Below, piece by piece: positions 1 through 48,406 of a stretch of DNA of 48,406 nt (positions are counted from its first letter, which is position 1; the number at the start of each line of letters is the position of its first letter). The stretch comes from Prochlorococcus sp. AG-355-N16 (GTDB taxonomy: Bacteria > Cyanobacteriota > Cyanobacteriia > PCC-6307 > Cyanobiaceae), in the NCBI GenBank assembly GCA_003278545.1, contig QCEF01000008.1, positions 1 to 48,406 on the forward strand. Direction: 5' to 3'. The position numbers were made by a program, and so were the translations under genes. The notes below the pieces were generated by a model. It saw only the letters and a program-made list of their open reading frames with translations, searched no databases and was not told the origin of the DNA.

Positions 1-1
1 G

Positions 2-946
2 CTATCGCCTTTAGCAGGAGTTACAGATATTATTTTTAGGCGACTTGTGCGTAAATGGGCTCCAAACTCTTTACTTTTTACAGAAATGATAAATGCCACA
101 AGTCTTAAAAAAGGATTTGGAACACAAAAAATTAATCAAATAGATTTAGAAGAAGGTCCAATTGGAGTACAAATATTTGATAATAGGCCATATGCTGTTT
201 CTGAAGCCGCGAAACAAGCTGAGGACTCTGGAGCATTCTTAATTGATATTAATATGGGATGTCCAGTAAAAAAAATTGCAAAGAAAGGTGGAGGCAGTGC
301 CTTAATTAAAGACCGAAAACTTGCTATAGAATTAGTCAAAAATGTTGTAAAAGCTGTTAGGGTGCCAGTAACAGTAAAAACACGACTCGGATGGGATAGT
401 AAAGAAGAAAATATAGAGGATTTCTTATTTAAACTTCAAGATGCGGGAGCAACGATGATAACACTTCATGGAAGAACTAGAAAACAGGGTTTTTCAGGCA
501 AGTCAGATTGGAAAATGATTGGGAGACTTAAAAAGTTGTTGGAAATTCCAGTAATTGCTAATGGAGATATCAAAAATCCAGATGACGCTCTTAATTGTTT
601 AAAAAAAACGAATGCTGATGGTGTAATGATTGGAAGAGGGATTTTAGGATCACCATGGAAAATAGGAGAAATAGATTATGCCCTTAGAGAAAATAAAAAT
701 TTTGTAGAACCAAACACTGAAGAAAAACTATATTTAATTATTGAGCATCTTGATGAATTAATAAAAGAAAAAGGAGATCACGGCTTGCTTATTGCTAGGA
801 AACATATCTCATGGACATGCAAAGACTTTAAAGGAGCGTCAAATTTAAGAAATAACTTGGTTAGGGCTGTTGATAAAAATGAAGTTAAAAATTTAATAAA
901 TAAAATGATTAAAACTTTGAATAATGAAAAAAATACATTAGCGTAA
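2..946 (+). CDS. dus: tRNA-dihydrouridine synthase (DusB-like), 5' truncated by window edge
   Basis: Flavoenzyme that reduces uridine to dihydrouridine in the tRNA D-loop. The frame is open to the first base of the window. The codons before the GTG at 47 read LSPLAGVTDIIFRRL, which is the family's N-terminal FMN-binding motif, so the GTG at 47 is not the true start and only a few N-terminal residues are missing. Numbering from that GTG, INMGCPVKKI has the catalytic Cys72. It is followed by VTVKTRLGWD, ITLHGRTR, a NGDI motif and GVMIGRG, all typical of Dus TIM barrels. The C-terminal helical tRNA-binding part is present. Next gene is 17 bp downstream on the same strand. Confidence 0.93.
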   Translation, partial: LSPLAGVTDIIFRRLVRKWAPNSLLFTEMINATSLKKGFGTQKINQIDLEEGPIGVQIFDNRPYAVSEAAKQAEDSGAFLIDINMGCPVKKIAKKGGGSALIKDRKLAIELVKNVVKAVRVPVTVKTRLGWDSKEENIEDFLFKLQDAGATMITLHGRTRKQGFSGKSDWKMIGRLKKLLEIPVIANGDIKNPDDALNCLKKTNADGVMIGRGILGSPWKIGEIDYALRENKNFVEPNTEEKLYLIIEHLDELIKEKGDHGLLIARKHISWTCKDFKGASNLRNNLVRAVDKNEVKNLINKMIKTLNNEKNTLA

Positions 947-963
947 AACAAATCTATTTTTTT

Positions 964-1218
964 ATGAAAATAATTAGTAAAGAAACAAGTAAAAGAGTTT
1001 GTGATCATATGAACAATGATCACATAGATTCAGTGCATAAATATCTTATTCATTATGGGAAGATATCAAGCTTTGATAATGCTTATATGGAAGAAATTAA
1101 TAATAGTTTTATAAAAATCAATTACGATGGCCAATCAGCAATTATCAACTTTAAAAGTGAAATATCTGAAGAAGAAATACATTCAACCTTAGTTTCAATG
1201 ATTAAAGAGATTCAATAA
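964..1218 (+). CDS. DUF2470 domain protein
   Basis: 84-residue protein that fits a single DUF2470 domain, the domain found at the C-terminus of haem-iron utilisation and pyridoxamine-phosphate-oxidase-like split-barrel proteins. The family's N-terminal signature VCDHMNNDHIDSV is clear at residues 12-24. Free-standing copies are common in cyanobacteria; a role in haem or tetrapyrrole binding is inferred from the family only. It lies 17 bp after the dus gene on the same strand and may be cotranscribed with it. Confidence 0.75.
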   Translation: MKIISKETSKRVCDHMNNDHIDSVHKYLIHYGKISSFDNAYMEEINNSFIKINYDGQSAIINFKSEISEEEIHSTLVSMIKEIQ

Positions 1219-1238
1219 TAAAATAATTTTATAAAAAT

Positions 1239-1403
1239 CTAAATTTTATTTTCATAGTAAACAGTTATCTTTTTACATTCTTCAAATGAAAGCATGCTTA
1301 ATCTAGATGTGGCTTTTATTTTTAGAATTGCACAAACAGCTAATAAATCGGAGCTATCAACACTAAGCGCTTCAGAAAGCTCTAGGACCCTAAGACCTTT
1401 CAT
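1239..1403 (-). CDS. small IF2_N-like protein (54 aa)
   Basis: ATG at 1403 to TAG at 1239. The translation begins MKGLRVLELSEALSVDSSDL and continues through LLAVCAILKIK and SRLSMLSFEECKKI. This matches the pattern of the N-terminal helical subdomain of translation initiation factor IF-2 (V-x-E-L-A-x-x-L-x-V-x-S-x-x-L, a short helix, then S-x-L-x-x-x-E). It is a stand-alone module here, with no GTPase domain. Function unknown; binding to RNA or the ribosome would be a guess from the parent family. Confidence 0.6.
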   Translation of the reverse strand: MKGLRVLELSEALSVDSSDLLAVCAILKIKATSRLSMLSFEECKKITVYYENKI

Positions 1404-1448
1404 TAGTATGAAAAAATTCTTTTTTCTAGATTATAAAGAGCCTTGAAA

Positions 1449-1685
1449 TTAATGGGCTGCATTTTTCCCTAGACCTGCAACGAAAGGAAAAGTTTGTTCA
1501 TCACCAAATATATCTTCTACCGAAGAATTAGAAATATCAGTTTTTTTATTATCAGGCTTAATTTCTTCAATTTCATTAGAAATATTATCTTTAATTTTAC
1601 TTTCAATTTCTTTTGCTAATAAATTATTCGTATTAGAGAATATTGAGAAAACTAATACACATAAAAACAAAATAATTCTTTTCAT
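1449..1685 (-). CDS. small secreted or lumenal protein (78 aa)
   Basis: An N-terminal hydrophobic stretch (residues 4-23, MKRIILFLCVLVFSIFSNTN) followed by LLAKE looks like a cleavable signal peptide. The remainder is acidic and polar and ends in the motif FPFVAGLGKNAAH. No family recognised. Two minus-strand small genes flank it. The motif-like C-terminus suggests selection on the end of the protein. Confidence 0.6.
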   Translation of the reverse strand: MKRIILFLCVLVFSIFSNTNNLLAKEIESKIKDNISNEIEEIKPDNKKTDISNSSVEDIFGDEQTFPFVAGLGKNAAH

Positions 1686-1760
1686 AAAAAAAAGTTATCT
1701 TATACTATTGTGATATGTCAAAGAAATAATTTAGAAAAAATTGATAATTATAAAACAAAT

Positions 1761-2012
1761 CTAAATAAAAAATAATTCATCTACCCAACTTATTCTATTT
1801 TTAAATCTAATTAAAAAATAAAGACCAAGTAACAAAAGAATTGCCAGGGAGTACTGATTTAGAAAAACGTAAACTATATAGACGAGAAAAGGGAATAAGC
1901 ACGCCCTCTTGAAATTTAATTTCTGTTCTTTTGACATATTTTTCCAATTTAAATAATCTTCCCATTGAAAAATCTTCTTCATTTTTCTACTTCTATTATT
2001 ACGATTAAACAT
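1761..2012 (-). CDS. small two-helix membrane protein (83 aa)
   Basis: A basic N-terminus with FQWEDYLNWKNMSKEQ is followed by two adjacent hydrophobic segments (about residues 40-53 and 55-68, FPFLVYIVYVFLN and LAILLLLGLYFLI). An internal ATG at 1982 (residue 11, MKKIFQ) is an equally good start. No family recognised; a membrane location is inferred from hydrophobicity only. Confidence 0.5.
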   Translation of the reverse strand: MFNRNNRSRKMKKIFQWEDYLNWKNMSKEQKLNFKRACLFPFLVYIVYVFLNQYSLAILLLLGLYFLIRFKNRISWVDELFFI

Positions 2013-2115
2013 AAATTTATAAATATAGTTTTGGTGATTCTTATATTAATAAATAATATTAATCTAGAATATCAAAATAATTTTTTTATTGAATAAAAAT
2101 ATTTTTAAATAAAAA

Positions 2116-2535
2116 ATGAACTCAAAACCAGTTTGGAAAATAGAAAAAATTGTTTTACCTCAACATGCAGACCATGCAGGAGTAATGTGGCACGGAACAT
2201 ATTTTAATTGGCTTGAAGAAAGCCGAATAAATGCTCTTTTAGAAGTAGGTATAAGTTATTTTGAACTTACTAAAAAAGGCTTTGATTTACCTTTAATCAA
2301 TACTTCAATAAAATATAAATCCCCTTTATTTCTTGGTGAAAAAATAACAATAGAGAGCGAATTCAATATTGAAAAAAGTCCACGTATTAATGTAACTTCA
2401 AAATTTATTAACAAGAACAAAGAAATCTTAACGATTGCTGAAGTAAATTTAGTATTAATAAATAAACTAAATTTTTCTATAATAAGAAAAAGACCAGATT
2501 TCTTATCGGAAGCATTTATTAAATTAAACGGTTGA
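2116..2535 (+). CDS. 4-hydroxybenzoyl-CoA-type hotdog thioesterase, possibly DHNA-CoA hydrolase
   Basis: 139 residues, the size of a single hotdog domain. The active-site signature DHAGVMWHGTYFNWLEESR gives Asp19, Gly22, His26, Tyr29 and Glu34, the spacing of the 4HBT/YbgC group. In cyanobacteria a thioesterase of this type hydrolyses 1,4-dihydroxy-2-naphthoyl-CoA during phylloquinone synthesis, so that is the likeliest role. Other acyl-CoA substrates cannot be excluded from sequence. No neighbouring menaquinone gene supports the choice. Confidence 0.8.
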   Translation: MNSKPVWKIEKIVLPQHADHAGVMWHGTYFNWLEESRINALLEVGISYFELTKKGFDLPLINTSIKYKSPLFLGEKITIESEFNIEKSPRINVTSKFINKNKEILTIAEVNLVLINKLNFSIIRKRPDFLSEAFIKLNG

Positions 2536-2577
2536 AATTATTATCTATTAATTGAAAGACTTATTAAATTATTAATT

Positions 2578-2775
2578 ATGCATATATCTCAAGTTATTGA
2601 CTCATACCAATATGAAATGGAATCAAGATATCAAGAAAAATCAATGCTTACAAATCTTTTTACAGAGCACAAATTCTTAGGATGGTTAGGGTTGTTTATA
2701 GTATTTTTCGCTATCTTTGCAATTTTTGTTTTTCAATTTCTTGAATGGGAAAGTAATGACAATAATAAAAGTTAA
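2578..2775 (+). CDS. small single-span membrane protein (65 aa)
   Basis: A polar N-terminus (MHISQVIDSYQYEMESRYQE) precedes a strong membrane helix, LGWLGLFIVFFAIFAIFVFQ, at residues 34-53, then a short acidic tail. Met14 and Met23 are alternative starts. Function unknown. It sits between the thioesterase and another small gene on the same strand with short spacers. Confidence 0.5.
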   Translation: MHISQVIDSYQYEMESRYQEKSMLTNLFTEHKFLGWLGLFIVFFAIFAIFVFQFLEWESNDNNKS

Positions 2776-2815
2776 GAAGATTTCGTGCTTATAATTCAAC
2801 TGAACAACTAAAAAA

Positions 2816-3067
2816 ATGGCTATCTACTTAAAAATAACTAACCCTACAGAGGTTGTAAAAAAAAAGACCTCAAAATGGCTTACAGATATTACACCTGAAA
2901 GGATTGATAGAAAATTAGTCGAGGATGAAGTAATAAAAGGCATTATAGAGCAATTAACATTAGAAGGTATAAAAGGAGAAATATCAGCAATTAATGGGTT
3001 TGAAGTAAATGAATCTGCAGTAATAACAAAAAATAATTTTGTTATTAGAAAAACAAAAACTTTTTAG
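2816..3067 (+). CDS. conserved-looking hypothetical protein (83 aa)
   Basis: Soluble, charged protein beginning MAIYLKITNPTEVVKKKTSK with a central amphipathic region (LVEDEVIKGIIEQLTLEGIK). No signal or membrane segment and no recognised family. The regular alternation of strand- and helix-like segments suggests a compact alpha/beta fold. It lies 20 bp before the Mrr-like gene. Confidence 0.5.
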   Translation: MAIYLKITNPTEVVKKKTSKWLTDITPERIDRKLVEDEVIKGIIEQLTLEGIKGEISAINGFEVNESAVITKNNFVIRKTKTF

Positions 3068-3087
3068 ATCGAAAATAAAAATCTTTA

Positions 3088-3957
3088 ATGAAAATTATTA
3101 TTTTAATTATTTTTATCTTTTTTTTAATTTTTATAATTTTAAGAAATTATCAAATTAAAAAGAAAAAGATCAAATTAAATAATGCCTTAAATTCCAATTT
3201 TTTTATTAAAACAATTAATAATTTAATAGAAGAAAACAAATACAATTTGTTAGAGGAAAGGATTAGATTAAGGGAAATAGATGCTTACGGTAACGAGGAT
3301 TATAAAAAATGGATTGGCAATCCACCTCTTGATGAAAAGGACATTGAGAAAAATATATTTATTGGATCTAAGCGATTTAAAGAGGGTATACCATACTTCT
3401 GGGAAAAAGTTATTTTAAAAAAATTTGGAAGTATGGAATTATTTTTCGAAAAGTGGAGATCGTATTGTAATGAAAATCCTACTATTGATGATGAGATAGT
3501 TGGATCTATTAGAAAGCTCGAGACTGATGATTGGTTTGTTTTCATAGCAAGTCAAATAGAGAAATCATGCTTAAACCTAATACAAAATGATTACTCAAAA
3601 ACAATTAACAAAAGCTATAAAAAAGGGATTAGATTTGAAAATCATTGTATGGAAATTCTCAAACAAAATGGCTGGGAAGTAAAAATAACTCCTAATACAG
3701 GAGATCAAGGGGTTGACTTAATTGCGTCAATAAATGATTTGAGAATATGTATACAATGCAAAGATCATGAAAAAGCCATTGGAAATAAAGCAGTTCAGGA
3801 AATTTCAGCTGGTAAATTATTTTGGAAAGGTACACATGCAATAATAGTCTCAAAATCTGGCTTTACAAAGTCTGCTCATCAATTAGCAAAATCAAACAAA
3901 GTTAGATTAATTAATGAATATCAGTTAAAAGACTTAAAAAACTTATTGTTTAAATAG
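3088..3957 (+). CDS. membrane-anchored Mrr-family restriction endonuclease-like protein
   Basis: 289 residues. Residues 1-19 form a hydrophobic N-terminal anchor (MKIIILIIFIFFLIFIILR), followed by a basic stretch. The C-terminal third is an Mrr_cat nuclease domain of the PD-(D/E)xK fold: GIRFE at 180-184, TGDQGVD at 204-210 with Asp210, then IQCK with Gln223 and Lys225, and a helix with AIIVSKSGFTKSAHQLA. The middle region (60-160) is not recognised. Mrr proteins cut modified or stressed DNA, but a membrane anchor is unusual and some family members have other roles. No methyltransferase is nearby. Confidence 0.8.
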   Translation: MKIIILIIFIFFLIFIILRNYQIKKKKIKLNNALNSNFFIKTINNLIEENKYNLLEERIRLREIDAYGNEDYKKWIGNPPLDEKDIEKNIFIGSKRFKEGIPYFWEKVILKKFGSMELFFEKWRSYCNENPTIDDEIVGSIRKLETDDWFVFIASQIEKSCLNLIQNDYSKTINKSYKKGIRFENHCMEILKQNGWEVKITPNTGDQGVDLIASINDLRICIQCKDHEKAIGNKAVQEISAGKLFWKGTHAIIVSKSGFTKSAHQLAKSNKVRLINEYQLKDLKNLLFK

Positions 3958-3958
3958 T

Positions 3959-4363
3959 TTATATCAACTGAGTTAAGCCCTCTTTGTAAAGCAAGAGTGT
4001 TGTAAAAATTCCTGAGGCCCAGGTTAAACCCCTTGCAGTTGGAATATTAAATATATAGGCACCAATATATAAAAAACGTAAAAGAGGATGAACCCATGCT
4101 GCAGTAATTGCAATGTTTGAATCAGTTAAAGTAATCAAACAAAGAAGACATGCAGGAGCATGCAAGGAAATACTTTCCCAACAATTCTGATGGCACCAAA
4201 CTGCTCTTTTACCAAAAGCAGGTAGTTCGTCAAATAAAGCCCTCGGGGCTGACATATTTTCAACAGAATAACCTGCTTTAATCCTCCCAAAAGTTAATGG
4301 AATAATTGATATTAAAACAACAACTACTGATAGACAAAGGCTCCAGGCAAAAACGATTTGCAT
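3959..4363 (-). CDS. MAPEG-family membrane protein
   Basis: 134 residues with about four hydrophobic segments. The family motif is visible as NMSAPRALFDELP followed by RAVWCHQNCWESISLHAP, corresponding to the conserved A-x-x-N/H-Q-N-x-x-E-x-x-x-x-F-A-P pattern of the MAPEG (eicosanoid and glutathione metabolism) superfamily. Bacterial members are mostly uncharacterised; some have glutathione transferase or peroxidase activity. Its 3' end is 1 bp from the convergent Mrr-like gene. Confidence 0.8.
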   Translation of the reverse strand: MQIVFAWSLCLSVVVVLISIIPLTFGRIKAGYSVENMSAPRALFDELPAFGKRAVWCHQNCWESISLHAPACLLCLITLTDSNIAITAAWVHPLLRFLYIGAYIFNIPTARGLTWASGIFTTLLLYKEGLTQLI

Positions 4364-4439
4364 ATAATTAATGAATCTTCTTCAGCTTAATAATTGCTGA
4401 TTAATATCGTGATAAATGAAAAATCATTACCATAGATAA

Positions 4440-4703
4440 AACTTCGCAGAAAAAGCTATATCAATTGGTGAGAAATCTAAAGTTAATTCTGAAAATTTAT
4501 ATATAACTGATTCAAATGTTGGAATTGCGGTTAAGGATTATTAAAATCTGATAAACAAAAATTTATCTCTTAATGAAACTCCAATTTGCCTTGAAATATT
4601 TCAAAAGAAACAAGAATTTGGTGGTGCTTACGCTAATTTAAATTATTTCCAATGTCCAAGTAAAATTTTCATCGATAAAAATTCAACTCTAAAATTTAAA
4701 TAA
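4440..4703 (+). pseudogene. remnant of CotH-kinase/beta-helix type gene (C-terminal part only, in-frame stop)
   Basis: One frame reads without a start codon: NFAEKAISIGEKSKV, then NLYITDSNVGIAVKDY, a TAA at 4542-4544, then NLSLNETPICLEIFQKK and EFGGAYANLNYF, ending at a TAA at 4701. Alternating short beta-strand repeats with GxAxKD and an F-G-G-x-x-x-N pattern resemble the parallel beta-helix C-terminus that accompanies CotH kinase domains next to VTC genes. The upstream catalytic portion is missing: only 76 bp separates it from the divergent MAPEG gene. It ends 1 bp before the VTC gene. The CotH assignment rests on this context and on memory of the motif, so it is moderate. Confidence 0.55.
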
Positions 4704-4704
4704 T

Positions 4705-5297
4705 ATGACTTTTAGAAAAGAAAAAAAATTTAGATTAAGTAAAAGTCATCTGAAATTATTGAAATCTTCATTAATCCTTAAAGGAATGAAAGTATTGCAT
4801 CCAGAAAGGCAAATAAATAGTTGTTATTTTGATACAAAAAATTTAAAAACATTCTTTGATTCAGAAAATGGCGTCCTCCCAAGAAAAAAATTTAGGTATC
4901 GTTGGTATAATAATTATTCAATTATTAATAAAGAAATAAAAATATCCTCAATAGAAGGTAGATTCAAGATTTCTAATAACATTAATAAATATGAATTAGA
5001 GAAATTAAAAAAGCTTAAAATATATGATTGCGATTACGGTAATTTATATTCCCAAATAATTATAAAATACAAAAGAGAATACTTTATTTATGAGAATCTT
5101 AGAATAACTTTTGATACAAATATTGAATATGAGAATTTAACTTTAGGTAATAAATATAAATCTTTTGAAAAAGAAGTAGTTATGGCAGTTAAAGCTCCAA
5201 TTACACAATCTGAAAACTATATTGAAAGTTAATTAATATACAACCTTCAAGGTTTTCCAAATACTGCAGAGGTATATCATGTTTTTATAGAAACTAA
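4705..5297 (+). pseudogene. VTC-domain (polyphosphate polymerase-like) gene, frameshifted near its end
   Basis: The open part (4705-5232, 175 codons) has the VTC tunnel motifs in order: RKEKKF (4-9), SCYFDT (39-44), RKKFRYRWY (60-68), KYKREYF (121-127), RITFDT (133-138) and EKEVVMAVKAP (155-165). It stops at 5232 after NYIES. The family's conserved end, here QPSRFSKYCRGIS, lies just downstream in another frame (5241-5297). One extra T at about 5228-5230 would join the two parts as NYIESLINIQPSRFSKY. In addition the residue that is normally a metal-binding Glu in the V-x-E-x-K strand is Ala161. Intact family members make or bind inorganic polyphosphate; this copy is probably dead or dying. Confidence 0.7.
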
Positions 5298-5463
5298 ATA
5301 CTAATGATTTTAAATATAGAATATTTATAAAAAAGACATAGAATCAATATAAAAATTTTTTAAGTTAAATTTGGTATTAATATAAAATAACTTTAGAGTG
5401 TTATATCTAGTAAAATTTTTGAGATACATCAATTACTACTATTTAATTAAGTAAATAAAAATT

Positions 5464-5589
5464 ATGGATATTTCAAAGATAGTTTTAATTTTTGGCATAA
5501 GTTTACTAATATATTTTGCTTTTCTGTTTTTAGGATTTTTTCTTAAGAATAAAAATTTAAAGGCACAGAATCTAAAAAAAGAAGAATAG
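5464..5589 (+). CDS. small single-span membrane peptide (41 aa)
   Basis: ATG at 5464 opens MDISKIVLIFGISLLIYFAF, almost entirely one membrane helix, followed by a basic, Lys-rich tail (KNKNLKAQNLKKEE). It is too short for a family assignment. It lies in an otherwise gene-free AT-rich stretch between the VTC remnant and 5720. Nothing else is evident in 5298-5463 or 5590-5719. Confidence 0.4.
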   Translation: MDISKIVLIFGISLLIYFAFLFLGFFLKNKNLKAQNLKKEE

Positions 5590-5719
5590 ATTATTAATGC
5601 AATGAAAATTTACTATTTTCTCAATATTTTTATATCTTTTTGAATATATTTCATGGAAATAAATTTTGATCCAAATGATAATAGGGGATATTTAAATTAA
5701 ATAAGACAGTTGCTGTTAT

Positions 5720-6013
5720 ATGAAAAAATTTTATAAATTTCTAAAAAGTTTTTTATTTATATCACTTTGGCTTATTTTATCCTCATTTTTAACCCAATAT
5801 TGGAATACCTTTCATTGGGAATATATTTACTTAAACTTCAGAATTATATTTGATAAAGAATTTTGGTTTGTTGTAGAAAAAATTCTTTTAGGATTTGATA
5901 TTGGTTACTGGTTAGAAGAAGCACTAAAATTCCTAAGTTATGAAATACCTAAAGAATCATTTAAATATTTACCAATTTATTTCGTATTAAAGTCTATTTG
6001 GATAAAGAATTAA
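5720..6013 (+). CDS. hypothetical membrane-associated protein (97 aa)
   Basis: Begins MKKFYKFLKSFLFISLWLIL, one clear hydrophobic segment, followed by an aromatic-rich region (WNTFHWEYIYLNFRIIF, GFDIGYWLEEALKF) and a second weaker hydrophobic stretch near the C-terminus. No family recognised. It ends 9 bp from the convergent fibrillin gene. Confidence 0.45.
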   Translation: MKKFYKFLKSFLFISLWLILSSFLTQYWNTFHWEYIYLNFRIIFDKEFWFVVEKILLGFDIGYWLEEALKFLSYEIPKESFKYLPIYFVLKSIWIKN

Positions 6014-6022
6014 TTTATATTT

Positions 6023-6565
6023 TTAATAGATTTTAATAAATTCCTTGAAATTCTTGAATAAAGTCGGTGAATTTATTTTTCTTAAAACAAATAAAGTTCC
6101 TTTATCACCTCTGCAGATTCTTAGCTTATTACTTAAATAAGTTATCTCTAACCAACCTAATTGTTCATTATTTATTTCTTTAATAGCCTTTATATTTTTT
6201 CTTCCAAATTTAGGTCCAATAACACCAGCATGTGTAAATTTGACCCCAATTTTTTTTTCATTTATGTAATTAAGTCTTATTAAAATACCAGTACCAATAA
6301 TTGATTTTATTCCTCTAGGTTTAAGTAAATTAAGACCATTTAAATTTAAGGGATCAAGAATTTGAAGGTTATCAATAAAAGGAGAATATTTTAAAAAAGG
6401 ACTATTAGAACTACTCCACCTAAGCTCCCAAACGCCTTGTAAATCATTTCCATCATTGCTAAAGGAAAAATTATTATCAATTTCAAGTTGTTCGGCAATA
6501 GTACGTATACTCTCTGAATTTGGAGATTTAACAAGTAAATTTAATAAATTATTTTCGGTTTCCAT
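6023..6565 (-). CDS. PAP/fibrillin family protein
   Basis: 180 residues matching the plastid lipid-associated protein/fibrillin family. LQGVWELRWSSSNSPF is the conserved G-x-W-x-L-x-x-S strand, and the C-terminal part YLSNKLRICRGDKGTLFVL is the family's diagnostic end. These lipocalin-like proteins associate with thylakoid lipids, plastoglobule-type bodies and carotenoids. Cyanobacterial members are linked to photoprotection. A second, longer member is at 8995-9765. Confidence 0.85.
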   Translation of the reverse strand: METENNLLNLLVKSPNSESIRTIAEQLEIDNNFSFSNDGNDLQGVWELRWSSSNSPFLKYSPFIDNLQILDPLNLNGLNLLKPRGIKSIIGTGILIRLNYINEKKIGVKFTHAGVIGPKFGRKNIKAIKEINNEQLGWLEITYLSNKLRICRGDKGTLFVLRKINSPTLFKNFKEFIKIY

Positions 6566-6641
6566 TTAATAAACGCTGGAGTACATAGCTAAGGATAAAT
6601 ACTTACCTCCATGTGCTATATTCTACCCAGAATATGTTGAT

Positions 6642-6929
6642 TTGATGACAAAGAGCTATTGGCTAAAGAAAATTTCAATTCCAAATGCTGATTTATTTCT
6701 GGAATATATAAGGACTGTATTGCCTTGGATTAAATCTGTTGGAGGAGTAATAGTAAAAAGAGATTTAATACAGGAATCGACATCAAATGAATGGGATGGA
6801 GGGCAGCTTGGATTGGTAATTGAATTCGAATCAAAATTTGCTGCTAAAAAAGCATTTTATTCTGAAGTATTTCAAAAATATCTGCAGTCCAGAGATTTAA
6901 TGGAATTAGTTACTATAAGTACTCTTTAA
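6642..6929 (+). CDS. DUF1330 family protein
   Basis: 95 residues; starts ATG-ATG, so the start may be 6642 or 6645. The order YWLKKISIPNADLFLEYI, VGGVIVKRD, then LGLVIEFESKFAAKKAFYS and a final strand with SRDLMELV is the ferredoxin-like dimeric barrel of DUF1330 (YCII/EthD-like). Biochemical role unknown in this family. Confidence 0.75.
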   Translation: MMTKSYWLKKISIPNADLFLEYIRTVLPWIKSVGGVIVKRDLIQESTSNEWDGGQLGLVIEFESKFAAKKAFYSEVFQKYLQSRDLMELVTISTL

Positions 6930-7065
6930 AAAATAAACCAATAGCTACCTCACGCAAATAACCTATAAGTATTTATTACTATTAAATAATTTATGTAATA
7001 TTAATAACTTCATTAGCAATGGTATATTTTGCAAAATTTAATTGTAAAAGTAATCCCTTAATCAA

Positions 7066-7245
7066 ATGAACTATTCAACAGAACAAGATGATTATTTGAT
7101 GACAACTCCATATACAAAAAAAATTCAGCAAAAATTTGAAAAGGTTAAATCTTTCTTAGAGCAAAATGGATTTAATGCTTCATCAGAGAGCTTAATGCAA
7201 GATATAGTTAGTTCAGAAGAATATATTGCTAAAAATGGCTTATAA
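7066..7245 (+). CDS. small hypothetical protein (59 aa)
   Basis: ATG at 7066 reads MNYSTEQDDYLMTTPYTKKI and ends at TAA 7245. Soluble, predicted helical in the middle (KIQQKFEKVKSFLEQNGF) and acidic at the end (DIVSSEEYIAKNGL). No family recognised. It is tightly convergent with the Ssl1498-like gene, with 4 bp between the stops. The 136 bp before it hold nothing recognisable. Confidence 0.45.
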   Translation: MNYSTEQDDYLMTTPYTKKIQQKFEKVKSFLEQNGFNASSESLMQDIVSSEEYIAKNGL

Positions 7246-7249
7246 AATA

Positions 7250-7429
7250 TCAAAATATATTCAGAAACCTTAAATAATAAAAACCACCTATTAGAAAAGG
7301 CAATAATATTCCAATAAATAAAAATATGGATTTCCTTGATTCGCCTTCTGATATGGGGTTGATTTTTGGTTCAATTGCGAAACCATTTTGTCTACCACCG
7401 CTTTCGGTTGTATAACCTTTTTTATCCAT
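7250..7429 (-). CDS. Ssl1498-type light-harvesting-like protein (59 aa)
   Basis: ATG at 7429 encodes MDKKGYTTESGGRQNGFAIE followed by PKINPISEGESRKS and one membrane helix (IFLFIGILLPFLIGGFYYL). The N-terminal pattern Y-T-T-E-x-G-G-R-x-N-x-F-A-x-E-P-K is that of the Ssl1498 family of cyanobacterial light-harvesting-like small proteins. They are single-helix thylakoid proteins, often associated with stress or chlorophyll-binding assemblies. The stromal motif is unusually complete for such a short gene. Confidence 0.7.
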   Translation of the reverse strand: MDKKGYTTESGGRQNGFAIEPKINPISEGESRKSIFLFIGILLPFLIGGFYYLRFLNIF

Positions 7430-7514
7430 AAGAAAAATAATCTATGGAGATTATCTCATGTAAAAACTTATTTAAAAAAATTTTTTACATTTAGAATTAA
7501 ACTAATTTTAAGAT

Positions 7515-7649
7515 CTAATAATTGATTTCAATCTTAGATTTTAACTTGGCAGCTTTTTTTAAAAGACCTACGACTTCCTTACGACCAGTTGCAAACTCAG
7601 CCTTGTTAAGCAACTCACTATATTTTTTTGTGATTTCTCTATGGTTCAT
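7515..7649 (-). CDS. small basic hypothetical protein (44 aa)
   Basis: ATG at 7649 to TAG at 7515 encodes MNHREITKKYSELLNKAEFA then TGRKEVVGLLKKAAKLKSKI. Two amphipathic helices with many Lys residues and no membrane segment. A nucleic-acid or protein-binding role is only a guess from the charge. Confidence 0.4.
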   Translation of the reverse strand: MNHREITKKYSELLNKAEFATGRKEVVGLLKKAAKLKSKIEINY

Positions 7650-7734
7650 TTTTGGTTTATATTACATGAATTATAAAGTTACTAAAAATATTTTTTGTAT
7701 AAAAGATATCAAAATAGAGTTTAAGTATCTTTAC

Positions 7735-8037
7735 CTATTTAAACCAACCTTTTTTCTTTGGTTTAATCTCTTCTTTGATAACTTCTTTTTTTCTCCCAAA
7801 TAATCCCTTTTTTTGGACTGTTAAATTCTCTTCAACAGGTTTAGATTTTCTGTTAAATAAGCCTTTTTTAGATTCTTTTCTAATTGGTTCTTTTGCTTTG
7901 GAAATATTTGTTTTTTTAGGATTTAATTTTGAATTTTTAGGTTTGCTATCTGCGAATAAAGTTTGATAAACAAAAAAACCAAAAACAGCAAAGAAGCCTA
8001 ATGCCTGTACTAGAGCAGTTCCCAGATTATCAAACAT
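7735..8037 (-). CDS. membrane-anchored basic protein with three KKG(L/W)F repeats (100 aa)
   Basis: Residues 1-30 form one membrane helix (LVQALGFFAVFGFFVYQTLF). The rest is a Lys-rich, low-complexity tail with three related units: KKGLFNRK at 57-64, KKGLFGRK at 76-83 and KKKGWFK at 94-100. The units are separated by acidic linkers (VEEN, VIKEE) at 18-19 residue spacing. No family recognised. The tail looks like a repeated linear binding motif displayed from the membrane. The start codon directly follows the stop of 8038-8223, so the two genes are adjacent and cotranscribed. Confidence 0.55.
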   Translation of the reverse strand: MFDNLGTALVQALGFFAVFGFFVYQTLFADSKPKNSKLNPKKTNISKAKEPIRKESKKGLFNRKSKPVEENLTVQKKGLFGRKKEVIKEEIKPKKKGWFK

Positions 8038-8223
8038 TTAGGCCTCAACTTTGTATAGTGATTCTTTTTCTTTCGTATCTATACATTTTTTATCATCAGA
8101 CAAGCATTCAATTTCTGCCTTCTTCTCAGTATGAGAACTGCAGCCACCTGCATTTGCTTTAGATATTGAAAATGAAAAAAGTATCCCTAAAATTAAGGCA
8201 CAGGAGGTGTTAATAGGTTTCAT
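8038..8223 (-). CDS. small secreted Cys-containing protein with GGCxxH motif (61 aa)
   Basis: The start at 8223 (MKPINTSCALILGILFSFSI) gives a proper signal peptide ending in KANA; an upstream ATG at 8259 would add 12 residues and spoil it. The predicted mature part starts GGCSSH and has further Cys residues in ECLSDDKKC. The pattern resembles the protein at 21896-22117. Extracytoplasmic metal binding or disulphide formation is possible but unproven. Confidence 0.5.
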   Translation of the reverse strand: MKPINTSCALILGILFSFSISKANAGGCSSHTEKKAEIECLSDDKKCIDTKEKESLYKVEA

Positions 8224-8308
8224 AAGTTTTATTTTTATTATGGAAAAATATTTTTGCAATTGCGAAGATAATCTTCTCTTCTGCTAAATGTATCCCGTTT
8301 TTATCTAT

Positions 8309-8488
8309 CTATTTGTAGTAATTTACTAAATCGATAATTAATATTGCTAGTAATGAAAAACCTAAAATGAAAGGTAAATAAGGATATTTATTTAAAATTT
8401 TGTTTAGTTGATTTTTAGATGTTTGTTTTTCCTTATTCTTCTCTCTAGGTGGTAAGCCTAATTCTTCCCTTCTCTTAGCTTCTCCCAT
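8309..8488 (-). CDS. DUF2839-like small membrane protein (59 aa)
   Basis: ATG at 8488 to TAG at 8309. MGEAKRREELGLPPREKNKE matches the MGEAKRR-x-x-LGLPPR start characteristic of DUF2839-type cyanobacterial small proteins. It is followed by a polar linker and one C-terminal membrane helix (YLPFILGFSLLAILIIDLV). Function unknown. Confidence 0.55.
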   Translation of the reverse strand: MGEAKRREELGLPPREKNKEKQTSKNQLNKILNKYPYLPFILGFSLLAILIIDLVNYYK

Positions 8489-8516
8489 AATTTTTTAATC
8501 TAAGTAAGACTATTTT

Positions 8517-8540
8517 ATACACTTAGCAAATGTAGTGTAT
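8517..8540. promoter_or_regulatory. inverted repeat in a divergent promoter region
   Basis: ATACACT at 8517-8523 and AGTGTAT at 8534-8540 form a perfect 7-bp inverted repeat with a 10-nt spacer. It lies in the 126-bp gap between the divergent genes at 8488 (minus) and 8615 (plus). The position and two-half-site geometry fit a dimeric repressor or activator operator. It is not a NtcA (GTA-N8-TAC) or Zur site. Support is one occurrence only. Confidence 0.3.
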
Positions 8541-8614
8541 TGTTCTAGATTTAAATTATTAACGGTTAATTTAGTTTAAATTTTGGATATATTAAAAATA
8601 CATAAAAAAATTAC

Positions 8615-8722
8615 ATGATAGAAGTAGTTTGGTCAGTAAATTTAATGATTGCAATTCTGATTATTGGTGTTGCCTGGGTTCTTTATTACATATTTACATA
8701 TGATCAAAAATTTACTTCCTAG
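8615..8722 (+). CDS. small single-span membrane peptide (35 aa)
   Basis: ATG at 8615 encodes MIEVVWSVNLMIAILIIGVA followed by WVLYYIFTYDQKFTS. It is essentially one membrane helix with a short polar tail. It ends 4 bp before the Nif11-like gene and is probably cotranscribed with it. Small single-helix proteins like this are often subunits of thylakoid complexes, but no known subunit is recognised. Confidence 0.4.
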   Translation: MIEVVWSVNLMIAILIIGVAWVLYYIFTYDQKFTS

Positions 8723-8726
8723 ATAA

Positions 8727-8909
8727 ATGTCAGATAAAGATCTAAGTAATTTTCTAAAAAAAATAGAGCAACTTAATCAAATTGCTGAGCTAATAAAAAA
8801 TAATCCTAGTAAAAAGTTATCCCTTTCAAAATGCAAGAATCATGATGAAGTAATTAGATTAACCACTGAATGGGGTTTTGATATTGGTAAAAGGTGGGGC
8901 GAATATTAA
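8727..8909 (+). CDS. Nif11-domain peptide (60 aa)
   Basis: MSDKDLSNFLKKIEQLNQIA followed by a helix and ending HDEVIRLTTEWGFDIGKRWG EY fits the Nif11 leader domain (S-x-x-x-L-x-x-F-L-x-x-x, then P/A-x-x-x-E-x-x-x-L-A-x-x-x-G-F). The domain serves as the leader of lanthipeptide precursors (prochlorosins) and as a stand-alone protein. Here no GG/GA cleavage site or Cys/Ser/Thr-rich core follows, and no LanM-type enzyme is in the window. A free-standing, non-peptide-product version is therefore more likely. Confidence 0.6.
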   Translation: MSDKDLSNFLKKIEQLNQIAELIKNNPSKKLSLSKCKNHDEVIRLTTEWGFDIGKRWGEY

Positions 8910-8994
8910 TTGATTTTATTACCAGCATTATTAAAATTGCCATCATCTTCAAATTAAATTCCTAAGATAAATTAGTATTTCTTGTATTGGAGTT

Positions 8995-9765
8995 ATGAAA
9001 GAAATTGGAGAGATAAAGTCAAATATATATAAAATAGCTGCAGTTACAGATAGAGGGCAAAGATTAAATAAACTAATTTCTCCTTTGTATGAAGAAAAAG
9101 CTAATGAAATGGATGAATTGATTGATGCTCTTAAAGACTTTAGTTTTGAAATATCAGAAAAATCATTGTCTGGAGAGTGGGAATTGATTTTTTCTAATGT
9201 TGAATTATTTCGAAGTTCTCCTTTCTTCCTTGCTATTGAAAAGGCATTAAATGATAAATTTAAAAGTAATCTTTTTTTTAAATTACATCAATTGCAAGTA
9301 GGATCCTTTGGCATATCAACTATTGGGAGAATTGCTCAAAAGATTGATTTTGACAAAAAAGAATTTATATCTACTTTTGACACTACAATATTTGGGCTCA
9401 CAACAATTCCTATCTTAGGTTGGTTCAAACTATTGCCTACTTTTGGTGGAAGAGTAATAACTCTTGCAAGTGATTTAGTTTTAAGAAATAATTTACTTGA
9501 TATGAACTTACAAAAGACAAAAGTTTCCAAAGTTGATGGGCTTAATAAGATTCCATTATTTAGTGAATTACTTATGGATAGATGGTATCCAGTTAAAGAG
9601 GTATGGAATAAGTTACCTTGGAATAAAGAATCGCCAAATTGCCAAGTTTCAATTATATATCTGGACGATGAAATGAGAATTATGCAGGATATGTATGGGT
9701 CTATTTTTATTTATATAAGACCTTCAATTTCCTTGTTGAATTCAAATACAATCTCTAATAATTAA
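8995..9765 (+). CDS. PAP/fibrillin family protein (256 aa)
   Basis: Contains the family strand SGEWELIFSNVELFRSSPFF (about residues 60-79). A hydrophobic middle region (FGLTTIPILGWFKLLPTFGG) and the C-terminal IYLDDEMRIMQDMYGSIFIY correspond to the family's diagnostic end. An N-terminal helical region of about 55 residues precedes the barrel. Probably thylakoid-lipid associated. It is distinct from the shorter copy at 6023-6565, so this window carries two divergent family members. Confidence 0.85.
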   Translation: MKEIGEIKSNIYKIAAVTDRGQRLNKLISPLYEEKANEMDELIDALKDFSFEISEKSLSGEWELIFSNVELFRSSPFFLAIEKALNDKFKSNLFFKLHQLQVGSFGISTIGRIAQKIDFDKKEFISTFDTTIFGLTTIPILGWFKLLPTFGGRVITLASDLVLRNNLLDMNLQKTKVSKVDGLNKIPLFSELLMDRWYPVKEVWNKLPWNKESPNCQVSIIYLDDEMRIMQDMYGSIFIYIRPSISLLNSNTISNN

Positions 9766-9871
9766 TTAAAACACTGAATAATATTTTTGTAATTTATATA
9801 ATGAATCCATTAAAAATTTATTTTAAAGATTAATTAATAAAAACATCTCACATCTTAAATACAAATAGGTT

Positions 9872-10210
9872 ATGTTCATAGTGAACATTTTTTTATTATA
9901 CTTAAATCAAGAAAAAAATTCAGTTGTTAGAGGAATATTCCTAATAGGAAGTTGGGGCTTAGGTCTTGACAGATTCTACGAAGGAGATAAAAAAGGTGGT
10001 TTTTTATCAATTATTGGTTGGAGTATCACATTTTTTAGCTTTATCTTTTTTAAATGTTCAGGTTATGAATATGTTGAAGGTGTGAAAAATTATTCAGGTT
10101 ATTCCCCTAACCCTTTAATAGTATTACCCATACTGGCAGGAGCATATGGTGGCTTTTTAATAATTAAGAAGGCATTTAGATTAGCAAAGCAATTTGAGAA
10201 TGCTGAATAA
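9872..10210 (+). CDS. TM2-domain-like membrane protein (112 aa)
   Basis: GIFLIGSWGLGLDRFYEGDK at residues 21-40 followed by GGFLSIIGWSITFF resembles the TM2 domain signature (G-x-x-G-x-x-R-F-Y-x-G-x-x-x-x-G). A third hydrophobic stretch follows at IVLPILAGAYGGFLII. TM2 proteins are of unknown biochemical role. The start could also be later in the N-terminal hydrophobic stretch (MFIVNIFLLYLN). Confidence 0.6.
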   Translation: MFIVNIFLLYLNQEKNSVVRGIFLIGSWGLGLDRFYEGDKKGGFLSIIGWSITFFSFIFFKCSGYEYVEGVKNYSGYSPNPLIVLPILAGAYGGFLIIKKAFRLAKQFENAE

Positions 10211-10228
10211 TACTAGCTGCAAGTAAAT

Positions 10229-10390
10229 TCAAGATAATAATCCAGATCCTTTCAAATAAAATTTAAATAAAAGAATTACAAAAAGGTTTACTATTGCTAA
10301 GGCTACTAAACCATTTCTGTTTTTTACATCTAATTTCTTAACTAAATTAGAAAGATAAACTACCGGATTTTCTGGCTCTTTATTATCCAA
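10229..10390 (-). CDS. small membrane protein with TTG start (53 aa)
   Basis: Read from a TTG at 10390, since an in-frame stop lies shortly upstream and no ATG is available. The product begins MDNKEPENPVVYLSNLVKKL, then DVKNRNGLVALAIVNLF and a hydrophobic segment to the C-terminus GSGLLS. The N-terminal half is polar and helical, the C-terminal half a single membrane helix. No family recognised. The TTG start lowers confidence. Confidence 0.4.
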   Translation of the reverse strand: MDNKEPENPVVYLSNLVKKLDVKNRNGLVALAIVNLFVILLFKFYLKGSGLLS

Positions 10391-10484
10391 ATTTTTTAAA
10401 TATTAATTTGACAAGAAAATATCACAGTTTCATTTGAAGAATCAAAATTGTAAAGATGAATATCTAAAAGGGAATAAATAATTT

Positions 10485-10859
10485 CTAACCCATAATTCCT
10501 GCATTTCTTAAAAACGCTTTGCCCATATTGCCAATTACAAAAAATAGAGACAAGTTAATTAAAAGGATTATTAATAATGCCAACATTTTATAGTTTGGAT
10601 TAGTTGAAATGCCATCAAATCCATTATTAAGAAATCTTTTAAAAAGTGATTTGTCAATTTTTAGTTTTTGTTGCGCAGAATCAAGTTTTACTTTTTCCTC
10701 TGAAGAATCTTGATTACTTGCTTTCTCTAGAAATTCTGTAAATGCCTTAACATTTTCTTCTTTTTTATTCCCCTCATTAAGATCTTTATTGTCTTCGTTC
10801 AAATTGGGGGACGATTCGATTGAATTATTTTCCTCAGGATTAAGTTTTGAATCTTCCAA
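10485..10859 (-). CDS. acidic tail-anchored hypothetical protein (124 aa)
   Basis: The first 60 residues are highly acidic and Asn/Glu-rich (ESSPNLNEDNKDLNEGNKKE). A basic stretch follows (IDKSLFKRFLNNGF), then one membrane helix (MLALLIILLINLSLFFVIG) near the C-terminus, ending FLRNAGIMG. The arrangement suggests a membrane-anchored protein with an unstructured cytoplasmic arm. No family recognised. Confidence 0.5.
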   Translation of the reverse strand: MEDSKLNPEENNSIESSPNLNEDNKDLNEGNKKEENVKAFTEFLEKASNQDSSEEKVKLDSAQQKLKIDKSLFKRFLNNGFDGISTNPNYKMLALLIILLINLSLFFVIGNMGKAFLRNAGIMG

Positions 10860-10892
10860 ATTAGTAGTAAATGCTAGGAGTATATTACACCA

Positions 10893-10928
10893 TAAAAAAA
10901 ACCCACTCGATCAAGTGAAGAGAGGGTT
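10893..10928 (-). terminator. hairpin plus U-run on the minus strand
   Basis: Read on the minus strand, AACCC, then CACT-TGATCG-AGTG, then GGGTT followed by eight T gives a stem-loop with a T-run, the form of a rho-independent terminator. It lies just upstream of the minus-strand gene 10485-10859 and has no minus-strand gene before it. It therefore ends either an unannotated short minus transcript from about 11.0 kb or an attenuated leader. Confidence 0.45.
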
Positions 10929-11040
10929 AGCTAAGGTTAAAGTTCTTTTTTTAAATAATAATTTATTTTAATTAAATTTGCGGTTGTAACATAATGAAGT
11001 TTTAGTTTAGATTATATTCAAGGTGATTTTTTTCGTACAC

Positions 11041-11247
11041 ATGTTAGATGCGAATACTAAAAAAGCATGTAAAGATGATTCCTCAATAAGAGAAATTAAA
11101 ATTAGAAATATAGAACATGCTATTGAACAAGCAGAATTGATGATAAAAGAATCAAAAATGAGCCAAGAAGAGTTAATCTTCTTAAAAAGAAAAATATCGG
11201 ACTCAAGACAAGATTTAGAGTTACTTTATTTAATGAAAATTCAATGA
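11041..11247 (+). CDS. small helical hypothetical protein (68 aa)
   Basis: The start at 11041 (MLDANTKKACKDDSSIREIK) is preferred over a GTG/ATG further upstream whose leader is hydrophobic and unlike the rest. Two long amphipathic helices follow, IEHAIEQAELMIKESK and EELIFLKRKISDSRQDLELL, consistent with a helical hairpin or coiled coil. Function unknown. Confidence 0.45.
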   Translation: MLDANTKKACKDDSSIREIKIRNIEHAIEQAELMIKESKMSQEELIFLKRKISDSRQDLELLYLMKIQ

Positions 11248-11362
11248 ATATAGATTTGTTAATCTTTAAAAGGATTTAATTTTTGCAAAGAAAATTAATT
11301 TGTATATTTGAAGACTTATAAAGTTTAAAGGGAATGTAATTATTTGTAAAAAGGTCCTAGTT

Positions 11363-11464
11363 ATGTCTAAAAATAATCTATATATACCTTTAAAAATTGT
11401 TCCATACATTTTCATTTCAATTACTGCTATTGCAATAACAGCAGCGACATATGTAATTACTTAG
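11363..11464 (+). CDS. small single-span membrane peptide (33 aa)
   Basis: ATG at 11363 encodes MSKNNLYIPLKIVPYIFISI then TAIAITAATYVIT, one membrane helix rich in Ile, Thr and Ala. No known photosystem or cytochrome small subunit is recognised. The reading frame is short, so chance cannot be excluded. Confidence 0.35.
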   Translation: MSKNNLYIPLKIVPYIFISITAIAITAATYVIT

Positions 11465-11528
11465 TTCTATCTGCTATGTAAAGTTTTTAGATATTAAATA
11501 AATTAAAATATTTGTATTAACTAATAAT

Positions 11529-11768
11529 ATGAATAAAGTCAAAATAGCAATTTTTACAATATCAATAGTCATTTCTCTTATTGGAATTAAAAAATTAATT
11601 TATATAAATCAAGTTAAAGATTTAAAAAACAAAGAAGAATCATTTTTAAATAAATCTATAAGTGTTTTAAATGAATGCTTCGATCTAGAAAATAAAAACA
11701 AAAGAACTCTTAATAAATCAATTGAATTAATTGAGTATTGCTTAGAGGAATATGGATATAAAAACTGA
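11529..11768 (+). CDS. hypothetical protein with N-terminal membrane anchor (79 aa)
   Basis: Residues 1-24 (MNKVKIAIFTISIVISLIGI) form a signal anchor. The remainder is a helical, charged region with three Cys-free Lys/Asn stretches and ends ELIEYCLEEYGYKN. Two Cys residues (NECFDL and EYCLEE) are 30 or so residues apart. No family recognised. Confidence 0.45.
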   Translation: MNKVKIAIFTISIVISLIGIKKLIYINQVKDLKNKEESFLNKSISVLNECFDLENKNKRTLNKSIELIEYCLEEYGYKN

Positions 11769-11892
11769 TTTCAAAACTTGAATGATGAATTTCCTTAATA
11801 CTCCACTAATATGCAAATAAAAAATTTTCTAATCAATAATCTTGTTATGTTCCATAATTTTTTATTAATAATATTTTCCTAATTTTTTAAAA

Positions 11893-12300
11893 ATGACTAA
11901 AGTGAAATGTTCTTATTTAGGAAATTTAAACTGTGAGGCTATTCATCTACAATCTGGAAGTCTTATTAGAACGGATGCACCACTAGATCACTGTGGCAAA
12001 GGTGAAAGTTTTTCCCCAACTGATTTATTAGCAACATCTCTAGGTACTTGCCTTTTAACCATTATGGCAATCAAAGCTAAACCGAAAGGATTTGATTTGA
12101 AAGGCATATATTTAAATATTGAAAAACTAATGACACAAAATAGCGAGAGGAAGATAAAAGAACTAATAATAGATATTTTTATACCAGAGAGCACCTCTAA
12201 TGATACTATTGATTTTTTGAAAAAAGCTTCCAAAGAATGTCCAGTTACAAGAAATTTATCTCAAGAAATAGATATTAAAATTAATTGGCATTATAAATAA
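11893..12300 (+). CDS. OsmC/Ohr-family peroxiredoxin-like protein
   Basis: 135 residues. The family's two redox cysteines are in place: Cys53 in LATSLGTCLLT and Cys116 in KECPVTRNL. SPTDLLATSLGTC is the diagnostic central helix start, and the N-terminal strand region with TDAP is typical of the YhfA-like branch. OsmC proteins reduce organic hydroperoxides with thiol donors. There is no redox-linked neighbour, and the exact substrate is not predictable. Confidence 0.88.
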   Translation: MTKVKCSYLGNLNCEAIHLQSGSLIRTDAPLDHCGKGESFSPTDLLATSLGTCLLTIMAIKAKPKGFDLKGIYLNIEKLMTQNSERKIKELIIDIFIPESTSNDTIDFLKKASKECPVTRNLSQEIDIKINWHYK

Positions 12301-12329
12301 ATCTCAAACATAGTAATTACAAAAACATA

Positions 12330-12449
12330 ATGAAATACTTTATTGGAATAGTTATTCTTTTATTTGGAATATATATAATGACAGACTTGGCATTAAAGAC
12401 TAGGTATACAAGAAAAAGACTTTCAAAAGGAAAAAAACAAAACTTATAA
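12330..12449 (+). CDS. small membrane peptide with basic tail (39 aa)
   Basis: ATG at 12330 encodes MKYFIGIVILLFGIYIMTDL then a strongly basic tail (KTRYTRKRLSKGKKQNL). One N-terminal membrane helix with a positive cytoplasmic end. It lies 29 bp after the OsmC gene on the same strand. No family recognised. Confidence 0.4.
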   Translation: MKYFIGIVILLFGIYIMTDLALKTRYTRKRLSKGKKQNL

Positions 12450-12515
12450 ATTTTAATATTGCAGATTAAGCGAATAGATTTATTTTTGTACCAACAATTT
12501 AGGTATATTTTAGTT

Positions 12516-12836
12516 TTATTTTTTTACTATTTTTTGATCAATCAAACTAATCAAAGGGATAATAAAATTTACATTTATTCCAACAGTGCACCATGTATAA
12601 ATAATAAGAAAAAATATTTTTATAAATAAATTAGAGGGCAAGGTGAAAAATATTTTGAAAAACCCTCCAATGAATAATATCAATATTAAAATTTGAAAAA
12701 GACCTTTAATTGTCCATTTAAGTCCATTTTTTTTAATGTTTATATAAAACCAGAAAAAAACAAAACTAGATAACAATAAATATATAAAATTTATGATCAT
12801 CTTTTTGAGAGAATCTAATAAAATTGCCGTTATCAA
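12516..12836 (-). CDS. hypothetical integral membrane protein (106 aa)
   Basis: About three hydrophobic segments (MIINFIYLLLSSFVFFWFYI, a central ILILILFIGGFFKIFF, and a C-terminal IFFLIIYTWCTVGIN) separated by short polar loops. No family recognised. A 12-bp palindrome, TGATAATTATCA, lies 8 bp upstream of its start but is shorter than a Zur or Fur box. Confidence 0.45.
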   Translation of the reverse strand: MITAILLDSLKKMIINFIYLLLSSFVFFWFYINIKKNGLKWTIKGLFQILILILFIGGFFKIFFTLPSNLFIKIFFLIIYTWCTVGINVNFIIPLISLIDQKIVKK

Positions 12837-12931
12837 GGCATGATGATAATTATCACTTTTTTATCTGCTAATTTTTTTTAAAAATCGAAAAGTTATACAA
12901 AAAACAATAAAAAAATTATTTTTTTTACTTT

Positions 12932-13321
12932 TTATCTTAAAAATATTTTCGATTTTAGTAAATCAACTCTTTTTTGATTCACTCCCAAATCACTTTCTCC
13001 AACTCTTGATTCTGATCTTATTGTTAAAATGTTTGATTCAGGTAGAAAGGATACTTCTAAGTCGTCTACATACTTCATCCATTTACTGGTAGCCTCAGCA
13101 TGAAGATAATCGCCATCAATTTCTACAATCTCAGTTCTTGGAGTGCTTTCAATAAATGATTTAATCTCTTCAAAAGGTTTCTGAATATTGTTAACCTCCC
13201 ATTCTTCTCGTACACAATGCGCAATCTCTACACAAGGTTTAAGTTCTACATGTGAGGCAAATGATGAAGAAGGGAATAAAAAGCTTGAACAAATTAAAAT
13301 TGCTAAAAAAAGTATTTTCAT
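12932..13321 (-). CDS. secreted DUF1499 family protein
   Basis: 129 residues with a signal peptide (MKILFLAILICSSFLFPSSS, cleavage near FAS). The mature part fits DUF1499: an N-terminal Cys pair (KPCVEIAHCV), TPRTEIVEIDGDYLHAEATS, then MKYVDDLEVSFLPESN and IRSESRVGESDLGVN, the family's conserved end. Predicted to be lumenal or periplasmic. The molecular role of the family is unknown. Confidence 0.82.
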   Translation of the reverse strand: MKILFLAILICSSFLFPSSSFASHVELKPCVEIAHCVREEWEVNNIQKPFEEIKSFIESTPRTEIVEIDGDYLHAEATSKWMKYVDDLEVSFLPESNILTIRSESRVGESDLGVNQKRVDLLKSKIFLR

Positions 13322-13453
13322 TAACAGAAAAATTTAACAAGCCATAATCTAACGAATTAAATTACTAATTTGTTAATGACTTTTCTAATTATTTTGGAAG
13401 AAAGCATATATGTTTTTATATTCAGGATTTAATATGTATTTCTAATAAATCCC

Positions 13454-13485
13454 AAAAAAAAGATCCCTCAGAGAGAGATCTTTTT
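13454..13485 (-). terminator. strong hairpin terminator
   Basis: AAAAAGATC (13457-13465) and GATCTTTTT (13477-13485) form a 9-bp stem with an 11-nt loop. On the minus strand it is followed by a run of eight T, making it a strong rho-independent terminator for a minus-strand transcript. On the plus strand the T-run is five. No annotated minus-strand gene lies immediately upstream, so an unannotated RNA from the interval 13486-13630 is possible. Confidence 0.6.
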
Positions 13486-13619
13486 AAAATTGATTCATAT
13501 CAAGTGTTACCTAGTTTCCACTGAAATAAATCAATTCCTCCTACACACAAAACTAATATCACACCTAAATTCAAAAATTGTAATGTCAAATAGACCTCTA
13601 TCTTAACTGTCACATCGCA

Positions 13620-13700
13620 AAAAACACAAAGTACTCAACCATTTCGGTCGAGTACTTTTAAAATTATCAGAAAAAAATGTGTGAGGAGTTTCTGATGTAT
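13620..13700 (-). ncRNA. candidate Yfr1-like small RNA
   Basis: The minus strand carries the Yfr1 seed ACTCCTCACACA (plus 13678-13689), identical over 12 nt to the motif in yfr1 at 41619-41630. It sits in the apical loop of an 8-bp stem (ATCAGAAA/TTTCTGAT, 13666-13696). It is followed by a terminator-like hairpin (AAAGTACTC/GAGTACTTT, 13628-13658) with a broken T-run. The order motif, A/U-rich linker, 3' hairpin is that of Yfr1. Alternatively a plus-strand transcript would carry the exact complement and be a Yfr1 target. Neither has been shown. The ends given are approximate. No other gene is visible in 13322-13770. Confidence 0.4.
13628..13658 (-). terminator. terminator-like hairpin
   Basis: A 9-bp perfect stem (AAAGTACTC with GAGTACTTT), extended by ACC/GGT past one mismatch, with loop ATTTC. 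On the minus strand it is followed by GTGTTTTTTG, on the plus strand by TTTTA. It could end a transcript in either direction; the minus direction has the longer T-run. Confidence 0.5.
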
Positions 13701-13770
13701 TAAATTTACTCCGTAGGTAATTTAAAAGGCTACAGTATAAATTACTAATTATTTAAATCTTTCAGAAAAA

Positions 13771-13959
13771 TTGGGCGTTGATGAAAAGAATAATCAAAAA
13801 CATAAAAAATTCATGAAAAGCATTCTCAAAAAAATCATTTTTATTGTTTCGGCAATTGCTCTTTTTTCAGTAATACTGGGTGTTGTCAAATATTCGCTAT
13901 CTTATATTGAAAATAATCCCGAAAAATACTTACCTACACAAAAGCAAGACAAAAATTAA
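13771..13959 (+). CDS. small single-span membrane protein (62 aa)
   Basis: Read from a TTG at 13771 (MGVDEKNNQKHKK); an ATG at 13813 would give a 48-residue product, MKSILKKIIFIVSAIALFSV, and is a strong alternative. One membrane helix follows, then IENNPEKYLPTQKQDKN. Upstream (13686-13770) lies the Yfr1-complementary sequence on this same strand, which would be in the 5' leader if transcription starts before 13678. Confidence 0.4.
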   Translation: MGVDEKNNQKHKKFMKSILKKIIFIVSAIALFSVILGVVKYSLSYIENNPEKYLPTQKQDKN

Positions 13960-14024
13960 GTATAAATTCACTTCAAAAAATCTATAAAGTATTTTAAATA
14001 TGTTCTACATAAAAAGCTTGAGTC

Positions 14025-14168
14025 ATGAAAATCAAAAATACTTCGGTTCTTAATCAGAATAATAATCATTTAAGTCAATTTAAAAATAAGCATAAATATC
14101 AAATACTTGAAAATTACTGGAAGAAAAGAAAGAAAGAATGTGAAAAAAATCTTTCAAAATTTTGCTAA
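14025..14168 (+). CDS. small basic hypothetical protein (47 aa)
   Basis: ATG at 14025 encodes MKIKNTSVLNQNNNHLSQFK then KNKHKYQILENYWKKRKKEC and a final KNLSKFC. Asn/Lys-rich, no membrane segment. It ends 9 bp before the next gene on the same strand. No family recognised. Confidence 0.35.
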   Translation: MKIKNTSVLNQNNNHLSQFKNKHKYQILENYWKKRKKECEKNLSKFC

Positions 14169-14177
14169 CCGATAATT

Positions 14178-14426
14178 ATGAATTTTATTTTTTCTTTTTT
14201 ATTAGCATCTGTAATGTGGGTACAAGTTCCACAATGGGAAGCTGACTGGTCAAAATGTGCTGTAGATGTTCCCGACTCATCATGTCACTGGTACGTAGCT
14301 GCACCCGATAATACTTTTGGGGAAGGATTTAATTGGGAAAACGCTCCTTGGTTTGATGCTAATGGATTACAGGACGTAGCTAAGATTGAGAAAAAATCTG
14401 TAGTAGAAAAACTTCAAAATAACTAA
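14178..14426 (+). CDS. small secreted hypothetical protein (82 aa)
   Basis: A short hydrophobic N-terminus (MNFIFSFLLASVMWVQV) followed by a Trp-rich mature part: PQWEADWSKCAVDVPDSSCHW, NWENAPWFDANG, and a charged C-terminus. Two Cys residues ten apart could form a disulphide. Tryptophan content is high for its size. No family recognised. Confidence 0.5.
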   Translation: MNFIFSFLLASVMWVQVPQWEADWSKCAVDVPDSSCHWYVAAPDNTFGEGFNWENAPWFDANGLQDVAKIEKKSVVEKLQNN

Positions 14427-14509
14427 AGTTTCTATTTCATCAATTAACTTTTAAAAGTATTTAAATCTGGTTGCTTAGAAGTTAACTTTTGATTAATTAA
14501 AAAATTTTT

Positions 14510-14656
14510 ATGCGTTTCAAAGTAAGTCTCAAAAAAAATGGAAAGGAATTTGATGAAGTTGTTATAGCTAATAATAAAAAAGAGGCTATGGAAGTAGCTT
14601 TAAAAAACAATCCACAAGCTCAAGCATTAAACTCTGATTGGACATTTAAGATTTAA
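14510..14656 (+). CDS. small hypothetical protein (48 aa)
   Basis: ATG at 14510 encodes MRFKVSLKKNGKEFDEVVIA, then NNKKEAMEVALKNNPQAQAL and a final strand NSDWTFKI. The strand-strand-helix-strand pattern with a helix of NNKKEAMEVALKNNP looks like a compact mini-domain. It ends exactly 1 bp before the convergent znuB stop. Confidence 0.5.
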   Translation: MRFKVSLKKNGKEFDEVVIANNKKEAMEVALKNNPQAQALNSDWTFKI

Positions 14657-15442
14657 TTATTTGCGAAGTTTAGGAATCAAGAGAGATGCCACACAAATAA
14701 CACTAATTGCAGGTCCCGGCGACAAATTAAAGACTATAGAGAGAATAAAGCCCAGAAGTGAGATGCATAATCCAAATAATGAAGACCTCATCATTGCAAT
14801 TCTTAAACTATGAGCCTTATTTAGCCCTAATAAAGTTGGCGTAGAAAGAAGAGCAATAACAAGAATTACTCCCACTGCTGACATTGAACTAACAATTACT
14901 AATGCCGTTGTAAAACTCAAAGCAAGATTTAATAAAGAAACGTTTATACCACTCGCGGATGCACCTTCTGGATCCAATCCCACATAAACAACCTTTTCAT
15001 ATCCAAAAGTCATCAAAAGTATAAATACTAAAAAAGCAATTATTGTTCTAAGTAAATCTCCAAAATTTGCTGTCAATAAATCGCCAAATAATACTGCCTC
15101 CAAATCGATCCTTATCCCGAGTAAAGGGATTATAAGGACTCCAAACCCAAGCATTCCAGCAAGAATAGTATTCATAACTGCTTCATAATTTTCACTTTTT
15201 CTATTAGTTAAACTTTCGGCAATTACTGAGCCCAGAAGACCACTTATAACACCACCAATTGAAGGGTGAATTCCAAGCGCTAATGCGAGAGCAAGTCCAG
15301 GCAACACACAATGAGAGATTAAATTAACTTGTAATAATCTCTTATGAGTGATTAATACAGTTCCCATAGCTGGGCATAAGATCCCAGAGAATATAGTTAT
15401 TATTAATGGAACCAGCCACCAGTTGTTATTAATAAAAGACAT
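14657..15442 (-). CDS. znuB: zinc ABC transporter permease ZnuB
   Basis: 261 residues with about seven to eight membrane helices and the ABC-3 family features. These include the N-terminal GTVLITHKRLLQVNLISHCV region, where the His follows the family's conserved S-H/A-x-x-P-G motif, and the internal LDPEGASASGINVSLL loop. Works with ZnuA and ZnuC to import Zn2+ across the plasma membrane. It lies on the minus strand, separated from znuC by the oppositely oriented zur gene. Confidence 0.92.
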   Translation of the reverse strand: MSFINNNWWLVPLIITIFSGILCPAMGTVLITHKRLLQVNLISHCVLPGLALALALGIHPSIGGVISGLLGSVIAESLTNRKSENYEAVMNTILAGMLGFGVLIIPLLGIRIDLEAVLFGDLLTANFGDLLRTIIAFLVFILLMTFGYEKVVYVGLDPEGASASGINVSLLNLALSFTTALVIVSSMSAVGVILVIALLSTPTLLGLNKAHSLRIAMMRSSLFGLCISLLGFILSIVFNLSPGPAISVICVASLLIPKLRK

Positions 15443-15459
15443 TATTCGAATGATTCGGT

Positions 15460-15894
15460 ATGATCAAAAATGCAGGACAAAAAAAGTTTTCGGAAACAAT
15501 GATAACTAAGTCTGACATTACCAAAAGACAAGCTCAACTTCTTGAAGAACTTAATAAATGCGAAGATGAATTGAGTGGTCAAGAGTTGCATAGACAATTG
15601 ATAGAAAGCGGAAAGGCTATGGGACTTACTACTGTTTACAGGAATCTTCAAGTTCTGATAAAGCATGGCTTAATACGTTCTAGACATCTCCCAACAGGAG
15701 AGGTTCTGTACACACCCGTAGATAGAGATATTCATCATTTGACCTGTGTTCAATGTGGTGAGACATCAAAAATGGAAGGATGTCCTGTAAAAGATATTCA
15801 TACACCCAAAACAAATCCAAAAAAATTCCAATTGTTGTTTCATACCCTCGAATATTTCGGGCTTTGCCAAAACTGTTATCAAGCTCAGAATTAA
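15460..15894 (+). CDS. zur: Fur-family regulator, zinc uptake repressor Zur
   Basis: 144 residues with a winged-helix DNA-binding half (SGQELHRQLIESGKAMGLTTVYRNLQ) and a metal half with DIHHLTCVQCGE. Cys96/Cys99 and Cys136/Cys139 form the structural zinc site. Lies between znuC and znuB, on the other strand, which with the Zur-type palindrome at 16777-16793 supports Zur rather than Fur. Start at 15460 leaves 17 bp to the divergent znuB start. An internal ATG at 15499 would give a protein without the 13-residue extension and is plausible. It converges with znuC, 13 bp apart. Confidence 0.88.
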   Translation: MIKNAGQKKFSETMITKSDITKRQAQLLEELNKCEDELSGQELHRQLIESGKAMGLTTVYRNLQVLIKHGLIRSRHLPTGEVLYTPVDRDIHHLTCVQCGETSKMEGCPVKDIHTPKTNPKKFQLLFHTLEYFGLCQNCYQAQN

Positions 15895-15907
15895 AAAGGA
15901 ACATTTT

Positions 15908-16678
15908 CTAATCACAGAAATTATTTTCTTTTATAGAGCTAATGTTTATTGCCTCTAATTTATCTTTTATTAGATCAGGACTACCAACTGCCAAAACACT
16001 TTTATCAAGAACTATTACTTGATCATAATTATTTAAAGACTCGCCCCAATCATGGCTACTTACGAGCAAAGAAAGTCCCGCATCCGCAAGTTGCCGAACT
16101 ATTTTGAGAAAATCCTCTTTTGCAGGAGGGTCCAAAGCTGCACAAGGTTCATCTAAAAGAAATATTTTTGCCGGGGACATAAGAGTTTTTGCTAATAGAG
16201 CTCTTTGTTGCTGTCCTCCTGAAAGAGAATCGAGTCTTCTATTAGCCAAATTTGCAATGCCTACTCTTTGCATTGTCGCCTCTAATTCACAACATTTATT
16301 AATCCAAGAATTTGGATATGCTAGAAGAGTCTTAATTTGAAAGGGGTTATTACTTTTTGATTTTGAATACTTTATTTGACCAAGAGATACCAATTTCTCA
16401 ACTGTAATGGGAAACTTCCAATTCATAGAACTTCTTTGAGGCATAAGTGCCACTAGATTTCTAGATCTATATAAATTTTCACCGTTAATTTTTATTTCGC
16501 CTTTATCTGGAGTATTTTGTCCTTGCAATATTCTCAAAAGAGTTGATTTACCTGCGCCGTTTGGGCCAACTAACGCTGTTAATGTTCCAGGTTTAATCTC
16601 AACCGATACTTTATTTAAAACTGGCTTACTTTTTTTTGTGTATGCAAAGGTTAGATTTTCAGCGACTAAAGTAGCCAT
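15908..16678 (-). CDS. znuC: zinc ABC transporter ATP-binding protein ZnuC
   Basis: 256 residues with Walker A GPNGAGKST (about residue 38), Q-loop in LMPQRSSMNWKFP, signature LSGGQQQRALLAKTL, Walker B IFLLDEP and H-loop SSHDWG. It energises ZnuB. It is divergent from znuA and shares the 135-bp gap with it, which contains the Zur-type palindrome at 16777-16793. Reading on from znuC towards znuB, a transcript would pass through zur in antisense. Confidence 0.93.
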   Translation of the reverse strand: MATLVAENLTFAYTKKSKPVLNKVSVEIKPGTLTALVGPNGAGKSTLLRILQGQNTPDKGEIKINGENLYRSRNLVALMPQRSSMNWKFPITVEKLVSLGQIKYSKSKSNNPFQIKTLLAYPNSWINKCCELEATMQRVGIANLANRRLDSLSGGQQQRALLAKTLMSPAKIFLLDEPCAALDPPAKEDFLKIVRQLADAGLSLLVSSHDWGESLNNYDQVIVLDKSVLAVGSPDLIKDKLEAINISSIKENNFCD

Positions 16679-16776
16679 TAATTAATCTTTTAAAAAGTCA
16701 CTTTACAAGCTTACCAATAATACAAGCTGCGTATTATTTTCATAACATTTGATACCTTTGCTTGCTAGAAATAATG

Positions 16777-16793
16777 AAAATGATTATCATTTT
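16777..16793. promoter_or_regulatory. Zur box between znuC and znuA
   Basis: AAAATGATTATCATTTT is a perfect 8-1-8 inverted repeat, matching the Zur/Fur-type core (TGATAATGATTATCA-like, AATGAT-N-ATCATT). It is 20 bp before the znuA start and 98 bp before the znuC start, in their divergent promoter. Binding by the Zur encoded at 15460 would repress both zinc-import transcription units when zinc is sufficient. Confidence 0.8.
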
Positions 16794-16813
16794 TAAGTAT
16801 TTAATAATTTTTT

Positions 16814-18355
16814 ATGTCAATTTTTAAAAGACTTTTAACAAATAAAACAGGTTCAAGTAAGTCAATTATTAAAAATTCCGTAATCGCTGGAACGATTATA
16901 TTTTCTGCTTTTGGGCAGGATGTAATGGCTAAAGGAAAGTCATATGTAGCAGTAGAACCACTAGTGTGTGATTTAGTTAAATCAATTGCATTATCATCTG
17001 ACAAAGTTACATGCTTAGTAGATAGAAAACAGGATGTTCATGACTTAAAGATCAATCCAAGACAAGCTCAATTACTAAATAGCGCAGACAAAGTATTTAC
17101 TCTTGGGAAAGAAATGACTCCAAGTATGAGAAATTGGGAAAATAAAAAGAACACTGTTGTTGTAGGTGTTAGTGCAATAGACGTAGATGATCATTCTGAT
17201 CATGGAGGCCACGATGATCACTCAGAGCATGGAGGACATGATGATCATTCTGAACATTCAGCTAATGTAGATGATCATTCTGATCATGGAGATCATGATG
17301 ATCATTCAGACCATGGAGGACATGAAGATCATGCTGAGGGTACTTTCGAATGGGCAGGTAAATTCCAACTCTCTAAGGGCTCTTACAAATGGTCATTTGA
17401 AAAAGTCGATGGCGAATATGCAGATCCTGCAATGAAAATGGTGATTCTAAAATCTGATGACATAGAGGGGTCTGAAGATTTAGCTAAAGAATTATTAGGA
17501 TCTAAAGACTCAATAAGCAGAAAAAATAATGGTACTTTGATCGCAAGTAATAAAGCTTTTGTTCTTAACTTTGATCAAAGAAAAGAGAGTACTGTTTTTA
17601 ACGTGGATATCAAGGAAGATGGTCAATATATATTCTTTACTGAACACATGCCTTTTGAGTTTGAAGCAACTCAACACTTTTTTAAAGACGTTTTAAATAG
17701 TGATGTAGAACCAATAGCACAAGTACCAGATGAAGGAGAGGGGCATCATCATCATGACCATGGAGGTCTAGATCCACATGTATGGCATGATCCACATAAC
17801 ATCATAAAAATGGGAGATCTTATAAGCAAAAGTTTAAAGAAAGATATTTCAGTTTTTAATAGAGGGGACAGAAAACTTATTAATGAAAGATTCGAAAAAG
17901 CTGATTCTCTCTTAGAAGACTTAGATAGTTGGATCGTCGAACAAGTAAGCTCTATTCCTGAGGAAAACAGAGTAATTGTCTCTAAACACAAAGCGATGGA
18001 ATACTATGGTGATGCATTTGGTTTTGAAACCATTAGTTTACTTGACTTTCTTGGAGACTCCTCAAGTTTAAGGCCAGACAACATAAGTTCTACTTTAAAA
18101 ATGTTAGATGAAGAGAATGTTCAGGCAATATTTCCTGAACAAATTCCAGCATCAAAGTTATTAAGGAACTTAAGTAGACAAAGTTCAGTTCCTTTAGCTT
18201 CTAATCAAATATTTGTTGATGGGTTGATGATGGATGGTAATACGGTTTCAGTAGCCGTTCACAACACTTGTACAATTGTTGATTCATTAGGTGGAAGCTG
18301 TAATAAAAACTCTGGCTCAAATCTTGAGTCTGAATGGTACAAACTTTCAGATTAA
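16814..18355 (+). CDS. znuA: zinc ABC transporter substrate-binding protein ZnuA with His-rich loop and extra inserted domain
   Basis: Periplasmic zinc-binding component, 513 residues, about 200 longer than usual. N-terminal part has YVAVEPLVCDLVKSI with His76 in KQDVHDL as first ligand. Residues 125-173 are a His/Asp repeat with 15 His. Residues about 178-297 are an extra domain starting FEWAGKFQLSKGSY and ending near FFTEHMPFEFE. A second His cluster (311-316) and DPHVWHDPHN (320-329) carry the next ligand, then SKHKAMEYYG with His392 and the C-terminal lobe. The extra domain resembles residues 221-340 of the next gene's product. Zur box lies 20 bp upstream. Confidence 0.92.
   Translation: MSIFKRLLTNKTGSSKSIIKNSVIAGTIIFSAFGQDVMAKGKSYVAVEPLVCDLVKSIALSSDKVTCLVDRKQDVHDLKINPRQAQLLNSADKVFTLGKEMTPSMRNWENKKNTVVVGVSAIDVDDHSDHGGHDDHSEHGGHDDHSEHSANVDDHSDHGDHDDHSDHGGHEDHAEGTFEWAGKFQLSKGSYKWSFEKVDGEYADPAMKMVILKSDDIEGSEDLAKELLGSKDSISRKNNGTLIASNKAFVLNFDQRKESTVFNVDIKEDGQYIFFTEHMPFEFEATQHFFKDVLNSDVEPIAQVPDEGEGHHHHDHGGLDPHVWHDPHNIIKMGDLISKSLKKDISVFNRGDRKLINERFEKADSLLEDLDSWIVEQVSSIPEENRVIVSKHKAMEYYGDAFGFETISLLDFLGDSSSLRPDNISSTLKMLDEENVQAIFPEQIPASKLLRNLSRQSSVPLASNQIFVDGLMMDGNTVSVAVHNTCTIVDSLGGSCNKNSGSNLESEWYKLSD
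17186..17332 (+). repeat. His-rich coding repeat in znuA
   Basis: Encodes residues 125-173 of ZnuA as repeated DDHSDHGGH/DDHSEHGGH units with small variations, broken once by SANV. His occurs at every third residue over long stretches. The repeat is encoded with near-identical codons (GATGATCATTCTGATCATGG-like), so expansion by slippage or recombination is likely. Zn2+ capture by the loop is inferred from known ZnuA proteins. Confidence 0.8.
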
Positions 18356-18387
18356 ATTTTTCTAATAAAAACGGTTTTCATTTCTTA

Positions 18388-18425
18388 TTTTTACTATTAT
18401 TAAACTATTGTTTATTTAGTAAAAA
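18388..18425. promoter_or_regulatory. inverted repeat upstream of the CobW-type gene
   Basis: TTTTTACTA (18388-18396) and TAGTAAAAA (18417-18425) form a perfect 9-bp inverted repeat with a 20-nt spacer. It ends 7 bp before the ATG at 18433 and overlaps the expected ribosome-binding region. It could be an operator or an RNA hairpin; the sequence is AT-rich, so chance is not excluded. It does not match the Zur palindrome. Confidence 0.3.
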
Positions 18426-18432
18426 TCAGTAA

Positions 18433-19782
18433 ATGAGCATCAAAGATAAGGTTCCAGTAACAATCCTAACTGGATTCTTAGGTTCAGGTAAGACTACTTT
18501 GCTTAATAGAATACTAAGTGAAGAGCACGGGAAAAGAATAGCCGTAATTGAGAATGAATACGGTGAAGTAGGTATAGATCAAGGTCTCGTAATTAATGCC
18601 GATGAAGAAGTGTTTGAGATGTCAAACGGGTGCATTTGTTGTACTGTTCGCGGTGATTTAATAAGAGTCCTTGGCAACCTCATGAAAAGAAGAGATAAGT
18701 TTGACTATGTTTTAGTAGAAACAACAGGATTAGCAGATCCAGGCCCAGTTGCTCAGACTTTTTTCATGGATGAAGAGATTAGTTCTGAATTTACTCTTGA
18801 TGGAATTGTGACTTTAGTTGATGCTGCACATATTGATCAACAGCTAGGCAGGAGTGACGAAAGTTCAGAGCAAGTAGCATTTGCAGATGTTCTTGTCCTT
18901 AATAAAACTGATTTAGTTTCTGATGATGCACTAGATACTCTTGAATCGAGATTGAGAGATATGAACCGAATGACTCGAATTATTCGAGCCGAGAATGCCA
19001 AAGTACCCATTGAAACAGTCTTGAATCTAAGTGCATTTGATCTTGATCAGATCCTTAAACGCAGGCCAACATTCCTTGAACCAGAATATCCATTTGAATG
19101 GACAGGTGTTTACGATCTTGATCCAGGCAAATATGAATTAATACTAGAAGAAGGACCAGATCCAGAAATGTCCCTAGTAGCTCTTGTTAACCAAGGTGAG
19201 AATGAGGAAGAACTTAAAGATGGTGCTGAATCCTCCGTAAGACTTTATGCAGAAAAAGCTAATACTTTAGAGCCTGGAAATACTATTCAATATGGAGAAC
19301 ATATAAATCTCAGATTGGAGGATAAAGGAAATAAATCCTTCATCCTTAACATAGAAAAACCAACAAAAATAGGTTTGTTTACGCAGCACACTGCTGAAGA
19401 ATTCAATATGAAAGTCATTAAAAGTGACGAAAATAAAGAGATTCCATTTAATACTGAAAGGTTCTGGCAAGCAGAGCATGAACATGATGATGAAGTTGGC
19501 TCAATTGCTATAGAGCGTTTTGGAGATGTTGACCCAGAAAAACTAAATACTTGGATGGGAAGACTTCTCTCAGAAAAAGGGGTGGATATATTCAGAACTA
19601 AAGGTTTCATAAGTTACTCAGGGAACCCAAGAAGAATAGTTTTCCAAGGAGTACACATGTTATTTACTGCACAACCTGACAAAGAATGGGGTAACGAACC
19701 TCGTAGAAATCAACTTGTTTTTATCGGTAGAAATCTAAATGAGAAAGAGATGCAAGAAGGCTTTGATAAATGCCTGATATAG
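18433..19782 (+). CDS. CobW/COG0523-family GTPase (putative zinc chaperone) with inserted domain
   Basis: 449 residues. GTPase motifs are Walker A GFLGSGKTT (14-22), the metal-binding GCICC (66-70), ETTGLADPGP (96-105) and NKTD (157-160). Residues 221-340 are an extra domain (FEWTGVYDLDPGKYELILEE onward, IGLFTQHTAEEF at 313-324) also seen in the ZnuA upstream. HEHDD follows at 349-353, then a CobW_C domain (about 355-447) with GNPRRIVFQGVHMLF. Position 78 bp after znuA and overlap of 13 bp with the next gene suggest a zinc operon. A ZNG1/ZigA-like role in zinc delivery is inferred. Confidence 0.85.
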   Translation: MSIKDKVPVTILTGFLGSGKTTLLNRILSEEHGKRIAVIENEYGEVGIDQGLVINADEEVFEMSNGCICCTVRGDLIRVLGNLMKRRDKFDYVLVETTGLADPGPVAQTFFMDEEISSEFTLDGIVTLVDAAHIDQQLGRSDESSEQVAFADVLVLNKTDLVSDDALDTLESRLRDMNRMTRIIRAENAKVPIETVLNLSAFDLDQILKRRPTFLEPEYPFEWTGVYDLDPGKYELILEEGPDPEMSLVALVNQGENEEELKDGAESSVRLYAEKANTLEPGNTIQYGEHINLRLEDKGNKSFILNIEKPTKIGLFTQHTAEEFNMKVIKSDENKEIPFNTERFWQAEHEHDDEVGSIAIERFGDVDPEKLNTWMGRLLSEKGVDIFRTKGFISYSGNPRRIVFQGVHMLFTAQPDKEWGNEPRRNQLVFIGRNLNEKEMQEGFDKCLI

Positions 19783-20843
19783 AACCATTTAGCCCGAGAG
19801 GCATGTTCCATGAAGGATGGACAGCTGAAGTTAACGATTACGCCATTGCGTGTGGCTGGGCTCTTAAAGGTAAACAATTTATTGTTGGCGACGTGGCAGG
19901 AGGTCTTTTTGCATTCGAAGGAGATACTGGAAAAATTATTTGGAAAAAAGAAAATACACATTCTGGTGGTCTACTAGCAATGGCCATTCATCCAGAGGGT
20001 GAAATTTTGGCAACATCAGGTCAAGATGGAAATGTTCAAATTTGTAATTGTCACGAAGGTAAAGTAACTAAAACTCTTGATCTTGGTAAGGGTTGGGTAG
20101 AACACCTCAAGTGGTCTAATGACGGTCTATTTCTAGCCATAGCTTCCTCAAGAAAGGTATATGTTTTTAATGAAGTTGGTGAAGAGAAATGGATCTCAGA
20201 AGACCACCCAAGCACTGTAAGTGCAATAACATGGTCAAATAAAAATGAACTAGCTACTGCTTGCTACGGAAGAGTGACATTCTTTGACATAGTTAATAAT
20301 AAAATGAATCAAAAACTCGAGTGGCAAGGATCATTGGTATCAATGGAATTAAGTCCTGATGGAGATATAGTTGCCTGTGGGAGTCAAGACAATTCAGTTC
20401 ATTTTTGGAGAAGATCAACCGGAATGGATGCTGAAATGACAGGATACCCAGGTAAACCAAGTCATCTTTCTTTTGATGACAGCGGAAAATTATTAGCAAC
20501 TAGTGGCAGTGAAAGAATTACAGTTTGGAGCTTTATAGGAAATGGTCCAGAAGGGACTATGCCAGGAGAGCTATGTCACCATACAGAACCCATTTCGAGC
20601 CTTGCCTTTTCAAATAAAGGTATGCTTGTAGCCTCAGGATCTAGAGATGGTTCTGTTGTCGCAAGTTTTTTAAAAAAAGACGGTAATGGTGACCCAGTTG
20701 GGGCTGCATTCGCCGGAGATTTAGTAGGGGCAATCTCCTGGAGACCTGATGATTGTGCACTTGCAGCAGTTAATGCAAAAGGTGTTGTAAATGTATGGAA
20801 ATTTAAAGTTCGTACTAACCTTTTTTCAAAGGGATTTAAATAA
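19770..20843 (+). CDS. WD40-repeat protein linked to zinc genes
   Basis: 357 residues forming about seven WD40-like blades, visible as repeated units such as LAMAIHPEGEILATSGQDGN, LVSMELSPDGDIVACGSQDN and ISSLAFSNKGMLVASGSRDG. No signal peptide or catalytic domain, so probably a cytoplasmic scaffold. Its start overlaps the end of the CobW-type gene by 13 bp, a sign of translational coupling. It may present partners of the zinc chaperone; this is inference from position only. Confidence 0.85.
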   Translation: MPDIEPFSPRGMFHEGWTAEVNDYAIACGWALKGKQFIVGDVAGGLFAFEGDTGKIIWKKENTHSGGLLAMAIHPEGEILATSGQDGNVQICNCHEGKVTKTLDLGKGWVEHLKWSNDGLFLAIASSRKVYVFNEVGEEKWISEDHPSTVSAITWSNKNELATACYGRVTFFDIVNNKMNQKLEWQGSLVSMELSPDGDIVACGSQDNSVHFWRRSTGMDAEMTGYPGKPSHLSFDDSGKLLATSGSERITVWSFIGNGPEGTMPGELCHHTEPISSLAFSNKGMLVASGSRDGSVVASFLKKDGNGDPVGAAFAGDLVGAISWRPDDCALAAVNAKGVVNVWKFKVRTNLFSKGFK

Positions 20844-20863
20844 ATCAAAGGGATTTAAATAAA
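20826..20863 (+). repeat. 19-bp tandem duplication at the WD40 stop codon
   Basis: TCAAAGGGATTTAAATAAA occurs twice in direct tandem (20826-20844 and 20845-20863). Copy one contains the final codons and stop of the WD40 gene; copy two repeats the same codons and a second stop in the 3' flank. It looks like a recent slippage or duplication event. Confidence 0.85.
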
Positions 20864-20881
20864 AAGTAGAGATTTATAAAA

Positions 20882-21037
20882 TTACCAATAGTTAGCTTTT
20901 AAATGTCTTTCCATACAAATGACCTCACAGTCATTATCTATCCCTTTTGGGTGAATATCGCAATATGAGAGACATTGAAAATATTCGTCTATAGGATTAG
21001 ATTTATCAATTTTACTTACTTCTTTCGAATGATTCAT
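20882..21037 (-). CDS. small twin CX3C protein (51 aa)
   Basis: ATG at 21037 to TAA at 20882. After MNHSKEVSKIDKSNPIDEYF comes QCLSYC, then DIHPKGIDN, DCEVICMERHL. The two C-x3-C motifs are 14 residues apart, in the twin CX3C arrangement, and are flanked by a conserved-looking EYF-C context. Such spacing allows two disulphides in a helical hairpin or metal binding. No signal peptide, so the compartment is unclear. It overlaps an ORF on the other strand by a few bases. Confidence 0.55.
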   Translation of the reverse strand: MNHSKEVSKIDKSNPIDEYFQCLSYCDIHPKGIDNDCEVICMERHLKANYW

Positions 21038-21181
21038 AAAAGATTTCCTCAATTATTTAAAATTAAGATAGACGAATTAAGTATCAAAAGAAATAAGCAA
21101 AACTTACTAAAAATATCTCAAAAAATTAGCGAGATTGATTACTACTTTCGGACATTTTTAATTAAAAAGCAATGCGTATAA
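21029..21181 (+). CDS. doubtful small basic ORF (50 aa)
   Basis: ATG at 21029 encodes MIHKRFPQLFKIKIDELSIK then RNKQNLLKISQKISEIDYYF and FLIKKQCV, a basic helical product. A longer version could start at 20975 but overlaps the opposite-strand CX3C gene heavily. The overlap with that gene from 21029 is 9 bp. No family recognised; it may not be a gene. Confidence 0.25.
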   Translation: MIHKRFPQLFKIKIDELSIKRNKQNLLKISQKISEIDYYFRTFLIKKQCV

Positions 21182-21248
21182 AAACGGATTGTCTTTAGAG
21201 AAATATTTTCCTAATTTAATATTGTTGAGTTCTAGGAGGTCTTTCAAA

Positions 21249-21281
21249 ATGATCGATAGCCTGCCTGAAATTTCGGAATAA
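21249..21281 (+). CDS. 10-codon mini-ORF with strong Shine-Dalgarno
   Basis: AGGAGGT at 21234-21240 is followed after 8 nt by ATG-encoded MIDSLPEISE and a TAA. Such a complete Shine-Dalgarno is rare in this AT-rich window. No larger gene follows in frame. It could be a leader peptide, a toxin-like peptide, or a ribosome-binding tract inside a small RNA. Nothing else decides between these. Confidence 0.3.
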   Translation: MIDSLPEISE

Positions 21282-21322
21282 ACCGAACTAATTTAATTAA
21301 CTGCTCCAATTATTTTTTATTA

Positions 21323-21412
21323 ATGTCTAAGCTTCCTTCTTCTGCATCGTTTAGGTGCCCTTTAAGAAACAAGCTTAATTCTAGAGTTTTTGCCCCAGTT
21401 AAAGACAATTAG
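21323..21412 (+). CDS. 29-codon ORF in a possible small-RNA region
   Basis: ATG at 21323 encodes MSKLPSSASFRCPLRNKLNS then RVFAPVKDN. No known domain, and the composition is less Asn/Lys-rich than typical chance ORFs here. It lies between the mini-ORF at 21249 and the terminator at 21511. The interval 21182-21510 otherwise shows no gene, and no tRNA, tmRNA, SRP or RNase P signature was seen. Confidence 0.25.
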   Translation: MSKLPSSASFRCPLRNKLNSRVFAPVKDN

Positions 21413-21510
21413 TTAATTTTGGTGAGCATTAGCTTAAAAGAAGTTATCAACAAGGATCCATGATTTAGGTGCGTTAATAACTTCAGTAAAAAATATAAGT
21501 AAGAGATAAA

Positions 21511-21538
21511 AGAGGGCTTTAATTAGCCCTCTTTTTTT
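21511..21538 (+). terminator. rho-independent terminator
   Basis: AGAGGGCT (21511-21518), loop TTAATT and AGCCCTCT (21525-21532) form a perfect 8-bp GC-containing stem followed by seven T. It is a textbook forward terminator. The only plus-strand elements before it are the two short ORFs, so it probably ends a short transcript starting near 21.2 kb. Confidence 0.85.
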
Positions 21539-21595
21539 AATAAGATGACTTTCTTCTATTTTTATAGATAATGATTAAAACAATAAAATTTAAAA

Positions 21596-21871
21596 ATGGT
21601 TCGATATTATTGCCCATATTGCAATCCTAAATATCAATTTCAAAAACAATCCTTAAAAGGTAATTTGATTTGTGGATTATGCGGAGAGGATCTCGTAAAA
21701 AAACCATATATTAGGTTAAACCAGATAATCGCTTTAGTTGCTGCTTCATCATTACTTCTACCGTTGATTTATACTTTTATTTTTTTAATTAAAAATCAAA
21801 TAAATCCTCCTAATAAAAATTATCAAGCAAATGGTACTTTAATGATAATTATCAAAGAACAAACTTCATAA
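21596..21871 (+). CDS. zinc-ribbon membrane protein (91 aa)
   Basis: MVRYYCPYCNPKYQF and, after a short spacer, LICGLCGEDL form a four-Cys zinc ribbon (C-x2-C, 17 residues, C-x2-C). A membrane helix follows (IIALVAASSLLLPLIYTFIF), then a polar tail. It resembles small zinc-ribbon membrane proteins of unknown role. It begins 58 bp after the terminator. Confidence 0.65.
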   Translation: MVRYYCPYCNPKYQFQKQSLKGNLICGLCGEDLVKKPYIRLNQIIALVAASSLLLPLIYTFIFLIKNQINPPNKNYQANGTLMIIIKEQTS

Positions 21872-21895
21872 TACAATTAAAAAAATCTCAAGAGG

Positions 21896-22117
21896 TCAAC
21901 CTCTACAAAGTGATTTATTTAAACAAGAATTTTTACTTTCAATATTTATTTGATCATCAATATTTTTTAATTTGTTTTTATAACTTATTACGTTAACTTT
22001 TTGCCCACAATGTTCTTTGCAACCACCATTAAATAAATTATGTGCATATAAACTGGAACTATTCGTAAGTAATAAAAGAAAAATTATTTTATAAATTTGA
22101 TTAAAATAAGAATTCAT
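21896..22117 (-). CDS. small secreted Cys-containing protein with GGCxxHC motif (73 aa)
   Basis: A signal peptide (IIFLLLLTNSSSLYA) precedes LFNGGCKEHCGQKVNV, a Lys/Asn-rich stretch, and a C-terminal NSCLNKSLCRG. The Cys pattern (GGC-x2-HC then C-x5-C) resembles that of the secreted protein at 8038-8223. No family recognised. Predicted to be extracytoplasmic with possible disulphides or metal binding. Confidence 0.5.
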   Translation of the reverse strand: MNSYFNQIYKIIFLLLLTNSSSLYAHNLFNGGCKEHCGQKVNVISYKNKLKNIDDQINIESKNSCLNKSLCRG

Positions 22118-22161
22118 TTTTTATTTTGATTTTCCAAGAATTAGTAAATAAATAATATCAG

Positions 22162-22398
22162 TTAATTCCAAGGAGTGTTTATTAGTCCCCAGATATCGAA
22201 GAAGAAAAATAAAACTGCAATAACAACAAGATCCCATGCTCTTTCCCTAAAAGCCCAAGGCGCAATAAAAACTTCCCCAAGTCCGTGAAGTGCCGCCCCT
22301 ACTGGTAGATGATCAAGAACCAGCAAACTATGAGAGAGGATAAAAAGAAAGCTTGCGAAATATCTAAAAAAAACAAATTGCCAATTACTAGAACTCAT
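22162..22398 (-). CDS. hypothetical integral membrane protein (78 aa)
   Basis: Hydrophobic with two to three membrane segments: WQFVFFRYFASFLFILSHSL, a middle AALHGLGEVFIAPWAF, and DLVVIAVLFFFFDIWGLI. His and Trp residues in the loops are unusual for a simple anchor. No family recognised. Confidence 0.5.
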   Translation of the reverse strand: MSSSNWQFVFFRYFASFLFILSHSLLVLDHLPVGAALHGLGEVFIAPWAFRERAWDLVVIAVLFFFFDIWGLINTPWN

Positions 22399-22526
22399 GC
22401 TTTTTAGATTTTTAAGAAATATACTTCAATGATCAAAATAATGGTATAGATCGAGTCAAGAGATATTATTTTTGGTAGCTATAAATACGAATAAAGATAT
22501 AAAGCTAAAGTAAAAGTTACTAAACG

Positions 22527-23969
22527 ATGAAATATATGTTTTCAAGTTATCAGCCTAAAAATAGTTTTGATGAATACTTTAAGGACAATGTTAACTCTGC
22601 TAGAGAAATATTGATTCCACTTCTTTCATCTTTAGATAATATGGGACTTGAAGAATTAAACAGGAATCACTCTGCCGCAAAAAAATTATTACTCAGACAT
22701 GGTGCAACTTTTAGATTAAACGATACTGGTTTAAAAGGTACTGAGAGAATATTACCTTTTGATCCACTTCCCAGAATAATTAGTAAAGATGATTGGGTAA
22801 CGTTAGAAAAAGGCCTAAAACAAAGGCTTGAGGCAATAGATTTATTCCTAGATGATATTTATAATTCTCAGAAAATAATAAATGATGGAATAATTCCAAG
22901 AGAATTAATAGAGAGTTCAGAAGGTTGGAGACCTCAGATGATAGGTTTCAAACCTCCACTAAATAAATGGTGTCAAATTTCAGGACTTGATTTAATAAGG
23001 GACAGAAAAGGAGATTGGCATGTTTTAGAAGATAATTTAAGGTGCCCTTCTGGGGTTGCTTATTTTTTAGAAAATAGATTAGTTATGAAAAATATTTTTC
23101 CTAATCTTTTCTCAGGAAGAATAGTAAAACCAATTGATGAATATCCATCATATCTTTTAAAAACGCTTCAAGAACTTGCTGTTTGGACTGACACTCCCAA
23201 GATAGTTCTGCTAACTCCAGGAATTTTTAATAGTGCTTATTTTGAACATAGTTATCTAGCGCAAGAAATGGGCATCCAACTAGTTCAAGGTCATGACTTA
23301 GTTTGTAATGATGATTATGTATATTTAAAAACTACCTCTGGATTAAAAAGAGTAGATGTCATTTACAGGCGAATTGATGATGATTTCTTAGATCCTCTTA
23401 ATTTCAGAAAAGATTCCTGCCTTGGTGTTAGCGGATTACTTGATGTTTTTAAGGCAGGTCATGTTGCTTTAGCAAATGCACCTGGGACTGGAATAGCAGA
23501 TGACAAAATGATTTATTCTTTTGTTCCCAAAATGATTAAATATTATCTTGATGAAGATATTATTATAAAAAATGTAGAAACGTATATTTGTCATTATCAA
23601 AAGGATCGTGAATATGTTCTAGAAAATTTATCAAAACTTGTCGTTAAATCTGTCGCAGAAGCTGGGGGTTATGGAATGTTAATTGGCCCTCACTCAACAA
23701 CGAGTGAGATAGAAGAATTCGCTAATAAAATTAAAAATAATCCTAGAAATTTCATAGCACAACCAACATTAGAATTATCTACTGTGCCATCGTTATGTGA
23801 TGGAGAACTATATCCATGTCATGTTGATTTAAGACCATATATCTTAAGAGGAAAAGATTCATGGGTTAGCCCAGGCGGGCTAACGAGAGTAGCATTAAAA
23901 AAAGGATCATTAGTCGTTAATTCTTCTCAAGGTGGAGGATGCAAAGATACATGGGTTGTAGGTAAATAA
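22527..23969 (+). CDS. circularly permuted ATP-grasp protein (CP_ATPgrasp_2)
   Basis: 480 residues. Motifs of the circularly permuted ATP-grasp (former DUF404/DUF407) family include HVLEDNLRCPSG (165-176), VIYRRIDDDFLDP (278-290) and ALANAPGTGIADDK (314-327), with KSVAEAGGYGMLIGP further on. Start could be ATG 22527 or 22536. These enzymes are predicted to ligate amino acids or peptides using ATP. It forms a tight unit with the next two genes: 1 bp to the alpha-E gene and then 11 bp to the transglutaminase. Confidence 0.9.
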   Translation: MKYMFSSYQPKNSFDEYFKDNVNSAREILIPLLSSLDNMGLEELNRNHSAAKKLLLRHGATFRLNDTGLKGTERILPFDPLPRIISKDDWVTLEKGLKQRLEAIDLFLDDIYNSQKIINDGIIPRELIESSEGWRPQMIGFKPPLNKWCQISGLDLIRDRKGDWHVLEDNLRCPSGVAYFLENRLVMKNIFPNLFSGRIVKPIDEYPSYLLKTLQELAVWTDTPKIVLLTPGIFNSAYFEHSYLAQEMGIQLVQGHDLVCNDDYVYLKTTSGLKRVDVIYRRIDDDFLDPLNFRKDSCLGVSGLLDVFKAGHVALANAPGTGIADDKMIYSFVPKMIKYYLDEDIIIKNVETYICHYQKDREYVLENLSKLVVKSVAEAGGYGMLIGPHSTTSEIEEFANKIKNNPRNFIAQPTLELSTVPSLCDGELYPCHVDLRPYILRGKDSWVSPGGLTRVALKKGSLVVNSSQGGGCKDTWVVGK

Positions 23970-23970
23970 T

Positions 23971-24912
23971 ATGCTTTTAAGTCGTGTAGCACAATCTCTT
24001 TATTGGATCAATCGTTATTTAGAACGTGCCGAAAACATATCTCGTTTCGTGGAAGTAAGCGAAGCAATGTCATTAGATTGTCCGCCAGGAAGTGCAGAAC
24101 CTTGGCTCCCGTTAATTGACGCTTCAAGTGACAGAGAATCTTTTGATAAAAGATTCCCAGAGAAAAAACCTGATGATGTTATTAATTTTTTAATAAGAGA
24201 TCGTTTAAATCCTAATAGCATAATTTCTTGCATTCAAATGGCAAGAGAAAATGCAAGACAAATCAGAGATGTCATGACCACAGAAATGTGGGAACAGATT
24301 AATATTTTATATTGGAATATGCAAGAAGGAGAGGCAATATGGAATAAACCAAGACAAGAACAATTAAGTGAAATAAGGAGGGAATGTCAGCTTTTTTATG
24401 GAATTACAGATGCGACTCTAAGCAAAGATCTTGCCTGGAGATTCAGCATTCTTGGTAGATTAATCGAAAGAGCTGACAAAACATCAAGAATTTTAGATGT
24501 TAAATATTATTTACTCCTACCCAGCCTAGATGAACTTGGAGGAGTTCTTGATGAGCTGCAATGGATTGCACTTTTACGTTCAGCTGGAGCTTATCAAATG
24601 TTTAGGAAAGCAGTGCAAAATTCTATAAAGCCTAATTCAGTTGCGAGATTTCTTTTACTTGATCCAATTTTCCCTAGATCAGTAAGATACTGTCTTGATG
24701 GGATAAGCAACACTCTTAAAACAATAGATACCTCTCCAAGTACTGAAAATCCTTCAGAATTAGAATGCATGAGAGGCTTGCTTAAAGCAAAGTGGAGTTA
24801 CATCAGAATTGAAGATATAATCAATGATGGTTTACATGAGGCAATAGATTCATTGCAAATGGATTTAAATAAATTAAATGATCTCATTCAAGAAAAATAT
24901 TTTATTAATTAA
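23971..24912 (+). CDS. alpha-E domain protein (DUF403)
   Basis: 313 residues, all-helical. LLSRVAQSLYWINRYLERAE at the N-terminus is the signature of the alpha-E family, followed by NARQIRDVMTTEMWEQIN and LGRLIERADKTSRILDVKYY. No catalytic motif. The family nearly always occurs with circularly permuted ATP-grasp and transglutaminase genes, as here, and is thought to be a partner of the ligase. Confidence 0.9.
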   Translation: MLLSRVAQSLYWINRYLERAENISRFVEVSEAMSLDCPPGSAEPWLPLIDASSDRESFDKRFPEKKPDDVINFLIRDRLNPNSIISCIQMARENARQIRDVMTTEMWEQINILYWNMQEGEAIWNKPRQEQLSEIRRECQLFYGITDATLSKDLAWRFSILGRLIERADKTSRILDVKYYLLLPSLDELGGVLDELQWIALLRSAGAYQMFRKAVQNSIKPNSVARFLLLDPIFPRSVRYCLDGISNTLKTIDTSPSTENPSELECMRGLLKAKWSYIRIEDIINDGLHEAIDSLQMDLNKLNDLIQEKYFIN

Positions 24913-24923
24913 TAAGTTTATTA

Positions 24924-25781
24924 ATGAGAATTAAATACATTCACAAACTTGAATATAAATACGAAGACCCTGTTCAATTAGGCGAGCATAGATTATGTAT
25001 AAAGCCAAGGTCAAATGGATTCCAAAAGCTAAAGAATTTTGAATTAAAAATAACCCCAGAACCAGAAATTATTTATCCATTACTTGCTGCCAGCGGAGAA
25101 GAGATTAATAGAATCAGATTCAATGGTTTAACAGATAATTTAATTATTGAATCAATCAGTGAAGTTGAAACTATTAAACATCCAAACATTATTGATGGAG
25201 TTAAAAATAGAGATTTAACATTACCTTTTTGTAGAAGTATTATTAACAGAGATTTGCAGGGAGCACTAGAGGGATGGATGCCTAATGGACAACACGACCC
25301 CTGTGCTGTAGAACTTGCCCAAGAAGCCTTAGCAGGAAGCATTAATAACGCATTATCATTTACCTACCAGTTAATAGAGATTATTCAAGATCGGGTTAAA
25401 TATACCAAAAGACATACAGGTCCAGCATGGCCTGCCAGTAGAACACTTAGAGAACGTATAGGTTCATGCAGAGATTTAGCAATGCTGATGGTTGAAGCTT
25501 GCAGGTCAATAGGTATCCCAAGTAGGTTTGTAAGTGGTTATCATTTTGAAGATCCGCTACCCTCTGAGTTGGACTTACACGCTTGGGCTGAATTATATAT
25601 TCCAGGTGCTGGTTGGAGAGGTTTTGATCCAAGCGGGAAAGGATTAATAGATGATAGATATTTAACATTGGTATCATCTTCAAAATCTAATTTAACCTCT
25701 GTAATTACAGGAAACTTTATAGGAAAAAATAATCTAGAAAATACTTTATCCTGGGAAATCAAACCTCTTGAGATTAAATAA
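24924..25781 (+). CDS. transglutaminase-like protein of the ATP-grasp/alpha-E cluster
   Basis: 285 residues. An N-terminal beta domain (MRIKYIHKLEYKYEDPVQLG) is followed by a transglutaminase core with the catalytic triad: Cys182 in IGSCRDLAMLMVEACR, His219 in LDLHAWAEL and Asp235 in WRGFDPS. No signal peptide, so probably cytoplasmic. It completes the predicted peptide-ligation or cleavage module with the two genes before it. The substrate is unknown. Confidence 0.92.
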   Translation: MRIKYIHKLEYKYEDPVQLGEHRLCIKPRSNGFQKLKNFELKITPEPEIIYPLLAASGEEINRIRFNGLTDNLIIESISEVETIKHPNIIDGVKNRDLTLPFCRSIINRDLQGALEGWMPNGQHDPCAVELAQEALAGSINNALSFTYQLIEIIQDRVKYTKRHTGPAWPASRTLRERIGSCRDLAMLMVEACRSIGIPSRFVSGYHFEDPLPSELDLHAWAELYIPGAGWRGFDPSGKGLIDDRYLTLVSSSKSNLTSVITGNFIGKNNLENTLSWEIKPLEIK

Positions 25782-25842
25782 AGACTAAATTTTTAATCTT
25801 TTAAATGACAAAAAATATAAATAAAAATATGTTTCTTTTTTA

Positions 25843-26427
25843 GTGTTAATTGATACGTTCTTAGATGAATATATCTGTTTTCATTTGTTTAATCTTTTAA
25901 GAAAATTGAACTCAAGTTTAGAAATTTCAGTTATCAAATCAAATAAATCAAAAATGTTTGAATTGATAAGTTATGAAAAATTTCGCGATACAAAAGATGT
26001 TAGATTTTTTGATATTAGTGTTAATGAATCAAATTATAGAGATCTAGTTATTCACAGTGGTCCTGCAGTTAGCCCTCCAAATGATGAAGATTTTAATAAT
26101 TGGCAATTTTACATACATCACAATCAAGAAGATAATCTATTAGCTATCTCTGGGGGTAGAACATTTTTTCTTGTAAATTTTGGTTGGGATTATCCTTTTT
26201 ATAAAGTTAGATTAGAATCTTGCGGATATATTTTAAGGATACCTAGGGGAACTTTTCATAGATCGGTATCTGACGAAAACGGTTCCATAGTTTTAAATCA
26301 AGCCATTAGAGATAAAGGCGGTACAGTTGAATCTGAATTCAAAGTTACCAATAGCAAAGATAATAAAAAACTTCTAGATTGTATAACTAATTTAGAGCCT
26401 AGATTTAAAATTCATAGTGTTAAATAA
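25843..26427 (+). CDS. cupin-like protein
   Basis: 194 residues from a GTG at 25843; an ATG at 25954 (residue 38, MFELIS) may be the true start, since the first 37 residues are not part of the fold. WQFYIHHNQEDNLLAISGGR, YILRIPRGTFHRSVSDENGS and IVLNQAIRDKGG look like an RmlC-like cupin barrel (as in dTDP-sugar 3,5-epimerases), with His residues at the usual places. The exact activity is not predictable. Confidence 0.5.
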   Translation: MLIDTFLDEYICFHLFNLLRKLNSSLEISVIKSNKSKMFELISYEKFRDTKDVRFFDISVNESNYRDLVIHSGPAVSPPNDEDFNNWQFYIHHNQEDNLLAISGGRTFFLVNFGWDYPFYKVRLESCGYILRIPRGTFHRSVSDENGSIVLNQAIRDKGGTVESEFKVTNSKDNKKLLDCITNLEPRFKIHSVK

Positions 26428-26511
26428 TCTTAAAAAGGGATTCTAAATTTATTCATCGATTTAAAAAATTATCTAATTGTTATAAAATAATAATATTCGA
26501 AATTCTCTAGT

Positions 26512-27030
26512 ATGAAATTTTTCAGATTTTTAAAATATCTTTTATGCATAACTTTTTCTTTCTTAGTTTTATCCTCTCCAGTTTTTGCTGGGGCAAATGT
26601 AGCTGTTAAGGGGGAGGGAGATGAAGTTCCAAGTTATGTAAGATCTAATATTACAGGATTTGATTTCCATGGAGAGGATCTTCATTTGTCATCTATAGCT
26701 GGAGCAGTTGCGAGAGATGCAGATTTTAGTGACGTTGATTTACATGGGACAACATTAACCCTATCTGATTTAAAAGGTTCTAATTTAAATGGAATAGACC
26801 TAACAGATACTCTTTCTGATCGAGTTAATTTCCAAAAAACAGATCTTAGAAATGCTGTTTTAATAAATATGATCGCATCAGGTAGCAGTTTTGCAGGAGC
26901 TCAAATAGAAGGAGCAGATTTTTCCTACGCTATTCTTGATAGCGAAGATCAAAGAAATCTTTGTGAAATTGCTGATGGGATCAACCCAACAACAGGCGTT
27001 TCAACAAGAGAAAGTCTTGAGTGTAGTTAG
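26512..27030 (+). CDS. secreted pentapeptide-repeat protein (probably thylakoid lumen)
   Basis: 172 residues. A signal peptide (LCITFSFLVLSSPVFAGANV) is followed by about ten A(D/N)LxX pentapeptide repeats, such as FDFHGEDLHL, ADFSDVDLHG and SNLNGIDLTD, forming a right-handed beta-helix. The end has the Cys-containing LCEIADGINPTTGV and ESLECS tail. Comparable lumenal pentapeptide proteins exist in chloroplasts and cyanobacteria; function unknown. Confidence 0.82.
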   Translation: MKFFRFLKYLLCITFSFLVLSSPVFAGANVAVKGEGDEVPSYVRSNITGFDFHGEDLHLSSIAGAVARDADFSDVDLHGTTLTLSDLKGSNLNGIDLTDTLSDRVNFQKTDLRNAVLINMIASGSSFAGAQIEGADFSYAILDSEDQRNLCEIADGINPTTGVSTRESLECS

Positions 27031-27038
27031 AACAAAAA

Positions 27039-27392
27039 CTATAAGTAAACTTTTTTTCCATTATTAATTTTATAAATTCTTTCTTCCTCATCTTGAAAAA
27101 TCATTTCACCATTTAATCTGGATTTCTTAAATTTTGAAAGCCTTGCTCTGTGAATATTAGATTTTCTATTAATATTATCTTCGTTATCATAACTCCCAAT
27201 ATAGATATTTATATTAGGGTTTGAAAAGGTTTTTTCTTCTTCTCTTAAAAAAATTCTCTCAATATTTGTTTGCGTGCTCTGATGTTTATTTTTAAATTTG
27301 TCTAATTTTAAGTTTTTTGGTTTTTTTGATTTAATTATTATGTAGACAAAAAAAATAACTCCTAAAATTAGAAAAACTAATAATAAATTCAT
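27039..27392 (-). CDS. hypothetical protein with N-terminal anchor (117 aa)
   Basis: MNLLLVFLILGVIFFVYIII is an N-terminal membrane anchor. The rest is charged and basic, with NPNINIYIGSYDNEDNINRK and HRARLSKFKKSRLNGE, ending IYKINNGKKVYL. Probably a membrane-anchored cytoplasmic domain. No family recognised. It starts 3 bp after the 27396-27587 gene ends, so the two are a pair. Confidence 0.5.
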   Translation of the reverse strand: MNLLLVFLILGVIFFVYIIIKSKKPKNLKLDKFKNKHQSTQTNIERIFLREEEKTFSNPNINIYIGSYDNEDNINRKSNIHRARLSKFKKSRLNGEMIFQDEEERIYKINNGKKVYL

Positions 27393-27395
27393 TAT

Positions 27396-27587
27396 CTATT
27401 TAATTTTTATTTTGATATCTACGCCTAAGTTACTTTTAGTAGTTAATATTTCTTTTTTTAATATTCCATAAGTAAAAATTCTAGATAAAGTTTTCAAAGA
27501 TTTAAAGACTAAAAAAACAGTGAATAAAAAGAAAACAATGAGATTTTCTACAAGAATATTTTTATTTTTATTTTCTAAGTTGCTCAT
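27396..27587 (-). CDS. hypothetical small membrane protein (63 aa)
   Basis: A short polar start (MSNLENKNKNILVEN) is followed by a membrane helix (LIVFFLFTVFLVFKSL) and a basic tail with SNLGVDIKIKIK. No family recognised. It is preceded on the same strand by the PfkB kinase with a 16-bp gap. Confidence 0.4.
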   Translation of the reverse strand: MSNLENKNKNILVENLIVFFLFTVFLVFKSLKTLSRIFTYGILKKEILTTKSNLGVDIKIKIK

Positions 27588-27603
27588 GTAATTATTAATT
27601 CAA

Positions 27604-28473
27604 TTATATTTCACCATTATTTGCATATGGTCCAAAAAATTCACTAGCGTCTCTTCCCATTACTTTAGCAAGATTTAAACTTTTATCTATATCCCATTTA
27701 GATGCCATTCCATAAAGAATACCCGCAGCAAAAGAATCTCCACATCCATAAGAATCAACCTTTAATTTTTTGTTTTTAAGAGCCTTATATCTTCCTCCTG
27801 GGAATATTATGCCTCCCTTCTCTCCCTCGGTTTTAATAGTATATTTGGGTTTTAACGATAATTCAGAAAAAGAAAAAACTTCTCCGGGATCAAGATTACT
27901 GCCTATTAATCCATCTAAAAGAACATTTGAATTATTAATTGTATTTAATCCTACCCTTGGTGTTGTACACAGTATTGAGGCTGATCTAGCCATTTTAAAA
28001 ATCTCTGAATCAGATGCAGTAATAAAAATTCCATCCATTTTTTTTAAAATGTTCCATTCTAAATTGTCATTATGAGTTGGAGCTAATCTTTCTCCAATAA
28101 CTGTTATTGCTCTTTCACCTTGAGAGTCAATTAAACTAAATCCTCTTCTACTTGGTTTATCACGCCAAGCTACATGCAACTTAATTCCCATATCTGAGAG
28201 GATCTTGAAACACTTATCTCCATAATCATCATTACCTAATGACGTAAAAAAATGAATTTGGTTTAAAGTTAAATCAGAAAGTATTTTCGCGATAATAGAT
28301 CCCCCACCAGCTGGATACTCAAGGGACTTTTCAGAATGAGAAATGACTCCAGATTTTGGTAATTGATCAACCTTTAAAAAATTTATCCACTCAACATGAC
28401 CAACAACGGCAAAATTTAAATTTCCTTTTTTAAATTTATAGTCTTCAACTTTATTATTCTTTTCAACAACCAT
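27604..28473 (-). CDS. PfkB/ribokinase-family sugar kinase
   Basis: 289 residues. The N-terminal FAVVGHVEWINF and the PAGGGS region (54-59) are PfkB family signature 1 positions. The C-terminal signature DSYGCGDSFAAG gives catalytic Asp246, with Cys instead of the usual Ala in GAGD. Phosphorylates a sugar or nucleoside with ATP; the substrate is not predictable. It is followed by two small genes of the same strand. Confidence 0.88.
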   Translation of the reverse strand: MVVEKNNKVEDYKFKKGNLNFAVVGHVEWINFLKVDQLPKSGVISHSEKSLEYPAGGGSIIAKILSDLTLNQIHFFTSLGNDDYGDKCFKILSDMGIKLHVAWRDKPSRRGFSLIDSQGERAITVIGERLAPTHNDNLEWNILKKMDGIFITASDSEIFKMARSASILCTTPRVGLNTINNSNVLLDGLIGSNLDPGEVFSFSELSLKPKYTIKTEGEKGGIIFPGGRYKALKNKKLKVDSYGCGDSFAAGILYGMASKWDIDKSLNLAKVMGRDASEFFGPYANNGEI

Positions 28474-28514
28474 AAGCTCTTAAATACTATTATTAAAAGA
28501 AATATTTTTGACAA

Positions 28515-28886
28515 GTGAATTCATTTAACATTTTAAAAGATAATAAACAGATACTATCTTTTCTTTACCTTTTTCTATCAATTATGGGGGCTGTTCTGCC
28601 AATGTTGGCAAATTTCGAATTTGCTAGGGAATATGGAAACAGCTTTGATATAAATAACTTCATTTCTTTAGCGAATGCAAACCCTGCAGCTCAGTCAATT
28701 TCTAGAGACTTATTAGTAGGTGCAAGCGCTATTTTTATATGGATAGTAAATGAATCAAAAAAACTAAACATGAAGAATATGTGGGTTGTATACATTGGAA
28801 CTTTTCTTATAGCCTTCGCATTCTCTGCACCTTTTTTCTTATTTCTAAGAGAGAGAAGAATTATTGAATTAGAAAAGATTAATTAA
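28515..28886 (+). CDS. DUF2834 membrane protein
   Basis: 123 residues from a GTG at 28515. The first membrane helix, FLYLFLSIMGAVLPMLANFE, is the DUF2834 pattern (Y-L-x-L-x-x-x-G-x-x-x-P), and two more helices follow (LLVGASAIFIWIV and WVVYIGTFLIAFAFSAPFFL). Function unknown. It ends 4 bp inside the convergent MFS gene. Confidence 0.7.
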   Translation: MNSFNILKDNKQILSFLYLFLSIMGAVLPMLANFEFAREYGNSFDINNFISLANANPAAQSISRDLLVGASAIFIWIVNESKKLNMKNMWVVYIGTFLIAFAFSAPFFLFLRERRIIELEKIN

Positions 28887-30112
28887 AATAATCTTTTAAA
28901 TAGAATTGTAAATGCAATAAAGCAACAAAAAGAAATTGAAAGCCAGATTATTGAAGCATAACCAAATAGATCTAATACGCGTCCTGAAATAAATGGTCCA
29001 AAAAAATAACCCATAGCGAAACATTGTGATAGTAGAGCAAGTGCAAAACCTTTTTTATTTGAAGGAGCTATTCTGAAAACGACATCTGTTGATGTTGGAA
29101 GAAATGAAGCAGTACCTAAACTTACTAAAATCAATGCCAAAGAAATTAAATAAAACGCTGGAATATTTAAATAACTAGAAATAAATAATAAAAATGAAGC
29201 GAAAGAGAAATTTATTAAACTAAATTTCAAGCCAAATAATCTTTCTTTCTTAGATATCCAAGAACCGACAGGCCATTGTAAAAACAACAATAAAATTAAC
29301 TGAATAGAAATTATAAGACTAATAATTTCTTTGCTTAATGCATTGCGAGATACTCCACCTTTAACAAGATCCAGAGGCAAAGTTACTTGTATCAAGGCTA
29401 AAGAGGTAGTTATCAATAAAATAGATAAAATTATTATTGTTGAATTTTTATTCCATTTCAATTGTCCCTGATTAATTGGATCTAATAATTTTTTTTGGAA
29501 ATTTTCTAAGTTTCTTTTTATGGAAGAACTATTTCTAGATATTAAATACGTGATAACTAACATGCAAAATATATCATTTATAAATATTGATTTAGAATAC
29601 AAAAAATTCGTCATATACCCCCCCAAGAATACCCCTAGAAATATTCCTAAAGCTTCCGAACTTCTAACAAGGGCATAAGCTTTACGTGTTTCGATAGGAT
29701 GACAAAAATAGGGCACCCCAAACTCGGCAGCTGGCCAATATATTCCTGCAGCAGCCCCAACAAGTGATTGTCCAATTATGTACAAAAGAGTATCTCTTGA
29801 AAAAATGAGGCATAAGCTAGCGGCAATACTTAGTATTGAAGAAGTAATTATCGGAAATTGTATTTTTCCCGTTTTATTGAGATAATTACCTGTAAAGAGT
29901 CTTGTTACGGTTCCAATTATTGCCGAAATAGTAAATCCCAGGCCAATGTCTGTCGCCGATAATCCTAGGTTATTAAAAATAAGTGATGTTAAATAAATAA
30001 CACCCCCTGCTCCAAATGCAGCGAAAAATCTTATCTTAGTTATTAACCTCAAATGATATGGAAATTGAATCCACCAATTTTTGCTAATTTGTAAACTATT
30101 TGGACTAATCAC
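28883..30112 (-). CDS. major facilitator superfamily transporter
   Basis: 409 residues with about twelve membrane helices. The loop between helices 2 and 3 includes GTVTRLFTGNYLNKTGKIQ, matching the MFS G-x-x-x-D-R/K-x-G-R-R-like motif region, and a second half repeats the pattern. Substrate unknown; secondary transport of a sugar, metabolite or drug is equally possible. The start at 30112 is only 2 bp from the divergent hydrolase start. Confidence 0.85.
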   Translation of the reverse strand: MISPNSLQISKNWWIQFPYHLRLITKIRFFAAFGAGGVIYLTSLIFNNLGLSATDIGLGFTISAIIGTVTRLFTGNYLNKTGKIQFPIITSSILSIAASLCLIFSRDTLLYIIGQSLVGAAAGIYWPAAEFGVPYFCHPIETRKAYALVRSSEALGIFLGVFLGGYMTNFLYSKSIFINDIFCMLVITYLISRNSSSIKRNLENFQKKLLDPINQGQLKWNKNSTIIILSILLITTSLALIQVTLPLDLVKGGVSRNALSKEIISLIISIQLILLLFLQWPVGSWISKKERLFGLKFSLINFSFASFLLFISSYLNIPAFYLISLALILVSLGTASFLPTSTDVVFRIAPSNKKGFALALLSQCFAMGYFFGPFISGRVLDLFGYASIIWLSISFCCFIAFTILFKRLF

Positions 30113-30114
30113 TA

Positions 30115-31665
30115 GTGAAATACATTTTTATAATTTTTTTTAGTTTTTGTGGTTTATTTTTTAATAATGGTTTAAAGGCTGCTGAAAAGATAAATATTAA
30201 GTTTGAAGAGATGGAAATCCCTCTTACTATAGAACAATTATCAAAATTAGAAAAATACAAAAATGATTCAACAGAATTAATAGATTGGTTAAAAAAAAAT
30301 GGATTTATAAGAGTTCTTGAATTATCAAAATTTATAGAATTTCCAGTTTTCAAAGAAGAGGGATTAAATAGAGAAATATTAAGAAGTTGGATAGGGCGTA
30401 AAATTCTTACAGAATTGAGCAAAAGCATTAAAGTTCCAAATGACAATAATGGAACAGAAATATATAACACTATAGAAAATTTATTAAATCAAAAAAAAGA
30501 AGTTTCAACTTTAGACATCATAAAGGCACTACCATCAGAAGAAATTTCACTAGATATTGATAATCTAATTTTAATAATTTCATCTTGGAAAAATGAATTA
30601 TCAATGCAACAAGAACTGTTGTCCAAATTAAATAAACTTGAAAGAACTAAACAAAATGCCTTTAAAAATTCTGAAAAAAAATCAACTAAAGATCTAATAA
30701 AAATTGATAAAAAAATTTATGCTCCTCACCGAGTGAAACCTTTTGAAATTGAAATATGGAAAAGCAATAAAACAAATGTTGATAAAGAATTAATAATATT
30801 TATGCCAGGACTTGGTGGCGAAATTAATAATTTCAAATGGATAGGTAACGAATTGGCTAGGAGAGGCTGGCCAATATTATTCATAGATCATAGAGGGAGT
30901 AATTTAGAATCATTAATAGAAGTACTCAATGGTAAGGAAACAATACCAGGAAGTGCAGACTTTTTCTTATATAGAATTAAAGATTTAGATGCTGTATTAA
31001 AAGCTCATGAAAATGGAGAATTTGGTTTACCTAATAATTCTTATATTTTAATGGGGCATTCACTTGGTGCTTTAATAGCACTTTTATATGAAGGCGAGAA
31101 ACCTACTGATCGACTGGAGGAAAAATGTAATTCGGCATTAAAAGACTTTGCAGTAACAAATTTATCAAAATTACTTCAATGTCAGTTAAGCGAAATACCA
31201 TTCCCTAAGAAAAATAATACTAATAAGGCCAGTGCCATAGTAGGTTTTAATTCATTTGGAAGTTTAGTATGGCCAAAAGAAAATAGTACAGGCATTAAAG
31301 CACCAACTCTTCTAATTGGTGGTACTTATGACCTTATTACACCGTTAATCAATGAACAATTTAGAGTTTTTTATGCTTTAGATAATCCATCAAATAGATT
31401 TCTAATTATTGAAGGAGCAAGTCATTTCTCTCCAATAAGAATTAACAAAAGCTATGAAGAAAATAATGACCTATTCAAAATAAGTGAATCTTTTATTGGT
31501 TCAGAGCCAATATTAGTTCAAGATTTATCTACTAAATTTATAGTTGAATTTTTAAAAAATATTAAAGACCAAAAGATCCCTAATGTAGTTAAAAACCAAA
31601 GAGATTTAGGACTTGATTTCCATTTTTTAGATCTTGAAACGATAAAAGAAATTTCCGAAAATTAG
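30115..31665 (+). CDS. exported alpha/beta-hydrolase with DUF1400 N-terminal domain
   Basis: 516 residues from a GTG at 30115. A signal peptide (MKYIFIIFFSFCGLFFNNGL) is followed by a DUF1400-like helical domain (about 25-195) as found in cyanobacterial hydrolases. The hydrolase domain has the oxyanion strand FMPGLGG, the nucleophile Ser316 in GHSLGA, Asp406 in GGTYDLITP and His437 in ASHFSP. Predicted lipase/esterase or peptidase in the periplasm or lumen. It ends 4 bp inside the convergent permease gene. Confidence 0.85.
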   Translation: MKYIFIIFFSFCGLFFNNGLKAAEKINIKFEEMEIPLTIEQLSKLEKYKNDSTELIDWLKKNGFIRVLELSKFIEFPVFKEEGLNREILRSWIGRKILTELSKSIKVPNDNNGTEIYNTIENLLNQKKEVSTLDIIKALPSEEISLDIDNLILIISSWKNELSMQQELLSKLNKLERTKQNAFKNSEKKSTKDLIKIDKKIYAPHRVKPFEIEIWKSNKTNVDKELIIFMPGLGGEINNFKWIGNELARRGWPILFIDHRGSNLESLIEVLNGKETIPGSADFFLYRIKDLDAVLKAHENGEFGLPNNSYILMGHSLGALIALLYEGEKPTDRLEEKCNSALKDFAVTNLSKLLQCQLSEIPFPKKNNTNKASAIVGFNSFGSLVWPKENSTGIKAPTLLIGGTYDLITPLINEQFRVFYALDNPSNRFLIIEGASHFSPIRINKSYEENNDLFKISESFIGSEPILVQDLSTKFIVEFLKNIKDQKIPNVVKNQRDLGLDFHFLDLETIKEISEN

Positions 31666-32684
31666 TACTCAATTCGTGGATCTAAATATGCGATTAAAAT
31701 ATCTACGAAGAGATTTAGAGAGACTATGAGCATAGAGGTAAAAATTACAATTCCTTGAACCAAGGTATAGTCTCTTTGAGAAATAGCTTCATGTAATCTT
31801 AAAGCTATACCTGGCCAGGAAAAAGTCACCTCGAACAACAGAGCACCCCCTGCTAAAGAGGCCATAGTCAAGCCAGAAATAGTGACAATTGGCAATAGAG
31901 CATTAGGCAATGCATGGTTTAAAAATATTTTTTTCCTCGATATTCCTCTACATATAGCAGCATTTACATAATCACTTTTTAATGTCTTTTCCAAATTTAC
32001 TCTTAATGAGCGGCTGAATATACCACTTAATAAAAAGCCAAGTGTAATCGAAGGAAGTGCGAGATGATAAAGACTATCTTTCAAAGAAATAATATTATTT
32101 GAAAGAATACTATCTAAAACTAGAAAACCTGTAATTTGGGGTTGTTGCTGAAATATAGGAAATCTCCCTCCAATTGGGGAAATATTAAAAAATACAGAAA
32201 ATAATAATTGCGCTAACATTGCACCCCAAAAAGGAGGGATCGCATATGTAGCAATTCCCAATATTCTCGTAATATAATCAGTCTTTTTCCCTCTATTTCT
32301 TAAGCCAATTAATCCCAATGGGAATCCTATTAGTATGGCACTTAGTATTGAAAAGAATCCAAGCTCAAGACTTGCAGGCAATGACTTTATAATAATATTA
32401 AGAACCGGCTCTTGGGTACTAAGAGATTGGCCAAAATCTAAATGCAATATATTTTTAATATATGAAAAATATTGATTTATTAAAGGTTCATTTAGCCCCA
32501 ATTTATTTCTTAGAAATTCCCTAGAAACCTCATCTGCACCAGATCCAAGTATGGCATCGACAGGATCGCCGGGAGCAACTCTTAATAAAATAAAAACTAA
32601 TGAAGAAATTATCCACAACATTATCGGTATTAATGAAATTTTTAATAAGGAATAATTTAGTATTTTATTTAAATTTCTACTCAT
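31662..32684 (-). CDS. ABC transporter permease of the peptide/nickel (DppB/OppB) family
   Basis: 340 residues with about six membrane helices. The N-terminal RVAPGDPVDAILG is the OppB/DppB family signature, and the cytoplasmic EAA-type loop is NAAICRGISRKKIFLNHALP. It overlaps the start of its gene with the end of the binding-protein gene by 8 bp. The second permease and the two ATPases usual for this system are not in the window. Confidence 0.9.
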   Translation of the reverse strand: MSRNLNKILNYSLLKISLIPIMLWIISSLVFILLRVAPGDPVDAILGSGADEVSREFLRNKLGLNEPLINQYFSYIKNILHLDFGQSLSTQEPVLNIIIKSLPASLELGFFSILSAILIGFPLGLIGLRNRGKKTDYITRILGIATYAIPPFWGAMLAQLLFSVFFNISPIGGRFPIFQQQPQITGFLVLDSILSNNIISLKDSLYHLALPSITLGFLLSGIFSRSLRVNLEKTLKSDYVNAAICRGISRKKIFLNHALPNALLPIVTISGLTMASLAGGALLFEVTFSWPGIALRLHEAISQRDYTLVQGIVIFTSMLIVSLNLFVDILIAYLDPRIEY

Positions 32685-34248
32685 TAATTAACTCAAGATC
32701 ACTCAATGAAATTATTCCTGCGCCATTAAAAATAGGTTTTGATATTTTATTTTGTGACCATGCTTTTTGAGAGGAGATCCAAATAGGAATATAAGGTATT
32801 GAACTTGCTGCTATTTTTTCAATTTCAATAAGTTTTTCTAATCTTTTAATTCCACTTAATTTTTCACTCTCAAGAAATAAACTTTCCACTTTATTAGATC
32901 CCCAAAAACTACCGCTGTAAACTGATTCTCCTTTTTTACATATGCCATCAACTATTTCATTACAACTTAAAAGAGGGGTAAGATAAGCCTCTGGATCTGA
33001 ATAGGCCCCAGTCCAATCGAGAAGAACTGCCGTATAAATTCCTAAACTTAGATTCTTATAAACTGTTGTAGATTCAACCCCATTGAGTTCAATATCAATA
33101 CAATCTTTCAAAGAATTTTTAATTTCTTCTTGCCATGTCAGAGCAATAAGCTTGTCAGCTGGCACATTCGATCTATAAGTAAGGGGTATTTTTAGAATAT
33201 TTCCATTGCAATAATTTTCTTTTTGCAATAACTTTCTCGCTTCTAAATAATCATATTTAGGCCACAGTTCTTGATTATCTTTTTTTAGTATCGGAGGAAT
33301 AATTGATCTAGATGGCTTCCTTAATCCATAACTTACTTTCTCACTAATCAATTTTCTGTTAAGACTTTTTGCCAAAGCCAGTCTTAAATTAAGATTACTT
33401 AAGGGATAAGAAGTAGTTTTGAGGCTTATAAAACTTAATTCAGTGAAAGGGCTATTACCTTCATTAAACTGTTTATTTTTGCTTAAATCATTTAAACTTT
33501 TTCTCTGACTATCATCAATTGAATTTGATAAAAGCACGTCAATTTGTTTACTTTTTAAAGCCCCAAAAAGAGAGGATGAATTTGAATATCCCACAAAATT
33601 AACGCCGTTATTTAAGGGCTTTTCACCCCAATAATTCAAATATGGATCAATTGATTGAACTTCATTAGAAAAACTGGTCAGCACATACTTGCCAGTACCA
33701 ACAAATTTTTCATTTAGAAACTTATCAGAATATTGTTTGTAAAATGTAGGAGATACTGGAGTTAAATTTACTGATGTGAGTAAACCATTTAAAGAACTTG
33801 ATGGTTTATTCAAATTTATTATGACTGAATATTCACTTGGCGTTTCTATTGATTTAATCTTATTTCCTAAAATATAGTTCATCGTTCCAATTCTTTTAAA
33901 TCTATCGAAGGTAAACTTCATAGCATTTGAGTTAAATGCAGTTCCATCGTGAAAGAAAACATTCTTTCTTAAATTGATAGTTATTTGAAGTCTATCCTTA
34001 GAAATAACTGGCATCCCGGAGGCTAATTCAGGTATTAATTCTCCGTTAGAATTTAATTCATATAATGTGTCTCCAAGAGAACTGATTAATTGAATTGCTT
34101 TAAGAGTATTTGCTCTAGCTGGATCTAAAGATTCAATTTTACCAGAACTTGCTACTATGATTTTTTTAGATATTCTTTTTGAGCCGCAGGAATTCTGTAA
34201 AAAAGAAATTAATATTATAAGTATTGATAAAACAATTTTATTTTTCAT
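32677..34248 (-). CDS. family 5 extracellular solute-binding lipoprotein (peptide/nickel-type)
   Basis: 523 residues. Signal peptide II with lipobox FLQNSC-G; Cys21 is the lipidation site. SLDPARANTLKAIQLISSLG, YELNSNGELIPELASGMP, and FHDGTAFNSNAMKFTFDRFK (the family's diagnostic motif) are present. Binds a peptide, nickel or other small ligand outside the plasma membrane. It forms a two-gene unit with the permease that follows; ligand not predictable. Confidence 0.9.
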   Translation of the reverse strand: MKNKIVLSILIILISFLQNSCGSKRISKKIIVASSGKIESLDPARANTLKAIQLISSLGDTLYELNSNGELIPELASGMPVISKDRLQITINLRKNVFFHDGTAFNSNAMKFTFDRFKRIGTMNYILGNKIKSIETPSEYSVIINLNKPSSSLNGLLTSVNLTPVSPTFYKQYSDKFLNEKFVGTGKYVLTSFSNEVQSIDPYLNYWGEKPLNNGVNFVGYSNSSSLFGALKSKQIDVLLSNSIDDSQRKSLNDLSKNKQFNEGNSPFTELSFISLKTTSYPLSNLNLRLALAKSLNRKLISEKVSYGLRKPSRSIIPPILKKDNQELWPKYDYLEARKLLQKENYCNGNILKIPLTYRSNVPADKLIALTWQEEIKNSLKDCIDIELNGVESTTVYKNLSLGIYTAVLLDWTGAYSDPEAYLTPLLSCNEIVDGICKKGESVYSGSFWGSNKVESLFLESEKLSGIKRLEKLIEIEKIAASSIPYIPIWISSQKAWSQNKISKPIFNGAGIISLSDLELINE

Positions 34249-34265
34249 ATTTCCTTAGTTCTTAA

Positions 34266-34538
34266 TTATTCTGAAGAATTATTTGAGCAGAAAATTTGTA
34301 AGGTTATTTGACTAATTTCTAAAGCAAATGTTTTTTTAGAATTACAAGCAAAAGGCCACTCTCTCACCCAACAAATTTCTTTACCTCTATTTAAACCAAT
34401 TACTTGAAAAGTCTTATTGCTATTTTTTATTTTTACACAAGCACCTTTATAAAGGTTTTCAGAAAAAATTAAATTATTATTTTTATTATTACTAACTAAA
34501 AGTTTTGAATTAATCATTAAGGTGCTAAAACCAAACAC
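34266..34538 (-). CDS. hypothetical protein (90 aa)
   Basis: Start could be 34538 or the ATG at 34517 (MINSKLLVSN). The core NLYKGACVKIKNSNKTFQVI and LNRGKEICWVREWPFACN suggests a small beta-barrel (SH3-like) protein. It ends KTFALEISQITLQIFCSNNS. No signal or membrane segment. It lies upstream of the binding-protein gene on the same strand with a 17-bp gap. No family recognised. Confidence 0.5.
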   Translation of the reverse strand: MFGFSTLMINSKLLVSNNKNNNLIFSENLYKGACVKIKNSNKTFQVIGLNRGKEICWVREWPFACNSKKTFALEISQITLQIFCSNNSSE

Positions 34539-34587
34539 TTACTTCCTTCGGTTTACCAAGCTATAAGGAAATTTGCAAACTATTTTT

Positions 34588-35889
34588 TTAAATACAACTT
34601 AATTGACTTGCGATAATTTTGACTTCATTTAGCGAATTTATTTCATCTTTCGATCTCTCAAAATCTCCATTATTCACCTCATGAGTAATAACTACAATTT
34701 CAGCTTTGTCCTCACTAGCATCAAGTTGAACAATTGATTCGATTGATACATTATTCTTTCCAAAAATATCTCCAATCTTTCCTATGACCCCTGGGCTATC
34801 AAGACAAATAATTCTAAGGTAATTTTTTTTATTTATTTGTGAAGAACTAATTATATGGCAGTTTCTCCAGAAATCAAAAGATAATAATGGATCGATTGAA
34901 TTATTATTTTTTCCTGAGGCGGCATGCAGATTTAATATATCTGATACTACTGATGCTGCAGTTGGGCCACTCCCTGCACCTGGACCATATAACATTATTT
35001 CTCCAAGAGGATCAGCCTCAATCAATAAGGCATTATTAACTCCCTTAACTGTTGACAAGGGATGAGATTTTGGAATCAAAGAAGGTCCTACCCAAATATT
35101 TAAAGCGAGTGAATCATTAGTATTAATTTGTCCCCTTTCGGAGAGCGCTAAAAGTTTTATTTCAAACCCTAATTTATTTGCATATTCGATATCCTTTAGA
35201 TTAATTTTACTAATTCCCTCAGAATGAATCTCCTCTCTTTTAATTTTCCCTCCAAATGCAAGTTCACTAAGAATTGAAATCTTATCAGCTGCATCATGGC
35301 CCTCAACATCTGCAGTTGGATCAAATTCTGCATACCCAAGGCTTTGGGCCAATTTTAAGGACTCCTTGTAATCAGCTTTTTCATTTGTCATCTTTGAAAG
35401 AATAAAATTTGTTGTGCCATTTATTATCCCAACCATTTTTTTTATGCTGTTACTTTTTAGTGATCTTTTTAAGGGTTCAATTATAGGAATCCCCCCGCAA
35501 ACTGCTGCCTCTGACAGTATATAAACTCCTTCTTTAGATGCAGTTTTGTATATTTCATCTCCATATCTTGCAATGACTGCTTTATTTGCTGTAACAACAG
35601 ATTTACCTAATTTTAATGATTGCAGAATAATATCTTTCGCCAAATCAACCCCACCCATTACTTCAACAATTACATCTATAGAGGGGTCATTAATTAATTT
35701 AAATGGATCATCAGTTAATAAATTATTATCTAGCTCAATATCCCTTTTTTTATTAAGATCTTTAACTGCTATTTTTGCAATTTCTATTTCTTTTAGAATT
35801 GGATGTGAATCAACTTCAGAACTTAATATTTTATAAATCCCTGAACCTACAGTTCCAAAACCTACAATCCCAATTTTGCATTTTCTCAT
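34588..35889 (-). CDS. hom: homoserine dehydrogenase
   Basis: 433 residues, the full-length class with ACT domain. Rossmann motif GFGTVGSG at 10-17, substrate motif GIINGTTNFILSKM and DPTADVEGHDAADK. The C-terminal ACT domain includes SPGVIGKIGDIFGKNNVSIE and probably gives threonine feedback. Reduces aspartate semialdehyde to homoserine in threonine/methionine synthesis. Next to a SufE-like gene on the same strand. Confidence 0.95.
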   Translation of the reverse strand: MRKCKIGIVGFGTVGSGIYKILSSEVDSHPILKEIEIAKIAVKDLNKKRDIELDNNLLTDDPFKLINDPSIDVIVEVMGGVDLAKDIILQSLKLGKSVVTANKAVIARYGDEIYKTASKEGVYILSEAAVCGGIPIIEPLKRSLKSNSIKKMVGIINGTTNFILSKMTNEKADYKESLKLAQSLGYAEFDPTADVEGHDAADKISILSELAFGGKIKREEIHSEGISKINLKDIEYANKLGFEIKLLALSERGQINTNDSLALNIWVGPSLIPKSHPLSTVKGVNNALLIEADPLGEIMLYGPGAGSGPTAASVVSDILNLHAASGKNNNSIDPLLSFDFWRNCHIISSSQINKKNYLRIICLDSPGVIGKIGDIFGKNNVSIESIVQLDASEDKAEIVVITHEVNNGDFERSKDEINSLNEVKIIASQLSCI

Positions 35890-35933
35890 TTTTTATTTCT
35901 TTTGACTTTGAGTTTAATTTTATATTATTAGGC

Positions 35934-36353
35934 CTACAAGAATTCATTTGCTTGAGACTGCATTTTCAATAAAATGTTTAAAAAACCATTTGACCGAGAG
36001 GGAGTTAAGCTTGATTTTAAACCAGTATCTTCTATAAATTTCTTATCTATTTCAACAACTTCATTTGGTGTTAAATCATTTAAACCACTTATTAGAAAGG
36101 CCAATAAACCCTTTGTTATGAGAGCATCAGAATATCCTTCCCAAAATAATTTACCTGCTTTAATAGTTGCCTTAACAAAAACTTCTGAAACGCATCCCTT
36201 AACTTTATTTTCTTCAACAAGGATTTCTCTATCTGGTTTTTTTAATTTTTTGCCTAACCACAAAATATATTCATATTTTCTTTTTGGATCTTCTGATTTC
36301 TTCAACTTTTCTACTAATTTTGATAAATTATTGTATTTTTCCTGATTTTCCAT
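35934..36353 (-). CDS. sufE: SufE-like Fe-S assembly protein
   Basis: 139 residues. Cys54 in VKGCVSEVFV is the conserved sulphur-acceptor cysteine, followed by the family helix GLLAFLISGLNDLTPNEV and an end with LTPSRSNGFLNILLKMQ. Accepts sulphur from the cysteine desulphurase SufS and passes it on for Fe-S cluster formation. No other suf gene is near it, so the assignment rests on the protein alone. Confidence 0.85.
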   Translation of the reverse strand: MENQEKYNNLSKLVEKLKKSEDPKRKYEYILWLGKKLKKPDREILVEENKVKGCVSEVFVKATIKAGKLFWEGYSDALITKGLLAFLISGLNDLTPNEVVEIDKKFIEDTGLKSSLTPSRSNGFLNILLKMQSQANEFL

Positions 36354-36392
36354 TTTTTAAAACTATAAATTAATCACTTTATGAATTTTCTA

Positions 36393-36950
36393 TTATACAA
36401 ATATTTCTTTTTCTGTGATAAAACCCGATAAAGGAATATCCCACTCAGCTCTAGTTAATGGAACCGTACTTACACAATTAGAAGTTAATACTCCAATACA
36501 TGGAACATTTTTCCAATCATTATCTCTCCTTAATTTATCAAAATAACCTCCTCCATAACCTAATCTCGTTAAATTTTTATCAACGGAAAGACATGGTACA
36601 AATATCATGCTTATCTGCGAATGAATTAATGGGGAAGAGTTATTTGGGCTTAGTATCCCCTCTAAGTCTTTGGTAAGAGGTTTTTCGTCCCATGGAAAAA
36701 ATAACAACTCTTTTTTCCTTTCACATCTAGGCAAAGCTAAAGTAAATTTTTTCTTAAGACTTCTTATATCAATTTCATTTTTTAGAGGCCAATATATGGC
36801 TATATAACCAATATTTTTATATCCCTTAATAAATGAATCAATATATAATCTTACATTTTTTTCTACATTTTCTCTTTGATTAATAGAAATCCCATCTCTT
36901 AGTTTTCTAAACGTATCCCTCTCCAATTTCTTTTTTTCAAAGATCGTCAT
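36393..36950 (-). CDS. 5-formyltetrahydrofolate cyclo-ligase
   Basis: The start at 36950 (MTIFEKKKLERDTFRKLRDG) is preferred; a frame also opens at 36980 but overlaps ruvC and adds ten unconserved residues. YIAIYWPLKNEID is the substrate/nucleotide strand region, and the C-terminal LTRLGYGGGYFDKLRRD is the family signature. Converts 5-formyl-THF to 5,10-methenyl-THF with ATP in one-carbon metabolism. Confidence 0.9.
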   Translation of the reverse strand: MTIFEKKKLERDTFRKLRDGISINQRENVEKNVRLYIDSFIKGYKNIGYIAIYWPLKNEIDIRSLKKKFTLALPRCERKKELLFFPWDEKPLTKDLEGILSPNNSSPLIHSQISMIFVPCLSVDKNLTRLGYGGGYFDKLRRDNDWKNVPCIGVLTSNCVSTVPLTRAEWDIPLSGFITEKEIFV

Positions 36951-36960
36951 ATTAAAATTT

Positions 36961-37434
36961 TCAGTTAAAGCCATCCTCATTTAGTTTTGTGAGTGCTATG
37001 GCCAATGCATCTGCTGAATCATCAGGTTTTGGAGGTTTGTCAAGATCTAAGTTGTACATTACAGCATCAAGAATATCTTTCTTAGATGCCTTTCCAGACC
37101 CAGCAATTGTTAATTTTATCTGAGCAGGTGAATACTCACTAACATCAATTTTTTTTGAGGCCAATACCATCATAATCACCCCTCTAGCCTGCACCACACT
37201 AATGGTAGTGCTTGACCTGTAAAAGAAAAATTTTTCTACTGCTGCTGCAGTTGGGTTCCAATGATTTATTAACTCATTAAGATCTTGGAATATCTCATAA
37301 AGTCTATCTTCTTCTTTTTTATCTTTACCTGTCTCAATAACACCGCAATCTAATAATATCTTTCTTTCATTTTCTATCTCAATTATTCCATAACCTACTC
37401 TAGCTAATCCAGGGTCAATCCCAATTATTCTCAC
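36961..37434 (-). CDS. ruvC: crossover junction endodeoxyribonuclease RuvC
   Basis: 157 residues from a GTG at 37434. Catalytic acidic residues are Asp7 in [13 protein letters not shown], Glu67 in AAVEKFFF and Asp139/Asp142 in [12 protein letters not shown]. Also present is the conserved [20 protein letters not shown] region. It resolves Holliday junctions with RuvAB, whose genes are not in the window. Between chlI and the cyclo-ligase, all on the minus strand. Confidence 0.95.
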
Positions 37435-37439
37435 TGTTA

Positions 37440-38528
37440 TTAAGATTCAGCAGACAATTGAAATTTTGAAAGATTTTCTTTTTCATCTAAATCAAATACT
37501 TTACAAAAAGCTTGAATAACTCTTTCACCTGAATCAACTTGTTCTAAGGGATCTTTTCTAAGTCTATGTCTTAAAGAACAAGAAATAACCCTCGCTATGT
37601 CATCTTCTTGTACTTCAGTTCTGCCCTCAAATGCTGCAATTGCCCTTGCAGACCTATTTGTAACAATATCTCCACGTAAACCATCCACATCTAGTTCTCC
37701 GCAGATTGCAGAAATATTCAATCTTAAGTCATCGTCCATTTGAACAGAATTTAATATTTCTTGTGCTTTAATAACTTTTTGTTGAAGTTCATCCTGTTGT
37801 CTCTCAACACTCAATGAAAACTCATCAGGATTATCATCAAAAGAAGTTCTTTGATCAACTACTTGAACTCTTAATTCAGCATCTCTAACTGTCTTAACTT
37901 CAACGCTCATTCCAAACCTGTCCAATAGTTGAGGCCTTAATTCACCTTCTTCTGGATTTCCTGAACCAATAAGGACAAATCTCGCAGGATGTCGTACTGA
38001 AACCCCCTCCCTTTCAACTGTATTCCATCCGGAAGCTGCCGAATCTAAAAGTACATCAACTAAATGATCATCAAGTAAATTTACTTCATCAACGTATAGT
38101 AAACCCCTATTAGCTTTTGCTAATAGACCTGGTTCGAATGCCTTAACACCTTCGCTCAAAGCCTTCTCAATATCAATGGTTCCACAAAGCCTGTCTTCAG
38201 TAGCCCCTAATGGCAAGTCAACCATAGGTACTTGTTTTTGAATGCTCTCTAAATTTTCTCCTTGAGTAATTTTTTCCAAAACTTCTTTACTTTGTAAATC
38301 AGGATCGACTAGTGAACTATTATATGGATCGTCTTTAACAACATCGATTGCAGGCAACAAATCAGCTAAGGCTCTGATTGTAGTAGACTTTCCAGTCCCT
38401 CTATCACCCATTATCATCACCCCTCCAATTCTTGGATCAATAACATTTAACAAGAGAGCCAATTTCATTTCTTCTTGACCAATTACTGCTGTAAAGGGAA
38501 AAACTCTTCTTTTCTTTGTTGTAGGCAC
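37440..38528 (-). CDS. chlI: magnesium chelatase subunit I
   Basis: 362 residues, the standard length. Walker [10 protein letters not shown] at 41-49, Walker B LLYVDE at 143-148, sensor region [20 protein letters not shown], and the family insertion [12 protein letters not shown]+ ATPase subunit that with ChlD and ChlH inserts Mg2+ into protoporphyrin IX at the first step of chlorophyll synthesis. The 121-bp gap upstream (38529-38649) shows nothing recognisable beyond AT-rich promoter-like sequence. Confidence 0.97.
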
Positions 38529-38649
38529 AGTTTTAGTTTTCTTAAATATTCAAATAATCAATAGATGCTACTTCAGAAAATGTTTTTAGTAAATATCCCT
38601 ATCAAATTTAAACAAGAAGTTAATAGTAACTAATCAAATTTATACTTAC

Positions 38650-39399
38650 TTATTTTTTTTTTGAATTTTTCAAAAACCAATTTATTTGATGGACTATTCC
38701 TCTTAAAACATTTATTTCATGCTTTGATGTATTTGCCCTCAAAATAAAATTCTTAAATTTACTGATTTTTGCCTTGGAGGTATGTTTTAAGAGATATCCA
38801 ACTCGCAAAAGCATTTCCTCTATCTCCAGAAATGTATCATGTACTTCTTTCGACGATGCCAAGTTAAAAACTTTTAATTCATTATTTAAATTTTTATTAA
38901 AAGACTTATTTAATTCATACAAAACTATTGAAACAGCGTGAGAAAGATTTAATGAAGGATTTTTCTGAGAAGTTGGAATATTAAAAGTTTTATTTGCTAG
39001 AAGCAATTCACTGTTAGTTAAACCTCTATCTTCTCTCCCAAATATAATTGCTAAATTATTTATCTTCTTAAAGGATAAAGTCCAATCAAATATATCTTCA
39101 GAAGATAAAAAAAATGAATCTTTATTTACATCAATCCTCCCACAAGATGCTAAAACCAAATCACAATCAAAAATTGCTTTTTGTAGATCATCAAAAACCT
39201 TACAATGTTTAAGAAATTTTTGACCTTTAAGAGCCATTTTTTTTGCTTCTAGAGAAAATATGTCACATTTAGGAGAAACAATTCTTAATTCATCAACTTC
39301 AAAATTACTGCACAATCTAGCAACGCTGCCTACATTTAAAGGGCCACTTGGTTCAACTAAAATTACCTTTAAATTAGAAAAATTTTTCCCCAAAATCAT
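38650..39399 (-). CDS. TrmJ-like SpoU-family tRNA/rRNA 2'-O-methyltransferase
   Basis: 249 residues with SPOUT motifs: motif 1 VEPSGPLNVGSVARLCSNFE, motif 2 AIIFGREDRGLTNSELL, motif 3 NPSLNLSHAVSIVLYEL, then a helical C-terminal extension typical of TrmJ. It most likely methylates 2'-O of a tRNA anticodon-loop nucleotide (position 32), with an rRNA target as an alternative. Its start overlaps the cytM end by 4 bp. Confidence 0.85.
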   Translation of the reverse strand: MILGKNFSNLKVILVEPSGPLNVGSVARLCSNFEVDELRIVSPKCDIFSLEAKKMALKGQKFLKHCKVFDDLQKAIFDCDLVLASCGRIDVNKDSFFLSSEDIFDWTLSFKKINNLAIIFGREDRGLTNSELLLANKTFNIPTSQKNPSLNLSHAVSIVLYELNKSFNKNLNNELKVFNLASSKEVHDTFLEIEEMLLRVGYLLKHTSKAKISKFKNFILRANTSKHEINVLRGIVHQINWFLKNSKKK

Positions 39400-39782
39400 T
39401 CAAGGCTATGAAGATATTTTAATAAATTGGACATATTTACAGGATCAATTTCAAAACTTGGCATAGGAGGAGTTAGGCCTCCAGTAACTTGTTTTATTAT
39501 CTCTTTATCATTCAAACGTTGAGTTATTGAATGTAAGTCTGGGCCCACTAATCCTCTTGCTGTAATTCCATGACATCCAACACAATTTATCTTAAAAAGA
39601 GCATCTCCTTCCTCAGCAGAGCCATTAAGCTCAAGAGTTTCAATGATATATTTGTTATTTTCATGATGATTTCCTAAAAATATTGAAAAACAAATCAATA
39701 AAACTCCAAATACAACAAAAACAATTTTTAAGATTTCTCTCTTAAAATCTCTTTCTGCTGCAGTTGATGAAGATGTTGACAC
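39396..39782 (-). CDS. cytM: membrane-anchored cytochrome c (CytM)
   Basis: 128 residues. N-terminal cytoplasmic end, a membrane anchor ([18 protein letters not shown] at 20-37), then a class I c-type haem domain with CVGCH (67-71) and the sixth ligand Met107 in PPMPSF. Size and layout match CytM, a redox protein in cyanobacterial respiratory/photosynthetic membranes. Head-to-head with petG, 55 bp between starts. Confidence 0.85.
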
Positions 39783-39837
39783 AAAAAATAGTCTCTATGT
39801 AACAATTGTGGATAAGAAATTTAAAAAAGGCAAAAAA

Positions 39838-39957
39838 ATGATCGAGCCTCTTCTATGTGGAATTGTTTTAGGTTTAGTCCCAATAACTCTTCTTGGATTA
39901 TTCGTAAGTGCATGGAATCAATACCGAAGAGGTTCAGGTATGCTGGACATTGATTAA
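39838..39957 (+). CDS. petG: cytochrome b6f complex subunit V (PetG)
   Basis: ATG at 39838 encodes [20 protein letters not shown] then [19 protein letters not shown], 39 residues. This is the conserved PetG small subunit, one thylakoid helix with the AWNQYRRG end. It stabilises the b6f complex of photosynthetic electron transport. Its 3' end overlaps the convergent rsmD by 24 bp. Confidence 0.97.
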
Positions 39958-40533
39958 AAATGTTAATCTTGACTGTCCATAATTTCGTACATCTATAGTT
40001 TCCCACAAAGTACTTTTTTTAATAAATAGATTTGGAGAATGTTCACAAATAACTGTTGAATCTTTTTTTAAAAGATTACAATTAAATATTTGATTTAAAA
40101 CTAATTCATGGAAATCCACATTGTATGGAGGATCAAGATAAACAAAATCAAATTTTAAATTGTTTAAATCCATATTTCTAGATGATAAGTTTCTCTCATA
40201 ATTAGGTTTTGTCCATTTCAAAACGTCTTTACAAATAACTTCGATATCATTTCTCCTATTCTCTGTATTCTCCAACGAGAGTAAATTATCTAGGCAAACT
40301 TTTGAGTTAATTTTGTTTTTTTCAATTGCAATTATTTTGCTCGCCCCGTGATTATAGGCTTCACAAGAAATGGCCCCTGTGCCACTAAACAAATCTAACC
40401 AGTTACTATTTTCAACTCTTTTATTCAATATATTAAATATGGCCTCTCTTACTCTCAAAGTAGTAGGTCTGGTAAAAGAATTATTTGGACTTTGGAGTTT
40501 TTTACCACCTATTAATCTTAAGTTAGTCTTCAT
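39934..40533 (-). CDS. rsmD: 16S rRNA (guanine966-N2)-methyltransferase RsmD
   Basis: 199 residues. SAM motif [15 protein letters not shown] (45-59) and catalytic DPPY (134-137) in [11 protein letters not shown]. The N-terminal [12 protein letters not shown] and [15 protein letters not shown] are family signatures. Methylates m2G966 of 16S rRNA. The final codons lie over the end of petG on the other strand. Confidence 0.93.
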
Positions 40534-40546
40534 TCCTGAGCATCTA

Positions 40547-41164
40547 TTATTGAATATTACTCAGCCATCTTCTCAAAAGTTTTTCACCGGTTATACCAGA
40601 TTTTTCCGGATGAAATTGACAGGCCAATAAATTATCATTCTCTATCATTGCAGTTAATTTTTCAGAGCCATAATCAACCTGAGCTGCAATAATATTTATG
40701 TCATCTGGGATTGCATGATAGGAATGTACAAAATAGACCCAATTATTTAATTCTTCAATCCCAAATAAAGTATTATTTTTTGTAGGTAAAAGTTGGCACC
40801 AACCCATGTGTGGGATTCTTTGGTTAACAATATTGGGTATTTTTTGTATTTTTCCTTTTAAAATTCCCAACCCTTGAACTTTTCCTTCATCACTAGATTC
40901 AAAAAGTAGTTGGAGACCTAAACATATCCCAAAAAAGGATTTCCCACTTTTAATCCAATTTTTCAAATCAGTTATCAAATCAGTATTTATGAGATTATTC
41001 ATCGCTGGATCAAATGCTCCAACCCCAGGTAGTATTATCGCCTTACAAAGCTTAGAATCATTAAAGTTTTTAATTAATATAATTTCTTCTCCAAGACTTT
41101 CTAGAGATTTTGTTACAGAATGAATATTACCCATTCCATAGTCTATAAGTCCAATTTTATGCAA
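40547..41164 (-). CDS. hisH: imidazole glycerol phosphate synthase glutaminase subunit HisH
   Basis: 205 residues, class I glutamine amidotransferase. Catalytic triad Cys81 in FFGICLGLQLLFE, His185 and Glu187 in CQFHPEKSG. Also the oxyanion region LPGVGAFDPAM. Supplies ammonia to HisF in histidine synthesis; hisF is not in the window. 10 bp after trxA on the same strand. Confidence 0.96.
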   Translation of the reverse strand: MHKIGLIDYGMGNIHSVTKSLESLGEEIILIKNFNDSKLCKAIILPGVGAFDPAMNNLINTDLITDLKNWIKSGKSFFGICLGLQLLFESSDEGKVQGLGILKGKIQKIPNIVNQRIPHMGWCQLLPTKNNTLFGIEELNNWVYFVHSYHAIPDDINIIAAQVDYGSEKLTAMIENDNLLACQFHPEKSGITGEKLLRRWLSNIQ

Positions 41165-41174
41165 AGCTTTTAAA

Positions 41175-41498
41175 TTATAAATGCTTAGTTAAAGTGCTCG
41201 AAAGAGTTGCTTTTGGCACAGCACCAACAACGGTATCAACCTTTTGACCTCCTTTAAAGATCATTAATGTAGGAATACTTCTAATACCGTATTGGCTGGC
41301 TACATTTGGATTCTCATCTGTGTTTAATTTAAAAACTTTAATTTTACCTTCAAAATCTTTTGAGATTTCTTCTACAACAGGTGCAACCATCCTACATGGA
41401 CCACACCATGGTGCCCAGAAATCAACCAATACTGGTAGATCACTTTGCAGTACATCCTTGTCAAATGAAGAATCAGTTACGGCTGGAGCTGATGACAT
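41175..41498 (-). CDS. trxA: thioredoxin
   Basis: 107 residues with the active site WCGPC (31-35), the cis-Pro region SIPTLMIFK and the standard fold length. General dithiol reductase in the cytoplasm. Directly downstream of the sRNA yfr1 and upstream of hisH, all on the minus strand, an arrangement known for trxA in marine picocyanobacteria. Confidence 0.97.
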
Positions 41499-41589
41499 AA
41501 TTTAAGTATTCCTTTTTGAAAATTTAGCAGGCAATTCTTTTAAGTGATGATTTCATTACAGATTAAATAATATAAGTAACAAAATATTT

Positions 41590-41645
41590 AAAAAAGCCCG
41601 ATTAATCGGGCGATTTAGTGTGTGAGGAGTATGGGGTTTCCCCCA
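41590..41645 (-). ncRNA. yfr1: small regulatory RNA Yfr1
   Basis: On the minus strand: GGGG-AAA-CCCC 5' hairpin (41633-41643), the unpaired seed ACTCCTCACACA (41619-41630), a short linker, then the perfect palindromic stem GCCCGATTAATCGGGC (41596-41611) and a T-run (41590-41595). A TATTAT -10 element lies at 41653-41658, a spacing that puts the transcript start near 41645. This is the Yfr1 structure, and it sits between guaB3 and trxA as in other cyanobacteria. It pairs through its seed with porin mRNA leaders in MED4 according to published work. Confidence 0.93.
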
Positions 41646-41730
41646 TCATTTCATAATAACTCCTAATTAGAAAATTTTTCAAATTTAAAACTTAATTTAC
41701 TAAGGATTTATAATTTTGCTCTAAGTGAAA

Positions 41731-42894
41731 CTACTTACCCATCCCAAGCTGCTGAGCTTTTTGATAAACCTTACCTTCTGTGAGAAGCGATGGTGCGATA
41801 ACTATTTCAACTTCTTGCATTTCTTTAATATTTTTTGCCCCAAGAGTACTCATTGAGGTTCTAATGGCTCCTATTAAGTTATGTGTCCCATCATCAAGTA
41901 AGGCAGGGCCCTTAATTATTCTTTCTAAAGATCCTGTCGAACCAACTTCAATTCTTGTGCCCCTTGGCAATACTGGACTTGGAGTAGCCATACCCCAGTG
42001 AAATCCTTTACCTGGAGCGTTTGAGGATTTAGCTATTGGGGATCCAATCATTACAGCATCTGCTCCACATGCTAAACATTTACAGATATCTCCGCCGGTA
42101 ACAATTCCTCCATCACCAATAATAGGAATGTAACGACCACTTTCTTTGAAGTAATCATTTCTTGCCGCACTACAATCAGCAATTGCAGTTGCTTGAGGGA
42201 TTCCAATTCCCAATACTCCTCTTGATGTACACGCCGCTCCAGGTCCTATCCCAACCATCAATCCTGCAACTCCAGCATCCATGAGAAGTTTCGCAACTTC
42301 GTAAGTAACGCAATTACCGGCTACAACTGGGACATTCATAGATTGACAGAGATCTTTAATATTTAAGGTTTCCTTACCTTTCATACCTAGATGTTCAGTA
42401 GAAACAACTGTTCCTTGAAGAAAAAATAAATCTATTTTAGAGTTATTAAGTGTTTCTTTAAACTTAATGGCAGCTTGAGGAGTCCCACTAAAAGCTGCTA
42501 TACCTCCTCTTGCTTTCACCTCATTTATTCTTTGTACAATCAATCCCTCCTTGACCGGTTCACTGTATATTTTCTGCATTAATGGAACAAAATCATTCTT
42601 TCCGACTGATGCTATTTGGTTCAATATTTCATCAGGGTTTTCATATCGTGTTTGTATACCCTCCATATTAATAACACCTAGGGAACCTAATTTTGTGAGC
42701 TCTACAGCCGTATTGACATCGACAACACTATCCATGGCACTAGCGACGATCGGAACTTCTCTTTTGAAATCACCTATTGACCAAGAAGGATCAGTCAAAT
42801 CGTAATCAAGTGTTCTATTACCAGGGACTAAAGCTATTTCATCGATGCCATAAGCTCGTCTGACTTTTTTATTTAAACCAAGTTCAATATTCAC
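41731..42894 (-). CDS. guaB3: GuaB3-type IMP dehydrogenase-related protein
   Basis: 387 residues and lacking the CBS pair, as in the GuaB3 branch. TIM barrel with IVASAMDSVVD, the flavin/IMP loop Cys in VGIGPGAACTSRGVLG, GGIVTGGDI and the phosphate-binding AVMIGSP. The flap motif of classical IMPDH is reduced. Cyanobacterial GuaB3 has been reported to have IMP dehydrogenase activity. It is upstream of yfr1 on the same strand, divergent from gyrA with 179 bp between. Confidence 0.9.
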   Translation of the reverse strand: MNIELGLNKKVRRAYGIDEIALVPGNRTLDYDLTDPSWSIGDFKREVPIVASAMDSVVDVNTAVELTKLGSLGVINMEGIQTRYENPDEILNQIASVGKNDFVPLMQKIYSEPVKEGLIVQRINEVKARGGIAAFSGTPQAAIKFKETLNNSKIDLFFLQGTVVSTEHLGMKGKETLNIKDLCQSMNVPVVAGNCVTYEVAKLLMDAGVAGLMVGIGPGAACTSRGVLGIGIPQATAIADCSAARNDYFKESGRYIPIIGDGGIVTGGDICKCLACGADAVMIGSPIAKSSNAPGKGFHWGMATPSPVLPRGTRIEVGSTGSLERIIKGPALLDDGTHNLIGAIRTSMSTLGAKNIKEMQEVEIVIAPSLLTEGKVYQKAQQLGMGK

Positions 42895-43073
42895 GGTAGT
42901 TTTCTTTTATTCTGATTAAATTAACAACTAAAGGGGTAATAAGCCAAGGTTTATTCAAAAACAACAGGTTTTATTTTGATTTGTGTGTAAATGTGAGTAT
43001 TTGGGAATTAAATAAATCTTTTTTTTTATTCATTATGACAATCAGCGATTATTATTAAAAAAAGGATTTTTGT

Positions 43074-45671
43074 ATGTCTGATATTTTAGATTCCGATAAC
43101 TCTGGATTAAGCGAAGATAACGACCGAATTATTCAAACTGACCTAAGAAATGAGATGTCTCGTTCATACCTCGAGTATGCAATGAGCGTTATAGTTGGTC
43201 GTGCTCTGCCAGATGCAAGAGATGGATTAAAACCTGTTCACAGAAGAATTCTTTATGCAATGTATGAACTTGGCTTGACTAGCGGTAGACCATACAGAAA
43301 ATGTGCAAGAGTTGTAGGAGAAGTACTTGGTAAATACCACCCTCATGGCGATACTGCTGTATATGATGCTTTGGTAAGGATGGCCCAGGATTTCTCTATG
43401 AGGATGCCACTCATAGATGGCCATGGAAACTTTGGTTCTGTTGATAACGACCCTCCAGCAGCAATGAGATATACAGAATCTCGTTTACAGTCTCTTACGG
43501 ATGAAAGTTTATTAGAGGATATTGAATCTGAAACTGTAGATTTCGCCGATAATTTTGACGGTTCTCAGCAAGAGCCAACAGTTCTACCCGCTAGGATCCC
43601 TCAACTACTTCTAAATGGATCATCTGGAATAGCAGTAGGAATGGCAACTAATATTCCACCTCATAACTTAGGGGAATTAATTAATGGTCTTAAATCAATA
43701 ATCAAAACCCCCTCAATTAAAGAGGGTGAACTTTTTGAAATAATTAAGGGTCCTGATTTCCCAACAGGTGGACAAATCTTAGGCAGAGAAGGTATCAGAG
43801 AAACATTCAAAACAGGAAGGGGGTCAATAACCATGAGAGGGGTTGCAAATATTGAGCAAATTAAATCCATTGGTAGAGCAGAGAAAGATGCAGTAATAAT
43901 TACAGAGCTTCCATTTCAAACCAATAAAGCGGCATTGATAGAGAGAATTGCTGATTTGGTTAATGAAAAAAAATTAGAAGGTATTTCTGATATTAGAGAT
44001 GAAAGTGATCGAGATGGTATGAGGATTGTTATTGAACTAAAAAGAGATGCCTACCCACAAGTAGTTCTAAATAATTTATTTAAGTTAACACCTCTACAAA
44101 ATAACTTTAGTGCAAATATCCTAGCACTAGTAAAAGGAGAGCCCACAACACTATCACTTAGGAAAATGTTAGACGTCTTTCTAGATTTTAGGGTTGAGAC
44201 GATAAGGCGAAGAACAACATTTTTATTAAAAAAGGCAGAAGAAAGAGATCATATTGTAAAAGGTCTTTTATTGGCCTTAGATGCTATGGATGAGATTATA
44301 AATCTAATAAGATCAGCGAAAGATTCAATATCAGCTCGAGAAAAATTACAAAACGACCATAAATTATCTTCCATACAGGCAGATGCAATTCTTCAAATGC
44401 AGTTAAGAAGATTAACAGCACTAGAAGCAGATAAAATCAAAGGAGAACATAATGAGTTAACCAAAAAAATAAATCTATTTCAGCAAATATTAAATAGTAA
44501 AGAAAGAATTTTTGAAATTATTCTTGAAGAACTTAATAAAATCGATGAAAGATTCTCTTCTCCTAGGAAAACAGAAATACTAGACTTAGGCGGCGGATTA
44601 AATGATATTGATCTCATAGCTAATGACAGATCCGTAGTTCTATTAACTGAAGCAGGTTATTTAAAAAGAATGCCTGTTAATGATTTTGAATCTACCAGTC
44701 GTGGTTCAAGGGGTAAAGCTGGCACAAAAACAAAAGAAGATGATGACGTAAAATTATTTATAAGCTGTAACGATCATGATACTCTTTTGCTTTTCAGTGA
44801 TAGAGGAGTAGCTTATGCTCTCCCAGCATATAGGGTTCCTATGAGTAGCAGAACAGCAAAAGGGACTCCATCAGTTCAACTTTTACCAATTCCAAGAGAA
44901 GAAAAAATTACTTCACTAGTTGCTGTGGATTCTTTTGTTGACGATCGTTATTTATTAATGCTAACCAAAGCTGGCTTTATAAAAAGAACAGCACTTTCTG
45001 CTTTCTCAAAAATTCGCTCAAATGGACTAATAGCAATTAATCTTGAGGATGGAGATGCCTTAACTTGGGTAAGATTATCGAAAGAAGGTAATAGTGTTTT
45101 AATTGGTTCTAAAACAGGAATGGCGATTCATTTCAGACTAGATATCAATGAATTAAGACCACTTGGTAGAACAGCAAGAGGGGTTAAATCAATGAACTTA
45201 AGAGAAGGAGACAATCTAGTTTCTATGGATGTTTTAACATCTAATTTGGTTGATCAATTGGCTAAAATTGAGGATTTCACAGAAGACCTTGATGAAAATG
45301 TTGAGGAAAACTCTTCAGATGGTCCATGGGTATTAATAGCCAGTGCATTTGGACTAGGAAAGAGAGTACCTGTAGCTCAGTTTAGATTACAAAAAAGAGC
45401 AGGCATGGGTTTGAGAGCAATAAAATTTAGAATTAAAGATGATCAGCTAGTTTGTTTGAAGGTCCTTGGCGAGGGAGAAGAATTACTACTTGTGACCGAA
45501 AAAGGAGTAATAGTAAGAACAAATGCAGATAAAATCTCTCAGCAATCCAGGGCAGCTACAGGAGTAAAATTACAAAGATTAGATGACGGTGATCATTTAT
45601 CTGAAGTGGTTTTGGTACCTCGTGAACAAATAGAGGAAAAAGACCAACCCAGCTCAGTTGAACAAAATTAA
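43074..45671 (+). CDS. gyrA: DNA gyrase subunit A
   Basis: 865 residues. Catalytic Tyr133 in [12 protein letters not shown]-terminal signature [18 protein letters not shown] and [20 protein letters not shown]. The C-terminal beta-pinwheel wraps DNA; at its first blade the GyrA box region reads [10 protein letters not shown] (541-550) instead of QRRGGKG. Introduces negative supercoils with GyrB. The gene is preceded by a 179-bp gap shared with guaB3, which shows no clear motif. Next gene 24 bp downstream. Confidence 0.97.
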
Positions 45672-45695
45672 AAGCCTTATGGTTAGCTAAATAAT

Positions 45696-46907
45696 ATGGA
45701 AATACTTGATATTTTAATCTTAGGTTCAGGTCCTGCAGCCTTATGTTTAGCTTCAGAATTAGCCAAGCAGGATCTAAATATTAAGGGAATATCAACAAAA
45801 TCTCCAAATGAAAAATGGGAGAATACATATGGCATCTGGGCATCTGAATTAGAAGAATTAGGATTAGAGTCCTTGTTATCACATAGATGGTGTAAAACAG
45901 TTAGTTTTTTTGGAGATGGGGAAAATAAAAAAGGGGATACTCCGACAAGACACAACTACGATTATGGTTTAATCAATCAAGAAGCCTTTCAAAATGAACT
46001 TTTAAAAAAATGTAAAGGGATTGAATGGTTGAATGAAACAGCAATAGACATTAAAGAAAAAAATAAACTATCTGAGGTAATTTGTTTTTCAGGCCTCAAA
46101 ATAAATGCGAGATTAGTTATTGACGCAAGTGGTCATAATAGTAATTTTGTAAAAAGACCAGTTCAAAATGAAATCGCTCAACAAGCTGCTTACGGAATTG
46201 TAGGTAAATTTACATCACCACCTGTTAATAAAGAACAATTTGTTCTAATGGATTTTCGTCCAAATCATTTAAATAATGAAGAAAAGTTATCATCTCCTTC
46301 CTTTCTCTATGCAATGGATCTTGGCAACGAGACTTTTTTTGTTGAAGAAACTTCATTAGCTAGTTATCCTGCATTATCCCAAGAAAATCTTAAAAAAAGA
46401 CTTTATAAAAGACTTAATAGTAAGGGTATTGAGGTAAGTGAAATTTTTCATGAAGAGAATTGCCTTTTCCCTATGAATTTACCTCTCCCGTTTAAAAAAC
46501 AATTTGTACTTGGTTTCGGCGGGGCTGCAAGTATGGTTCATCCTGCATCAGGATATATGGTTGGATCTTTATTAAGAAGGGCTCCACTCCTTGCACAAAA
46601 ATTAGCAATCTTCTTAAAAGAACCTCATCTAAGTTCACTTGAGTTAGCTTCAAAAGGTTGGGAAATCCTATGGCCTTACGAGTTAACACAAAGGCATAAA
46701 CTTTACCAATATGGTCTAAGAAGATTGATGAGTTTTGACGAAAGTAGATTAAGAAGCTTTTTCTCAAATTTCTTTAGATTATCTACTAATGAATGGGTAG
46801 GTTTTCTTACTAATACACTTCCTCTTCCAAAACTAATTTACGTTATGAGTAAGATGTTTATAAATTCACCTCTAAAAGTAAAACTAGGAATGCTCAAGTT
46901 AAATTAG
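45696..46907 (+). CDS. crtL: lycopene cyclase (CrtL type)
   Basis: 403 residues. The N-terminal FAD-binding motif DILILGSGPAALCLASELA, the family pattern YGIWASELEELGLESLL, and PSFLYAMDLGNETFFVEETS are typical of plant-type lycopene cyclases. Prochlorococcus has a beta-type and an epsilon-type enzyme; which one this is cannot be decided here, though beta (crtL-b) is more likely. Makes beta- or alpha-carotene precursors for divinyl-chlorophyll antenna pigments. Co-oriented with gyrA. Confidence 0.88.
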   Translation: MEILDILILGSGPAALCLASELAKQDLNIKGISTKSPNEKWENTYGIWASELEELGLESLLSHRWCKTVSFFGDGENKKGDTPTRHNYDYGLINQEAFQNELLKKCKGIEWLNETAIDIKEKNKLSEVICFSGLKINARLVIDASGHNSNFVKRPVQNEIAQQAAYGIVGKFTSPPVNKEQFVLMDFRPNHLNNEEKLSSPSFLYAMDLGNETFFVEETSLASYPALSQENLKKRLYKRLNSKGIEVSEIFHEENCLFPMNLPLPFKKQFVLGFGGAASMVHPASGYMVGSLLRRAPLLAQKLAIFLKEPHLSSLELASKGWEILWPYELTQRHKLYQYGLRRLMSFDESRLRSFFSNFFRLSTNEWVGFLTNTLPLPKLIYVMSKMFINSPLKVKLGMLKLN

Positions 46908-46912
46908 TATTT

Positions 46913-48406
46913 TTACTTTCGCCAATCATCAATATTAATATTTTGGAAGACTTTATCCTCTTCCTCAATATCTTCAAGAAATTTTAAATCAATATTAGAT
47001 TGATTTTTAATCATTTCAACCAATTTCCAGAACCTAGATAAGTGTCTTTCTATTCTCTCTTTTGCGAGTTCAGTTGTGGTTCCAGCTCTAAGAATAAAAC
47101 TCCAATCAGAAGACTCAGAAAGAAGTAGTTCTCTTGCAGCTTGCTTGAAGAGTCGTAGAGATAATTCATTATTAAAATTTTCCAAGCACAAATCTACAAA
47201 TGTTGAGCCTGCCTTTGTGATCTCAGGAACGATCCATGCATTTGCATCATTAATCCAGTAATTATGGTAACCACCTTGCCCCCAACTTGATGCCGATGGA
47301 TCACAAATCTGAAGATTTGGTTTTTGCACTAAGAATTCTTTTAAGTTTGTAAGCTTAATTAAATATTTACTAGAGTTCTTTAGTATATTTTCAATAAAAA
47401 AAGGTCCCTCATACCACCAATGACCAAATAACTCTGCATCAAATGGAGCCATCAATAAGGGCTTAAAGGAAGAGGATAAGGTCAATTTTTCTAGTTGTTT
47501 GGATCTCGCTAGAAGATAGGCATCAGCATGTTCTACCGCCTTATCTTTGGCTTCATTTTCAAGGTAAAACTCTTTTTCCCCTAATGAAATGTTTTCATCT
47601 GTAATCTTATGAAACTTTAAACCCAAAGGTCTTTTTGATGAAATACCCTTCTTTTGGAGCTTTGAGAGAGGTAATTCCCACCCCAAATCTTTATGAAATT
47701 CCCTATATACTTTTTCGCCTGGGAACCCATCCTTAGCAGACCATACTGGCAAAGTTGACTCGCTATCTCTCCCGAAAAATGCCACTCCTTTTTTCGAGCA
47801 TATTGGAGCATATACTCCATACCTAGGCCTTGGTGTGGAGTTTAGAATCCCGTGCCCGTCTAAGATTGTATATCTAATTCCAGAATTAAATAGTACTTCA
47901 TCTAAACCCTCATAATATGCGCATTCAGGTAACCAAATACCTAAAGGCTTTGATTCAAATATATTTTCATGGCTCCTGATGGCTGTATTAATTTGTCCTT
48001 TTACAGTTTCAGGATTCTCCCTTAAAATTGGAAGATATCCGTGAGTAGCAGCACAAGTAAGAATATCCAAATTTCCAGAGTTATTTAAAACCTTAAACTT
48101 CTCAATTAAATTTCCAGAGCAATTTTGCCAGTATAAGTATTTATCATTAAGATTTTTCTTTAAAAATGCAGAGGCATTTTTTTCTTCTTTTGGCAGTTCG
48201 TTCAGGAAATCATTCCTTGTTTTAATCCAGCTTGGGAAAGTTTCTTGAATTTGTTTATTATTTAGAAGTGATAATAATGTTGGAGACAAACTAATAGTAA
48301 GTTTTGTATTTTCTGGATTTTCATTTTTGGAAGATTCTATTGATTGAAGTAGTGGTATATAACATTCCAGAATCGCCTGAAATAACCAATCCTCTTCTAA
48401 GGAGTT
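46913..48406 (-). CDS. GH57 1,4-alpha-glucan branching-type enzyme, 5' part beyond the window
   Basis: The minus-strand frame is open to the last base of the window and continues before the TTG at 48289 with residues such as NSLEEDWLFQAILECYIPLL, so the TTG is not the start. GH57 motifs include CAATHGYLP, GIWLPECAYYEGLDEVL (nucleophile Glu) and LLMAPFDAELFGHWWYEGP (Asp acid/base). The C-terminal SSDWSFILRAGTTTELAKER is the DUF1957 part. Probably forms alpha-1,6 branches in glycogen. Ends 5 bp from the convergent crtL. Confidence 0.88.
   Translation of the reverse strand, partial: NSLEEDWLFQAILECYIPLLQSIESSKNENPENTKLTISLSPTLLSLLNNKQIQETFPSWIKTRNDFLNELPKEEKNASAFLKKNLNDKYLYWQNCSGNLIEKFKVLNNSGNLDILTCAATHGYLPILRENPETVKGQINTAIRSHENIFESKPLGIWLPECAYYEGLDEVLFNSGIRYTILDGHGILNSTPRPRYGVYAPICSKKGVAFFGRDSESTLPVWSAKDGFPGEKVYREFHKDLGWELPLSKLQKKGISSKRPLGLKFHKITDENISLGEKEFYLENEAKDKAVEHADAYLLARSKQLEKLTLSSSFKPLLMAPFDAELFGHWWYEGPFFIENILKNSSKYLIKLTNLKEFLVQKPNLQICDPSASSWGQGGYHNYWINDANAWIVPEITKAGSTFVDLCLENFNNELSLRLFKQAARELLLSESSDWSFILRAGTTTELAKERIERHLSRFWKLVEMIKNQSNIDLKFLEDIEEEDKVFQNINIDDWRK

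Follow-up and report, generated by a model that had tools for sequence, protein, structure and literature searches.

A shared domain inserted in ZnuA and in a neighbouring COG0523 GTPase of Prochlorococcus, with a possible role as a metal relay

The locus and its two host proteins

The window, the whole 48,406-nucleotide stretch of Prochlorococcus sp. AG-355-N16 that was analysed, carries candidate znuABC genes, a Fur-family regulator gene, and genes for a COG0523 GTPase and a WD40-repeat protein (Table 1). From its neighbouring genes, the Fur-family regulator may be specific for zinc. The palindrome TGAAAATGATTATCA has one mismatch to TGATAATNATTATCA, a Zur/Fur-box motif. At up to two mismatches, TGATAATNATTATCA has 4 matches in the window versus 1.36 expected, and at least 4 matches arise in 7 of 100 shuffles; such matches are weak alone, and it is the position between znuC and znuA that makes this box suggestive.

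Table 1. Genes and features at the locus, with positions in the window
Feature	Position	Strand	Evidence or remark
Metal ABC-transporter permease gene, znuB candidate	14657..15442	-	PF00950 ABC-3 E=7e-43
Fur-family regulator gene, Zur candidate	15460..15894	+	PF01475 E=7e-19
ABC-transporter ATPase gene, znuC candidate	15908..16678	-	PF00005 E=7e-31
Zur/Fur-box-like palindrome TGAAAATGATTATCA	16775..16789	+	between znuC (-) and znuA (+)
znuA, substrate-binding protein with insert	16814..18355	+	513 aa; PF01297 E=2e-41 (2.2e-41), two stretches
His/Asp-rich arm of ZnuA, precedes insert	17186..17344	+	limits by eye
Shared domain, extracytoplasmic type, in ZnuA	17345..17716	+	profile match E=4e-33
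Second His-rich arm of ZnuA, follows insert	17740..17769	+	HHHHDHGG; limits by eye
COG0523 GTPase	18433..19782	+	449 aa; PF02492 E=2e-61, PF07683 E=2e-24; Walker A, GCICC, NKTD
Shared domain, GTPase type, between GTPase and CobW_C domains	19087..19461	+	profile match E=4e-43
CobW_C domain	19498..19776	+	directly after HEH motif (H349, H351)
WD40-repeat protein gene	19770..20843	+	overlaps GTPase gene end; PF00400 E=1e-26

The PF01297 match of ZnuA covers both lobes of the protein, which has PF01297, a His-rich loop and a DPHxWxDP segment in common with the ZnuA cluster A-I proteins but differs from them by an extra domain of ~120 residues. The initial annotation was right to place this insert at the His-rich loop, though it lies inside the loop rather than after it, with His-rich sequence on both sides. 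Among close relatives, ZnuA has 0, 1 or 2 copies of the insert, and G167 has a ZnuA that lacks it. When the genome contigs were searched with the ZnuA protein, the best 80 of 284 matching stretches, which were those considered, all came from Prochlorococcus or uncultured Synechococcaceae. AdcA is likewise a ZnuA-type protein with an extra domain, in its case a C-terminal ZinT domain with a proposed role in recruiting zinc. In contrast, no ZinT family was matched in the window proteins (Pfam, NCBIfam, E<=1), and the AdcA model NF033605 matches only over its profile positions 139-264 of 517.

The second host is a COG0523/G3E GTPase by its domains and motifs (GSGKTT from residue 17, CICC from 67 and NKTD from 157), and its nearest solved sequence is YjiA. 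Its insert is flanked by the cobW (8-184) and CobW_C (356-448) domains. The HxH motif that follows the insert is also present in an insert-less GTPase, and so was not brought by the domain. The flanking host domains, together with insert-less relatives of both ZnuA and the GTPase, bear out the earlier description of two otherwise normal proteins that have each received an insertion.

A gene cluster of GTPase, WD40 protein and znuABC is already known (Haas et al. 2009, PMC2770081). In the part of that paper available to us, COG0523 subfamily 5 comprises G3E GTPases with CxCC that cluster with WD40-repeat genes and znuABC, some of these genes have Zur sites, and Zur sites precede COG0523 genes in Prochlorococcus marinus among other genomes. 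The window GTPase shares the CxCC motif and the WD40 and znuABC context, an assignment to subfamily 5 by gene context, but carries an inserted domain that the same part of the paper does not mention for this subfamily.

Homology, conservation and predicted fold of the inserts

The ZnuA and GTPase inserts are homologous over ~120 residues. They align by BLASTP at 29.6 bits (E=4e-6, 27% identity over 114 columns), and their Smith-Waterman score of 77 exceeds the maxima of 2000 shuffles (63) and of 520 comparisons between other 120-residue pieces of the two proteins (34). HHalign profile-profile comparison, the check proposed with the initial annotation, gave a probability of 98.2 and a score of 82.7, while 200 column shuffles reached at most 20.6. 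These shuffle controls reject a chance or low-complexity likeness. The alignment first drawn by eye, of ZnuA residues 178-297 (17345-17704) with GTPase residues 221-340 (19093-19452), is correct in its positions and motifs. In the organism's own whole genome, the GTPase insert as query (E<=10) matched only itself and the ZnuA insert.

Five residues, E, D, H, E and F, do not vary among the 39 copies of the domain compared, corresponding to E179, D204, H278, E282 and F283 in the window ZnuA and to E222, D243, H319, E323 and F324 in the window GTPase. The first four are usual metal ligands. W, G, L, P and F are also conserved beside the acidic residues and His. Each of the window copies contains two His, one of them invariant, and at least two His occur within 30 residues of one side of all 39 copies (at least three in 23).

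Two exported zinc proteins offer a comparison. ZepA is a beta-rich zinc-handling protein of cyanobacteria and others with COG0523 neighbours, and it combines an Ig-like domain A, a domain B of unique fold and an H-x2-9-H-F/Y-H site (PMC10957091). Unlike ZepA, the shared domain has a single invariant His, and that motif is not found in the window copies, whose two His each are too few for it. AztD is a beta-propeller, often encoded beside ZnuA-type and CobW-family genes, that resides in the periplasm or bound to the surface and delivers zinc to AztC (PMC6689063). The window WD40 protein differs from AztD in having no signal peptide by eye, and it is a neighbour of the domain rather than the domain itself.

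That the domain had no name was upheld: Pfam and NCBIfam return no family for either window insert. Among 15 members of the A2 alignment, Pfam gave five families with one member each, including CBM_35 (E=0.022, the best) and PA14 (0.098), and NCBIfam NF005913 appeared in two, scoring up to 19.3 bits where its cut-off is 382. None of the inserts or the 15 members reached a curated cut-off. A PHROGs search gave single weak matches only, and the A2 profile found weak rows among PDB sequences (best E 0.28).

The predicted models of both inserts are a beta sandwich with one helix, at moderate confidence (mean pLDDT 75.8 and 63.2; 58.0-66.6 for the other four ZnuA-insert models). Each prediction drew on an alignment that combined ZnuA with GTPase inserts, so the likeness of the two models is no independent check. 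At E<=0.001, Foldseek found no match to either model in PDB, or to the ZnuA-insert model in BFVD. The best structural Z scores were 6.3 and 6.9, where models that lack a clear match typically reach 7 to 8 at best. Most of the structural neighbours, all of them weak, are capsid, adhesin, receptor or GOLD-type sandwiches rather than metal-transfer proteins; GOLD-type here includes the SEC14-like and GPR180 regions. For the two models, the GOLD-type matches score 5.5/5.3 (5azw), 5.9/5.5 (1o6u), 5.7/6.0 (4tlg) and 5.1/6.9 (9fow), all weak (below 8).

Distribution and ancestry of the domain

Wider searches found the domain in several bacterial phyla and in haloarchaea, which rejects a cyanobacteria-only domain and leaves its invention inside this operon unsupported. 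Proteobacterial COG0523 GTPases carry it, as do haloarchaeal ZnuA-like proteins, where it occupies the same His-rich loop, and a membrane-like protein of Alicyclobacillus that showed no tie to NicO (probability 0.6%) or to any Pfam family. It also stands alone in three short haloarchaeal proteins, all with His-rich stretches on both sides; one of these, in Natrinema, adjoins a urease operon, and the genes of the other two (L147, L151) lie near no obvious metal genes. Because the non-cyanobacterial search covered plasmid records only, the breadth seen there is a lower bound. Of 11 such records with a good match, three encode COG0523 GTPases (two of them incomplete genes) and four ZnuA-like proteins, while the remaining four encode hosts of no known family. 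The Paraburkholderia gene with the domain is incomplete. Searches of viral contigs, and of phage records with the GTPase insert as query, found no relative. Signal peptides, lipoboxes and membrane spans were assigned throughout by visual inspection.

In the domain tree, GTPase copies split from extracytoplasmic copies (96/91), and the window ZnuA copy lies closer to haloarchaeal ZnuA and lipoprotein copies than to its GTPase neighbour. This split indicates that the two neighbouring copies were probably not derived from each other. AU tests rejected a grouping of the cyanobacterial ZnuA copies with those of Prochlorococcaceae GTPases (p-AU 0.0034) and were only borderline for a grouping with all cyanobacterial GTPase copies (p-AU 0.0497), so that duplication inside the operon is rejected with reservation.

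A possible metal relay and its rivals

The reading that we favour, though with as much doubt as belief, is that this self-standing domain has been placed repeatedly into transition-metal uptake and delivery proteins as a metal relay. Of the invariant residues, E, D, H and E would come together at one end of the sandwich, where they would bind a metal ion loosely beside the flexible His-rich arms. Outside the membrane, the ZnuA domain would receive zinc from the His-rich loop that catches it and offer it to the binding cleft. Inside the cell, the GTPase domain would receive metal imported through ZnuBC and offer it on the CobW_C/HEH side, from which it would be loaded into the GTP-dependent CxCC site; alternatively, it could be passed to a client with the WD40 partner. 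The earlier claim that the domain serves both sides of the membrane holds insofar as one domain occupies two host types, from which the compartments are inferred.

The relay is favoured by the homology of the inserts, the invariant residues, four of them usual metal ligands, the His residues beside all copies, the variable copy number in ZnuA, and the Fur-family, ABC-3 permease and ATPase genes and Zur-like box adjoining the hosts in the window. Seven of the 11 non-cyanobacterial plasmid hosts being COG0523 GTPases or ZnuA-like, the His-rich flanks of the three standalone forms and the urease operon beside one point the same way. Against it stand the few His per copy, with one invariant, the GTPase HxH motif that the domain did not bring, the moderate confidence of the models, the weak neighbours outside metal transfer, the four hosts of no known family and the two standalone genes apart from obvious metal genes. 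Most copies examined have a metal context. The metal may vary and need not be the zinc proposed at first: NicO nickel-transporter genes adjoin several copies in other cyanobacteria, and the urease operon adjoins the one in Natrinema.

A less probable reading is that the domain docks a protein partner, such as the permease for ZnuA and the WD40 protein or a client for the GTPase, with the invariant residues forming an interaction surface instead of a metal site. GOLD domains bind proteins, sandwiches of GOLD type come up repeatedly among the neighbours of each model, and the conserved W, G, L, P and F would suit such a surface. A WD40 gene is found at 11 of 13 insert-type GTPase loci; however, it is missing at L188 (a short contig) and L192 and is present at 10 of 10 insert-less loci, so the pairing does not need the insert. 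No one partner could reach the domain both inside and outside the membrane, and lone haloarchaeal proteins bear it with His-rich flanks.

It is improbable that the domain is a stable beta-sandwich scaffold that holds or separates the His-rich arms and itself binds nothing. His-containing stretches do adjoin every copy, and the insert can be absent, single or doubled while the host gene is kept, but five invariant residues, four of them polar, across 39 bacterial and archaeal copies are more than a spacer needs. Binding of another ligand such as a glycan or lipid, as in carbohydrate-binding jelly rolls, is very improbable: Candida Epa adhesins are among the top Foldseek PDB rows of both models, and CBM_35 and PA14 each match one member, but the structural matches are all weak and a cell-surface glycan is of no evident use to a cytoplasmic GTPase.

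A wider reading, which we hold as doubtful, is that this is a mobile metal-binding family whose members form successive stations of one metal route in bacteria and archaea, with like-to-like exchange across the membrane from a lone surface lipoprotein through ZnuA outside the membrane and a membrane protein to the GTPase chaperone inside.

Our results suggest a reusable metal-handling part, found without description in the sources searched, that bears on how zinc passes from importer to COG0523 chaperones. The five invariant residues and the natural insert-less relatives of both hosts make its role testable, on what are by host type both sides of the membrane, by point mutants and domain swaps. 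With it, short haloarchaeal proteins that lack a name, including the urease-linked one, can be annotated, and the acquisition of metals can be approached in Prochlorococcus, a phototroph abundant in the zinc-poor ocean.

The two inserts and their hosts

The inserts of ZnuA and of the COG0523 GTPase align with each other over 114 columns at 27% identity (E=4e-6, pairwise alignment), with a Smith–Waterman score of 77 against maxima of 63 over 2000 shuffles and 34 over 520 other pairs of 120-residue pieces from the same two proteins. For HHalign, sequences were thinned at 90% identity and rows holding X were removed; the resulting profiles, of 7 ZnuA-type and 16 GTPase-type members, scored 82.7 against each other (probability 98.2), while the top score among 200 column-shuffled profiles was 20.6. 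The initial annotation, which had described a shared inserted domain, is thus borne out on the alignment and placed both segments correctly. A search of the whole genome with the GTPase insert as query (E<=10) found two places, the insert itself and the ZnuA insert (E=0.02).

Features of the znuA–GTPase region in the window
Feature	Position	Remark
Further Zur-box-like matches	12841-12855; 21811-21825; 21840-21854	1-2 mismatches; no gene link made
Zur-like palindrome	16775-16789	upstream of znuA; statistically weak
ZnuA gene	16814-18355	carries insert
Insert in ZnuA	17345-17716	
COG0523 GTPase gene	18433-19782	carries insert
Insert in GTPase	19087-19461	
WD40 gene		overlaps end of GTPase gene
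Fur-family gene		
ABC-3 permease gene		
ABC ATPase gene		

That both segments interrupt otherwise normal hosts, as had been claimed, is seen from the GTPase domain boundaries (cobW at residues 8-184, CobW_C at 356-448, with the insert between) and from insert-less relatives of each host. Among the matches listed for a same-family sample of 201 genomes, the GTPase aligned through the insert in at least 50 genomes, at least 24 others held a related GTPase whose best-aligned piece stopped at residues 217-220 (56-60% identity), and no genome fell in both groups. In each of 10 insert-less loci examined, the GTPase region directly joins the CobW_C region and a WD40 gene still adjoins.

Nor did a named family emerge. 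Neither window insert matched Pfam or NCBIfam at E<=1, and 15 diverse members gave weak, scattered matches: five Pfam families, each hit by a single member (best E 0.022), and NCBIfam NF005913 in two members, whose better score of 19.3 bits lies below the cut-off of 382. PHROGs returned weak single matches only, and PDB sequences searched with the domain profile yielded no convincing match (best E 0.28). No description was found in the consulted portions of open-access PMC literature on COG0523, ZnuA, CobW, haloarchaea and Prochlorococcus, nor in those of PMC10957091, PMC9010474, PMC2770081, PMC6689063, PMC8155600 and PMC7895991; an earlier description may exist elsewhere.

AlphaFold modeled the ZnuA insert at a mean pLDDT of 75.8 (other four models 58.0-66.6) and the GTPase insert at 63.2. 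Both models have three strands, a helix and four or five strands, but since the alignments for both mixed ZnuA and GTPase types, this agreement is not independent proof of one fold. Neither model matched a PDB structure at E<=0.001; in a second look, an ephrin-receptor domain at Z 6.3 and the N-terminal domain of GPR180 at Z 6.9 scored highest, and both match lists held GOLD-type domains at Z 5.1-6.9, a level rated by the tool as possibly a mere common arrangement.

Distribution within and beyond cyanobacteria

Tallied in cyanobacterial ZnuA and COG0523 proteins, the domain is present in 31 of 386 genomes of a phylum-wide sample, with a GTPase-type copy in all 31, a ZnuA-type copy also in 22 and a ZnuA-type copy alone in none, host types being assigned by frame length and match. 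A class-wide search with a single GTPase insert found it in 24 of 291 genomes. The non-cyanobacterial search, which covered plasmid records, returned 11 matches to the window GTPase insert, 13 (two of them weak, at E 0.03 and 0.9) to a more central GTPase copy from cyanobacteria and 8 to the ZnuA insert, while no relative was found in viral contigs, or in phage records searched with the GTPase insert.

Host proteins were read at the 11 plasmid records with a good match. The COG0523 GTPase is intact in Pantoea agglomerans, lacks its first ~78 residues in Paraburkholderia sprentiae (L145:3164-6720), where an IS21 transposase gene lies upstream, and is broken in Pantoea soli, whose GTPase and WD40 pair (L150:5073-9746) lies near a NicO transporter, a transcriptional repressor and zigA. 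ZnuA-like hosts occur in Haloarcula halophila, H. rara, Halorientalis and Halorubrum, all four matching PF01297, and the ZnuA insert finds Haloarcula ZnuA directly (E=2e-10); in cyanobacterial and haloarchaeal ZnuA alike, the domain sits in the His-rich loop ahead of the DPHxW segment. Two haloarchaeal loci (L142:899-5066, L149:1-4086) have, upstream of the insert-type znuA, two insert-less COG0523-type GTPase genes along with molybdenum-cofactor-type, Fe-S scaffold and cobalt-factor II methyltransferase genes, and a 73-codon gene between znuA and znuC. The three short haloarchaeal hosts (Natrinema, Halomontanus, Halosolutus) have a lipoprotein-like start, judged by eye. So judged, the Alicyclobacillus curvatus host has hydrophobic segments, which flank the domain with an HSILPDHW motif (L143:6794-7705); it matches no Pfam family, and no likeness to NicO was found.

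Duplication, and possible loss and transfer

In one compared genome, G167, ZnuA keeps its lobes and His-rich loop and lacks the insert, despite a GTPase 98% identical to that of the window. In a tree of ZnuA C-lobes it neighbours insert carriers (support 100/99), which fits loss of the insert. G067 ZnuA holds a tandem pair of domain copies 74% identical to each other; by contrast, the 873-residue ZnuA frame of G078 (locus L138) spans a stretch of undetermined bases, and its two apparent copies could stem from the assembly. G065 has, next to an insert-type ZnuA (C1:32608-34348), a GTPase fragment of 116 residues with 93% identity to the window GTPase, and the full GTPase, about 80% identical to the window's, lies far from ZnuA; the znuA–GTPase segment looks laterally moved. 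The copies of G661 are ~620 kb apart (C1:355056 and C1:979299), so the two genes are not obligate neighbours.

A tree of 40 copies splits those in GTPases from the extracytoplasmic ones (ZnuA, the short haloarchaeal proteins and the Alicyclobacillus protein) with support 96/91, although the tree tool flagged long branches that meet; the one seeming exception is the broken Pantoea soli GTPase. A tree that unites the cyanobacterial ZnuA copies and those of Prochlorococcaceae GTPases was rejected (p-AU 0.0034), and one that unites them with all cyanobacterial GTPase copies was borderline (p-AU 0.0497). In the C-lobe tree, which is small (19 of 47 loci through the filter), a branch with 100/99 support separates cyanobacterial from haloarchaeal insert carriers. 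Both trees are unrooted and short, with long branches; set against each other, they make the histories of domain and host seem different, and this points to passage of the domain from one ZnuA lineage to another or to more than one insertion.

Conserved residues and a possible role with metals

Exactly five columns are invariant across 39 distinct copies from cyanobacteria, Proteobacteria, Alicyclobacillus and haloarchaea, a set from which the broken Pantoea soli piece was removed beforehand and which exceeds the number of independent lines, many copies being closely related Prochlorococcaceae sequences. These are E222, D243, H319, E323 and F324 of the GTPase (E179, D204, H278, E282 and F283 of ZnuA); W, G, L and P come next, at 38 of 39 copies. 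All the invariant residues but F are usual metal ligands, and from strand order, E, D, H and E would lie at one end of the predicted sandwich. Histidine makes up 23.5% of residues within 30 residues of the domain in ZnuA hosts, against 3.2% in the rest of the protein, and 3.7% against 1.8% in GTPase hosts; at least three lie on one side in 23 of 39 copies, and at least two on the richer side in all 39. The flanking HxH of the GTPases is also found in one insert-less protein examined and is thus not brought by the domain.

Of 13 insert-type GTPase loci, 11 gave a WD40 match (exceptions L188, a short contig, and L192), and the GTPase–WD40–znuABC association is already known for COG0523 subfamily 5, as Haas et al. 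(2009, PMC2770081) report. Elsewhere among cyanobacteria the GTPase has a NicO nickel-transporter gene as neighbour (PF03824 in all five proteins tested, at L186, L187, L190, L191 and L192), and the Natrinema copy lies beside a urease operon; around the two other standalone genes of haloarchaea, no obvious metal genes were seen. Of the zinc module that the initial annotation offered as a possibility, the transition-metal context stands, but the metal need not be zinc, and the domain is most naturally read as one for transition metals without a tie to zinc. The main rival to our proposal for its action is a docking module; the proposal itself, to which we give an even chance, is that the domain would serve as a metal relay working together with His-rich arms.
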